From NCBI GenBank assembly GCA_012729155.1, contig JAAYDS010000053.1, forward strand, positions 1 to 46,511: a stretch of DNA of 46,511 bases. Reading direction: 5' to 3'. Below, piece after piece: positions 1 through 46,511 of the stretch (its first letter is position 1; every line of letters starts with the position of its first letter). The notes below the pieces were generated by a model. The model did not search any database and was not told where the DNA came from. It worked only from the letters and a program-made list of their open reading frames with translations. Origin of the DNA: Chloroflexota bacterium. Its GTDB lineage: Bacteria > Chloroflexota > Anaerolineae > UBA1429. The translations under genes were made by a program, and so were the position numbers.

Positions 1-1943
1 AGGTAGACGATCAGATCGTGCACGGTGGCGTGCCCTGCCAGGGCCAGCGCCTGGTCGGCGTGGGCCATGGCCTCACCGTAGCGCCCTGCATCGCGCAAGA
101 GCTCGGCCAGGTTGGCGTGCGCATAGGCTTGCAGGCGCTGATCTTGCCCGCTCTCGGCCTCTTCCAGGCTCTCGCGCAGGCGAGATTCGGCCTCGACATA
201 CTCGCCCAGATGGTGGTTGACCACCCCCAGCCCCTGCAACGTCAGGGCCATCGAAGACGGCGTGCCCACCTGCCGCCAATGCAGCAGCGCCTCGTGGAAC
301 GAGGCCAGCGCCTCACGCAGCCGACCGGCGCGCACCAGGGCATTGCCCAGGTCGTGAGCGATGTAGGCTGCGTTGGTCTCATCGCCCTCGTTGCGGGCGA
401 TGCCGAGGGCGTTGCGCAGGTCTAGCAGGCCACGCTCATCTACCTGCATCAGGCGGCAGATGCCGCGGTTGAGCAGGGCCATCATCCGCGCCCAGTGATC
501 ATCTGGTGGGGCAATGCTGAGGGCCAGCTCACAGTTCTCGATGGCGGCTGTCGGGTTGAGCTGTAGTCTGGCGACGACCGCCAATTGCACCAGTGCACGG
601 GCGGTGCTATAGGCGTCGCCAGTGCGCTCACCAATGGACTGCACGCGCAAGAGCACTTCGGTGGCGGCGCCCCAGTCGCCCAGCTCGGTGAGGCCCTTGG
701 CGCGGTAAAAGAGCAGCCGCGGATGCAGTTCAAGCATTTCGTCGGGCAGGCGGTCGATCCAACCCGATAGTTCGCCGCGCTGCCCCTGTTCAAAGGCCTC
801 TTCAGCGGCCATCTCGAGCAGTGTGGCGGCGCGTTCATAGGCCTCGGCCTCGAGAAAGCGCTCGATGGCCGCGGCCCAGTCTCCCTCGGCAGCCACCAGA
901 TCGCCAGCGGTGAGGCTCAGCTCACGAAAGCGGTCAGGCTCTTCAGATAGGCGTTCTCGCAAAAAGTGGCGAAAAAGCTGGTGATAGGCAAATGAGCGCC
1001 CGCCGGCGGTGGGATAGGTGAACAACGACTGCCGCACCAGCGAGGTCAGCATCTCGGCCGAGTTGGTGATGTTCAGCAGGGCGTTGCAGGTGGCCGGCGT
1101 CATCTCTTCGAGCAGGCTGCTGCCCAGCAAGAACGATTGGACCGCTGGCGGCTGCTGTTGCAGCACCTCGGCAGCCAGATAGTCGAACACGGCATGGCCG
1201 GCGCCGGTGAGGCGGATGATCTCTTGCACCGAGGTGTTCAGCTCGACCTGAGCCGCCAGCAGCACGCCGGTGACCCAGCCCTCGGAGCGCTCGAGCAGGC
1301 TGTCTAGCTGTTCTTCAGTGATGCTGGTGTGACCCAACTTGGTCAGCAGCTCGCGCATCTCGTCGCGAGCAAAGGCCAGCTCTTGAGCCGTAATCACAAA
1401 GCTCTCTTGGCGCGCAGCCAGGCGGGTGAGGTTCAGTCTGGTGGGCATGCCGCGCGAAGCGAGCAACAGGTGGCAGTTCTCGGGGAGATAGCTCAATAGC
1501 AGATCGATGAGACTGTTGACGGCCACAGAGGAGCTGACTTCATGAAAGTCATCGAGCACCAGCACAAAGTAGCTGTCGAGCTTTTCCATAGCGCTGATCA
1601 GCAAGCGCCCCAGCAACTCGATATCGCCATAGGCTGCGGGCAGATCGAGGTCGCCGCCGAACTCTGGGAATTGCACGCGGATGGCGGCGATCAGATAGGT
1701 GACAAAAGTGGCCAGCCGAGCATCGTAGGGGTCAAGCGTGAGCCAACATGTGGGCATGTCGGCTTCCTGGCAGAACTCTGCCAGCAATGTTGTTTTGCCG
1801 TAACCTGCGCCCGCGCTCAGGATGATGAGCTTACGGTCGATATGGCGGTGAACAAGGTCCACGAGCCGCCGTCGAGGGCAGAAGGTTTTGGGGAGGCGTG
1901 GCGAATGGATCTTGCGTTCGATTATCGGGACAGTGTTATTCAT
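1..1943 (-). CDS. MalT-like STAND ATPase/TPR regulator, C-terminus cut by window edge
   Basis: Reading the minus strand from ATG at 1943 gives an open frame of about 647 codons to the window edge, so the protein is partial. It begins MNNTVPIIERKIHSPR, typical of MalT/LuxR-family ATPases. A Walker A motif (GAGYGKTT) lies near residue 45 and a Walker B-like LVLDDFHEV near residue 130. A NACHT/STAND-like ATPase region follows (SRLNLTRL-type sensor, EGWVTGVLLAAQ), then helical TPR-like repeats from about residue 330 (for example ALTLQGLGVVNHHLGEYVEAE, AYAHANLAELLRDAGRY). Such proteins sense a ligand and usually carry a C-terminal LuxR-type helix-turn-helix; that part is outside the window, so DNA binding is inferred. 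A GAGCGGGA ribosome-binding stretch precedes the ATG. Its target genes are not evident. Confidence 0.85.
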   Translation of the reverse strand, partial: MNNTVPIIERKIHSPRLPKTFCPRRRLVDLVHRHIDRKLIILSAGAGYGKTTLLAEFCQEADMPTCWLTLDPYDARLATFVTYLIAAIRVQFPEFGGDLDLPAAYGDIELLGRLLISAMEKLDSYFVLVLDDFHEVSSSVAVNSLIDLLLSYLPENCHLLLASRGMPTRLNLTRLAARQESFVITAQELAFARDEMRELLTKLGHTSITEEQLDSLLERSEGWVTGVLLAAQVELNTSVQEIIRLTGAGHAVFDYLAAEVLQQQPPAVQSFLLGSSLLEEMTPATCNALLNITNSAEMLTSLVRQSLFTYPTAGGRSFAYHQLFRHFLRERLSEEPDRFRELSLTAGDLVAAEGDWAAAIERFLEAEAYERAATLLEMAAEEAFEQGQRGELSGWIDRLPDEMLELHPRLLFYRAKGLTELGDWGAATEVLLRVQSIGERTGDAYSTARALVQLAVVARLQLNPTAAIENCELALSIAPPDDHWARMMALLNRGICRLMQVDERGLLDLRNALGIARNEGDETNAAYIAHDLGNALVRAGRLREALASFHEALLHWRQVGTPSSMALTLQGLGVVNHHLGEYVEAESRLRESLEEAESGQDQRLQAYAHANLAELLRDAGRYGEAMAHADQALALAGHATVHDLIVY

Positions 1944-1985
1944 CAGAAATCCCGCTCAACATCGGTCTCGACCGAACGTGGCCGT

Positions 1986-2014
1986 AGTCTACACAGAACG
2001 CGCGCAAGCTCCAA
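1986..2014 (-). promoter_or_regulatory. Putative sigma-A promoter for the MalT-like gene
   Basis: On the minus strand TTGGAG (2014-2009) is followed after exactly 17 bases by TAGACT (1991-1986), about 45 bases upstream of the ATG at 1943. The boxes are imperfect, but spacing and position fit. Confidence 0.4.
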
Positions 2015-2020
2015 CCGAGA

Positions 2021-2054
2021 GAAAACAACACGGGCACATGATCACATGTGCCCG
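2021..2054 (-). terminator. Rho-independent terminator after the zinc-ribbon gene
   Basis: A perfect 10-bp stem (CGGGCACATG, 2031-2040, with its complement at 2045-2054) and a 4-base loop are followed on the minus strand by TGTTGTTTTC. It lies 20 bases beyond the stop of the zinc-ribbon gene and ahead of the MalT-like gene, separating the two transcripts. Confidence 0.75.
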
Positions 2055-2073
2055 GTAATGATTGCAGCGACTG

Positions 2074-2271
2074 CTAAGCGGCAGTCCAATCGGGGCAGGT
2101 CATCTCATCGGGGCATTTGGGGCACTGCCGCTTGAGGGCGGCGCCAGAGAGCAGGCGCACATTCACACTGGCCGGTATGGATTTGGCACAATAGCCATAT
2201 CCCTCGACCATCACGTACTGCTTGCAGTCGGGGCAACGCTGCCCTTTGTTCTTCTTGCCGAACAGACCCAT
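2074..2271 (-). CDS. Small zinc-ribbon protein (65 aa)
   Basis: A 65-residue protein starting MGLFGKKNKGQRCPDC. Two CxxC knuckles (C13/C16 and CPKC near residues 52-55) with further cysteines at about 28 and 61 suggest one zinc ribbon. The start at 2271 is preferred over a longer frame to 2322 because AAGGAG lies 7 bases before this ATG. It is downstream of queA in the same direction, with a gap of about 100 bases, and is followed by a strong terminator. No specific family is recognised; such proteins are often nucleic-acid or protein binding, but the function is unknown. Confidence 0.7.
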   Translation of the reverse strand: MGLFGKKNKGQRCPDCKQYVMVEGYGYCAKSIPASVNVRLLSGAALKRQCPKCPDEMTCPDWTAA

Positions 2272-2373
2272 TGTTCGTCTCCTTCTGAGTGAGATGTAGG
2301 TCAACCATACGATCCTGCTCACTGGATAACATAAACTATAGCCAAACCGCGCCAGAGGCGCAAACAGGCGGCG

Positions 2374-3414
2374 CTAGATGATCAACATACTATCGCCCAG
2401 GCTATAAAAGCGATAGCGCTCTCCTATGGCGGTGTGATAGGCCCGCAGCATCAACTCATACCCGGCAAAGGCCGCTACGAGCATCAACAGCGATGAGCGC
2501 GGCAGATGAAAGTTGGTGATGAGCGCATCGACCACAGCAAAGCGATAGCCGGGGTAGATAAAGAGATCAGTGTCACCCTCCCAGGGCGCCACGCCCCGCG
2601 GCTGGCCGCGCGCTGCGGTCTCGAGCACGCGCACAGCGGTGGTGCCTACGGCGATGACACGGCGCCCCTCGGCCTTGGCAGCATTGATGAGGGCGGCACT
2701 GGCGGCGCTCAACCGGCAGCTCTCGGTGTGGATGTGATGTTCTTCGATGCATTCCTCAGTGACCGGCCTGAAGGTGTCGAGCCCGATGTGCAGCACTACC
2801 GACGTCCAGAGGACGCCATGCTGGCGCAGCTGTTCGAGCAGGGCTGGCGTAAAGTGCAGTCCGGCTGTGGGCGCTGCCACGCTGCCGCGTTCGCGCGCGT
2901 ACACCGTCTGATAGCGCTCGGCATCGTCGAGGTGCTGATGGATGTAGGGCGGCAAGGGCACCTCGCCCAGGGTGTCGAGCAGGCCGTCGATGGGGCGCTC
3001 AAAGGCGATGATGCGCCCGCCTGACGGCGCGATGGCAGTGACCATGCCCTCGACGAGAGGTGCGGCGTTCGCCACGCTGTCGCGCAGCAAGGCCAGGCGC
3101 TGGCCCACGGCCACGCGCCGCCCCTTGACGAGGCTCTCCCACACGGTGGGCGAGCGCCGCGCCAGCAGCAAGAGCTCTACCCGGCCGCCGCTGGGCACTT
3201 TGCGGGCCTGCAGCCGCGCCGGGATGACACGCGTCTCGTTAGCCACCAACAGGTCGCCCGGCCGCAGATAGTCGAGCAGATCGCCAAAGCGCCTGTGCTC
3301 GAGTTGGCCACTGCTGCGTTGCACCACCAACAGGCGCGAGGCATCGCGCGGCTCAACAGGCTGCTGGGCGATCAGTTCAGGCGGCAGATCATAGTCAAAG
3401 TCGCGCGTCAGCAA
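2374..3414 (-). CDS. queA: S-adenosylmethionine:tRNA ribosyltransferase-isomerase QueA
   Basis: QueA transfers and isomerises the ribosyl moiety of S-adenosylmethionine onto 7-aminomethyl-7-deazaguanine in tRNA, giving epoxyqueuosine. Family hallmarks are visible: DYDLPPELIAQ near the N-terminus, RPGDLLVANETRVIPARL, a central GTTAVRVLE segment and FHLPRSSLLML near the C-terminus. The open frame extends upstream to 3498, but homology starts at the TTG at 3414, where GAGGA in the end of queH lies 9 bases upstream. From there the protein has 346 residues, the usual QueA length. It follows queH with a 5-base gap, so the two are probably translated from one mRNA. Queuosine steps are therefore consecutive: QueA makes the epoxide and QueH reduces it. 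Confidence 0.93.
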   Translation of the reverse strand: MLTRDFDYDLPPELIAQQPVEPRDASRLLVVQRSSGQLEHRRFGDLLDYLRPGDLLVANETRVIPARLQARKVPSGGRVELLLLARRSPTVWESLVKGRRVAVGQRLALLRDSVANAAPLVEGMVTAIAPSGGRIIAFERPIDGLLDTLGEVPLPPYIHQHLDDAERYQTVYARERGSVAAPTAGLHFTPALLEQLRQHGVLWTSVVLHIGLDTFRPVTEECIEEHHIHTESCRLSAASAALINAAKAEGRRVIAVGTTAVRVLETAARGQPRGVAPWEGDTDLFIYPGYRFAVVDALITNFHLPRSSLLMLVAAFAGYELMLRAYHTAIGERYRFYSLGDSMLII

Positions 3415-3419
3415 GGGGC

Positions 3420-4169
3420 CTATTCCTCGACCGGTGTGTGGGTGGTGTTGGCGCGCCGCTTGTGTTGCGCCTCCCACTCGCTGTAGATGCAGCCGCAATA
3501 GTCCTGGCGGTAGAGGCCATGCTCATGCGCCAGGCGGTGGTGCTCGGCAAAGCCGCGCCTCAGGTTCTCAAAGTAGAACGAGACGCCATGGCGCGCGGCG
3601 GCGGCCTGGCCTACCTGGTTGATGAGCGCCTGATCTTGATAGGGGCTGATGAGCAGCGTTGTGCAGATGGCATCCATGCCCAGCTCGGCGGCACGCTGGG
3701 CGGTGCGCTCGAGCCGCATGTCGTAGCAGATGGCGCAGCGCTCGCCTGGCCGTTCGTGGCTCACCACTCGCCGCAGAAAGGCCACCATATCATAGCCCGG
3801 CTCCCACACCACGGGCAGGCCTACCTCGGTGGCATAGTGCGCCAGGCTCTCGCGGCGCCGCTCGTGCTCGCTAAAGGGGTGCACATTGGGGTTGTACCAG
3901 AAGGCCATCACCTCGGCCCCTTGCTCTTGTAGACGACGCGCACTGTAGGTGGCGCAGGGTGCGCAGCAGACATGCAGCAGCAGACGTTGCCCCTGCAATG
4001 GCGGCCGTTCGGGTTCGGGTTGGGGCAGCTCTACGGCACGGCACAGACGAATGGTGAGCGGCTCTTGGCTGACGAGCTCGGCCTTGCCACGGGCAACCAG
4101 CGCCAACGCCCGCTCGGCGGGGCAGGGCGAGAGCGTGCGGCCCTGGGCATCGACAACGCGGGCGTTCAT
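3420..4169 (-). CDS. queH: Epoxyqueuosine reductase QueH with extra N-terminal PLMP/RRXRR-like domain
   Basis: QueH reduces epoxyqueuosine to queuosine in tRNA using iron-sulfur and iron centres. The conserved cysteines are present: HVCCAPC (C68, C69, C72), CAIC (C144, C147) and CGC (C224, C226), together with the AFWYNPNVHP and YDMRLERTA segments. Residues 1-45 are additional to ordinary QueH. They read VVDAQGRTLSPCP, then ARGKAELV, then EPLTIRL, matching the layout of the PLMP (RRXRR) domain at the N-terminus of IscB and related HNH nucleases (GKPLMPT, GKARVV, PFTIQL). No RuvC or HNH part is present. A proline-rich linker (about 48-60) joins the two parts. The ATG at 4169 overlaps the ruvB stop (TGATG), so translation is coupled. 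I infer that the added domain helps bind RNA. Confidence 0.92.
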   Translation of the reverse strand: MNARVVDAQGRTLSPCPAERALALVARGKAELVSQEPLTIRLCRAVELPQPEPERPPLQGQRLLLHVCCAPCATYSARRLQEQGAEVMAFWYNPNVHPFSEHERRRESLAHYATEVGLPVVWEPGYDMVAFLRRVVSHERPGERCAICYDMRLERTAQRAAELGMDAICTTLLISPYQDQALINQVGQAAAARHGVSFYFENLRRGFAEHHRLAHEHGLYRQDYCGCIYSEWEAQHKRRANTTHTPVEE

Positions 4170-5194
4170 CAGAACAGGGTGGCCTGGTCGCCGGGCCGCT
4201 CGGCAAAGGGCAGGCCCAGGTGCTCGTGGGCGCGACGGGTGGCCATGCGGCCGCGCGGGGTGCGTTCGACGAACCCGAGCTGGATCAGATAGGGCTCGTA
4301 CACGTCCATGATCGTATCCGCATCTTCGTTGAGGGCGGCCGAGATGGTGTCGAGGCCCACGGGGCCGCCATCGAACTTGCTGATGATCGTCTCGAGCACC
4401 CGGCGGTCAGAGCTGTCGAGCCCCAGGGCGTCTACCTCGAGCATATCCAGTGCCTGATGAGCCGTTGGCCCGTCGATCACGCCCGATCCGCGCACCTCGG
4501 CAAAGTCGCGCACACGCCGCAGCAGGCGGTTGGCCACGCGCGGCGTGCCGCGGGCGCGGCTGGCGATCTCGTGCACACCGTCTGGATCGATGGGCACCCC
4601 CAGGATGGCTGCAGAGCGCGTGACGATGGCCGTCATGGCTTCGAGACTGTAAAAGTCGAGCCGATGCACCACGCCAAAGCGATCGCGCAGGGGCGAGGTC
4701 AACAGCGCGATGCGCGTGGTGGCCCCGATGAGGGTAAAGTGTGGCAGGTTGAGCCGAATGCTACGCGCGCCCGGGCCTTTGCCGATGACGATGTCGAGGC
4801 AATAGTCCTCCATGGCGGGGTAGAGCACCTCTTCGACATGGCGGCTCAGGCGGTGGATCTCGTCGATAAAGAGCACGTCGCCCTGGCGCAGGTTGGTGAG
4901 GATGGCCGCCAGGTCGCCCGGTCGCTCGATCACTGGGCCAGAGGTGGTCTTGACGTTGACGCCCATCTCGGCGGCGATGACGTAGGCGAGCGTGGTTTTG
5001 CCCAGGCCCGGCGGGCCATAGAGCAGGGTATGATCCAGCGCCTCGCCACGCCCGCTGGCAGCCTCGAGCGCGACGCGCAGGTTGTCAACCACACGCTCCT
5101 GGCCAATATACTCGGCGAGACGCGAGGGGCGCAGGCTGCGCTCGGCTGGGGCATCCTCGGGGTCGATCTTGGGTGAGATGACGCGTTCAGTCAC
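4169..5194 (-). CDS. ruvB: Holliday junction branch migration ATPase RuvB
   Basis: RuvB is the hexameric AAA+ motor that, with RuvA, drives branch migration of Holliday junctions. Visible are Walker A (GPPGLGKTT, about 60-68), Walker B ([10 protein letters not shown]111/E112), the sensor segment GATTR, the arginine-finger region PLRDRFG, and a C-terminal winged helix ending [16 protein letters not shown]. Length is 341 residues, as usual. It starts at GTG 5194 with AAAGG upstream. RuvA and RuvC are not in the window. The gene is first in ruvB-queH-queA, a linkage of RuvB with queuosine genes that is common in bacteria. Confidence 0.96.
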
Positions 5195-5229
5195 GGCAAC
5201 GCCTTTCTGGGTGGATCAGCGTGGTCAGC

Positions 5230-5238
5230 ATTATACCA
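5230..5238 (-). promoter_or_regulatory. ruvB: Extended -10 promoter element for ruvB-queH-queA
   Basis: On the minus strand TGGTATAAT, a perfect extended -10 element, lies about 36 bases before the ruvB start. The -35 position holds only a poor match. Confidence 0.5.
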
Positions 5239-5265
5239 CACCCTGCCCCCTGTGACCCGAACAGC

Positions 5266-5296
5266 AAAAAGCGCCCGCATCCATCGATGCGGGCGC
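5266..5296 (-). terminator. Rho-independent terminator after the corrinoid protein gene
   Basis: A perfect 10-bp GC-rich stem (5271-5280 with 5287-5296, loop CCATCG) is followed on the minus strand by TTTTT (5270-5266). It lies 20 bases beyond the corrinoid gene stop and upstream of the ruvB promoter. Confidence 0.85.
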
Positions 5297-5315
5297 ATAT
5301 GTTGTTCAAGCGCGG

Positions 5316-5951
5316 CTACTTGCCGATGAGCTGGCCTACCAGCTTGGCAGCAGCAGCGGCGTCACGGCCATAGCCGTCAGCGCCGATCTCATCGGCGTAT
5401 TTCTGCGTGACAGGCGCGCCACCGATCATGATCTTGACCTTGCCGTGCATGCCAGATTCTTTGAGGGCCTCGACGGTGGCCCGCATGCTGGGCATGGTGG
5501 TCGTCAACAGGGCCGACATACCGATGACGTCGGCACCCTTTTCGATGGCCGTTTGCACGTACTTTTCGGGCGAAACATCGACGCCGAGGTCGATCACCTC
5601 ATAGCCGGCGCCTTCAACCATGATGGCCACCAGGTTCTTGCCGATATCGTGCAAGTCACCCTTGACAGTGCCCACTACCACCTTGCCCTTGGGCTCGACG
5701 CCCTCGGCCACCAGCTCGGGCTTGAGGATGTCAAGGCCGGCCTGCATGGCGCGCGCGGCGATCAATAGCTCGGGCACGTAATACTCGTTGATCTCGAACA
5801 GGCGGCCAACCTCGGCCATAGCCGGGATCATCGCCTCGTTGAGAACCTCGCCCGCCGGTGTCTTGGCCTCGAGCGCTGCCTTGGTGGCCGCTACCACGGC
5901 CTCACGATCGCCATCCAGGATGCCCTGATAGATGGTTTCTTTGTGACCCAT
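5316..5951 (-). CDS. Corrinoid-binding protein (MtaC/MtbC/MtmC-like)
   Basis: A 211-residue corrinoid protein of the type that carries a methyl group between a substrate-specific methyltransferase and a tetrahydrofolate- or thiol-dependent acceptor. It has an N-terminal helical B12-binding cap domain (residues 5-88, ending GLDILKPEL) and a Rossmann-like B12 domain with the diagnostic DxHxxG motif (D99, H101, G104), H101 being the predicted lower cobalt ligand. GMSALLTTTM and MIGGAPVT are further family segments. The start at 5951 has GAGGAGG 7 bases upstream; the frame runs further upstream, but without homology. No MttB/MtbB-type methyltransferase or corrinoid activase is adjacent, so the partner is unknown. 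It is expressed from its own promoter and terminator. Confidence 0.9.
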   Translation of the reverse strand: MGHKETIYQGILDGDREAVVAATKAALEAKTPAGEVLNEAMIPAMAEVGRLFEINEYYVPELLIAARAMQAGLDILKPELVAEGVEPKGKVVVGTVKGDLHDIGKNLVAIMVEGAGYEVIDLGVDVSPEKYVQTAIEKGADVIGMSALLTTTMPSMRATVEALKESGMHGKVKIMIGGAPVTQKYADEIGADGYGRDAAAAAKLVGQLIGK

Positions 5952-6006
5952 TCCGACTCCTCCTCTTGACGACGAGCTGTCGATCCAGTTGCTCCAGATG
6001 GCCCAG

Positions 6007-6035
6007 ATTCTACCAATGACCCAACGAATGTGCAA
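6007..6035 (-). promoter_or_regulatory. Promoter of the corrinoid protein gene
   Basis: TTGCAC (6035-6030), 17 bases, TAGAAT (6012-6007) on the minus strand, about 55 bases before the ATG at 5951. The -35 box lies in the last codons of the DUF92 gene. Confidence 0.6.
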
Positions 6036-6867
6036 GCCACGTGAGTAACGCGCAGGTGGTGGCGGCGCCGGCGGCCGTGGCCACCAGGTCGATGGCCTCG
6101 CCGGTGAGCCAGGGCCACCCTCTGACGGGCTCGTTGGGCAGCCCGTTGGCATCGGTCTCGTACTCGCTCGGCTCCTGACGACGCGGGTCATAGTACACCC
6201 GCTGCGCCGTAGCTGCCAGCAGGCTGTCGAGTAGCGCACCGGCCATGCCGCCCGCCAGCGCCGCCACGGGCAGCCAGGCCCAGGCTCCGCCCATCGGCAT
6301 GTCTTGCAGCCAGGCGGCCAGCGATTGCGTGGCCAGCCCGGTGAGGCCGATGAACCAGGCCGCGCCGATGGCGGCCAGCGTGCCTAACGCCGAAATGGCC
6401 CCGGGCGTCCCCGCCATGGCCGGCCTACGGGTGGTGATCAGCCGAGGGCGCTGGGTGCTCAACAGGCCGAACTGCGTGGCCAGCACGTCGGCGGCCGATG
6501 CGGCGATGGCCCCAGTGAAAGCCGCATAGCCCAGCGGTGAGTAATGGCGCTGAAAGACGATGGCCAACAGAGCGGCCCAGCCGAGCCTGGCGGTGGCGTC
6601 GATCCAGGTGATGGGCTGCGCGCGACGGATGGTCTCAGCCAGAGCGGCCTTGTCGTTGCGACGATAGCGCCCTGCTGTCACCAGGCAGACCACCAGCGCC
6701 AGTACCACGCCACCCCAGGGCCAGCCGCCAAAGCCAGAAATCAGCCCCGCCAACACCGCCAGCGTCAACGCGCCGCCCACGGTGGCCACGCGGCCCGCTA
6801 ACGGCAGCAAGCCCGCCAACAAGGCGGTGCCCAGGCTCAGCAACAGCGTCGTCAGTATTGGAGGCAT
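6010..6867 (-). CDS. DUF92 family integral membrane protein
   Basis: A 285-residue polytopic membrane protein. It matches the DUF92 (TIGR00297) family by its central segment: AADVLATQFG, then LITTRRPAMAGTPGAISALGTLAA and GALLDSLLAATAQ. Plant and cyanobacterial relatives (VTE6) are linked to phytyl-phosphate kinase activity; whether this applies here is unknown. About six hydrophobic segments are visible. The chosen ATG at 6867 overlaps the preceding gene's stop codon (TGATG), indicating translational coupling with the PH-domain protein; a longer frame upstream lacks homology. The two genes are probably one unit read from the promoter at 7821-7849. Confidence 0.82.
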   Translation of the reverse strand: MPPILTTLLLSLGTALLAGLLPLAGRVATVGGALTLAVLAGLISGFGGWPWGGVVLALVVCLVTAGRYRRNDKAALAETIRRAQPITWIDATARLGWAALLAIVFQRHYSPLGYAAFTGAIAASAADVLATQFGLLSTQRPRLITTRRPAMAGTPGAISALGTLAAIGAAWFIGLTGLATQSLAAWLQDMPMGGAWAWLPVAALAGGMAGALLDSLLAATAQRVYYDPRRQEPSEYETDANGLPNEPVRGWPWLTGEAIDLVATAAGAATTCALLTWLAHSLGHW

Positions 6868-7787
6868 CAATAGACCAACCCCGCCAGCGCCACCCACAAC
6901 AGCGCCACGATGCCCACCGAGCCACCGTTGAGCAGCAGGGCAATCAGGCGCTGACGGCGGTGCAGTAGCAGCGCCAGCAGGCCGTTGATGGCCGTCACCA
7001 GGGTGCCGATGGCGGGCACCACCAGCAGATACTGCTTCAGGTCGACGCGGTCGGCCAGGCCGTCGGCGCCATAGTGCAATGGCAAACGCGTGGGCAGTTG
7101 GTCATAGCGCAGCGCCAGCAGGCCGTAGAGGGCGATCCCCAGCACCACAGCCGCCAGCGCCAACGCCCAAAAGAGGCCGTCGCGCCACACCGGCCAGGCC
7201 CCTGGCCCATGCCACTCGAGGGCTGGCTCGGGCGCATGCAGGGGGCCTATCTGGCGGCGCGTCTCGAGGGCGCGGATGAACTGGGCTGGGTTGCGCGGTG
7301 AGATGGCCACCGAGAGGTCGGCCTCGGTGATCTCACCATCGGGTGGCTGCTGGCAAACGAGGATGAGATGGCGCTCTAGCGGAGCCGTGCTGTAGACGCG
7401 CACGCGGCCCACATTGCGCAGATGCAGGTGTCCGTGCCCAAAGCCAGGCCAGGCGATGCCGTGGAACTGGGCCCCGGCAGCCACCTCGGCGCCGGCCACA
7501 TGACGCTCGATCAAGCGCAGTGGCACCGTGCGCTCGAGCCAGCCAGAACGAATCACCAGCTTGCCACGGTCGAGCCGATATGTGAGCGTGACGAGTTCAT
7601 AGAAATAGTGCGCCCACAGGGCCAGCGCCGGCAAGGTCATCACAAAGAGCACAGCGGTAAGGTATTGGCCTAGCCCTGGGCCCTGCCGCAGCACATTGGC
7701 CAACACCAGCCCCTGGATGCTGACGATCGTCACCAAAATGACCAGGCCAGCGATGATGCCGGCGCGTCGGTCGGGCCGAAACTCCAT
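6867..7787 (-). CDS. PH-like and DUF1648-like domain membrane protein
   Basis: A 306-residue membrane protein with two N-terminal hydrophobic helices (about 10-30 and 42-62), a soluble bacterial PH-like domain (YRLDRGKLVIRSGWLERTVPL through YSTAPL), then further transmembrane helices. Between them lies a DUF1648-like signature (LPTRLPLHYGADGLADR, about 232-248), which in that family sits between membrane segments. Function unknown; the architecture is common among Gram-positive and Chloroflexota membrane proteins. ATG at 7787 has AGAGGG upstream, with a perfect palindrome (7788-7799) in between. It is translationally coupled to the DUF92 gene. Confidence 0.75.
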   Translation of the reverse strand: MEFRPDRRAGIIAGLVILVTIVSIQGLVLANVLRQGPGLGQYLTAVLFVMTLPALALWAHYFYELVTLTYRLDRGKLVIRSGWLERTVPLRLIERHVAGAEVAAGAQFHGIAWPGFGHGHLHLRNVGRVRVYSTAPLERHLILVCQQPPDGEITEADLSVAISPRNPAQFIRALETRRQIGPLHAPEPALEWHGPGAWPVWRDGLFWALALAAVVLGIALYGLLALRYDQLPTRLPLHYGADGLADRVDLKQYLLVVPAIGTLVTAINGLLALLLHRRQRLIALLLNGGSVGIVALLWVALAGLVY

Positions 7788-7820
7788 GGGTAGCTACCCT
7801 CTGACGAGTTGACGCTCCCC

Positions 7821-7849
7821 ATTATAGCGCCAGGGGCGGCCCACGCCAA
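7821..7849 (-). promoter_or_regulatory. Promoter of the PH-domain/DUF92 genes
   Basis: On the minus strand TTGGCG (7849-7844), 17 bases, TATAAT (7826-7821), about 33 bases ahead of the ATG at 7787. Confidence 0.65.
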
Positions 7850-8052
7850 CGCGACGCATCTGGCGGCGTAAGCACTCCCTGGGACGAATATCGGGCCGCG
7901 TCTTCGTAAAGTGCCTCACAGCCGGCTTTTGGGGCCGTGATTTAGAGTAAAAAGAGCAGCAGCAGCAGCAGCTATAAGAAGAGCTAGCTAGCTGCTTCTA
8001 TCTTTGGGGTGCGTCAAGAGCCCGTCGCGAGGCTACAACTTCGGATTACGCC

Positions 8053-8081
8053 TTGACGGCACCTGCCTCGCTTTCTAGAAT
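8053..8081 (+). promoter_or_regulatory. Promoter of the UMF1-type MFS transporter
   Basis: TTGACG (8053-8058), 17 bases, TAGAAT (8076-8081). Transcription would start near 8088, which excludes the upstream in-frame start at 8081 and supports the ATG at 8141. Confidence 0.65.
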
Positions 8082-8140
8082 TGCTCTGTCTTGCTAGGTG
8101 TTCGTCATCGACCGCGAGCTCACCGCCAAGAGGTACGCAG

Positions 8141-9469
8141 ATGGACGCAAGTCGGCTCCACCGCAAGGTCGTCAACGCCTGGTGCATGTATGACTGGGCC
8201 AACTCGGCGTTCGCCACCACCATTATGGCAGCGCTACTGCCGCCCTACTTTTCGACGGTTGCTGCGGCTGGCTTGCCCGCTGGCCGCGCCACATCGATCT
8301 GGGGCTATGGCGTCTCTCTTGCGATGATCGTGGCGGCCGTGCTGGGGCCGGTTCTGGGCGCCATCGCCGACTATACCGGCGCAAAGAAGCGCTTTCTGCT
8401 CGGCTTTTTGGTGCCGGCCATCGTGTTTACGGCGCTGCTAGTGTTCATCGGCCAGGGCGACTGGCTGTGGGCGGTGATCCTCTACATCCTGGCGAGCATC
8501 GGCAACTCGGGCGCCAACGTCTTCTACGACTCGTTGCTGCCGCACGTGGCCCATGATGATGAGATCGATCAGGTGTCAACGCGTGGTTTTGCCATGGGCT
8601 ACCTGGGTGGCGGCCTGCTACTGGCCGTCAACCTGCTCTGGTATCTGATGCCAGAGACCTTTGGTTTTCGCGACAGTGGCGCGGCCGTGCGGGCCTCGTT
8701 CTTGAGCGTAGCGGTGTGGTGGGCGCTTTTCTCGGTGCCGCTGTTTCGCCATGTGCCCGAGCCGCCTGCGGCCACGCAGGTGCGCACGGCGCCGGTGCGC
8801 GAGGCCTTTCAACGGCTGGCACAGACGTTTCGCGAGATCAAGCGCTATCGGCAGCTGTTCGTCTTTTTGATCGCTTTTTGGGTGTATGCCGATGGCATCG
8901 GCACCATCATCAAGATGGCCACCATCTATGGCGCCGAGATCGGCATCGGCACGGGAGACCTTGCCGGTGCCCTGTTGCTGACGCAGATCGTGGGCATCCC
9001 CCTGACGCTGCTCTTTGGGCGACTGGCCAGGCGGCTGGGCACCAAACGCTCCATCTATTTGGCGCTGATGGTGTACACTGTCATTACCATCGCCGGCTAT
9101 TTCATGAGCAAGGCCTGGCACTTTTGGGTGTTGGCAGGCATGGTTGGCACGGTGCAGGGTGGCAGTCAGGCTCTCAGTCGTTCTCTATTCGGCGCCATGT
9201 GCCCCAAGAGCCGCTCGGCCGAGTTCTTTGGCTTTTACGACATCTCGAGCAAGTTCGCCGGCATCGCCGGGCCGCTGCTGTTTGCGGTGGCAGGGGCGCT
9301 GGGCGGCGGCGGGCGCGTGGGCATCGTCTCTCTGATCGTCTTTTTTGTGGTTGGGGCGCTGCTCTTGAGCCGGGTGGATGAGCAAGAGGGTATCGCGGTC
9401 GCGGCCGCGGAGAACGCGGCCGCAGAGAACGCGGCCGCTGAACGAACGGCTGTGGGCGTCGGCGTCTAG
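8141..9469 (+). CDS. MFS transporter of the UMF1 (Atg22-like) family
   Basis: A 442-residue transporter with about 12 hydrophobic segments. The N-terminus (NAWCMYDWANSAFATTIM) is the UMF1-family signature, shared with fungal vacuolar Atg22; GPVLGAIADYTGAKKRFL is the first cytoplasmic-loop motif, and GNSGANVFYDSLLPH and QGGSQALSRSLFG are other conserved stretches. The substrate is unknown; Atg22 exports amino acids from vacuoles. ATG 8141 follows AAGAGG by 7 bases and lies just after the predicted transcript start. The C-terminus is an alanine-rich tail (AAAEN repeated) encoded by three 15-base repeats, which looks like a recent expansion. Confidence 0.88.
   Translation: MDASRLHRKVVNAWCMYDWANSAFATTIMAALLPPYFSTVAAAGLPAGRATSIWGYGVSLAMIVAAVLGPVLGAIADYTGAKKRFLLGFLVPAIVFTALLVFIGQGDWLWAVILYILASIGNSGANVFYDSLLPHVAHDDEIDQVSTRGFAMGYLGGGLLLAVNLLWYLMPETFGFRDSGAAVRASFLSVAVWWALFSVPLFRHVPEPPAATQVRTAPVREAFQRLAQTFREIKRYRQLFVFLIAFWVYADGIGTIIKMATIYGAEIGIGTGDLAGALLLTQIVGIPLTLLFGRLARRLGTKRSIYLALMVYTVITIAGYFMSKAWHFWVLAGMVGTVQGGSQALSRSLFGAMCPKSRSAEFFGFYDISSKFAGIAGPLLFAVAGALGGGGRVGIVSLIVFFVVGALLLSRVDEQEGIAVAAAENAAAENAAAERTAVGVGV
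9401..9445 (+). repeat. Three 15-bp tandem repeats each with a NotI-type site, in the MFS gene
   Basis: Units at 9401-9415, 9416-9430 and 9431-9445 each begin GCGGCCGC; the first two differ at one base and the third is diverged. They encode AAAEN, AAAEN and AAAER in the cytoplasmic C-terminal tail. Confidence 0.8.
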
Positions 9470-9488
9470 CCTCGCGAGGCAACTGGAC

Positions 9489-9517
9489 AAGAGCCCGCGC
9501 TCAGGCGCGGGCTCTTT
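9489..9517. terminator. Bidirectional terminator between convergent MFS and ABC ATPase genes
   Basis: A 12-bp stem (AAGAGCCCGCGC, 9489-9500, with its complement at 9505-9516) around a TCAG loop, followed by T-rich sequence on the plus side. It lies between gene ends at 9469 and 9522. Confidence 0.8.
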
Positions 9518-9521
9518 GGTT

Positions 9522-10757
9522 TCAGGCGTCGGGGCGGATGCGCAGCTCTGAATAGCTGTCGAAAAAGTACGCGGCGGCATGCGGCACCAGCGCCTGCACG
9601 CGCCAACCGGCGTTGATCGGCTCGTCAAGGGGGAGCGCCACGCCGAAAAAGCGCCCTCCGGCCTCGACGTTGACGAGCTGGTGCCGCTGGGCAAAGTCGG
9701 GCTCGGCGTTGATCACCTCGGCGGGGATGGCGATGGTGTCGGCAGCGATCGGCTCCTCGGCAGCGACCAGGCGCGCGTCGGCACTGCGAAAGGCGATGGT
9801 GATCTCTTGCTGTGGCTCGACGCGCGCGGCCACCTCTGCGGGTAAGGGCACTGTGCCCATAGGCCCTGTGATGGCGCCTTTGCCGTTGGCCACCCACCCG
9901 GGCAAGATGTTCATGGGCGGCAACCCCAGAAAGCCGGCCACAAAGCTGCTGTTGGGGTCGCTCACGATCTCTTGATAGGTGCCGATTTGCTCGATGCGTC
10001 CATCACGCATCACGGCGATGCGATCTCCCAGAGTGATGGCCTCGGTCTGATCGTGGGTGACGTAGATGGCTGTGATGTGAAAGCGGTTCAGCAGCCGCTT
10101 GATCTCGATGCGGGTGGCGGTGCGCAGTTTGGCGTCAAGGTTCGACAGGGGCTCGTCGAAAAGGAACAGGCTCGGATCGCGCACGATGCAGCGCCCGATG
10201 GCCACGCGCTGCTGCTGTCCGCCCGAGAGTGTGCCCGGCTTGCGCGCCAGCAACTGGTCAAAGCCGATGCCCATAATCTCGGAGGTGATGCGAATGCGCT
10301 CCATCATCTCCTCATCGGGGCGGCGGCGAACCCTGAAGAAAAAGCCCAGGTTGCCCTCGCTCTTCATGTGTGGATAGAGGGCATAGTTCTGAAACACCAT
10401 GCCGATGCCGCGGTCGCGCGGTTTGACGTCAGCCATGTCTTGCCCGTCATACAGCACGCGGCCGCTATCGGGCGGCTCGAGGCCGGCCACGACGCGCAGC
10501 AGCGTGCTTTTGCCGCAGCCCGAGGGCCCCACGATGGCCAGCGTTTCGCCGTCATGGATGATGAGCGAGAGGTCGTCCAGCGCCTTGACGGGGCCAGCGC
10601 CCCGCGAGCTGGCCGTCTCTTGTGCGGCGACGCGCTCTACAAACGCCTGGTCTTTGAAGTCCCCCATCGAACGGCGCACACCTGGCTCGCCAAAGGGCAG
10701 TTTGATGCCCAGGCTGGTGAACACCTTGGAGACGCTCTCGAGTCGTATCTCTGCCAT
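9522..10757 (-). CDS. Sugar-type ABC transporter ATP-binding protein (UgpC/MalK-like) with N-terminal insertion
   Basis: A 411-residue ATPase of the carbohydrate importer class. Motifs are complete: Walker A GPSGCGKST (77-85), Q-loop FQNYALYPHM (122-131), signature LSGGQQQR (177-184), Walker B LFLFDEP (197-203), H-loop THDQTEA. A C-terminal regulatory TOBE-like region follows (about 280-411). Between the first strand (MAEIRLESVSKVF) and VKALDDLSL there are about 43 extra residues (roughly 14-57) where MalK normally has only a few. No permease or binding protein is adjacent, so it may serve several distant importers, as MsmK-type ATPases do. It is third in the operon with the dehydrogenase and DapA-like aldolase. 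Confidence 0.9.
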   Translation of the reverse strand: MAEIRLESVSKVFTSLGIKLPFGEPGVRRSMGDFKDQAFVERVAAQETASSRGAGPVKALDDLSLIIHDGETLAIVGPSGCGKSTLLRVVAGLEPPDSGRVLYDGQDMADVKPRDRGIGMVFQNYALYPHMKSEGNLGFFFRVRRRPDEEMMERIRITSEIMGIGFDQLLARKPGTLSGGQQQRVAIGRCIVRDPSLFLFDEPLSNLDAKLRTATRIEIKRLLNRFHITAIYVTHDQTEAITLGDRIAVMRDGRIEQIGTYQEIVSDPNSSFVAGFLGLPPMNILPGWVANGKGAITGPMGTVPLPAEVAARVEPQQEITIAFRSADARLVAAEEPIAADTIAIPAEVINAEPDFAQRHQLVNVEAGGRFFGVALPLDEPINAGWRVQALVPHAAAYFFDSYSELRIRPDA

Positions 10758-10777
10758 AGAGACCTCCCTGGGCTAGC

Positions 10778-11731
10778 TCAGCCGCCGAGACGGTTGACGG
10801 GATGGGCCGGCGGCTCGCCGCGCGCCACGCGCACCACGTCGAGCGCCACGAGCGCCATGTCGCGCAGCGACTCTTCGGTGGCGGTGGCGGCGTGCGGCGT
10901 AAAGACGATGTTGTCGAGTTTGAGCAGTGGGTTGTCTGCGGGCGTGGGTTCTTGCGCAAAGACGTCGATGCCCGCACCGGCGATCTGTCGATTGTGCAGG
11001 GCTGCATAGAGCGCCTGCTCATCCACCACCTCGCCGCGCGCAGCGTTGATGAAAAAGGCATCGCGGCGCATCAGCCCGAACTCGTGCGCGCTCATCAGGT
11101 GCCGTGTCTCGGGCAGCAGCGGCACGTGAATGGTTACATAGTCACTGTTGGCCAACAGCTCGTCGAGAGGCGTCTGGCGGGCGCCCAGCTCGATCTCGAG
11201 CTCGGGCGCGCGGCGCACATCGCAATAGAGCACCTGCATGCCAAACGCCAGACGGCAGATCTGTGCCACGCGCCGCCCGATGTTGCCAAAGCCGATGATG
11301 CCCACAGTCCGGCCGCGCAGCTCGCGGCCCGAAGCACGGTAGCGCACCGTGAAATCGCCCTGGCGCAACTGCTCGTGCATGTACACGATCTGCTTTGAGA
11401 GGGCCAGCATCAGCCCCAGCGTGTGCTCGGCCACGGCCTCGATGACCGCCAGCGGCGTGTTGACCACCTGCACGCCAAACTCGGTGGCCGCGGCCAGGTC
11501 GATGTTGTCGACGCCCACGCCATGCCGCCCCACCACCTTGAGCCGCGGCGTCTGCGCCAGCAGGCTACGGGTGATGCGCCCCTTGGTGCGGATCACCAGG
11601 CCGTCGATCTCGGCCAGTTCGCGCGCCAGGGTGGCCTCATCAGCGCCGGTGGCCATCCTCACGCTGCCAGCCTCTTGCAGCACACGCAGGCCGGCCTCAT
11701 GGATGGGCTCGATCAGCATAAAGTTGAGCAT
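10778..11731 (-). CDS. D-2-hydroxyacid dehydrogenase (phosphoglycerate dehydrogenase-like)
   Basis: A 317-residue NAD-dependent dehydrogenase of the D-isomer 2-hydroxyacid family. The nucleotide-binding GFGNIG lies at 147-152 and the catalytic triad is present: R232 (NAARGEVVD), E261 (DVFAQEP) and H280 (TPHAA). VVGRHGVGVDNIDL is the substrate-domain hinge segment. It lacks the ACT/regulatory domain of long SerA enzymes, so phosphoglycerate, hydroxypyruvate or another 2-keto acid could be the substrate. It lies 9 bases downstream of the DapA-like gene, in a carbohydrate-type operon, which favours a catabolic role over serine synthesis; this is inference. Confidence 0.88.
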   Translation of the reverse strand: MLNFMLIEPIHEAGLRVLQEAGSVRMATGADEATLARELAEIDGLVIRTKGRITRSLLAQTPRLKVVGRHGVGVDNIDLAAATEFGVQVVNTPLAVIEAVAEHTLGLMLALSKQIVYMHEQLRQGDFTVRYRASGRELRGRTVGIIGFGNIGRRVAQICRLAFGMQVLYCDVRRAPELEIELGARQTPLDELLANSDYVTIHVPLLPETRHLMSAHEFGLMRRDAFFINAARGEVVDEQALYAALHNRQIAGAGIDVFAQEPTPADNPLLKLDNIVFTPHAATATEESLRDMALVALDVVRVARGEPPAHPVNRLGG

Positions 11732-11739
11732 GGCGCCTC

Positions 11740-12624
11740 CTAGAGCTTGCCCATCTGCTTGAGGATGGCGATCAACCGCTCGCGTGCTGCCCCTGTGAGC
11801 GAACGGATGGGTGCGCGGCAGGGGCCTGCCGGCAAGCCCAGCAGCTCCATGGCGTCTTTGACTACTACGGGGAACGACCCCAGTGCAAAGGCCTGGCGCA
11901 GCGGCTCGAGCTGCCGTTGTCGCTCGAGCGCCAGGGGCAGGTCGCCCGCCTGATAGGCCTCGTAGATGCCCACCACAAGCTCGGGGGCCACGTTGGCCGT
12001 GGCCGCCACGGCGCCGGCGCAGCCATAGGTCAGGCCGGCATAGATGAGCGTATCGCGCCCCATGAAGGTGACAAAGCCTGGGGGGCAGAGGGCGATGTAG
12101 CGCATGGTGTTCGAGAGGTCGCCGCTCGAATCTTTGATGCCGCCAAAGTTGGGCGCCTGCTGGTTGATGCGCGCTACCGTCTCGGGCGTGAGGGTGACGC
12201 CGGTGCGGTCGGGGTTGCTATAGCCCAACACGGGGATCGATACACTGTCGGCGATGCGGCAAAAGTGCTCTACCAACTCATCTTGCGATGGCTTGATAAA
12301 GTAGGGCGTGATGACCGAGACGGCATCGGCGCCGGCGCGCTCGGCGTATCGGGTCAGCTCGATGCTCTCGCGCGTGGTCACCGCGCCGGTCGAGGGCATC
12401 ACAAAGGCGCGGCCGTTGTTCTGCTCGATGACCACGTCCATGGTGCGCTTTTTCTCGTCCTTGTCGAGGGCGAAAAGCTCGCCCTGGCTGCCCGACGGAA
12501 AGAGCCCGTGCACCCCTGCAGCCACGAGATAGTCGACGATCTGCCGCAGGGCGGCCTCGTTGACCGTCTCGTCGCGGTTGAAGGGAGTTACCAGCGGCAC
12601 CACAATGCCCTTGATCTCGCGCAT
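11740..12624 (-). CDS. DapA/NanA-family Schiff-base aldolase
   Basis: A 294-residue (beta/alpha)8 lyase of the dihydrodipicolinate synthase/N-acetylneuraminate lyase family. The Schiff-base lysine is K164 (GGIKDSSGD) and the catalytic tyrosine Y135 (GYSNPDRTG); SGSQGE replaces the usual GTTGE pyruvate-carboxylate loop. The substitution, and the operon with an ABC ATPase and a hydroxyacid dehydrogenase, suggest a 2-keto-3-deoxy sugar acid or related aldol substrate rather than lysine synthesis. The start at 12624 is fixed by AAGGAG 6 bases upstream; the frame extends further but would overlap the divergent araD-like gene. It is first in the operon. Confidence 0.87.
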   Translation of the reverse strand: MREIKGIVVPLVTPFNRDETVNEAALRQIVDYLVAAGVHGLFPSGSQGELFALDKDEKKRTMDVVIEQNNGRAFVMPSTGAVTTRESIELTRYAERAGADAVSVITPYFIKPSQDELVEHFCRIADSVSIPVLGYSNPDRTGVTLTPETVARINQQAPNFGGIKDSSGDLSNTMRYIALCPPGFVTFMGRDTLIYAGLTYGCAGAVAATANVAPELVVGIYEAYQAGDLPLALERQRQLEPLRQAFALGSFPVVVKDAMELLGLPAGPCRAPIRSLTGAARERLIAILKQMGKL

Positions 12625-12653
12625 AAAAGGCTCCTTGTCGGTGGGTTGGGGGC

Positions 12654-12683
12654 ATTCTACCACCCTAATAGACAGGGTGGCAA
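12654..12683 (-). promoter_or_regulatory. Promoter of the DapA-like/dehydrogenase/ABC ATPase operon
   Basis: On the minus strand TTGCCA (12683-12678), 18 bases, TAGAAT (12659-12654), preceded by TGG as an extended -10. An inverted repeat fills the spacer (next entry). Confidence 0.55.
12660..12680. promoter_or_regulatory. Inverted-repeat operator candidate
   Basis: CCACCCT (12660-12666) and AGGGTGG (12674-12680) form a perfect 7+7 inverted repeat around a 7-base centre. It lies between the -10 and -35 boxes of the minus-strand promoter and 24 bases upstream of the plus-strand -35, where a repressor could control the operon and perhaps both directions. No local regulator gene is evident. Confidence 0.5.
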
Positions 12684-12703
12684 TGTGATCAGACGGCGGC
12701 CTT

Positions 12704-12731
12704 TTGACACTGCCCGCCACGCAGGCATAAT
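12704..12731 (+). promoter_or_regulatory. Promoter of the class II aldolase and uridine-kinase-like genes
   Basis: TTGACA (12704-12709), 16 bases, CATAAT (12726-12731), 33 bases upstream of the ATG at 12764. Confidence 0.6.
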
Positions 12732-12763
12732 CACTGGTGCGCAACTGCGCAGGGAGGCAAATC

Positions 12764-13411
12764 ATGCGACTACCCGAACTACGTCAGGCCGTGTGCCAGG
12801 GCAATCTGTTGTTGCCCGCCTCTGGCCTGGTCACCTGGACCAGCGGCAACGTCTCTGGGCGCGATCCTGAGACGGGCCTGGTGGTCATCAAGCCCAGCGG
12901 CGTGCGTTACGAGGCGCTGACACCCGAAAAGATGGTGGTGCTCGATCTCGACGGCCAGGTGATCGAGGGCGACCTGCGTCCCTCGGTCGATGCCCCCACG
13001 CATCTCTATGTCTATCGCCACCGCCCCGATGTGATGGGCGTGGTGCACACCCATTCGACCTTTGCCACTGCCTTTGCCGCAGTGGGCCGGCCCATCCCTG
13101 TCTATCTCACCGCCATTGCCGACGAGTTCGGCGGGCCGATCCCCGTGGGAGCCTATGCACAAATCGGCGAAGAGCAGATCGGCGAGGAGATCGTGCGCTC
13201 GATCGGCGCTAGCTGCGCAATTCTGATGCAAAACCATGGCGTGTTCACCGTGGGCGCCTCGGTGATGGCCGCCGTCAAGGCGGCAGTGATGACCGAGGAC
13301 GTGGCGCGCACGGTTTACTATGCACTGCAGCTCGGGCAGCCTATCGAAATTCCACCTGACGAGGTGGTGCGTGGGCACGAGCGCTATCTCACCCAGTATG
13401 GCCAAAAGTGA
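12764..13411 (+). CDS. Class II aldolase/epimerase, L-ribulose-5-phosphate 4-epimerase-like (AraD)
   Basis: A 215-residue zinc enzyme of the AraD/FucA family. Substrate and phosphate-binding segments SGNVSGR (27-33) and KPSGV (43-47), metal-site histidines in VHTHS (H95, H97), a third at H158 (NHGVF), and acidic D77 at the AraD aspartate position support the assignment. The numbering of D77, H95 and H97 closely matches E. coli AraD, favouring epimerase; L-fuculose- or rhamnulose-phosphate aldolase remain possible. The start at 12764 has GGGAGG upstream; a longer frame from 12737 would lie inside the leader. It is followed, with an 8-base gap, by the TGS-uridine kinase gene. Confidence 0.85.
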   Translation: MRLPELRQAVCQGNLLLPASGLVTWTSGNVSGRDPETGLVVIKPSGVRYEALTPEKMVVLDLDGQVIEGDLRPSVDAPTHLYVYRHRPDVMGVVHTHSTFATAFAAVGRPIPVYLTAIADEFGGPIPVGAYAQIGEEQIGEEIVRSIGASCAILMQNHGVFTVGASVMAAVKAAVMTEDVARTVYYALQLGQPIEIPPDEVVRGHERYLTQYGQK

Positions 13412-13419
13412 GGCATGAT

Positions 13420-15111
13420 ATGGCGATCTGCGAGGCGCAACCCCGCAGTACGGCGCAGGTGCGTTTGAGCGATGGACGAGTGTTTGAGGGGCCGGTGGGC
13501 ACGCCGCTGGCCGACTTTATGGCGATGGCCTTTGAGCGTCGGGCCCAGTATCCGGTGGTGGCGGCGCTGGTGGGTGGCGAGCTCGAGGAGCTGAGCTACC
13601 GCGTTGTCTGCGATGTGGATGTGACGCCCGTCGACACCCGTAGCACCGATGGTCTGCGGATCTACCAACGGTCGTTGCTGTTCGTGATGATCGTGGCCAT
13701 GCACGAGCTGTTCTCCAATGTGCGCGTGCGGGTCGATCATTCGGTGACGCTGGGTGGGTTCTACTGCCAGTTGCTGGCAGGGGCACGCCTCACGCCCGAG
13801 GAGCTTTCGGCCGTGTCTGAGCGCATGCGCGCCATCATCGCTGCCGAGGAGCCGATCGAGCGGCTGACGCTTTCGACGGCCGAGGCCAGACGGCTCTTTG
13901 CCAGCCAGGGATATGACGACAAGGTGCGCCTGCTCGACTATCGCGAGGACGAGCACCTGAGCGTCTACCGGCTGCGCGGCCATGTGGACTATTTCTACGG
14001 CTATATGCTGCCGAGCGCCGGCCTGCTCAACGGGTTCGAGCTGCAGGACTATCCCCCTGGCATGATCTTACGTCTTACCAATGACCTGCACCAGCTGCCG
14101 CTGCACTCGCACCGCGAGTATCCCAAGCTGATGGGCGTCTTTCGCGAGTATGGCGAGTGGCTGGGCATTTTGGGGGTCGAGGATGTGGGCTCGCTCAACG
14201 AGGCCGTGCTGGCCGACGACCTGCGCCGCGAGATCCTGGTGTCAGAGGCGCTGCACGAAAAGCGGCTGGCCGAGGTGGCCGATGAGATCACCAGCCGGCC
14301 CGAGGCGCGCATTGTGCTCGTGGCCGGGCCTTCGTCATCGGGCAAGACTACCTTCTCCAAGCGTCTGGCGGTGCAGTTGATGGTCAATGGCGCGCGGCCC
14401 TTTGCCGTGGCGTTGGACGACTATTTCGTCGACCGCGAGCTCACGCCGCGCGACGAGCACGGTGAGTATGACTTTGAGAGCCTAGAGGCCATCGACCGCG
14501 GGCTCTTTGTCGAACAGCTCATGGCACTGATGGCCGGCCGAGAGGTGACGCTACGCCAGTACGACTTTGGCACCGGCAAGAATGTGCCTGGCCGCACAGT
14601 GCAGCTGCCGCCCAACGCGATCATCATCGTCGAGGGCATCCATGGTCTCAACCCCAGGCTCGCCGAGGGTCTGCCGCCCGAGCGCGTCTTTCGCATCTAT
14701 GCCTCGGCGCTGACGCAGCTCAACCTGGATCATCACAACCGCATCGCTACCACCGACACGCGCCTCTTGCGCCGCATGGTTCGCGATGCTCAGTATCGCA
14801 ACTATCCGGCACAGATGACCATCGCGCGCTGGCCCAGCGTGCGGCGCGGCGAAGAGCGCTACATCTTTCCCTATCAAGAGCACGCCGATGTGATGTTCAA
14901 CACCGCTTTGGTGTACGAGCTCTCGGTGCTCAGACCCTATGCCGAGCCGTTGCTGCGCACCGTGCCGCATGGCACCATGGAGTGGGTTGAGGCACGACGG
15001 CTGCTCTCGTTCTTACGGTGGCTCCGCTCGTGCGATGCCAGCCTGGTGCCGCACAACTCTCTGTTGCGCGAGTTCATCGGTGGCTCGAGCCTGCGCGACC
15101 TGTCGCTCTGA
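13420..15111 (+). CDS. TGS/SAD-domain protein fused to a uridine kinase-like domain
   Basis: A 563-residue protein. The first part resembles the N-terminus of threonyl-tRNA synthetase: a TGS-like domain (about 12-70, VRLSDGRVFEGPVGTPLADF) and a second additional domain (about 80-270, with HSVTLGGFYCQL and YFYGYMLPSAG). The second part (from about 295) is a P-loop kinase of the uridine kinase/phosphoribulokinase family, with Walker A GPSSSGKTT (303-311), ALDDYFVDRE and VEGIHGLNP. The architecture is known in bacteria as a nucleoside-kinase-like protein; the substrate of the fused form is not settled. ATG 13420 is preferred to GTG 13408, which overlaps the preceding gene, because GAGG lies 7 bases upstream of the ATG. 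Confidence 0.87.
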   Translation: MAICEAQPRSTAQVRLSDGRVFEGPVGTPLADFMAMAFERRAQYPVVAALVGGELEELSYRVVCDVDVTPVDTRSTDGLRIYQRSLLFVMIVAMHELFSNVRVRVDHSVTLGGFYCQLLAGARLTPEELSAVSERMRAIIAAEEPIERLTLSTAEARRLFASQGYDDKVRLLDYREDEHLSVYRLRGHVDYFYGYMLPSAGLLNGFELQDYPPGMILRLTNDLHQLPLHSHREYPKLMGVFREYGEWLGILGVEDVGSLNEAVLADDLRREILVSEALHEKRLAEVADEITSRPEARIVLVAGPSSSGKTTFSKRLAVQLMVNGARPFAVALDDYFVDRELTPRDEHGEYDFESLEAIDRGLFVEQLMALMAGREVTLRQYDFGTGKNVPGRTVQLPPNAIIIVEGIHGLNPRLAEGLPPERVFRIYASALTQLNLDHHNRIATTDTRLLRRMVRDAQYRNYPAQMTIARWPSVRRGEERYIFPYQEHADVMFNTALVYELSVLRPYAEPLLRTVPHGTMEWVEARRLLSFLRWLRSCDASLVPHNSLLREFIGGSSLRDLSL

Positions 15112-15128
15112 CGCCGCTGTGCGGATAA

Positions 15129-15162
15129 ACGCGAGGACGGAGCCGTGGCTCCGTCCTCGCGT
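15129..15162. terminator. Hairpin terminator between convergent genes
   Basis: A perfect 15-bp stem (15129-15143 with 15148-15162) with a CGTG loop lies between the kinase gene end (15111) and the DUF4139 gene end (15178). U-tracts are weak on both sides, so termination may be partial. Confidence 0.65.
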
Positions 15163-15177
15163 CAACGTCTTGTCCTG

Positions 15178-16797
15178 TTACCAGCGATAGTCTACTGTGT
15201 AGGTGACCACCGCCTCGCCATCGGCTGGCACGGCCAGCACAAACTCGATGGTCTGCGCATCGAGCTGGGCAAAGGGCTCGGATGCATCGCGCACGGTAGC
15301 ATCGAGTGCACGGTAGAGGTTCTCGACCACGTGCACCTGGATATCCTCGGCCTTGTGGTTACGCACCGTCACCTGGATGGTCTCTGATGCCTCGCGCTTG
15401 TCCACCTGGCGGAATTCGGTCTGCACGCGCTCGCCCACCACATCAAAGGCACTGCCCAGCACCAGCGACATCTTTTCGTCGCGGGCTGTGTGCTTGATGC
15501 TGTCTTCACCCACCAGCTCAGCGCCGCCGTCCACATCGGCCTTGTAGACGCGCACGCGGCCCTGCGGCAGGGGTATGCCCAGGCCGCTGGGCTCGTCGTT
15601 TACCAGGCGCAGCTGCACCTGGGCATTCATCGTGCCAGCGTTGGGGTTGGCCGGATCGCTATAGGGCGTGCCCCACCAGCGGAAACTGCCGCCAGGCAAA
15701 ACAAAGACCTTCTCTACGGCCACCTCGGGTGCAGCGACGAACTCGATCTGCTTGGTCTGCTGGTCTTTGAGCGTCACCGGGCGCTGCACCTCGTAGAGGT
15801 GATACTCAAAGAACGAGCGCTCTTGCACCCGCGGCGCAGCGGCCGCGCGGGCCATGTCCATCTCGTAGCGCTTGAGCTCTTCTTCGACGGCCACATTGAG
15901 ATCGCCCGCCACCAGCTTGAGCCTGGCGTCGTCGTAGGTAGCGCCGGAACGATTATCGACCGTCACCCAGCCGGTGAGCCCCATGGCGCTATCATCGACT
16001 GTCAGCACAGCCACATAGTCGGCCTGCCAGGTGATGTCGCTCGTCAGGTAGGTCACGCGCACATCCTGTGTGCCGGCCTCGGCCGCCTGCAACAGCCACA
16101 CCAGGGTGGGCCGGGTGATCAACCCCTCGGGCAGGGCAGGCAAGTCGTACTCGCGCACCTTGTCGGTGCGCACGATCTTGATGCCATCGGCCGTGGCCAG
16201 GATCAGATCCTCGGCCGCCGAGAGCAGCGTACCCATGTAGACGTCGCCCTGCTCGGTGGTGACGGCGATCTCGCGGTCGATGTACTTGAGCAGCAGTTTG
16301 CTGCTGCCTACGATGTCGTACTCATAGTTCTGCTCGAGCACCAGGGTGTCGTCAGGGGCCGTCAGCGACTGAAAGTGCACGCTGGTGGGGTCGATGGCGG
16401 CGGCCACGTCGCCAAAGCGCACCTCGTTGACACCCTCTGCCAGCTCCAGGGTGCGGATCTCTTTGATCAGCCCCAGGTTCTGGTTATAGACGGTGACCTC
16501 GACACCGCTAGCAGGCGGCTCGGCCTGTTCGTCTACGGCCGTCTCGGTATCGGGCTCCTCAGCCTCTGGTGTTGGCGTCTCTGGCTCTTCGACCGCTGGC
16601 GCGATCTCCTCGGCCGGCTCTTCTTCTTCGGTTGGAGTCGGCGTGGGTGTTGCCTGTTCGACGGCCTCGGGCGTACCAGTGACGACAGCGAGGGTGGGTG
16701 TGCGCGTGGGTGCCACGCGGATCTGAGCCAGCGCTGTCGAGCCGCTCAGCAGAAGCAGAGCGACCGTCAGAATCGTCAATAACATACGCTTACGCAT
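15178..16797 (-). CDS. Secreted DUF4139-domain protein
   Basis: A 539-residue exported protein. MRKRMLLTILTVALLLLSGS then TALAQ is a classic Sec signal peptide with cleavage near residue 24. A low-complexity Thr/Pro/Glu linker (about 28-95, with TPTPTPTEEEE) follows, then a large beta-rich region with DUF4139 features: VYNQNLGLIKEIR, LTSDITWQADYVAVL, GWVTVDNRSGATYDDA and, near the end, VTVRNHKAEDIQVHVVEN. Function unknown; related proteins are found in the cell envelope. The start at 16797 has AGGAG 8 bases upstream; a frame running to 16923 would begin before the predicted transcript start. Confidence 0.85.
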   Translation of the reverse strand: MRKRMLLTILTVALLLLSGSTALAQIRVAPTRTPTLAVVTGTPEAVEQATPTPTPTEEEEPAEEIAPAVEEPETPTPEAEEPDTETAVDEQAEPPASGVEVTVYNQNLGLIKEIRTLELAEGVNEVRFGDVAAAIDPTSVHFQSLTAPDDTLVLEQNYEYDIVGSSKLLLKYIDREIAVTTEQGDVYMGTLLSAAEDLILATADGIKIVRTDKVREYDLPALPEGLITRPTLVWLLQAAEAGTQDVRVTYLTSDITWQADYVAVLTVDDSAMGLTGWVTVDNRSGATYDDARLKLVAGDLNVAVEEELKRYEMDMARAAAAPRVQERSFFEYHLYEVQRPVTLKDQQTKQIEFVAAPEVAVEKVFVLPGGSFRWWGTPYSDPANPNAGTMNAQVQLRLVNDEPSGLGIPLPQGRVRVYKADVDGGAELVGEDSIKHTARDEKMSLVLGSAFDVVGERVQTEFRQVDKREASETIQVTVRNHKAEDIQVHVVENLYRALDATVRDASEPFAQLDAQTIEFVLAVPADGEAVVTYTVDYRW

Positions 16798-16894
16798 GGG
16801 TTTGCTCCTCTCGCAACGCTCACTCGGGGTTCGCAACAGAAGGTGGCGAGGCGCGAACCTGGGCCAGCGGGCACAATGCCATCTGGGCACCGTC

Positions 16895-16923
16895 ATTATA
16901 GGTCGGGCGAGAGGTGCTGGCAA
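16895..16923 (-). promoter_or_regulatory. Promoter of the DUF4139 gene
   Basis: TTGCCA (16923-16918), 17 bases, TATAAT (16900-16895) on the minus strand, giving a leader of about 90 bases before the ATG at 16797. Confidence 0.65.
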
Positions 16924-16940
16924 CGGCCTGTGGTGCTAGG

Positions 16941-18401
16941 CTACACCAGGCCAAACAGGCGCAGCGCCAGCAGGGCCACGCCCACACCGATGGTGCCGCC
17001 CGCGATGGTCTGTGGCACAGTGTGGGCCTCGCCGCGCACACGCGCCCAGGCCACCAGGGGGATGAGCAGTAGCACCGGGATGAGCGTAGGCCCCACCACG
17101 CCGGTGATCAGCGTGGCGCCCAACGCAATGCCAGAGACGTGCTGGCTCACCTTCCACCATACGGTGATGGCTGTGTTGATGAGCACCAGCACCAACGTGG
17201 CGCCAAAGGCCATCAGCAGATAGCGTGGCCCATCGAGCAGCGCCAGCACCAACACCGGCAGCAGCGACAGCCCCAGCGAGGAGGCTACCAGTCGCCACTG
17301 CAGTCGCTCGGTGCGCTCGGTGATGTGCCAGTCGCTAATGCGACCCTGGCGCAGTGCCCGCTTGAGCACCAGCAGCGCCAGGCCCACCACAGGCAGCGCC
17401 AGGCCTACTACCCAGGCCAGGCCATACCACCAGCCGTGCGGGTCTAGCAGGCCCAGTGCCAGCAAGATGACGATGCTCACATAGTGGGGCGCCAGAAAGC
17501 GCGAAATAAGGCGCGCAGCGCGCTGGTCCCATGGCAGCTCAGAGATCAGCGTGCCCAGCAAGATCAACACGCCGCCCATCAGCCCCAGCGGCGTCATCAC
17601 ATCGCCGGCCAGCAGCACGCCGAACAGGGCGGCAAAGACGGGCTCGGCGGTGAAAATCAGCGCGGTATGGGTGGGCGTGGTAAAGCGCTGCATGGCCGTC
17701 TGCACCAGGAACGCCACAGCTGTTGCCAGCACGCCCGTAAAGGCGGCAGCAAAGAGCGTATTGGCTTGTAGGGCCGGCCAGGGCAGGTCGACAAAGAGGC
17801 TAACGACACCGCTGAGCAGGGCCACGGTGAACACCTGGACGATGGTCAGCGCCAGATAGTCATGACGACTGCCCAGTGCGCCCACCGCCACAATGTGTAG
17901 CGCAAACGAGACGGCGCAGAGCAGCACCAACACATCGCCCTCTGAGATGCGCTGCAGCTCACCGGTCGTCTCGCCGCCGTTGGTGAGCGAGAGCAGCGCC
18001 AGCCCCACCACGGCCAGCGCCACGCCCACCAGGGCCGCGTATTTGGGGCGCTGTCGCAACAGCAGTGCCGAGAGCAACGGCACGATGGCCACAGATAGCC
18101 CTGTGATGAACCCCGCCTTGGAGGCGGTGGTATATTGTAGGCCCAACGTCTGAAAGGCATAGCCGGCCAGCAAGGCCAGGCCGATCAGCGCGCCAGCACC
18201 CCAGCCACGCCAGCCCAGCCGTCGTAACCGTTGCCAGCCAAAGGGCAAGAGCACCAGCGCGGCCAGGCCAAAGCGTAGCGCCAAAAACGCCCACACCGGA
18301 AAGGTCTCGGTGGCGCCCTTGACCATGACAAAGGTGCCACCCCACACCAGGGTGACGAGCAATAGACTGAGGTCTGCCCAGCGTTGCTGGCGCACGTTCA
18401 T
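16941..18401 (-). CDS. EamA/DMT transporter fused to a PAP2-like membrane domain
   Basis: A 486-residue membrane protein in two parts. Residues 1-290 are a DMT-superfamily (EamA) transporter with ten hydrophobic segments and two repeats: LLLVTLVWGGTFVMVKGA at the start and AAFTGVLATAVAFLVQTAMQRFTTPTHTALIF in the second half. Residues about 310-486 are another membrane module with the layout of the PAP2 lipid-phosphatase superfamily: ISDWHITERTERLQWRL, then KVSQHVSGIALG and VAWARVRGEAHTVPQTIAGG. Canonical phosphatase motifs are eroded, so activity is doubtful. ATG 18401 lies one base beyond the stop of the VWA gene, so it is probably translationally coupled. The fusion hints at export linked to a lipid or phosphorylated substrate, which is inference. 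Confidence 0.8.
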   Translation of the reverse strand: MNVRQQRWADLSLLLVTLVWGGTFVMVKGATETFPVWAFLALRFGLAALVLLPFGWQRLRRLGWRGWGAGALIGLALLAGYAFQTLGLQYTTASKAGFITGLSVAIVPLLSALLLRQRPKYAALVGVALAVVGLALLSLTNGGETTGELQRISEGDVLVLLCAVSFALHIVAVGALGSRHDYLALTIVQVFTVALLSGVVSLFVDLPWPALQANTLFAAAFTGVLATAVAFLVQTAMQRFTTPTHTALIFTAEPVFAALFGVLLAGDVMTPLGLMGGVLILLGTLISELPWDQRAARLISRFLAPHYVSIVILLALGLLDPHGWWYGLAWVVGLALPVVGLALLVLKRALRQGRISDWHITERTERLQWRLVASSLGLSLLPVLVLALLDGPRYLLMAFGATLVLVLINTAITVWWKVSQHVSGIALGATLITGVVGPTLIPVLLLIPLVAWARVRGEAHTVPQTIAGGTIGVGVALLALRLFGLV

Positions 18402-18402
18402 G

Positions 18403-19296
18403 CTAGCCCTTGAGCTCCTGTCGCACCATGTCATACAGGCTGTCGGCGCGCAGGTCGCGCAGCGTGTAGCAGGGGCCGCCCAGGGTGTCGGCCAACTCTT
18501 GCGCAAGCCCGCGGTCGAGCGATTCGTGCTCGGTGTTGATGACCACGCAATGGATCTGCTTTTCGGCAAACATGCGCGCCACCATCAGGCCTTCTTCGCG
18601 CGGGGGCATGCCCGTCAGCGAGACGTTACCGGCGCCATCGGTGAGCATGATCATCATCGGCACGATCTCGTTGTCTTGCAGCAGTTCGCGCTGGATCACC
18701 TCGAACGACATCACCAGCCCGGCCGAGAGCGGCGTCTTGCCGCCCACGGGGATGTCGCGCAGGGCTGACTTGGCCATCTCAACGCTGGATGTGGGCGGCA
18801 GCACCAGCGATGCTCGGTCGCGCTGGAAAGAGACCATGGCCACGCGGTCGCGTTTCTGGTAGGCGTCGACCAGCAGCGACATGATGGCGCCCTTGGTGGC
18901 CTCCATGCGTTCGGCGGCAGCCATCGACCAGCTCGCGTCTACCGCAAAGAGCACCAGATTTGAGGTCTTGCGCACGCGCACCTTGCGCTGAATGTCCTGA
19001 TCATGGATGGATATGGCCATGCCCTCATCCAGGCGTTCGCGCTGGTAGGGCGCGGCCTGGCGGGCGGTGGCATCGAGAGCGATATCCTCGTAGCGGCCGT
19101 TGGCGGGGCGAGCGTAGATGTAACGGCCCCGCTTGCGGGTGCTGACGGTGTAGCTACGTTTGCCCCCCGAGCGGCGCTGCTGGCGATCGTTCTGAGCGGC
19201 CAACTTGGCCGGCTTGAACATGGCCCCAATGTTGACGACGTTGCCCCCTGGCTGGGGCGTGTTGATGGCCTGTGCATCGGTGTGGGTGCCGCGCAT
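18403..19296 (-). CDS. VWA-domain part of a ChlD-like metal chelatase subunit
   Basis: The C-terminal half of a ChlD/BchD-type chelatase subunit. From the ATG at 19296 it has 297 residues: a basic linker (KLAAQNDRQQRRSGGKRSYT), then a von Willebrand A domain with a complete MIDAS (DASWS, D120-S124; T in KTPLSAG; D in LTDGAGN). No clear ribosome-binding site precedes 19296, and the same frame is open upstream to 19413, overlapping the end of the ChlI-like gene across a run of nine A residues (19358-19350). A -1 slip there would join both parts into a 676-residue ChlD. I therefore read this as the shifted half of one chlD gene, although separate initiation at 19296 is also possible. Confidence 0.82.
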   Translation of the reverse strand: MRGTHTDAQAINTPQPGGNVVNIGAMFKPAKLAAQNDRQQRRSGGKRSYTVSTRKRGRYIYARPANGRYEDIALDATARQAAPYQRERLDEGMAISIHDQDIQRKVRVRKTSNLVLFAVDASWSMAAAERMEATKGAIMSLLVDAYQKRDRVAMVSFQRDRASLVLPPTSSVEMAKSALRDIPVGGKTPLSAGLVMSFEVIQRELLQDNEIVPMMIMLTDGAGNVSLTGMPPREEGLMVARMFAEKQIHCVVINTEHESLDRGLAQELADTLGGPCYTLRDLRADSLYDMVRQELKG

Positions 19297-19337
19297 GGGC
19301 GTGCCCTGCCCGGGGGCGGGCTCTTGGTCAGGCGAGG

Positions 19338-20432
19338 TCAGCGGGTCAGTTTTTTTTTGGTCTGCGCGCCGGGTTGACCGGCTTGCTGAGGGTCCGGCTC
19401 GCCCACCTCGCAACGGGCCTGTTCGAGCCGTTGAGCCAGCTTTTCGAGCTTGGCCTCGGTGTCTTCAAAGGGTTTGCGGCGCAGGCGATGGGGCAAGGCC
19501 AGCTCGGCTGCCAGCAGAATGTCGGTGTCGCAGATGCTCGCGCGCCCTTCAAAGGCAGCGTGGGCCAGAGCCGTCTTGAGGATGACGATATCGGCGCGGT
19601 GGCCGTCTACGTCCATTTCGCTGGTGAGCTGGGCGATCGTGTATAGATCGCGCGGCTCGTAGGTCACCTTGGGCAAAAGCTCGCGGGCCTCGGCGATGCG
19701 CTCTGACAGCATGCCTTCGGCGCCATGCCACTGGTCGGCAAAGGTGTCAGAGTCGGCCTCGTACTCGACGCGGCGGCGCAAGATCTCGACGCGGGCGTCG
19801 GGGTCGGCGATGCCGGTGATATCGACGCAGAGCGCAAAGCGGTCGAGCAGTTGCGGCCGCAGCTCGCCTTCTTCGGGGTTCATGGTGCCCACCAGGATGA
19901 ACCGTGCCGGATGCGAAAAGCTGATGCCCTCGCGCTCGACGACGTTGACGCCCATGGCGGCCGAATCGAGCAGCAGGTCGACCACATGGTCGTCCAGCAG
20001 GTTGACCTCGTCTACGTACAACACGCCGCGGTTGGCGGCGGCCAGCACGCCTGGCTCAAAGCGGCGCTCACCCAGCTTGATGGCCTTTTCGATATCGAGG
20101 GTGCCCACCACGCGGTCCTCGGTGGCACTAACGGGCAGGTCGACAAAGCGAGTGCGATGGTGCGCCACGGGGAGCGCCTCTCCAGCAGAAACCCGATCGC
20201 GACAGCTATCGCACATCAGCTCGGGCAGGCGTGGATCGCACTGGAAGGGGCAGTCGGCGACGATGTCGATCTCAGGCAGCAGGGCGGCGAGGGCGCGCAC
20301 GGCGGTCGACTTGGCGGTGCCACGCTCGCCGCGGATGAGTACGCCGCCGATGAGTGGGCTGATGGCGTTAAGCACCAGGGCCCGCTTCATGCGCTCTTGT
20401 CCGACGATGGCGGTAAAGGGAAAGATGTGCAT
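19338..20432 (-). CDS. ChlI-like AAA+ chelatase subunit / N-terminal half of ChlD
   Basis: A 364-residue AAA+ ATPase of the magnesium/cobalt chelatase I family, the motor that inserts metal into a tetrapyrrole with the large H/CobN subunit. Walker [10 protein letters not shown] (35-43), Walker [12 protein letters not shown] (D141, E142), the [26 protein letters not shown] segment, and a four-cysteine insert (C61, C65, C74, C77) typical of ChlI/ChlD of methanogens and CobN-associated systems. It ends in TKKKLTR directly at the A9 run. ATG 20432 is chosen over GTG 20435; GGGAG lies 9 bases upstream. No cobN or bchH is in the window. A cobalt chelatase role would suit the corrinoid protein nearby, but this is inference. 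Confidence 0.88.
19350..19358 (-). promoter_or_regulatory. A9 slippery site for -1 frameshifting between chlI-like and VWA frames
   Basis: On the minus strand ACC-AAA-AAA-AAA-CTG is read in the ChlI frame, which stops three codons later at TGA (19340-19338). Slipping back one base gives AAA-ACT-GAC and enters the open VWA frame. A short GCCCG/CGGGC hairpin lies about 30 bases downstream. A9 runs are also classic sites of RNA polymerase slippage. Confidence 0.65.
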
Positions 20433-20464
20433 CACTCGCGACTCCCACAGGGCTGCAGCTTGTG

Positions 20465-20493
20465 AGTATAGGCTGAGGAAGTGAGCCTGTCAA
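20465..20493 (-). promoter_or_regulatory. Promoter of the chelatase/DMT gene group
   Basis: TTGACA (20493-20488), 17 bases, TATACT (20470-20465) on the minus strand, 33 bases upstream of the ATG at 20432. The -35 is perfect. Confidence 0.7.
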
Positions 20494-20534
20494 TCAGGCC
20501 GAAAAGCGGGCTTGTGGGTGCGACGGCGCCCCCG

Positions 20535-20577
20535 AGCCCTGTGCATTGCAGGCGGGCCCGAGGGCAGCCACAGGGCT
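20535..20577 (-). other. Inverted repeat at the end of the anti-sigma gene
   Basis: AGCCCTGTG (20535-20543) and CACAGGGCT (20569-20577) are exact complements around a 25-base loop, overlapping the anti-sigma stop codon. No U-tract follows, so it may be an attenuating or processing hairpin rather than a true terminator. Confidence 0.35.
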
Positions 20578-21151
20578 AGAGGCGTGCGGTCTCGCGCAAC
20601 GCCTCCCAGCGCTCGCGGAGGTCGGCGGTGAGATCGTCGAGCTGGCTCTGTCGAGACATCAACCCCAGGCTGACGCCCACACCCGCCAGAGTAAAGAACA
20701 GACCAAACCAGATGGCCCAGAACAGGTCTCGCCCGGCGGCGCCGAGAGGCTGGCGCAGGCTGGCCATGATGGGCATGGTGGCCGGCGGCAGCGTCAGTGC
20801 GGCGGGCGCACTCTCGGGCAGCTTGAGGCCGACCAGGTTGGCCGCCAGAACGGTGCCAATGGTGATGGTGATAGCCAAGGCTGGCACCCATACCGTCCAC
20901 GGCAGCCATTGCCAGCCCGGCTCGGTGGGGTAGCGAGCGATGCGCGCCATCACCGGCGCCACCAGATCATGCGGCAGGGGGGCCAGCGGCCAGGCGCGCA
21001 ACACCGTCTCGGCGCGGCGCAGGCGCGCCAGCTCGGCACGACAACTCGGGCATTGCGCCAGGTGCTGTTGCAGCGCGAGGTCGCTGATGCTGTCGGTTGT
21101 GGCATTGGCCAGCTCGGCGATGCGGTCGTGATAGGTTCGACAGTTACTCAT
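20576..21151 (-). CDS. Zinc-finger anti-sigma factor, membrane-anchored
   Basis: A 191-residue anti-sigma factor. The N-terminal ZAS-type domain has HLAQCPSC (the HxxxCxxC zinc motif, about residues 29-36) after helix-forming SDLALQQ. A transmembrane segment (WVPALAITITIGTVLAANL, about 87-106) and a second (FWAIWFGLFFTLAGVGVSLG, about 144-163) anchor it, leaving a short intervening loop outside. It would sequester the ECF sigma factor encoded just upstream until an envelope signal releases it. ATG 21151 overlaps the sigma gene end by 8 bases; the longer frame to 21187 would overlap more and lacks a ribosome-binding site. Confidence 0.85.
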   Translation of the reverse strand: MSNCRTYHDRIAELANATTDSISDLALQQHLAQCPSCRAELARLRRAETVLRAWPLAPLPHDLVAPVMARIARYPTEPGWQWLPWTVWVPALAITITIGTVLAANLVGLKLPESAPAALTLPPATMPIMASLRQPLGAAGRDLFWAIWFGLFFTLAGVGVSLGLMSRQSQLDDLTADLRERWEALRETARL

Positions 21152-21713
21152 GCGGTTCGTCCCTTTCAAGCAGGCGGGCCAGTGCACGGCGGGCGCGGCT
21201 AAGTTGCGCTTTGACAGTGCCCAGAGGCAGCGTCAGGCTTGCGGCAATATCGTCATAGCTTAGCTGTGCCTGGTAGAACAGCGTCAGCACGGTGCGATAG
21301 CGCTCGGGCAGCTCGCCCACGGCGCTCCAGAGCTCGCGGCGCGTTTGCCGCTCGATGACACTCGACTCGGGCTGCAGCTGGCCGTCGGCCGCCAGCGCCA
21401 GGTGATCGTCTCCCAGTTCGACGCTGCGGCCGAGCTGCCGGCGACGGTTGAGACAGGTGTTGGTGACGATACGATAGAGCCAGGTGCTAAAGCGGCTGTC
21501 GCCGCGAAAGTTCGGCAGAGCCCGCCAGGCGCGCACGTAGGCCACCTGCGCCAGGTCTTCAGCCTCTTGCGGGTTGCGCAAGATCTGATAGGCGAGGTTA
21601 TAGACCTGTGTCTGTGTATGGCGTACGATCTCGCCAAAGGCATCGTGGTCGCCGTCGCGCGCTCGCGCCACCCAGACATCGAGGGGGTCTTGCACCACCG
21701 TGCCCCGTTGCAC
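21144..21713 (-). CDS. ECF RNA polymerase sigma factor (RpoE-like)
   Basis: A 189-residue group IV sigma factor. Region 2 (about 25-95) shows the ILRNPQEAEDLAQVAYVRAWRALPNFRGDSRFSTWLYRI pattern, which binds core polymerase and the -10; region 4 (about 125-180) shows ELPERYRTVLTLFY then LSYDDIAASLTLPLGTVKAQLSRARRAL, a helix-turn-helix that reads the -35. It is cotranscribed with the membrane anti-sigma factor downstream and a small membrane protein upstream. The start is uncertain: GTG 21713 lies 5 bases after the upstream gene with no clear ribosome-binding site; GTG 21698 or 21695 are alternatives. Confidence 0.92.
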   Translation of the reverse strand: MQRGTVVQDPLDVWVARARDGDHDAFGEIVRHTQTQVYNLAYQILRNPQEAEDLAQVAYVRAWRALPNFRGDSRFSTWLYRIVTNTCLNRRRQLGRSVELGDDHLALAADGQLQPESSVIERQTRRELWSAVGELPERYRTVLTLFYQAQLSYDDIAASLTLPLGTVKAQLSRARRALARLLERDEPHE

Positions 21714-21718
21714 CGCGT

Positions 21719-22162
21719 CTAACGAGCCACCGCGTCACTGGCCTCAGGCGCAGCCTCCTCCTCAGTATCGACCTCAACAGGGGCCTTGGCCTGGTGGTCT
21801 CGCGAGGTGCCCAACGTGAGGTAATAGATGAGCACCATGCCCAGCCCCACAAAGAGCGGCAACAGGCCGGCAATCAGCCATGCGCCAGCGCCCAGCGTGC
21901 CCAGGCCCAGCAGCAGGGCCAGGCCGCTGGCAGCGGTGATGACCCCGCCCCACAGCACTCCCCGGTTGCCGCTACGTTGCGAGGCGTTCAGGTGGTTCTC
22001 GTCGGGCGGGTAGCCCAATTGCGCCAGGGCTACACGCTCTTTGTAGCGTATGTAGCGGTTCAGCGTCACAAAGAGGAGCACGACCGCCGTGAGCGCAAAG
22101 GGCAAGATGAAAAGGAACCAAAAAGTCAGCGTCACAGAGCCTCCTGCAGTCTTTTCTATCAT
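21719..22162 (-). CDS. Small membrane protein upstream of ECF sigma factor (DUF6249-like)
   Basis: A 147-residue protein with a first hydrophobic helix (LTFWFLFILPFALTAVVLLFVTLN), a cytoplasmic stretch with YKERVALAQLGYPPDE, then two membrane helices (GVLWGGVITAASGLALLLGLGTLG and WLIAGLLPLFVGLGMVLIYYLTLG). The YKER-x-ALA-LG pattern with two C-terminal helices resembles DUF6249-type proteins often found beside ECF sigma/anti-sigma pairs. The start is either ATG 22162 (GAGG 8 bases upstream) or GTG 22135, which has a perfect AGGAGG 4 bases upstream and would give 138 residues. Function unknown; it may take part in signal sensing with the sigma/anti-sigma pair. Confidence 0.72.
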   Translation of the reverse strand: MIEKTAGGSVTLTFWFLFILPFALTAVVLLFVTLNRYIRYKERVALAQLGYPPDENHLNASQRSGNRGVLWGGVITAASGLALLLGLGTLGAGAWLIAGLLPLFVGLGMVLIYYLTLGTSRDHQAKAPVEVDTEEEAAPEASDAVAR

Positions 22163-22227
22163 TTGGACACACCCTCTCTTGCACGGGTTGCGCCGCCGGT
22201 GGGCGCTGGTTGGCGTGCGGCGGCCTT

Positions 22228-22254
22228 TTGACAGCCCCTCTAATGTGGTATAAT
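22228..22254 (+). promoter_or_regulatory. mreB: Strong promoter of the mreB-ndk gene run
   Basis: TTGACA (22228-22233), 15 bases, TATAAT (22249-22254), with an extended -10 (TGG before TATAAT). Both boxes are perfect consensus; the short spacer is offset by the extended element. The mreB start is about 36 bases downstream. Confidence 0.75.
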
Positions 22255-22290
22255 CGCACGCGAGCTTTCCATCAGCCAGTGAGGTCTGTC

Positions 22291-23376
<1,086 letters not shown>

Positions 23377-23394
23377 AAGGGGGAGCGTCGGAAC

Positions 23395-24264
23395 ATGAGC
23401 CGCTCACGCCATTGGCCGGTGGCGCTCATTCTGGTGCTCGCGCTCATTCTCGCCTGGCTGATCCTCGATCGTACCCAGCCCGATCACAACCCCTTGCGCG
23501 ACGCCCTGGATGGCGTCTTGACGCCGCTGCAGTATGCCACCACCGTGAGCGGGCGCGAGTTCAGCGGGTTGTCTTCGATCTTTGCCGACCGTCTCGAACT
23601 CAGCCGCGAGAACGAGCAACTCAAACAGCAGGTGGCCGAACTCCGCAGCCATGTGGCGCTGCTGCAAGAGGCGCAGATCGAAAACGAGACGCTGCGCAAG
23701 CAGTTGGGCTTTAAGAGCGCTGTGCCCAGCTATGAGCTCCTTTCTGCCGAAGTAATCGGCCATGACCCCAACGCCCTGTTGCAGTATCTGATTATCGATC
23801 GTGGCGCTCAGGATGGTGTGGCCGTGGCCATGCCCGTGCTTGCCGACACGGGCCTGGTGGGCCGCATCAGCGAGGTCAGCGCCAATTCGGCCAAGGTCAT
23901 GTTGATCTCAGATCCCTCGTCGTCGGTGAGCGCCATTATCCAGCGTACGCGCGCCACGGGTGTGGTGCGTGGCAATGTCGATGGCGGTCTGACCATGTAC
24001 TACCTGTCCCCGGGCGACGTGGTAGAGCCCGGCGATGTGGTGCTGACCTCAGGACTGGGGGGCAACTTTCCCAGGCGGTTGAATATTGGGCAGGTGACCA
24101 GCGCGTCCTATTCGGATGTGGACATGTTTCAGCAGGCCCAGGTGGTGGCCCCACAGGTGTTACGTAGCCTCGAAGAGGTGATGGTGCTCTTGAACGCCAC
24201 CGACTATGAGCTGGCCGAGCCCGAGCAGCCACCCGCGCCGCCGGCGACGCAGGCGGAAGAGTAG
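23395..24264 (+). CDS. mreC: Rod-shape-determining protein MreC
   Basis: A 289-residue bitopic protein: a transmembrane helix (about 7-24, WPVALILVLALILAWLIL), a coiled coil (about 62-105, ELSRENEQLKQQVAELRSHV region) and a two-barrel periplasmic domain with LIIDRGAQDGVAVAMPVL, GLVGRISEVS and GDVVLTSGLGGNFP, which are MreC signatures. It links MreB/MreD to PBP2 and RodA outside the membrane. It follows mreB by 18 bases and precedes mreD by 3. The tail (PEQPPAPPATQAEE) is a proline-rich extension. Confidence 0.93.
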   Translation: MSRSRHWPVALILVLALILAWLILDRTQPDHNPLRDALDGVLTPLQYATTVSGREFSGLSSIFADRLELSRENEQLKQQVAELRSHVALLQEAQIENETLRKQLGFKSAVPSYELLSAEVIGHDPNALLQYLIIDRGAQDGVAVAMPVLADTGLVGRISEVSANSAKVMLISDPSSSVSAIIQRTRATGVVRGNVDGGLTMYYLSPGDVVEPGDVVLTSGLGGNFPRRLNIGQVTSASYSDVDMFQQAQVVAPQVLRSLEEVMVLLNATDYELAEPEQPPAPPATQAEE

Positions 24265-24267
24265 GCC

Positions 24268-24765
24268 ATGGGCGCCTATCTGGCCATTCCCGCGGGCATC
24301 CTTGGGGCGGTGCTGCAGTCTGCGCTGATGCCGCATCTGCGCATCCTGGGCGGCACGCCAAACCTGGTGCTGGTGGTGCTGATTACCTGGGTACTGCTGG
24401 TGCGCACTCAAGATGGCATCGTGTTTGCCCTGTCTGCCGGTGTGGCCCTCGACACCATCTCGAGCGCGCCCTTTGGCCTGGCGATGGTGGCCCTCACCAT
24501 CGTGGCGCTGTTAGCCGGCCTCGTCGGGGCCAATCTGTTCCGCGCAGCATGGTATCTGCCCTATGTGTCGGTGACGGTGGGCACGCTGGTGTATGGTCTG
24601 TTGGGCATCATGGCGCTGCAAGCGGTGGGGCGGCTGGCGCCGGTTGGGCTCAGCATGCGCCATGCGGTATTGCCCGAGCTGGTGCCCAACCTGGTGCTGA
24701 TGGCGATTGTGTACGAACTCGCGCACGCCTTGGCGCGCTTTCGCCGCCGTGGCGAGATAGGCTGA
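24268..24765 (+). CDS. mreD: Rod-shape-determining protein MreD
   Basis: A 165-residue polytopic membrane protein with about five hydrophobic segments. Position between mreC and mrdA and the pattern LGGTPNLVLVVLITWVLLVRTQDG and ALDTISSAPFGLAMV, shared by MreD proteins, identify it. It connects MreC to the membrane elongation complex. It starts at ATG 24268, 3 bases after mreC, and stops one base before mrdA. Confidence 0.88.
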   Translation: MGAYLAIPAGILGAVLQSALMPHLRILGGTPNLVLVVLITWVLLVRTQDGIVFALSAGVALDTISSAPFGLAMVALTIVALLAGLVGANLFRAAWYLPYVSVTVGTLVYGLLGIMALQAVGRLAPVGLSMRHAVLPELVPNLVLMAIVYELAHALARFRRRGEIG

Positions 24766-24766
24766 T

Positions 24767-26752
24767 ATGGGCATCCCACGGCGGCGGTTCATCGCCTTTC
24801 AGATCGTGGCTTTTGTGTGCCTGGGGATGATCGTGGCGCGCCTGTGGCAGTTGCAGGTGGTGTCGTCGCAGACCTACCGCGCCTCGGCCGATGCCAACCG
24901 CTTTCGCCTGGTGTCGATTGACGCTCCCCGGGGCATCATCTATGATCGCGCCGGACGTATGCTGGTGCGCAACGTGCCCAGCTTTACCCTGAGCCTGGTG
25001 CCCGCTGGCCTGCCCGAAGATGAGGACGAGCGCCGCGCGATGATGGAGCGCCTGGCCGAGCTGCTGGATATGGGCCCCGAGGGCGCCGATGAGCTGGAGA
25101 CGCGCCTGGCTGCGCGTCTCGTCAACCAGTATGCGCCGGTGCGCGTGGCCGATGAGGTCTCGCGGCCTGCAGCGTTCATCATCGAAGAAGAGCACCTGAT
25201 GCTGCCTGGCGCGGTCATCGAGGCTGTGCCTGTGCGGCAGTATGTGGATGGCTCGCTGACGGCGCACGTGCTGGGCTATATGGGGCACATCCCCAACAAC
25301 CAGATCGAAGCCTATCGCCAACGCGGCTATAACCTGGGAGATCAGGTGGGGTTGGTGGGCCTCGAGTATACCCAAGAGGACCTGCTGGCTGGCGTCAAGG
25401 GCCAAAAGCATATCGAGGTGGACGCCTTTGAGCGCGAAGTGAGAGTGATCGCTTCGCAGCCGCCTGGGCCGGGCGACAATGTGGTGATCACCCTCGACCT
25501 GGACCTGCAGCAGGCTACCGAGAACGCCCTGCGTGACGGGATGGCGGCGGCCGGCTCGCGGGTGGGCGTGGCCATCGCCATGGATCCGCGCACGGGCGAG
25601 GTGCTCTCGTTTGTCTCGCTGCCGAACTTTGACAACAATCTGTTCTCGGGCGGCATCTCGCATGAGGACCTGGTACGGCTGAGCAGCGATCCGGCGTTGC
25701 CGCTGGTCAACCACGGCGTGAGCGGGCAATATCCGCCTGGCTCGGTGTTCAAGATTGTGCCGGCCACGGCTGCGCTGCAAGAGGGCGTGATCGATCGGCG
25801 CACGACCTTTCGCTGCGGGGGCATGCTCTGGCTGCCCAACAAGCTCTTTCCTAATGACCCTGCGCAAGCCACGCCGTTCTATTGCTGGCGCACCGCGGGC
25901 CACGGCAATCTCACGGTACAAGAGGCCATTACGCAGTCTTGTGACATCTTTTTCTATCTCGCCACGGGCGGCTTTGGCCAGTTCCAGGGGCTGGGCATCG
26001 AGCGGCTGGCTGAGTATGCTGGGGCCTATGGCTTTGGCGCCGCCACGGGCATCGAACTCTCGGGCGAGCTCTCGGGCCTGCTCCCCAGCGACAAGTGGAA
26101 GCGCCAGAACTATGGCGAGAGCTGGTTCACCGGCGATACCTACAATGCGTCCATCGGGCAGGGCTTTATCCTGGCCACGCCATTGCAGGTGCTCAACGCC
26201 ACGGCGGCCATTGCTAATGGGGGCACGCTCTACCGCCCACAGCTAGTTTATCAGGTGATCGACCCCGAAGGGCAGGTGTTGCACACATTGCAGCCCGAGC
26301 CGATCCGAGATATTCCGGTGGATGACGCTCATATTCAGCTGGTGAGGCAGGGCATGCGCGAGGCGGTGACGCGCGGCACCGCCTATATGATGCGCATCCC
26401 CGAAGTAGCCGTGGCCGGCAAGACTGGCTCGGCCGAGTATGCCGCTTTTGATGAAGAGGGTAATCTGTTGGTGGATGAGCATGGCTACCTGCCCACCCAT
26501 GCCTGGTTCACGGCCTTTGCGCCGTATGAAGACCCCGAGATCGCGCTGGTGGTCTTTCTCGAGGGCGGCGGTGAGGGCTCGCAGACAGCGGTGCCGGTGG
26601 CCTCGCGCATCTTGAGGCACTACTTTCAGCTTGACCAGCCGACGGCCGTCCCAACGCCAGAACCGGTGTCTCTGGGGGGCGCTGAGGTCGTCACCGAGGC
26701 AGAGCAAGCCGACCAGAGCGCGCCCGAAGCCGTTGTCGACACGCAGCAGTAG
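24767..26752 (+). CDS. mrdA: Penicillin-binding protein 2, elongation-specific transpeptidase
   Basis: A 661-residue class B penicillin-binding protein that cross-links peptidoglycan during elongation with RodA. One N-terminal membrane helix (about 8-27), a dimerisation/pedestal domain with VSIDAPRGIIYDRAGRML-type signature (about 45-65), then the transpeptidase domain: active-site serine in GSVFK (about residue 325), the second motif SCD (about 390) and GKTGSAEY (about 550). The acidic, proline-containing C-terminal tail (PTAVPTPEPV onward) resembles other Chloroflexota surface tails. Its ATG follows the mreD stop by one base. Confidence 0.93.
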   Translation: MGIPRRRFIAFQIVAFVCLGMIVARLWQLQVVSSQTYRASADANRFRLVSIDAPRGIIYDRAGRMLVRNVPSFTLSLVPAGLPEDEDERRAMMERLAELLDMGPEGADELETRLAARLVNQYAPVRVADEVSRPAAFIIEEEHLMLPGAVIEAVPVRQYVDGSLTAHVLGYMGHIPNNQIEAYRQRGYNLGDQVGLVGLEYTQEDLLAGVKGQKHIEVDAFEREVRVIASQPPGPGDNVVITLDLDLQQATENALRDGMAAAGSRVGVAIAMDPRTGEVLSFVSLPNFDNNLFSGGISHEDLVRLSSDPALPLVNHGVSGQYPPGSVFKIVPATAALQEGVIDRRTTFRCGGMLWLPNKLFPNDPAQATPFYCWRTAGHGNLTVQEAITQSCDIFFYLATGGFGQFQGLGIERLAEYAGAYGFGAATGIELSGELSGLLPSDKWKRQNYGESWFTGDTYNASIGQGFILATPLQVLNATAAIANGGTLYRPQLVYQVIDPEGQVLHTLQPEPIRDIPVDDAHIQLVRQGMREAVTRGTAYMMRIPEVAVAGKTGSAEYAAFDEEGNLLVDEHGYLPTHAWFTAFAPYEDPEIALVVFLEGGGEGSQTAVPVASRILRHYFQLDQPTAVPTPEPVSLGGAEVVTEAEQADQSAPEAVVDTQQ

Positions 26753-26764
26753 AGAGCAACGCCA

Positions 26765-27490
26765 ATGGACAAAGCAATTCAGATCAAGGGCACACGCGAG
26801 GGGCTGACCATCACGCTGGGTGCCAGCAGCATGCCCGATGTGCTCCAGGACCTGGGCCACCAACTGCGCACGCAAGGAGCCTTTTTCAGGGGCGGTGCTG
26901 TTGCCCTGCAGGCTACCACGCGGGCGCTGACGCGCGACGAGATCGTTGCAGTGCGCGATCTGCTGGCCGACTATGATATGACGCTGCGCACCATCGTCAC
27001 CAGCAACGATGTGACGCGCCAGGCGGCGACGCAGCTCGATATCAAGGTGGTCGATGCCGAGCCTCAGCGCGCAGTGGCCCGTGCCGCCCCGCCACGCGAA
27101 GGGCGCGAGCCCACTGGCCCCAGCACGGGCGATGGCATGCGGGGCATGCTCGTCAAGCGGGTGGTGCGTTCGGGGCAGACGGTGCGCCATGCCGGGCATG
27201 TGGTGGTCATTGGCGATGTGAACGTTGGCGGTGAGATTCTGGCCGGCGGCGACATCGTGGTGTGGGGTCGCCTGCGCGGCCTGGCCCATGCCGGCTGTTA
27301 CGGCGATGAGAAGGCGTTGGTGTGCGCCCTCGAACTGGCCCCTCAGCAGTTGCGCATTGCGCAACATGTGGCTCGCCCAGCTGAGGGGGGCAGGCGCGCC
27401 GGAGATGAGCCCGAGGTGGCACGGGTGGCCGATGGCGCCATTGTGGTCGAGCCGTGGGACCAGGCGCGCCGGCAGGGTGCACCGCGATGA
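26765..27490 (+). CDS. minC: Septum-site-determining protein MinC
   Basis: A 241-residue FtsZ-assembly inhibitor. The N-terminal domain (about 1-105) has IQIKGTREGLTITLG and the C-terminal beta-helix the MinC signature RSGQTVRHAGHVVVIGDVNVGGEILAGGDIVVWGRLRGLAHAG (about 138-180), which binds MinD. A basic, proline-containing linker separates them. The minD start overlaps its stop (ATGA). It follows mrdA by 12 bases, so division-site control is cotranscribed with elongation genes. Confidence 0.93.
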   Translation: MDKAIQIKGTREGLTITLGASSMPDVLQDLGHQLRTQGAFFRGGAVALQATTRALTRDEIVAVRDLLADYDMTLRTIVTSNDVTRQAATQLDIKVVDAEPQRAVARAAPPREGREPTGPSTGDGMRGMLVKRVVRSGQTVRHAGHVVVIGDVNVGGEILAGGDIVVWGRLRGLAHAGCYGDEKALVCALELAPQQLRIAQHVARPAEGGRRAGDEPEVARVADGAIVVEPWDQARRQGAPR

Positions 27491-28302
27491 GCGCACGCAT
27501 CATCACCATTACCTCGGGCAAAGGGGGCGTGGGCAAGACGACGACCGTGGCGAACCTGGGCGTCGCCCTCTCGCGCATGGGGCAACGCGTGGTGGTGATC
27601 GACTCGGATATCGGCCTGCGCAACCTGGATATGATCCTGGGCCTGCAGAACCGCATCATTTATGACATCGTCGATCTGGTCGAGGGTCGCTGCCGAGCGC
27701 GGCAGGCGCTGATCCGCGATCGCGTGGTGCCCGAGCTCTACCTGTTGCCCGCCGCCCAGAGCCGCGACAAGACCGCTGTGAGCCCTGCTGATATGGTGCG
27801 CATCTGCGAGCAATTGCGCAACGAGTGCGACTTTATTCTGGTCGATTCGCCGGCGGGCATCGAGCTGGGCTTTCGCAATGCCATCGCACCCTCCGACGAG
27901 TTCATTCTGGTGACCACGCCCGAGTATGCCGCACTGCAAGATGTCGATCGGGTGTTGGGCATCCTCGAGAGCGAAGGGCGCGATCAGACGCGGCTGATCA
28001 TCAACCGCATGCGGCCCGAGCTCTCGCGGCGTGGAGACTCGCTCACGGTAGACCAGGTGCTCGACGTGTTGGGCCTGGATCTCCTCGGCATTGTGCCCGA
28101 AAGCGAAGACGTTATCGCTGCGAACGTGCGAGGTGTGCCCATTGCTCACGCTGCCGAGACGCTGGCGGGGCAGGCCTACCAGAACATCGCACGGCGGCTG
28201 CTGGGCGAGCAGGTGGCGTTTATCCCTTTGCTCAAGGGCCGGCCAAAGTGGTGGCAGCGGTTGGGTTTGGGCCGCCGGTCGGCAGGCAATGATGGAGCCT
28301 AG
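27487..28302 (+). CDS. minD: Septum-site-determining ATPase MinD
   Basis: A 271-residue deviant-Walker ATPase that recruits MinC to the membrane. GKGGVGKTTT (11-20) is the deviant Walker A with its signature lysine; DSDIGLRNLD and LVDSPAGIE are switch motifs. The C-terminus has a basic amphipathic membrane-targeting helix (RPKWWQRLGLGRR). ATG 27487 overlaps the minC stop; the longer frame at 27454 runs inside minC. The next gene is rodA: minE, which usually follows minD, is absent here. Confidence 0.95.
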   Translation: MSARIITITSGKGGVGKTTTVANLGVALSRMGQRVVVIDSDIGLRNLDMILGLQNRIIYDIVDLVEGRCRARQALIRDRVVPELYLLPAAQSRDKTAVSPADMVRICEQLRNECDFILVDSPAGIELGFRNAIAPSDEFILVTTPEYAALQDVDRVLGILESEGRDQTRLIINRMRPELSRRGDSLTVDQVLDVLGLDLLGIVPESEDVIAANVRGVPIAHAAETLAGQAYQNIARRLLGEQVAFIPLLKGRPKWWQRLGLGRRSAGNDGA

Positions 28303-28306
28303 AGCC

Positions 28307-29443
28307 ATGTGGCGCACGTTTGATGCGCTCTCACTGCTGTTGACGCTGCTGCTGGTGGTCACCGGCTGCGTCATGATCTATTCGGCCTATGAGACCTCGA
28401 TGCCATCGGCTGGCCAGCTCGAGTGGGATAACACCGTGGTGCGCCAGGCCGTGTTCGCCGTCGGCGGGCTGGTCATCTATGCCCTGCTGGCGCTGGTGGA
28501 CTATGATATCTGGCTGAGGCTCTATCGCTGGATCTATGGCTTTGTGCTCTTGTTGCTGGCGAGCACGCTGCTGCTGGGGCAATCTCGCTTTGGCGCTCAG
28601 AGCTGGTTCGAATTCGCCCTGTTCGACGTACAGCCCAGCGAGCTGTGCAAGGTGCTGATGATTTTGGTGCTGGCGCGCGTGCTGGGGCGCAGCCAGGCAC
28701 GACTCGAGGGCCCGTTGCCATTGTTTGAGGCTTTGGCGATGGTGGCGCCACCGGTGGTCATGATCTATGTGCAGCCTGACTTTGGCCTGGCGGTGATTCT
28801 GCTGGCCACTGCCGCAGGGATGATCTTTTTGTCGGGCGTGCGTTGGCGGCATATGCTGCTGATCCTGATCGTGTTGGCGGCCATTGCGCCGGTGATCTGG
28901 TTCCAGCTCGAGGATTACATGCGGGGCCGCATCTTGCAGTTTCTCATGCCCAGCGCCCACGCCTCTGATGACAGCTACAATATCAACCAGGCGCTGATCT
29001 CGATCGGTTCAGGAGGCCTGTGGGGCAAGGGGCTTTTGCAGGGCACGCAGACACAGCTCTACTTTTTGCGCGTGCGCCACACCGACTTTATCTTTTCGGT
29101 GTTGGCCGAAGAGTTGGGCTTTGTGGGGGCCACTACGCTGATCGGCGTGTACGCGCTGTTGATCGCCAGCCTGGTGCGCACGGCACTGCAGGCGCGCGAT
29201 GCTGGCGGGCGGCTGATTGCAGGGGGCGTGGCCACCATGCTGCTGCTGCAGGCCTTTATCAACATCGGTATGAACGCCAACCTGCTGCCCGTGAGCGGCC
29301 TGCCGCTGCCGCTGGTGAGCTATGGCGGCAGCTCACTGATAACCACCCTGGCGGCGCTGGGCCTGGCCCAGAGTGTGGCGCTGCGCCGCGAGCGCCCCGA
29401 GCCGCTACTGCCTCGTTCATCCATACAGGGGAGATCGCTATGA
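28307..29443 (+). CDS. rodA: Rod-shape SEDS peptidoglycan polymerase RodA
   Basis: A 378-residue SEDS-family glycosyltransferase that polymerises peptidoglycan with PBP2. Family segments: FGAQSWFEFALFDVQPSELCKVLMI, QPDFGLAVILL, YNINQALISIGSGGLWGKGLLQGTQTQLYFLRVRHTDFIFSVLAEELGFVG and LPLPLVSYGGSSLI. About ten membrane helices. The start at 28307 (MWRTFDALSLLL) has GGAG 9 bases upstream; ATGs at 28289 and 28292 overlap minD and are alternatives. It ends ATGA-overlapping with gltX. Confidence 0.93.
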   Translation: MWRTFDALSLLLTLLLVVTGCVMIYSAYETSMPSAGQLEWDNTVVRQAVFAVGGLVIYALLALVDYDIWLRLYRWIYGFVLLLLASTLLLGQSRFGAQSWFEFALFDVQPSELCKVLMILVLARVLGRSQARLEGPLPLFEALAMVAPPVVMIYVQPDFGLAVILLATAAGMIFLSGVRWRHMLLILIVLAAIAPVIWFQLEDYMRGRILQFLMPSAHASDDSYNINQALISIGSGGLWGKGLLQGTQTQLYFLRVRHTDFIFSVLAEELGFVGATTLIGVYALLIASLVRTALQARDAGGRLIAGGVATMLLLQAFINIGMNANLLPVSGLPLPLVSYGGSSLITTLAALGLAQSVALRRERPEPLLPRSSIQGRSL

Positions 29444-30945
29444 CTTCTCAGACGGTGCGGGTGCGCTTTGCACCCAGCCCAACCGGCTACCTGCATCTGG
29501 GCGGCGCGCGCACGGCGCTCTACAACTATCTCTTTGCCCGCCATGAGGGCGGTCGCTTTGTGCTGCGCATCGAAGACACCGACCGCACACGCTACCATCC
29601 CGAGGCGCTGCCCGATCTGCTGATGGGCCTGCGCTGGCTGGGCCTCTGGTGGGACGAGGGCCCCGAGATCGGCGGCGAGTACGGGCCCTACTATCAGTCA
29701 GATCGTGTGCATCTCTACCGCGAATATGCCGAACAGCTGCTGCGCGAGGGCCGCGCCTACCGCTGCTATTGCAGCGCCGAACGCCTGGCCTCGCAGCGCG
29801 CCAGGCAACGCGAGGACGATGACCATGGCGGCGCCACCGGCACCCCCGGCTATGACCGCCACTGCCGCTATCTGACGGCCAAGCAGATAGCCGATTATGA
29901 GGCGCAGGGCATTCGCCCTGTCATCCGCCTGGCGGTGCCGCTGGAGGGTGTCACCGAGTTTGATGACCTGTTGCGCGGCCACATCGCCGTGCAGAACGAG
30001 CAGCTCGACGATCTGGTGCTGCTCAAGTCGGACGGCTTTCCCACCTACCACCTGGCAAACGTGGTCGACGACCACCTGATGGCCATCACCCACATCTTGC
30101 GCGGCGACGAATGGCTGGCCTCGGTGCCCAAGCACGTGCTGCTCTATCGCGCCTTTGGCTGGGAGATGCCCGTGCAGGTGCATCTACCCACCATCCTCGA
30201 CCCTTCGGGCAAGGGCAAGTTGAGCAAGCGCAAGAAAAAGACGGCCGACGGCAAAGAGCTGCTCACCTACATCCACGAGTTCAGGCAAAAGGGCTACCTA
30301 CCCGAGGCGATGGTCAACTTTTTGGCGCTGGTGGGCTGGTCGTACGACGCCGAGCACGAGTTCTTTGGGCGCGACGAACTGATCCGCGTGTTCGACCTCA
30401 CACGGGTGAGCAAGAGCCCGGGCGCCTTTTCCTACGACAAGCTCGACTATATGAATGCGGCCTACATCCGTGGTCTGGGCCAGAACGACCTGGCCGGGCG
30501 GCTGCTGCCCATCCTCAGAGAGAGCGGCCTCGACGCTGACATCGATTCGGTGCTGGCCTTTGTGCCGCACATCCAAGAGCGGATCAAGGTGCTGAGCGAA
30601 GCCAGCGAGTGGATCGATTTTGCCTATGTTGACGATCTTTCGTATGACGCGGGCGAGCTGCTGCAGAAGCGATTGACGCCTCAGCAGGCTGCTGTGGCGC
30701 TCGAGGCAGCGGCTGCGGCGCTGGAGGCGTTGCCCGAGTACAGTGAGACGGCCATCGAGGCGGCTCTGCGCGCGCAAGCCGAGGCGTCGGGGCTCAAAGC
30801 GCGCGAGTTCTTTGGGGCTGTGCGCGTGGCCGCGACGGGCAAGGCCGTGGCGCCGCCGCTGTTCGGCAGCCTGGCCATTCTGGGGCAGGCGCGCACCGTC
30901 AGGCGGCTCAAGGCAGCCATTGCGGCGCTAGCGGCGTTGGGCTGA
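29440..30945 (+). CDS. gltX: Glutamyl-tRNA synthetase
   Basis: A 501-residue class I synthetase charging tRNA-Glu (possibly tRNA-Gln also, if an amidotransferase is present). The HIGH motif is read as PSPTGYLHLGG (about 12-22) and the KMSKS motif as GKLSKRKKK (about 258-266). FPTYHLANVVDDHLMAITHILRGDEWL is the conserved catalytic stretch, followed by an alpha-helical anticodon-binding region. The ATG at 29440 overlaps the rodA stop, so a housekeeping gene is coupled to the cell-wall run. The longer frame from 29020 is inside rodA. Confidence 0.95.
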   Translation: MTSQTVRVRFAPSPTGYLHLGGARTALYNYLFARHEGGRFVLRIEDTDRTRYHPEALPDLLMGLRWLGLWWDEGPEIGGEYGPYYQSDRVHLYREYAEQLLREGRAYRCYCSAERLASQRARQREDDDHGGATGTPGYDRHCRYLTAKQIADYEAQGIRPVIRLAVPLEGVTEFDDLLRGHIAVQNEQLDDLVLLKSDGFPTYHLANVVDDHLMAITHILRGDEWLASVPKHVLLYRAFGWEMPVQVHLPTILDPSGKGKLSKRKKKTADGKELLTYIHEFRQKGYLPEAMVNFLALVGWSYDAEHEFFGRDELIRVFDLTRVSKSPGAFSYDKLDYMNAAYIRGLGQNDLAGRLLPILRESGLDADIDSVLAFVPHIQERIKVLSEASEWIDFAYVDDLSYDAGELLQKRLTPQQAAVALEAAAAALEALPEYSETAIEAALRAQAEASGLKAREFFGAVRVAATGKAVAPPLFGSLAILGQARTVRRLKAAIAALAALG

Positions 30946-30962
30946 GAGGAGCCAACCACCTG

Positions 30963-31820
30963 GTGACAGAGCTGACGCTGAGCGGCCACTATGCTGCGGC
31001 CAGCCGCCTGGCCGCAAGCCAGCGCCTGCGGCAGGCGCTGAGCAGATGCCAGCGCATCCTCAAGACCTACCCCAAGCATCTGCGCACCTATGGCGTGCTG
31101 GGTAGCATCTATCTGCAGGCAGGGCTGCACAGTGTGGCCGAGGACTTGTTCCAGCGTCTGCTCTCGGCCGATCCTGAGAACGCGCCGGCTTATGCCAGCC
31201 TGGGCGCCATCTACAATCAGCGGGGGCAGCTCGCTGAGGCCCTCTGGCAGCTAGAGCGCGCCTGGGAGCTGGCGCCAGCGCGTGAGGAGTATGCCCGTGA
31301 GGTTCGCGCCGATCTGCAGCGGCTCTATCGTCAGCGCGGCGACGCTCCCGGCCGCCTAAAACCCACGCGCGCTGCTTTGGCGCGCACCTACATGCGAGGC
31401 GGCCTGTATGATCACGCAGTTACCGAGCTCAGGACGCTGCTCGTCGAGCTGCCTGACCGCTATGATCTGCAGGTCATGCTGGCCGAAGCGCTCTGGCAAC
31501 AGGGGCTGCCTGACGAGGCGGCCAGGGTATGCCAGGGCCTGCTGGGGCAACTGCCCAATTGCCTCAAGGCGAACTTGATTCTGGGGCAGATCTGGCTCGA
31601 CGGTGACCGCGACGAAGAGGCGCGCGCCCTGTTACAGCGGGCACAGGCGCTCGATCCAGAGAACCTGGTGGCCCAGGAGCTCTTCGGCGGACGCTCGCCG
31701 TTGCCGCCAAGGGTGGTTCGCCTGCCCTTTGAAGAGGACGACGCTCCCCCCCTCGACCTGCCTTACCTGCAAGCCGACGAGCCCACAGAGCCAGCCGATG
31801 CACCGCAACAGGCGGTGTGA
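30963..31820 (+). CDS. Tetratricopeptide-repeat protein
   Basis: A 285-residue soluble protein of helical TPR-like repeats covering about 20-240: HLRTYGVLGSIYLQAGLHSVAEDLFQRLL, PAYASLGAIYNQRGQLAEALWQLERAW and KANLILGQIWLDGDRDEEARALLQ show the W/LG/Y/A/F/A/P spacing. No signal peptide, and an acidic C-terminal tail. Such repeats mediate protein-protein contacts; the partner is unknown. It starts at GTG 30963; the nearest ribosome-binding site (GAGGAG) lies about 11 bases upstream. It sits between gltX and ndk in the same direction. Confidence 0.8.
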   Translation: MTELTLSGHYAAASRLAASQRLRQALSRCQRILKTYPKHLRTYGVLGSIYLQAGLHSVAEDLFQRLLSADPENAPAYASLGAIYNQRGQLAEALWQLERAWELAPAREEYAREVRADLQRLYRQRGDAPGRLKPTRAALARTYMRGGLYDHAVTELRTLLVELPDRYDLQVMLAEALWQQGLPDEAARVCQGLLGQLPNCLKANLILGQIWLDGDRDEEARALLQRAQALDPENLVAQELFGGRSPLPPRVVRLPFEEDDAPPLDLPYLQADEPTEPADAPQQAV

Positions 31821-31843
31821 GCATCATCACAAGGAGCTGATCC

Positions 31844-32293
31844 ATGGAGCGGACACTGATCATCGTCAAGCCAGATGCCGTGCAGCGAGGCCTGATCGGC
31901 GAGATCGTCGCGCGGTTCGAGCGCCGCGGTCTCAAGATCGTGGGCCTCAAGATGCTGCAGATCGACGAGCCGTTGGCGCGCCGACACTATGCCGTGCACG
32001 AGGGCAAGCCCTTTTTCGATGGGCTGATCCGTTACATCACCTCGGCGCCGGTGGTGGTGATGGTGCTCGAGGGCAAACAGGCCATCGCTGTGGCGCGCAA
32101 CACTATGGGCTCTACCCGTCCTGCCGAGGCTGCGCCGGGCACCATCCGGGCTGACTTTGGCGTTGAGGTGGGGCGCAACCTGGTGCATGGCTCTGACGGC
32201 CCCGAGACGGCGGCCTATGAGATCGACCTCTACTTTAAGCCCGGCGAGCTGCTGACGTGGGATCGCAGCGCCGACCCCTGGATCATGGAGTAG
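31844..32293 (+). CDS. ndk: Nucleoside diphosphate kinase
   Basis: A 149-residue kinase that equilibrates nucleoside di- and triphosphates. Active-site histidine H115 in NLVHGSDG, the N-terminal ERTLIIVKPDAVQRG, and RNTMGSTRPAEAAPGTIR are all canonical. AAGGAG lies about 7 bases before the ATG. It is the last gene of the mreB run, followed by a strong hairpin. Confidence 0.97.
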   Translation: MERTLIIVKPDAVQRGLIGEIVARFERRGLKIVGLKMLQIDEPLARRHYAVHEGKPFFDGLIRYITSAPVVVMVLEGKQAIAVARNTMGSTRPAEAAPGTIRADFGVEVGRNLVHGSDGPETAAYEIDLYFKPGELLTWDRSADPWIME

Positions 32294-32303
32294 GTGCATA
32301 GAC

Positions 32304-32336
32304 CAAGGGGGCCGCTCATGGTGAGCGGCCCCCTTG
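32304..32336. terminator. Bidirectional terminator between ndk and rsfS
   Basis: A perfect 15-bp stem (CAAGGGGGCCGCTCA at 32304-32318 with its complement at 32322-32336) with a TGG loop, between convergent gene ends at 32293 and 32342. U-tracts are short. Confidence 0.75.
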
Positions 32337-32341
32337 TCGTC

Positions 32342-32689
32342 TCAGGCGATGCGCAACACTGTGCGCGCCTTGTTCCATAGCTCTTCGAGCTGATAGTGGG
32401 CGCGCTGCTCTTCAGAGAAGAGGTGCACCACCACGCTCCCATAGTCTAGCAACACCCAGCCACCCGCAGGGGTGCCCTCGATGCTGGCCGGTGCGATGCC
32501 GCACTCGCGCTTGGTCTGTTCGACCACCTCGTCGCTCAGTGCGCCGATCTGTCGCTCGCTGGTGCCGGTGGCGATGATAAAACAGTCGGTGATGAGGGTG
32601 ACTTCTTGCATGTCCAAAAGCAAGATGTCTGTGCCCATCTTGCTGGCCAACGTGTCGACAATATAGCGAGCGAGTTCCAGAGCTTCCAG
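32342..32689 (-). CDS. rsfS: Ribosome silencing factor RsfS, apparently starting at CTG
   Basis: RsfS binds ribosomal protein uL14 and blocks subunit joining. The family core is present: LLLDMQEVTLITDCFIIATGTSERQIGALSDEVVE, then GGWVLLDYGSVVVHLFSEEQRAHYQLEELW. The conserved N-terminal helix (LEALELARYIVDTLASKMGTDI) extends upstream of TTG 32650, the first ATG/GTG/TTG-type start, so the true start must be further up. The frame contains no ATG, GTG or TTG above that, but CTG 32689 lies 5 bases after a perfect AGGAGG. The predicted transcript begins near 32713. With CTG the protein has 115 residues, the family length. Confidence 0.9.
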   Translation of the reverse strand: MEALELARYIVDTLASKMGTDILLLDMQEVTLITDCFIIATGTSERQIGALSDEVVEQTKRECGIAPASIEGTPAGGWVLLDYGSVVVHLFSEEQRAHYQLEELWNKARTVLRIA

Positions 32690-32720
32690 TGTCGCCTCCT
32701 GCGTTCGTCTGTGTGACCAG

Positions 32721-32750
32721 AGTATATCACAGCGCGACGGCGTTGGTAAA
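32721..32750 (-). promoter_or_regulatory. rsfS: Promoter of rsfS
   Basis: TTTACC (32750-32745), 18 bases, TATACT (32726-32721) on the minus strand, with TGA before TATACT as an extended -10. The predicted transcript start leaves room only for the CTG at 32689. Confidence 0.5.
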
Positions 32751-32772
32751 CCCGCGCAGTCGCAGAGGGCTC

Positions 32773-32801
32773 TTGCAGGGCGGCTCGGCCGGGGCTAGAA
32801 T
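32773..32801 (+). promoter_or_regulatory. Promoter of the AbiEi-like gene
   Basis: TTGCAG (32773-32778), 17 bases, TAGAAT (32796-32801), 31 bases before the GTG at 32833. Confidence 0.6.
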
Positions 32802-32832
32802 CGCTGCACACGCCTGCGAGGAGGTCACAAGG

Positions 32833-33876
32833 GTGCGCCAGGCAGCGGTGATGTCTCAGTTTCTCAAGCGTTTTGCCGAACAGCATCCCCGGCTGGCTTT
32901 CAAGGGCATGCGGCAGCTGCGCGATGATGTGATGCCCCCCTATCAGCTGGTGCTGCGTGTGGCGCTGGGCCAGGGGCAACGCGAGGTCGATCTCTATATC
33001 GTGGTGCTGGGCGAGGGGCACCCCGACGATGTGCGTCGTGTGCTGGGGCAGCTTCAGCCTCTGCCGGCCGACGACGGGCGCACTGCACTGCAGGTCATGG
33101 TAGCGCCTCAACTGGCCGACGATGCACTGGCGCTCTGCTCGGCCGCCAACGTGGGCGCAATAGACCTGGCCGGCAACGCCTTGCTCGACGCGCCCGGCCT
33201 CTACTACTGCGTGTCGGGCCGAGACGCCGCCTCTGGGCGCAGGCGCGACGTGAGCGCGCCGTTTCGTGGCAAAGCCGAGCGCGTGGCACGGCGGCTGCTG
33301 CTCGAGCGGGGCCGTGACTGGACCATGCGCGAGCTGGCCGCTGCCGCCGAGACCAGCCTGGGCCTGGCCAGCATGACCACCACGGCGCTCGCCGCACAGC
33401 GGCTGGTGGCCAAGTCTCGCCAGGGCCTCAGTGCCCATGACCCCACCCTGTTGCTCGACGCCTGGGCCGAGGCGTACGATCTGCGGCGCAGCCCCTTTGT
33501 CATCTACCGCTCGACACTGGACATGGCCCAGATCGAGGTGCGTCTACGCGAGCAGGCCACAGCGCCCTACGCCCTGACCCTCTGGTCGGCCTATCGCCAT
33601 CTGATGGGGGAGAACGTGCGCGAGCGCTATCTGGCCCTTTTTTGGGCGGGGCCAACGTCGGCTGCTGAAGAGCTGCTGCACCTCAACCGGCGCGTGGGCA
33701 GTGCCTACCTGTTCCTTTTTCAACCCTATGACGAGAGTCTGCTCTGGGGCGCGCAGGCCGACGAGAGTGGTGTGATCAGCGTCAATCCGCTGCAACTCTA
33801 TCTCGACCTGGGCTCGGGCGACGAGCAAGAGCTGGCGCTGGCGCAACAGGTGCGGGCGCGTCTGCTGGGCTACTGA
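32833..33876 (+). CDS. AbiEi-like winged-helix protein
   Basis: A 347-residue soluble protein. An N-terminal region (1-130) is followed by DVSAPFRGKAERVARRLL, then RDWTMRELAAAAETSLGLASMTTTALAAQRLV (about 155-190), a winged-helix DNA-binding pattern, then HDPTLLLDAWAEAYDLRR and a C-terminal domain with YALTLWSAYRHL. This layout occurs in proteins related to the antitoxin (AbiEi) of type IV abortive-infection systems and in uncharacterised transcription regulators. No AbiEii-type nucleotidyltransferase toxin adjoins it. Start GTG 32833 has GAGGAGGT 7 bases upstream; ATG 32851 is an alternative. It overlaps the end of holA by 7 bases, tail to tail. Confidence 0.7.
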   Translation: MRQAAVMSQFLKRFAEQHPRLAFKGMRQLRDDVMPPYQLVLRVALGQGQREVDLYIVVLGEGHPDDVRRVLGQLQPLPADDGRTALQVMVAPQLADDALALCSAANVGAIDLAGNALLDAPGLYYCVSGRDAASGRRRDVSAPFRGKAERVARRLLLERGRDWTMRELAAAAETSLGLASMTTTALAAQRLVAKSRQGLSAHDPTLLLDAWAEAYDLRRSPFVIYRSTLDMAQIEVRLREQATAPYALTLWSAYRHLMGENVRERYLALFWAGPTSAAEELLHLNRRVGSAYLFLFQPYDESLLWGAQADESGVISVNPLQLYLDLGSGDEQELALAQQVRARLLGY

Positions 33877-34871
33877 CGGATGCTGGCCGACCGCTGGCAG
33901 ATGCGCAGCGTCAGCAGCTCTAGCGCCAGGGGCGGGTCCATCTTGCCGGTCTTGATCTCTTCATCGGTTTGGGCGATGCGCTCCATGATGTCATCCAGCT
34001 CGTCTGGCGCAAACCGTGGCGCCTGGGCCAGCAGCTTGTCGAGTGCAAAGCGATGGCGCACCCCCAGGCGTTCACCGATGGCGCCATGTGGCAGCCCGTC
34101 TCGGCTCAGCTCTTGGGCGCCGATCAGCAGGCGCACCTGGCGGGCGATCATGGTGAGGATGTACAACTCGTTCGCGCCGTCGCCGAGCAAGCGCTCGAGT
34201 TCGTCCAGCGCCTGGCGCGGGCGGCGCTGCCCCAGTGCATCGACCAGGGCAAAGATGTTGGCCTCGATGGATGCCGGGGTCAGCTCATGCACCATCTCGG
34301 TGCTGACCTCGCCGGCATAGCCGGCGCGCGCAGCCAGCTTTTGCAGCTCTTGATCGAGGGCGCGGCGGTCGGCGCCCACCTGCTCGATCAGCAGCGTTAC
34401 GGCCGCCGGCGCCAGTCGCACGCCCAGAGCCTCGCCGTGCTCGGCCAGCCAGCGTTGCAGGCGGGTGCGGCCGTCTGGCGAGCGCAGATCGATCGGCTCA
34501 CAGAGGATGATCTTGGCGGCGGGCAACGTCTTCGACAATGCCAGCAGCGGATGTCTCGCTGGCAGGCGCTCCTCTTCAACCAGGGCCAGATCGGTGGTGG
34601 GCGGCAGGCCAGGCAGGTAGTCGAGCAGCTGAGCTAGCTCGTCGCCAGTGCGCGTAAGCCGCTTGAGCAGCCCCTCGACCACCAGCAACCGTCGGTCGGT
34701 GAGAAAGGGCAGCGTGCTGCATTCGTTGAGCAGCTCTCGCATCACGACCTTGCGGCCGTCAAGACGTGTGACGTTTAGCTCGCCCAGCCCGGCCTGCATG
34801 GTCTGCTCACGCAGGCGCGCCACCTCTTGAGCGCGGCCATATTCGTCTTGGCCGTGGATCAGATAGAGCAT
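33870..34871 (-). CDS. holA: DNA polymerase III delta subunit HolA
   Basis: A 333-residue clamp-loader subunit that opens the beta clamp. Family pattern: MLYLIHGQDEYGRAQEVARLREQ at the start, FLTDRRLLVVEGLL (beta-binding-like element), LLIEQVGADRRALDQELQKLAARAG, then FALVDALGQRRPRQALDELERLL and QVRLLIGAQEL in the C-terminal collar. HolA is AAA+-fold but lacks a functional P-loop, as expected. It starts at ATG 34871, 3 bases after the DUF6391 gene, and its stop overlaps the AbiEi-like gene end. Confidence 0.9.
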   Translation of the reverse strand: MLYLIHGQDEYGRAQEVARLREQTMQAGLGELNVTRLDGRKVVMRELLNECSTLPFLTDRRLLVVEGLLKRLTRTGDELAQLLDYLPGLPPTTDLALVEEERLPARHPLLALSKTLPAAKIILCEPIDLRSPDGRTRLQRWLAEHGEALGVRLAPAAVTLLIEQVGADRRALDQELQKLAARAGYAGEVSTEMVHELTPASIEANIFALVDALGQRRPRQALDELERLLGDGANELYILTMIARQVRLLIGAQELSRDGLPHGAIGERLGVRHRFALDKLLAQAPRFAPDELDDIMERIAQTDEEIKTGKMDPPLALELLTLRICQRSASIRQ

Positions 34872-34874
34872 GGC

Positions 34875-35357
34875 TTAGCCCTCATAGATGGCGACGCGAT
34901 GCCGCACTCGCCCATGCAGCACCTTACGTTGGGCAGGCGCCAGATCGAGGCCCTGTACATCGGCGTCGGTGGTGAGCCGCGCCTGCGCCAGCTCGCCCAG
35001 AGGTTGCGCTGCCCCCAGCGCCAGGGTCATCAGTAGGGCGGCCAGAGCGCCACGCCGAGCGGGGTGGCGTCGTGACAGTGCCAGCCAACCCGCCAGCAGG
35101 GCCAGCAGGCCGCCCACGGCCAGGTTGGTGCCGCAGTTAGGGTGCACCGCCAGGTTCGCCTGGCCGTTCTGCAGCCGACCCAGGGCCTGTCGAGCGGCCG
35201 TATCGATGGCGGCGGTGTCTGCATCGCCATACAGGGTAAAGCCGCGTGGGTCGCTGCGGCCCAACAGCCGCCCTCGCACGGCCTGACGAGGCAGCAGGTG
35301 CAAAGTGGCATGTTCGATGGCGTGCACGCGACGGGCCCGTTGCAGCAGGTTTGGCAT
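34875..35357 (-). CDS. DUF6391 family membrane protein
   Basis: A 160-residue protein. The signature is VHAIEHATLHLL near the start, GRSDPRGFTLYG, then HPNCGTNLAVGGLLALLAGWLAL. Two hydrophobic helices follow (about 78-98 and 105-120). The conserved EHA and H-x-x-C residues suggest a metal site, but the function is unknown. Cotranscribed with holA, 3 bases upstream of it. ATG 35357 has AAGGA about 10 bases upstream. Confidence 0.8.
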   Translation of the reverse strand: MPNLLQRARRVHAIEHATLHLLPRQAVRGRLLGRSDPRGFTLYGDADTAAIDTAARQALGRLQNGQANLAVHPNCGTNLAVGGLLALLAGWLALSRRHPARRGALAALLMTLALGAAQPLGELAQARLTTDADVQGLDLAPAQRKVLHGRVRHRVAIYEG

Positions 35358-35388
35358 TGGCGCGCTTCCTTATCGCTATGATAGTTGC

Positions 35389-35397
35389 AGTATACCA
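35389..35397 (-). promoter_or_regulatory. Extended -10 promoter element for DUF6391-holA
   Basis: On the minus strand TGGTATACT, an extended -10, about 32 bases before the ATG at 35357; the -35 is poor. Confidence 0.4.
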
Positions 35398-35425
35398 CGC
35401 TGGCGGGGCATGCTCATGGCAGCGC

Positions 35426-35454
35426 TTGCCGACGTCTGGTTGCCGCTCTATAAT
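35426..35454 (+). promoter_or_regulatory. Promoter of the metallophosphoesterase gene
   Basis: TTGCCG (35426-35431), 17 bases, TATAAT (35449-35454), 27 bases before the ATG at 35482. It excludes the longer frame starting at 35305. Confidence 0.65.
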
Positions 35455-35481
35455 CGCGCTGCAACGCGATGGGAGGGGCCC

Positions 35482-36885
35482 ATGCCAGACACCAAGATCG
35501 TCATGAGCGATCTACACCTCGGCGCCGGCTCATATGATGGGCGCAATCGGCTCGAGGACTTTGACCAGGATGACCACTTTGCGGCGCTGTTGGGGCGTCT
35601 CGCTGAAGAGAGCGATGCCACCGGCCAGGGCATGGAGCTGGTATTTGCGGGCGATGCGTTCGATCTGCTGCAGGTGCCTGCTTTGCCACCCGACGAGTAC
35701 ATGCCCGATGCCACGCACCCGACCAGTGTCTATCTGGCCAGTTCGTCCGAGGCCTCGCGCCTCAAGATGGCCCTGGTCATCGCCGGGCACCCGACGTGGT
35801 TCAGCGCTTTGAGCCGCTTTATCAGCGATGGGCAGCCAGTGCGCCGGGTGACCTTTATCAAGGGCAACCATGACGTCAATCTGCACTGGGCCGGCGTCCA
35901 AGACGCTATTCGTCAGGCGCTCGATGCCACCGCGGGGCGGCGGGCGGCCTGTGTGCGCTTTCTCGAGCGACGGCTGCTGCGCGATGGCGTATACATCGAG
36001 CACGGCAACCAGTACCTCGAGCGCGTCAACTGCTTTCCAGACTTTGTGGAGCCCCACGATCCCGACAACCCCGAAGAGCTCTACCTCCCCGCCGGATCGC
36101 GCTTTGTATGTCGCTTTTTCAACCGGCTCGAGCGCCAGCATTACTGGCTCGATGGCGTCAAGCCGCTCACGGCGCTGATCTGGTATCTCTTTGCGCTGGA
36201 CTTTCGGCTGGCCATCAATGCGTTGGGGGCGTTGGTACGCGAGGCGCCCTCGCTCGTGTTGGGCAGCCTGCCTATCACCTGGGCCGTCACCAACCAGGTT
36301 GAGGCGCTGGACGACATTCAGGCGAACCTGGCCAATCCGCTAGAGATGGGCACCCTGGAGCGGCAAACCGATCGGCGAGGCGGCTTTTATGCCCGTGTGT
36401 CAGATGCGTTGGCGCTCTACGGCGTGCCGCGCGGGCTGGCCCAGGCGGCGGCTGATCCCGAAGACTATACGGCGCTGCCGCGCGCCTGCGCCGAAGAGGC
36501 CGCACAGCGCTCGCGGCTGATGGACGTGGCGCGGGCCAAGCTGCATCAAGAGGACGTGCGCGTGGTCATCATGGGGCACACCCACGAGGCCTGCCATCAT
36601 GACCTGGGTGAGGACTGCGCTTACCTTAACTGTGGCAGCTGGACGTGGCTGCGCGACTTTGCCGGCGAAGACTATCAGGCCTGGCGTCGGCTGGTGCGCT
36701 TTCCCGAGACCTATACATCGCAGCGTCGGCTTACCTATGTGCGCGTCGACTATGGCGAGGATGGCTTGCCCGTGCCGTCGCTGCAGACCTATCAGACAGC
36801 GGCCGAGCCCCGTGGTCTGCTGAACTGGCTGCAACGCGTCACACCTGGGCGGCCTGAGCCCGCCGCTGAGGACGCCGGGCGCTAA
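35482..36885 (+). CDS. Metallophosphoesterase (calcineurin-like)
   Basis: A 467-residue calcineurin-like phosphoesterase with the full dimetal motif set: SDLHLG (D10, H12), GDAFD (about 56-60), GNHD (about 130), an H in EHGNQY and GHTHEA (about 360). A long helical insert (about 195-315), with hydrophobic LTALIWYLFALDFRLAINAL, lies between GNHD and GHTH, so the protein may bind membranes. The substrate cannot be told from sequence; UDP-diacylglucosamine hydrolase (LpxH) or nucleotide phosphoesterases are possible relatives. GGGAGG lies just ahead of the ATG. It overlaps the Nif3-GNAT gene end by 4 bases. Confidence 0.85.
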   Translation: MPDTKIVMSDLHLGAGSYDGRNRLEDFDQDDHFAALLGRLAEESDATGQGMELVFAGDAFDLLQVPALPPDEYMPDATHPTSVYLASSSEASRLKMALVIAGHPTWFSALSRFISDGQPVRRVTFIKGNHDVNLHWAGVQDAIRQALDATAGRRAACVRFLERRLLRDGVYIEHGNQYLERVNCFPDFVEPHDPDNPEELYLPAGSRFVCRFFNRLERQHYWLDGVKPLTALIWYLFALDFRLAINALGALVREAPSLVLGSLPITWAVTNQVEALDDIQANLANPLEMGTLERQTDRRGGFYARVSDALALYGVPRGLAQAAADPEDYTALPRACAEEAAQRSRLMDVARAKLHQEDVRVVIMGHTHEACHHDLGEDCAYLNCGSWTWLRDFAGEDYQAWRRLVRFPETYTSQRRLTYVRVDYGEDGLPVPSLQTYQTAAEPRGLLNWLQRVTPGRPEPAAEDAGR

Positions 36886-38219
36886 CGTCGACCGTTGGTG
36901 GCCCGCCAGGCCTCGAGCTCGGCCAGCACACGCTGCCACACCTGTTCAGAGGCGAGCTCATCGGGGTGTGGCTCAAAGCCCATGCGCAGGTAAGCGGCTA
37001 CGGCCTGTTTGCGCCAACTCTGGGTATGCAGCATCGCCTGGCCAAAGCCGCGCGCTTTGAGACGGTGCAACCCGGCCAGCGTGATGGCCTTGCCTAAACC
37101 GGCGCCGCGCTCGTCGCGACGCACGCCCAGCCAGTGCAACATACCCATGGTGTGGTCGCGACCCTGCCAGGCGCCCACGGCCGCTACTGGTCGATCGCCC
37201 CGCCAGATGATCTGGATGAACGATGGCTCAAAGATGGGGTCATCGAACGCGTCTCGGAACCAGGCCTCGTCGGCGCCCCCGTTAAAGCACGAATGGTTCA
37301 TCACCTCGAGGTAGGCCCATAGCTCATCCTCGCGCATCGAGCGCAGTGCGTAGCCGGCTGGCAGTTCGACCGGGGGCAGGGCATCGAGGGTTGGGCGCAG
37401 CATGCGCAGTCCTTGCTCGTTCGAGTGCTGGTGCGCCAGAATCTCAAACGTGCAGGTGCGCCCCACATTGTGCACCGGTGTACCTGGGAACTGCTGCTGC
37501 AGATAGGCTGCCATCTTGCGCACACCCGGTATCTCGGCCACCGCATGGTTGACGGTCAGCAGCGGCACGCCCATATCGGCCAGATAGGACCCCTCACGCC
37601 ACTGTGAGATGCCGTCGTCGGTGGCCAGGATGGCGTCGGCGCCCATCGTCAGCATGGCCTGCGCACTGGTAATGGCGCCCGTGCCGATGCCCACCCGCGA
37701 CACCATCTGATCTTTGGCGCCCGAGAAGAGCACCGCCTGTTGCCCCAGCCGGCGCACACGTTCGAGCACCATGGTCACCAGCTCCCAGGCCGTGACGCGG
37801 GGGATGGCCAGCACGCGATGAAAGTCGTCGGCGGCCACAACGGGACCGATGCCCAAGTAGTCTGCCCAGGCGTCGGGGATGCCGATTTTGGGGAAGCGAT
37901 CCCACACGTCATGGCAGCGATAGACCACCATACCGGTGCGCTCGAGCCAGGCGCGCTTGGCGCGGGCAGGTGGGGTGGCGAGGGCCTGCGGGTCGCGATC
38001 CCAGTGGTCGTAAAAGGTGGGCTCGTGGGTGATGAACAGGTTGCAGCCCAGGGCGTGGGCCTCTTCAACGGCCGCTTGGAGCGACTGCCAGCCCACGGCA
38101 ATGCCCGTCACCGGCGTGTCGGGCGAGCCCGCCTTGAAGGCGTCGACCGATCGCTCCCAGTCGACCCAGGTGCCCTGTGTTTGCAGCAACTCGGCCACAT
38201 GACGCGCCAACAGTGTCAT
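36882..38219 (-). CDS. Nif3-like (DUF34) protein fused to a GNAT acetyltransferase
   Basis: A 445-residue two-domain protein. Residues 1-265 are Nif3-like (DUF34), a family that forms metal-binding hexamers: WQSLQAAVEEAHALGCNLFITHEPTFYDH with the metal-ligand histidines, then a second part ending VNHAVAEIPGVRKMAAYLQQ. Residues about 285-430 are a GNAT acetyltransferase: YALRSMREDELWAYLEVMN, acetyl-CoA binding VRRDERGAGLGKAI (R/QxxGxG/A loop) and YLRMGFEP. Nif3 proteins are thought to act on damaged metabolites or nucleotide-like substrates; fused acetylation is unusual. ATG 38219 has GGGAGG upstream. Transcribed away from the MFS pair. Confidence 0.85.
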   Translation of the reverse strand: MTLLARHVAELLQTQGTWVDWERSVDAFKAGSPDTPVTGIAVGWQSLQAAVEEAHALGCNLFITHEPTFYDHWDRDPQALATPPARAKRAWLERTGMVVYRCHDVWDRFPKIGIPDAWADYLGIGPVVAADDFHRVLAIPRVTAWELVTMVLERVRRLGQQAVLFSGAKDQMVSRVGIGTGAITSAQAMLTMGADAILATDDGISQWREGSYLADMGVPLLTVNHAVAEIPGVRKMAAYLQQQFPGTPVHNVGRTCTFEILAHQHSNEQGLRMLRPTLDALPPVELPAGYALRSMREDELWAYLEVMNHSCFNGGADEAWFRDAFDDPIFEPSFIQIIWRGDRPVAAVGAWQGRDHTMGMLHWLGVRRDERGAGLGKAITLAGLHRLKARGFGQAMLHTQSWRKQAVAAYLRMGFEPHPDELASEQVWQRVLAELEAWRATNGRR

Positions 38220-38245
38220 CGCTTTGACCTCCCGATAGTGAGAGC

Positions 38246-38273
38246 ATCATAGCCCGGCGCCTGTCGACGTCAA
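38246..38273 (-). promoter_or_regulatory. Promoter of the Nif3-GNAT gene
   Basis: TTGACG (38273-38268), 16 bases, TATGAT (38251-38246) on the minus strand, 26 bases before the ATG. Its -35 is only 10 bases from the -35 of the divergent MFS promoter. Confidence 0.55.
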
Positions 38274-38283
38274 CTGATGCCGA

Positions 38284-38312
38284 TTGGCGCGCGCTAGGCG
38301 CTGTGTTAGAAT
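38284..38312 (+). promoter_or_regulatory. Promoter of the tandem MFS genes
   Basis: TTGGCG (38284-38289), 17 bases, TAGAAT (38307-38312), 31 bases before the ATG at 38343. Confidence 0.6.
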
Positions 38313-38342
38313 GGCCGACAGCTAACGGCGGAGGGTGGGCAC

Positions 38343-39542
38343 ATGGCGACGGTGATTCGCCGGCTGCGTGGGGGCATTTGGACGGAGCACCTCATTACGC
38401 TGGCCGTTGCGACGTTCTTGCTCAACTTTGGCTCGGGCCTGTTGAATGGCGCCAGCACCAACTTTTTTGTGGTGACGCTGGGGATGACAGGCCAACAGGT
38501 GCTCTGGCTCGCCGGCTTGCGCGAGGTGCCCGGCCTGACGCTGATCTTTGTGGCCGCGCTGATCATGCACTGGCCGTTGCGCCGCCGCGCATTTATCTCG
38601 GTGTTGCTGATGGCCATCGGTTATGGCCTTTATGTGGTGATCAACTCGTTTGTGGCGCTGGTGGCCGTCGCCATCGTGGCGAGCTTGGGCTTTCACACCT
38701 GGCAGCCCTATCAGAGCGCCATCGCCATGTCGTTGACCACCAAAGATCGCTCGGGAGAGGTGATGGGGGCCATTTCCTCGGTGCGATCTCTGGCCTCGAT
38801 TGCGGGCATGGCGGTCATCGCTGCCATCTCGGCCCTGCTGCCAGACATGAACCTGCGCAACTATTTCGCCTCAGGGGCCCTGCTTATCCTCATCGCCGCC
38901 ATCTGGCTGTTGCGCCTGCCGCGTTCTGTGGGCGTCGACGAGCGCGAGATGCCGCGCATGTTGGTTCACCCGCGCTATTGGCTCTATTACGTGCTGACCT
39001 TTTTCGAGGGCTCACGCATGCAGGTATTTGGCACTTTTGGCACTCTGGTGCTGGTGCGTGATTACGGCCTGGGTGTCACCAAGATCAGCCTGGTGTTGTT
39101 GGCCAGCGCCATCGTTAACCTAGTGGCATCGCCCTATCTGGGCAAGCTGCTCGATCGGCTGGGCGAGCGTCTGACGTTGAGCGTGAGCTATGTGCTGCTG
39201 GCGTTCTGTTTTGTGGGCTATGCGACCTTTCACAACACCATCGCTCTGGCGGCGCTGCTGGTGTGTATCAACATGCTGGTGCTGATGAGTATGGGCCTGC
39301 AGACTTATGTCAACCGTATCGCGCCGGCCCGCGAGCTGACGCCCACGCTGTCGGCTGGCGTCAGCATCAACCACATCACCAGCGTGGGTATGTCGCTGGT
39401 GGCCGGTTTGCTGCTCGAGCGGCTGGGCTATGAGGCGCTCTGCTATGGCGCGGCCGCGCTGATCATGCTGTCGGTGCCCTTTGCCCTGGCTATTCGGCTG
39501 CCCAAAATGGTGCCCCAGCCTGCCGCGGTGACGGCCGAATGA
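38343..39542 (+). CDS. MFS transporter, first of a coupled paralogous pair
   Basis: A 399-residue major-facilitator transporter with about 12 hydrophobic segments. It shares with the next gene WLYYVLTFFEGSR, LLDRLGERLTLS (the DxxxxR-type loop motif) and TYVNRIAP..ELTPTLSAGVSINHITSVGM, showing duplication. Substrate unknown. ATG 38343 has GGAGGG 9 bases upstream and its stop overlaps the next start (ATGA). It is expressed from the promoter at 38284-38312. Confidence 0.87.
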   Translation: MATVIRRLRGGIWTEHLITLAVATFLLNFGSGLLNGASTNFFVVTLGMTGQQVLWLAGLREVPGLTLIFVAALIMHWPLRRRAFISVLLMAIGYGLYVVINSFVALVAVAIVASLGFHTWQPYQSAIAMSLTTKDRSGEVMGAISSVRSLASIAGMAVIAAISALLPDMNLRNYFASGALLILIAAIWLLRLPRSVGVDEREMPRMLVHPRYWLYYVLTFFEGSRMQVFGTFGTLVLVRDYGLGVTKISLVLLASAIVNLVASPYLGKLLDRLGERLTLSVSYVLLAFCFVGYATFHNTIALAALLVCINMLVLMSMGLQTYVNRIAPARELTPTLSAGVSINHITSVGMSLVAGLLLERLGYEALCYGAAALIMLSVPFALAIRLPKMVPQPAAVTAE

Positions 39543-40759
39543 GCCGCACTGCCGTGGCTGCCCGCCTCAAGGGAGCGTTTGGCAATAGCGAGTTTTGGAG
39601 CGCGCAGCTGATCTTGTTGGCGGCCTCGGGCTTTGCGGTCGCCTTTGGTGAGGGCATCATCAACAGCGCGCGGGCCAACTTTTTCGTCGATGTGATCGGC
39701 CTTAGCGGGAGCCAGGTGCTTTGGCTCGAGGGCCTGCGCGAGATCCCCGGCATTCTGCTCATCGTCATCGCTGCCATGCTGATGTATCTGCCAGCCACCA
39801 CACGAGCGGCTGTGGCCATCCTGATCATGGGCGTGGGCTTTATGCTCGAGGCGGCCACCAACTCTTTCTGGGGGCTGGTGGCCATGGCTGTGGTGGCCAG
39901 CACCGGTGCGCACGTGTGGATGCCGCTGCAAAACGTGCTCGGGTTTGCGGCGGTGCCCAAGCGCTATTCAGGGCGAGCTTTGGGGATGCTGCAGTCGGTG
40001 GCGGCGCTGGCGTCGATCGTGGGCATGGGCGCCATCGGTTTGGTGTCTGCCCTCAACAGCAGCACCTCGTTGCGGCTCTACTTTATCATTGGCGGCGCCT
40101 TTATCGTGGTGGGCGCCGTACTCTTGCTCAAGCTGCCGCGCACCCTGGGCGCCACGGCCGAACGCTCTCCGCGTGTGGTGCTCAAAGCACGCTACTGGCT
40201 CTATTATGTACTGACCTTCTTTGAGGGCTCGCGCAAGCAGGTGCTGCACACCTTTGGCACCCTCTATCTGGTAGACCAGTTCAAGCTGCCGGTGTGGCAG
40301 ATCAGTACGCTGCTGGTGCTGAGCTCAGTGGTCAACCTGGCTGCCAGCCCGGTGATGGGCGCGCTGGTCGATCGGCTGGGAGAGCGCAAGACGCTCTCGG
40401 GCAGCTATGCGGCCCTGGTGGTGTGTTGTGGCGCCTTTGCCGTGTTCGATCAGCCGCTGCTGCTGATGAGCATCTTTGTGGTGATGCGCATGTTGGTGCT
40501 GCTGGGCATGGGCCTCAACACCTACGTCAACCGCGTCGCCCCTCGCCAGGAGTTGGACCCAACCCTCTCGGCGGGCATCAGCATCAACCATGTCACCTCG
40601 GTGGGCATGCCCATTGTGGCGGGCCTGTTGCTGCCCTTGATCGGCTATCAGGGCGTGTTTGCGGGCACGGCGCTGCTGATTCTGCTGTCGATTCCCTTTA
40701 CCCTGGCAATCCGCATGCCGGCCGGCGAGGCACAGGTGGCTGCTGCCCCGGCTGAGTAG
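39539..40759 (+). CDS. MFS transporter, second of a coupled paralogous pair
   Basis: A 406-residue paralogue of the preceding gene, with matching FFEGSR, LVDRLGERKTLS and TYVNRVAPRQEL..TLSAGISINHVTSVGM segments and about 12 membrane helices. Start ATG 39539 overlaps the upstream stop by 4 bases. The genes may act independently or together; the coupling is suggestive only. N-terminal sequence differs markedly from its partner before about residue 25. Confidence 0.87.
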   Translation: MSRTAVAARLKGAFGNSEFWSAQLILLAASGFAVAFGEGIINSARANFFVDVIGLSGSQVLWLEGLREIPGILLIVIAAMLMYLPATTRAAVAILIMGVGFMLEAATNSFWGLVAMAVVASTGAHVWMPLQNVLGFAAVPKRYSGRALGMLQSVAALASIVGMGAIGLVSALNSSTSLRLYFIIGGAFIVVGAVLLLKLPRTLGATAERSPRVVLKARYWLYYVLTFFEGSRKQVLHTFGTLYLVDQFKLPVWQISTLLVLSSVVNLAASPVMGALVDRLGERKTLSGSYAALVVCCGAFAVFDQPLLLMSIFVVMRMLVLLGMGLNTYVNRVAPRQELDPTLSAGISINHVTSVGMPIVAGLLLPLIGYQGVFAGTALLILLSIPFTLAIRMPAGEAQVAAAPAE

Positions 40760-40784
40760 CGGTAGGGCGGTCTCTGGAGGTGCG

Positions 40785-40943
40785 ATGAGCGATTTGATGA
40801 GCACAGGCTGGTTCCGCGTGCTGGTGGCGCTGACGGTGCCGGTGCTGTGGGGCGTGGGCACGGCCTGGTTCTTTGAGCGACTGAACGCCCGCCGCGCTGC
40901 ACTCAAGGCCGCGCAGCGTGACGTTCATCAGGGGGGCGCGTGA
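40785..40943 (+). CDS. Small single-span membrane protein (52 aa)
   Basis: A 52-residue gene not usually picked up because of its size. ATG 40785 has GGAGG 4 bases upstream. It encodes MSDLMSTGWFRVLVALTVPV, one transmembrane helix (about 9-31), then a charged C-terminus (ERLNARRAALKAAQRD). The stop TGA overlaps the next gene's GTG (GTGA), so it is coupled to the TauE/SafE permease. No family recognised; it could be a small accessory of the transporter. Confidence 0.7.
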   Translation: MSDLMSTGWFRVLVALTVPVLWGVGTAWFFERLNARRAALKAAQRDVHQGGA

Positions 40944-41821
40944 GCTGGTTCTCACCGGCCACCTACCTGGGTGCGCTAGCCATCGGGCTGGGCATCGGGG
41001 CGCTGACGGGCATGTTCGGCGTGGGGGGCGGCTTTCTGGTGACGCCGCTGCTCAATGTGCTGCTGGGCGTGCCCATGCCCTTGGCTGTGGGCACCGGGCT
41101 CTTGCAGGTGCTGGGCACCACCAGCAGCGGCATCTATCTGCGGCGCAAGAGCGGCCTGATCGACCTCAAGCTCGCTGTGACCCTGTTTGGCGGCAGCACG
41201 GTGGGTGTGTGGCTGGGCACAGCGACGCTGAACGGCCTCAAGGGCGCTGCAGAGGTGAAGGTGCGCGGCAACCCTGTGGCTGCCGCCGACCTCTACACGC
41301 TGATCATCTATGTGATCATGTTGATCGGCATTGCAGCCTACATGCTCTATGACACCAGCCGCACGGCGCCGCCCGAGGGCGAGCGCAGCCCCTTTGCGCG
41401 CATCCGCATCCCCCCCTTTGCCTGCTACGATTCGCTACCGGGCAACGCACTCTCTATTCCCGCGCTGTCGTACTTTGGGCTCATCCTCGGCTTTTTGACG
41501 GGCCTGTTGGGCGTGGGCGGTGGCGTGGTGCTGTTGCCGGCGCTGGTCTATCTGGCTGGTATGCGCACCCATGCCGCCGCAGCCACCAGCCTGGTGATGG
41601 TTTGGTTCTCGTCGGTTATCGCCGTGGTGGGGCATACTTTGGGCGGCAACACGCGTCTCGACCTCGCCATACCGCTGCTGGTGGGCGGCACCGTGGGGGT
41701 GCAGTTGGGCGTGGCCATCGCCGACCGGACTCGGGCGGCACAGCTCAAGCGTTACTTTGCCTGGGTGGTGGTGCTCGCCGTCGTGGTGGTGGCGACCAAG
41801 CTGCTCAACATGATCTGGTGA
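40940..41821 (+). CDS. TauE/SafE family membrane permease
   Basis: A 293-residue permease of the TauE/SafE (UPF0721) family, associated with export of sulfite, sulfonates and other organic anions. Two-repeat signatures: [22 protein letters not shown] near the start and [23 protein letters not shown] in the second half; about eight membrane helices. GTG 40940 overlaps the small membrane protein stop, with CAGGGGGG upstream. The substrate here is not deducible; the sugar-acid genes follow after a terminator. Confidence 0.88.
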
Positions 41822-41836
41822 GGTGCTGCTGACCTG

Positions 41837-41866
41837 ACGGGGCGAGGCCTGAGCTCGCCCCGTTTT
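41837..41866 (+). terminator. Rho-independent terminator after the permease gene
   Basis: A 10-bp stem (ACGGGGCGAG, 41837-41846, with its complement at 41854-41863), a 7-base loop and TTTT. It separates the MFS/permease run from the KDG kinase promoter. Confidence 0.85.
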
Positions 41867-41867
41867 G

Positions 41868-41896
41868 TTGCGCCAGGGGTGCCCCGCGCCTAGAAT
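41868..41896 (+). promoter_or_regulatory. Promoter of the KDG kinase/KDPG aldolase genes
   Basis: TTGCGC (41868-41873), 17 bases, TAGAAT (41891-41896), 35 bases before the GTG at 41932, directly after the terminator. Confidence 0.6.
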
Positions 41897-41931
41897 GAGC
41901 GCAGATAACGGGTGAGCCAGAGGAGGTGCTC

Positions 41932-42966
41932 GTGAATCGGGTGGTGACGTTTGGAGAGATCATGATGCGGCTCTCGCCGCCGGGCATGCAGCGCTTTGTG
42001 CAGGCACGCTCGTTCGATGTGGTCTATGGCGGCGGCGAGGCCAACGTGGCCGTCTCGCTGGCCAACTATGGCGTGCCGGTGGACTTTGTGACACGCCTAC
42101 CCGCCAACGAGCTGGGTCAGGCCTGTCTGCGCTTTGTGCGCGAGGCGGGCGTGGGCGTCGACAAGATCGCCTACGGTGGCGAACGGCTCGGCATCTACTT
42201 TCTCGAGATGGGCGCCGTGGCGCGTGGCTCGCAGGTGGTGTACGACCGCGCCAACAGCTCGCTGGCCACCATCGAGCCGGGCATGATCGACTGGGATGCC
42301 GTCTTTGCCGATGCCACCTGGTTTCACTGGACGGGCATTACGCCGGCGGTGTCGGCCGGAGCGGCCGCTGTCTGCCTCGAGGCAGTGCAGGCAGCGCGGC
42401 GGCACGGGCTGACAGTGTCGTGTGATCTCAACTATCGTGCCAAGCTGTGGAAGTGGGGCAAACAGGCCGGCGAGGTGATGCCCGAGCTGGTCTCGCTGTG
42501 CGATGTCGCCATCGGCAACGAAGAGGATGCTGCTCGAGTGTTTGGCATTCATGCGCCAGAAACCGACGTGACCTCTGGCGCCATCGACGCGTTCAAGTAC
42601 CGCGCAGTGTGCGAGCAGCTCAATGCTCGCTTCCCGCGACTCAAGACCATCGCCATCACCCTGCGTGGCTCGCTCAGCGCCAGTCACAACACCTGGTCGG
42701 GTATTCTGTGGGATGAGGGCGCCGTCTATACCGCGCCCACCTTTGACATTACCCACATCGTCGACCGCGTGGGCGGCGGCGACGCCTTTATGGGCGGGCT
42801 GATCTATGGGCTGCTACACTATGGCGCCGATCGCCAGTCGGCGCTGAACTTTGCCGTGGCGGCCTCGTGCCTCAAACATACCATCTTCGGCGACTTTAAC
42901 CTCGTGACCGCCGCTGAGGTCGAGAAGCTGATGGCTGGCGATGCCTCGGGGCGCGTGTCACGCTGA
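41932..42966 (+). CDS. kdgK: 2-keto-3-deoxygluconate kinase (PfkB family)
   Basis: A 344-residue ribokinase/PfkB-family sugar kinase. The start VNRVVTFGEIMMRLSPPG, the GGGEANVAVSLANYG motif (about 30-45) and the catalytic GGGDAFMGGLIYG (aspartate near 283) are characteristic; SPPGMQRFVQA and CDLNYRAKLWKWGKQ are typical of 2-keto-3-deoxygluconate kinases. It phosphorylates KDG to KDPG. The next gene encodes the KDPG aldolase, supporting this. GTG 41932 has AGGAGG 5 bases upstream. Confidence 0.87.
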   Translation: MNRVVTFGEIMMRLSPPGMQRFVQARSFDVVYGGGEANVAVSLANYGVPVDFVTRLPANELGQACLRFVREAGVGVDKIAYGGERLGIYFLEMGAVARGSQVVYDRANSSLATIEPGMIDWDAVFADATWFHWTGITPAVSAGAAAVCLEAVQAARRHGLTVSCDLNYRAKLWKWGKQAGEVMPELVSLCDVAIGNEEDAARVFGIHAPETDVTSGAIDAFKYRAVCEQLNARFPRLKTIAITLRGSLSASHNTWSGILWDEGAVYTAPTFDITHIVDRVGGGDAFMGGLIYGLLHYGADRQSALNFAVAASCLKHTIFGDFNLVTAAEVEKLMAGDASGRVSR

Positions 42967-42989
42967 GATAACGAGAGGAGCGACGTATT

Positions 42990-43661
42990 ATGGCCAGATT
43001 CTCGCGGCTGCAGGTGTGGACGCAGATGGAGCAACTGGGGGTGGTGCCTCTGTTCTATGACGGCAACGTGGAGCGCGCCATCAAAACGGCCGCAGCCATC
43101 GCCGCCGGTGGCGCCAAGGTGATCGAGTTCACCAACCGCGGCGACCGTGCTTTTGAGGTCTTTCGCGAGCTGGTGGTGCACTTTGAAGAGGCCGATCCCG
43201 AGCTGGTTCTGGGGGTGGGCTCGGTGCTCGACGTGGGCACCGCCGGGCTGTACATCAACCTGGGGGCCAACTTTATCGTGGGGTCGGTCACCAACCCCGA
43301 GGTGGCCAGGTTGTGCAACCGTCGCAAGATCGCCTATTTCCCCGGGTGTGCCACCGCATCAGAGGTGTCGTACGCCGAGGAGCTGGGCGTCGAGATCTGC
43401 AAGGTATTCCCCGGCAGCGAGCTGGGCGGGCCGAGTTTTGTCAAGGCTATCCTGGCGCCCTGTCCGTGGAGCAAGATCATGCCCACCGGCGGCGTGGATG
43501 CGACCTTTGAGAACCTCAAGGGCTGGTTTGATGCGGGCGTGGTGTGCGTGGGCATGGGCTCCAAGCTGGTGCGCAGCGATTGGATCAAAGCGGGCAACTG
43601 GCAGGCGTTGACCGATCTGACGGCGCAGTGTCTCGAATGGGCCCGCCAGGCTCGCGCCTGA
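42990..43661 (+). CDS. eda: 2-keto-3-deoxy-6-phosphogluconate (KDPG/KHG) aldolase
   Basis: A 223-residue class I aldolase splitting KDPG to pyruvate and glyceraldehyde-3-phosphate. Catalytic E46 (VIEFTNRG), Schiff-base K138 (ICKVFPG) and phosphate-binding MPTGGV (about 164-169) are in place. It has a 23-base gap after kdgK with AGAGGAG upstream of the ATG; the two steps make the lower Entner-Doudoroff or uronate route. A terminator follows. Confidence 0.9.
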   Translation: MARFSRLQVWTQMEQLGVVPLFYDGNVERAIKTAAAIAAGGAKVIEFTNRGDRAFEVFRELVVHFEEADPELVLGVGSVLDVGTAGLYINLGANFIVGSVTNPEVARLCNRRKIAYFPGCATASEVSYAEELGVEICKVFPGSELGGPSFVKAILAPCPWSKIMPTGGVDATFENLKGWFDAGVVCVGMGSKLVRSDWIKAGNWQALTDLTAQCLEWARQARA

Positions 43662-43678
43662 TGCGGCGCTGAGGTCAC

Positions 43679-43705
43679 AACGGGGAGCCCTGGGGCTCCC
43701 CGTTT
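43679..43705. terminator. Terminator between eda and the HAD phosphatase gene
   Basis: A stem of about 11 bp or more (AACGGGGAGCC, 43679-43689, with GGCTCCCCGTT at 43694-43704), a 4-base loop, then TT on the plus side; lies between convergent gene ends 43661 and 43719. Confidence 0.75.
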
Positions 43706-43718
43706 GCTGTCAGAGGCG

Positions 43719-44363
43719 CTAGAGGTACGCGTCCATGGTGGCCGGCGGTAGGTCGGCCAGGCTGGCCGCGATGCCATCGGCCCCCGCCAACCGCTCAGCG
43801 GCGTGGGTGGTGGTGAGGGCGATACAGCGCATGCCCGCGCGGCGCGCTGCCTCGACGCCGACAATGCCGTCCTCGAGCACCAGGCAATGCTGCGGCTCGG
43901 CGGCCACGACGGCTGCGGCCTGCAGAAAAACAGCCGGATGGGGCTTGCTCTGCGGCAAAAAGGCCCCCGACACGATGCCGTGAAAGTAGTTGCCCAAGCC
44001 CAGCGCGTGCACCACGGCCACGATGTTGGCCATCTCGCCGCTCGAGGCCACCACCTGGTAGTGGCCCTGCGCACGGGCATAGTCGAGCCAGTCTAGCACG
44101 CCGGGCAGTATGCGCACGCGGTCGAGATGCTGGCGAAAGAGCGTCTCTTTGCGACGGGCCAACTCGGCGCTGCGCTCGGGCTGTATGCCAGCGCCCAGCC
44201 AGCGCTCGAGGATGGCGGTGTTGGCCATGCCAAAGGTCTCATCGAACTCTTGCCGGCTGATCTCGCGCTCCAGCTCGTGGAACATCTCTTGCCACGCCAT
44301 AAAGTGGGCATCTCCCGAATCTGCCAGCACGCCATCCATATCCCACAGCAGCGCCTTGTTCAT
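43719..44363 (-). CDS. HAD-superfamily sugar-phosphate phosphatase/mutase-like protein
   Basis: A 214-residue HAD hydrolase. Motif I is DMDGV (D8, D10), motif II VASSGE, motif III SKPHP and motif IV LVLEDGIVGVEAA. The cap (about 18-85) is of the beta-phosphoglucomutase/phosphoglycolate phosphatase type. Substrate not determined; it may act on a small sugar phosphate. ATG 44363 has AGGAG 5 bases upstream. It is divergent to rmuC with its own promoter. Confidence 0.85.
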   Translation of the reverse strand: MNKALLWDMDGVLADSGDAHFMAWQEMFHELEREISRQEFDETFGMANTAILERWLGAGIQPERSAELARRKETLFRQHLDRVRILPGVLDWLDYARAQGHYQVVASSGEMANIVAVVHALGLGNYFHGIVSGAFLPQSKPHPAVFLQAAAVVAAEPQHCLVLEDGIVGVEAARRAGMRCIALTTTHAAERLAGADGIAASLADLPPATMDAYL

Positions 44364-44396
44364 GGCCGCTCCTATCCTCGTTGGTTTCGAGAGGCC

Positions 44397-44425
44397 ATTC
44401 TACGCTGGCGGCGCTGGCGCACCAA
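44397..44425 (-). promoter_or_regulatory. Promoter of the HAD gene
   Basis: TTGGTG (44425-44420), 17 bases, TAGAAT (44402-44397) on the minus strand, 33 bases before the ATG at 44363. Confidence 0.6.
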
Positions 44426-44487
44426 GCGGCGCTGTGCGGCAATCGTGCGAGCGCGTATACTCTGTGCAGAGCCCGAAAGGAGCATGC

Positions 44488-45570
44488 TTGGTCGAGACAC
44501 TGCTGCTGATCATGATCGTTGTGCAGGCGCTGTGCCTGGTGGGCGTCACCTACTACCTGATGCGGCGGGTGCGCGCTGCCGAATCGTCGGCCGAGCTGTT
44601 GCGGCACGTGGCCGGGGCGGTGCAACAGGGGCAGGTGCAGTCGGCCGAGATGGCCCAGCAGCTGCGTGGGCTGGCGCCCCTGGGCGAGTCGTTGACGGCG
44701 CTGCGCAGCTCGGTGGCGGGCATGCAGGGCCAACTCGAGGCGCGGGCCCACGTCGAGCAACAAGCTGCCGACGCGGTGGGCCGCCTGGAGCGGGTGTTGG
44801 TTGGCTCGCAGTCGCGCGGTGCGGCGGGCGAGAATGCCGTCGAGCACTTGCTGGCCCAGCTGCCGGCCGAATGGCAGGTGCGCAACTGGCGCAGCGGCAA
44901 CAAGGTGGTCGAGTTTGGCCTGCGACTGCCCGATGGCGCCGTGCTGCCCATCGACTGTAAATGGACGGGCGCCGAGCTGCTGGAGCGGCTCGACGCAGCG
45001 CAGACGCCCATCGAGGCGCGCCGCGCCAAGGATCGCCTGGTGACCGCGGTGGTACAGCGTGCCCGCGAGGTGGCCAAATACGTCGACCCGCAGACCACGG
45101 CCGGCCTGGGCATCGCGGTGGTGCCCGATGGCGTGTATGCCCACTGTCGTGAGGCGCAGGCCGAGCTGATCCGCGAGCGGGTGGTGATCATCGGCCAGAG
45201 CCTGCTGCTGCCCTATCTGTTGCTGGTGTTTCAGGCGGTGTTGGCCGCCGCCCGCGATGTGGACCTGCAGCGACTCAACGCTGCTCTGGATAGCTGCCTC
45301 GACAGTCTGGCCGCCGCTCAGGATGAGGTCCAGGGCCGGCTGTCGCGTGCCATGGTGCTGATCGAGAACAGCCGCAGCGCCCTCTCGGCCAACCTGGCCG
45401 AGGCTGCTGCGGCGCTGGGCAGCGTGCGCCGGCTGGCCTTTGAGCTGAGCCAGGCAGAGGAGGCCGACACGCCTGACAGCGCGCTCTCAGACGCGGCCGC
45501 TGCGGGCGTTGAGGCCCCGACCGTCGCGACGGCCAGGCCGTTGCCAGACGATGAATCTCTGGGAGGATGA
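44488..45570 (+). CDS. rmuC: DNA recombination protein RmuC
   Basis: A 360-residue RmuC-family protein. One N-terminal membrane helix (about 3-22, LLLIMIVVQALCLVGVTYYLM), a helical coiled-coil stretch (25-110), and the nuclease-like RmuC domain with RGAAGENAVEHLLAQL, KVVEFGLRLPDGAVLPIDCKW and VVPDGVYAHC. RmuC limits DNA inversions and is a predicted nuclease of the PD-(D/E)xK type. TTG 44488 has AGGAG 5 bases upstream; a longer frame from 44110 runs antisense to the HAD gene. C-terminal residues (about 320-360) are low-complexity. Confidence 0.88.
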   Translation: MVETLLLIMIVVQALCLVGVTYYLMRRVRAAESSAELLRHVAGAVQQGQVQSAEMAQQLRGLAPLGESLTALRSSVAGMQGQLEARAHVEQQAADAVGRLERVLVGSQSRGAAGENAVEHLLAQLPAEWQVRNWRSGNKVVEFGLRLPDGAVLPIDCKWTGAELLERLDAAQTPIEARRAKDRLVTAVVQRAREVAKYVDPQTTAGLGIAVVPDGVYAHCREAQAELIRERVVIIGQSLLLPYLLLVFQAVLAAARDVDLQRLNAALDSCLDSLAAAQDEVQGRLSRAMVLIENSRSALSANLAEAAAALGSVRRLAFELSQAEEADTPDSALSDAAAAGVEAPTVATARPLPDDESLGG

Positions 45571-45576
45571 ACCATC

Positions 45577-46511
45577 ATGAAAGTCGCCATCATCGGTGCC
45601 GGCAGCATCGTCTTTTGCAAGACGCTGCTGCTCGATATCGTGCAGACGCCGGGCCTGGAGCAAACCGAGTTCGCGCTGATGGCCCCCAGCCGCCGTCACA
45701 CGCCACAGGTCGAGGCCTTTGCGCGGCGCTTGTTTGCCGCCAACGGCCTGCCTGCCCAGGTTCACGTCACCACCAGCCAGCAAGACGCCCTGCGCGGCGC
45801 CGATTTCGTCATCGCGACCTTCCAGATCGGCGGGTTGGCGGCCTATGAGGCCGATTATGACATACCCATGCGCTATGGAGTCGACCAGTGCATCGGCGAC
45901 TCGCTGGGCCCGGGCGGGGTGTTTCGCGCCCAGCGCGTCATTCCGGTGGCCGTCAGGCTCGCCGAGGAGATGACCACGCTGTGCCCCGGGGCCACGCTGC
46001 TCAACTATGTGAACCCGATGGCCCCCGTGTGCTGGGCGCTGGGCAGCACCGGCGTGCCCTTTGTGGGGCTGTGCCACGGCGTGCAGACCACCATGGACCT
46101 GATCGCTGGTTATGTGGGTGTGCCCAAGGCCGAGATCGACTTTGTCTGCGCGGGCATCAACCATATGGCCTGGTTCCTCAATCTTGAGCACCGCGGCGAG
46201 GACCTCTATCCGCTGCTACGTCAGCGCTTTGAGCAGCCCGAGTACTATGCGAACGACAAGGTGCGCGGCGAGGTGATGCGCCATTTCGGCTATTTCATGA
46301 CCGAGTCGAGCGGCCATCTGTCCGAATACCTGCCCTATTTTCGCAAGAACCAGCGCGCGTTGGACGCCTACTGTGATGAACCCGAGTTCGGCGGCGAGAG
46401 CGGCGCGGCGCTCAAGTGGGGCCAGCGCGTGGCCGCCCGCTACGAGGGGCGCGACATGCTGGCCGATGAGCCGGTGACGCTGCCAGGGCGGAGCATCGAG
46501 TATGGCAGCTA
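45577..46511 (+). CDS. GH4 family glycosidase (alpha-galactosidase/galacturonidase-like), partial
   Basis: An open frame of 311 codons running off the right edge. GH4 enzymes are NAD- and metal-dependent glycosidases working by oxidation-elimination. The Rossmann start is AIIGAGSIVF; conserved segments are GDSLGPGGVFRAQR (about 107-120), NYVNPMA (143-149), GLCHG with metal-ligand C166 and GINHMAWFL with metal-ligand H196. After the second strand the usual acidic LyDId motif is replaced by LMAPSRR (residues 34-40). GGGAGG precedes ATG 45577. It lies near kdgK/eda; an alpha-galacturonidase or alpha-galactosidase role would feed them, which is inference. Confidence 0.88.
   Translation, partial: MKVAIIGAGSIVFCKTLLLDIVQTPGLEQTEFALMAPSRRHTPQVEAFARRLFAANGLPAQVHVTTSQQDALRGADFVIATFQIGGLAAYEADYDIPMRYGVDQCIGDSLGPGGVFRAQRVIPVAVRLAEEMTTLCPGATLLNYVNPMAPVCWALGSTGVPFVGLCHGVQTTMDLIAGYVGVPKAEIDFVCAGINHMAWFLNLEHRGEDLYPLLRQRFEQPEYYANDKVRGEVMRHFGYFMTESSGHLSEYLPYFRKNQRALDAYCDEPEFGGESGAALKWGQRVAARYEGRDMLADEPVTLPGRSIEYGS

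Follow-up and report, generated by a model that had tools for sequence, protein, structure and literature searches.

A probable programmed −1 frameshift in a chlD-type gene and the retention of its slip site across one bacterial class

Known systems and the gene in the window

In the BchI/BchD, ChlI/ChlD, and CobS/CobT systems, a small AAA+ subunit is paired with an AAA+-VWA subunit, the two being encoded by separate genes and having a large-subunit partner. In genes of the fs-chlD family, a ChlI-like N-terminal half and a VWA C-terminal half stand in a −1 relation and are accompanied by an A_AAA_AAR slip site. Frameshifting in this family has been published for genomes that include Herpetosiphon (Antonov 2013, PMC3711429) and for Anaerolineaceae and Brevefilum (Kuznetsov 2022, PMC9227772), and members from Chloroflexi, some of them without a large subunit, are already known. 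These two papers bear out the original prediction that programmed frameshifting of chlD-type genes had been described in other prokaryotes, and they remove its suggestion that a Chloroflexota case would be new. Proteins of two lengths are also obtained from one gene, by slipping on A's, in the dnaX genes of Escherichia coli (tau/gamma) and Thermus (A9). The dnaX protein, however, is unrelated, and a slip in the gene described here would give the long product and not the short one.

The gene that we describe has the split frames and the slip site of the fs-chlD family and differs from the published members in coming from another organism. It confirms a known case of recoding and extends it greatly, since the case proves to be near-universal in one bacterial class. 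The fresh points are a class-wide census, a codon-phase rule for the slip site, the absence of the large subunit as checked with a positive control, and a reversed arrangement in fused relatives. The census, the phase rule, and the reversed arrangement were not found in the fs-chlD papers of 2013 and 2022 cited above.

The gene lies on the minus strand of the window, by which we mean the whole 46.5-kb stretch of DNA that was analyzed (65% GC), and the A9 run at its slip site is the only run of seven or more A or T in that stretch. Its 0-frame ORF starts at ATG 20432 and closes with ACC AAA AAA AAA CTG ACC CGC TGA. The VWA frame is open across A9 in the −1 frame and has its stop at 18405-18403; a slip product would comprise 361 + 315 = 676 amino acids. 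When the sequence was re-read, the frames, the coordinates, the A9 run, and the lengths of the unslipped (364 amino acids) and slipped (676 amino acids) products were all as originally predicted (Table 1).

Table 1. Features of the chlD-type gene, in window coordinates
Feature	Positions	Strand	Support
ChlI-like AAA+ ATPase, 0-frame ORF (364-aa short product) with Walker motif	19338..20432	−	Matches ChlI/BchI structures 8osf, 6l8d, 1g8p
A9 slip site AAA-AAA-AAA, containing the in-frame heptamer A_AAA_AAA	19350..19358	−	Kept in 116/117 split homologues
0-frame TGA, three codons past the slip site	19338..19340	−	Sequence; stop distance across 116 split genes
−1 frame reached via slip: linker and VWA domain with MIDAS DASWS, 315 aa added to 361	18403..19350	−	
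AGGG resembling a weak Shine-Dalgarno motif, with a 7-nt spacer to ATG 19296, the first in the VWA frame; not likely to be used	19304..19307	−	

An ORF for an EamA-type transporter on the same strand has an ATG at 18401, one base past the VWA stop (TAG C ATG), and, given this spacing, the two may be translationally coupled. Just upstream of the chlD-type gene, at 20579-21713 of the minus strand, are an ECF-type sigma factor and then a zinc-finger anti-sigma-like protein. Neither this pair nor the EamA gene is common to the named relatives.

The joined 676-amino-acid protein matches TIGR02442, the putative cobaltochelatase family of ChlD-type proteins with an intact AAA+ domain, end to end and in a single stretch (4-658), with a score of 792.3 against the curated cutoff of 779.45, whereas the separate halves score 512.5 and 272, both below the cutoff. 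The N-terminal half corresponds to the first 345 positions of TIGR02442 and also matches TIGR02030 (ChlI/BchI) at 446 bits; the C-terminal half corresponds to positions 353-640 and matches the solved VWA chain of BchD (2x31). Across the homologous loci, Walker A is present in 149 of 154 and the MIDAS motif DxSxS in 153 of 154. Conservation gives strong support to the predicted −1 frameshift that would join both frames as one full-length ChlD-type protein, and the TIGR02442 cutoff is passed by the joined form only.

We consider it highly likely that the gene is an fs-chlD gene, in which a −1 slip at A_AAA_AAA gives subunits of 364 and 676 amino acids from one mRNA. Ribosomes would translate the ChlI-like AAA+ ATPase as far as A_AAA_AAA, where a fraction would slip back by one base, avoid the stop that lies three codons farther along, and read the linker and the VWA (MIDAS) domain to the end of the long subunit, while unslipped ribosomes would end at the TGA and release the short one. 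By analogy with ChlI and ChlD, the short and long proteins would form a mixed AAA+ ring, and the complex, without a large subunit, probably works as a MoxR-like remodeling machine. The programmed frameshift is very probably real and working. What the analysis shows is the anatomy of the sequence, its conservation, the phase rule, and the absence of separate starts among relatives; the occurrence of slipping in this organism, its efficiency, and the mixed ring are inferred from these. In E. coli reporters of the fs-chlD family built on genes of other species, slipping amounted to 10% with 7 A, 40% with 9 A, and 63% with 11 A (PMC3711429).

Conservation of the slip site and the probable mechanism of slippage

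The VWA part was found in 344 of the 396 genomes of the class and in 225 of the 234 good ones. The comparison set consisted of 144 distinct loci (80 of them named, and nearly all of these from Anaerolineae or other Chloroflexi), to which ten fused loci were added later, raising the number of fused loci from 25 to 35 and the total to 154. The sequences are related, and counts of loci are not counts of independent events. Among the 144 loci, 117 are split in a −1 relation, 25 are fused, and 2 are split in a +1 relation. All but one of the −1-split genes (116/117) have an in-frame A_AAA_AAR at the corresponding place, with runs of A7 (n = 7), A8 (n = 9), A9 (n = 88), or A10 (n = 12), and 59 of the 60 split clusters formed at 82% identity retain the heptamer. 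Across the 253 kb of AAA+ and VWA domain sequence in these genes, A-runs do not go beyond 7. In addition, the 0-frame stop of the split genes is located a median of 9 nt past the run, a shorter distance than would be predicted if the long-product frame were recoded synonymously (Fisher P = 6e−12 over 116 split genes, a value inflated by relatedness). The recurrence of the −1 relation together with an A7-A10 run is far beyond chance, and the comparison of homologues, a check that the original prediction proposed, shows that both are conserved.

A few loci depart from this pattern. The one −1-split gene without an A-run, L016, is possibly broken or misassembled; its close relatives (L062 and L137) are fused and likewise have no run. 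The two +1-split genes are L075, with an A9 run that has possibly been miscounted, and L052, which is divergent and has no run. Outside the class, L214 is +1-split without a run.

Because A7 and A8 runs keep the codon phase that permits slipping, which polymerase slippage need not respect, −1 ribosomal slippage is the favored mechanism. All 14 A7 runs in the class, from split and fused genes, and all 3 in another Chloroflexota family are in codon phase 1, the sole phase in which A7 can hold A_AAA_AAA for a tandem −1 slip; the A7 runs span about seven to eight lineages (P of about 1e−4 if the phase were free). The nine A8 runs of split genes all fit a tandem slip, and in the single fused gene with A8 (L059) a G follows the run, giving A_AAA_AAG. 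Runs of nine or more contain A_AAA_AAA whatever the phase and are uninformative on mechanism.

Slippage of RNA polymerase on A9, by which A's would be added or dropped and part of the mRNAs would encode the fused protein with no ribosomal slip, is in our judgment improbable. It would agree with A9 being the commonest run, with the sufficiency of A9 for such slippage in Thermus dnaX (PMC5009743), and with both off-frames being closed soon past the run. However, runs of 7 A are short for polymerase slippage, all A7 and all split A8 runs are in the phase required for tandem tRNA slippage, and fused genes have a −1 stop closer than expected (P = 0.004) without a significant shift of the +1 stop (P = 0.09). 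On these patterns we prefer slippage by the ribosome, to which polymerase slippage may contribute at A9, where the two may be additive. No clear stimulator emerged: the fold downstream of the slip site is ordinary in the window (z = −0.26), and 64 representatives show no excess of downstream structure (mean z of −0.68 versus −0.51 inside the first domain, P = 0.43). No concentration of a Shine-Dalgarno-like motif was found upstream of the slip site among the homologues.

The VWA protein could instead be the product of a second gene, translated by coupling from its own codon, either ATG 19296 or TTG 19413 upstream. The VWA frame of the window is open upstream of the run, and the weak AGGG at 19307-19304, with its 7-nt spacer, slightly qualifies the otherwise fair statement in the original prediction that ATG 19296 lacks an obvious ribosome-binding site. 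The window's own ATG 19296 alone would not decide the question; it is the relatives that make a separate start very unlikely. In 35 of 116 split genes, the VWA frame contains no ATG, GTG, or TTG from the run to the domain; 31 of 116 have a VWA-frame stop at or inside the run; and Shine-Dalgarno-like motifs are found before 10.5% of candidate starts versus a background of 20%. Such motifs accompany 86 of 128 starts (67%) of the first ORF. Moreover, the fused homologues are one protein, and under separate starts the −1 relation and the A7-A10 run of 116 of the 117 split genes would be needless. Homologues without an A-run and with well-placed starts of their own, the pattern named in the original prediction as contrary to it, are not what the comparison returned, the run being nearly constant and the candidate starts depleted in Shine-Dalgarno-like motifs.

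Least probable of all is an assembly error or a pseudogene, with a run that is really A10 in one continuous gene, as the original prediction had considered: homopolymers are error-prone and a fused copy with A10 occurs alongside a split copy with A9 in one genus (g14), but as a general explanation it is refuted by the homologues, since all 11 scored same-family genes, among them the window's, show the −1 split, split genes number 117 versus 25 fused among the first 144 loci, and conservation extends to the domains, Walker A, MIDAS, and the placement of the stop. The two copies from that genus, L022 (genome G015, A10 fused) and L024 (genome G053, A9 split), differ by one A, with flanks that otherwise match closely.

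Proposed function without a large subunit

The genome to which the window belongs is 99.5% complete, and CobN/ChlH (PF02514) is absent from it and from its 14 family members; looking for cobN elsewhere in the genome, as the original prediction proposed, thus returned none. A failure of the search does not explain this absence, because PF02514 was recovered in the same way from 9 of 10 genomes of other classes. Four of 60 relatives have a clear PF02514, and three of these four also have a second, divergent chlD-type gene alongside. For a corrin pathway, the window genome offers two TP_methylase proteins only, which are too few, and it holds no other close ChlI. The cobalt-chelatase assignment made in the original prediction is not supported by this gene content, and the function in the name of TIGR02442 does not follow from the match to that family. 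A search of the 80 named loci for a conserved gene partner found none that would hint at a substrate; the next commonest neighbor cluster is present in 18 of them and resembles ribosomal protein S1.

Because the genome has no large subunit, we suggest that the pair is probably a stand-alone AAA+/VWA (MoxR-like) remodeling machine and not a cobalt or magnesium chelatase, which is the least certain step of our reading. Genes of the fs-chlD family without a large subunit have been reported in Brevefilum and Spirochaeta, with their function left open (Kuznetsov et al. 2022, PMC9227772). Given that the VWA part is near-universal in the class and the large subunit nearly absent, the conserved pair would have to act outside the usual three-subunit metal insertion.

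Slip sites in fused relatives

The tree of the 144 loci implies about 15 changes between fused and split forms, at least 9 of which are forced by well-supported branches. Among the fused genes of the class, 28 of 35 keep the in-frame heptamer, followed within 0-29 nt by a −1 stop. Counted as clusters, 15 of 19 carry the heptamer versus 2.3 expected when each gene is recoded synonymously according to its own codon usage, and the frequency of the heptamer in the rest of these genes would predict 0.3 across all 35 linkers. The −1 stop behind the heptamer is at a median of 14 nt versus 74 nt expected, the difference for which significance was given above; the corresponding value for the +1 stop is not significant. 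Four fused genes from a single family have the run as [GA]TA AAA AAA AAT GA, in which a −1 slip would bring TGA immediately into frame. The linker does not itself create the heptamer, because 27 of 31 fused genes from outside the class lack it. The remaining four (L185, L189, L191, and L193) all belong to family f71, of which four of four sampled genes have A8-A10, with a −1 stop following after 2-14 nt.

In the heptamer-bearing fused genes, normal reading would yield the long protein and a slip the short one. These genes share with E. coli dnaX the layout in which a slip leads to an early stop, and for dnaX both slip orders have been described (PMC5009743). For chlD, no description of the reversed order was found in the literature within the scope given above; Chloroflexus aggregans has been cited as a natural fusion (PMC3711429). 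We lean toward the view that selection keeps the slip site and not the written frame, that most of the fused genes are a reversed dnaX-like program, and that the pair serves a function without a large subunit throughout the class. If true, the reversed arrangement would offer a natural experiment on the needed ratio of short to long protein.

Some fused lineages (e.g., L013, L043/L046, and L062/L137) lost the site and gained no separate close chlI, which speaks against both products being strictly required. A separate chlI that replaces the short subunit after loss of the slip site was considered and not seen, genomes G031, G072, G022, and G057 having a single ChlI-like gene. A second ChlI-like gene, about 40% identical and encoding 350-450 amino acids, is present in G016, G019, G020, G024, G025, G026, G027, G033, and others, where it accompanies split and fused chlD alike.
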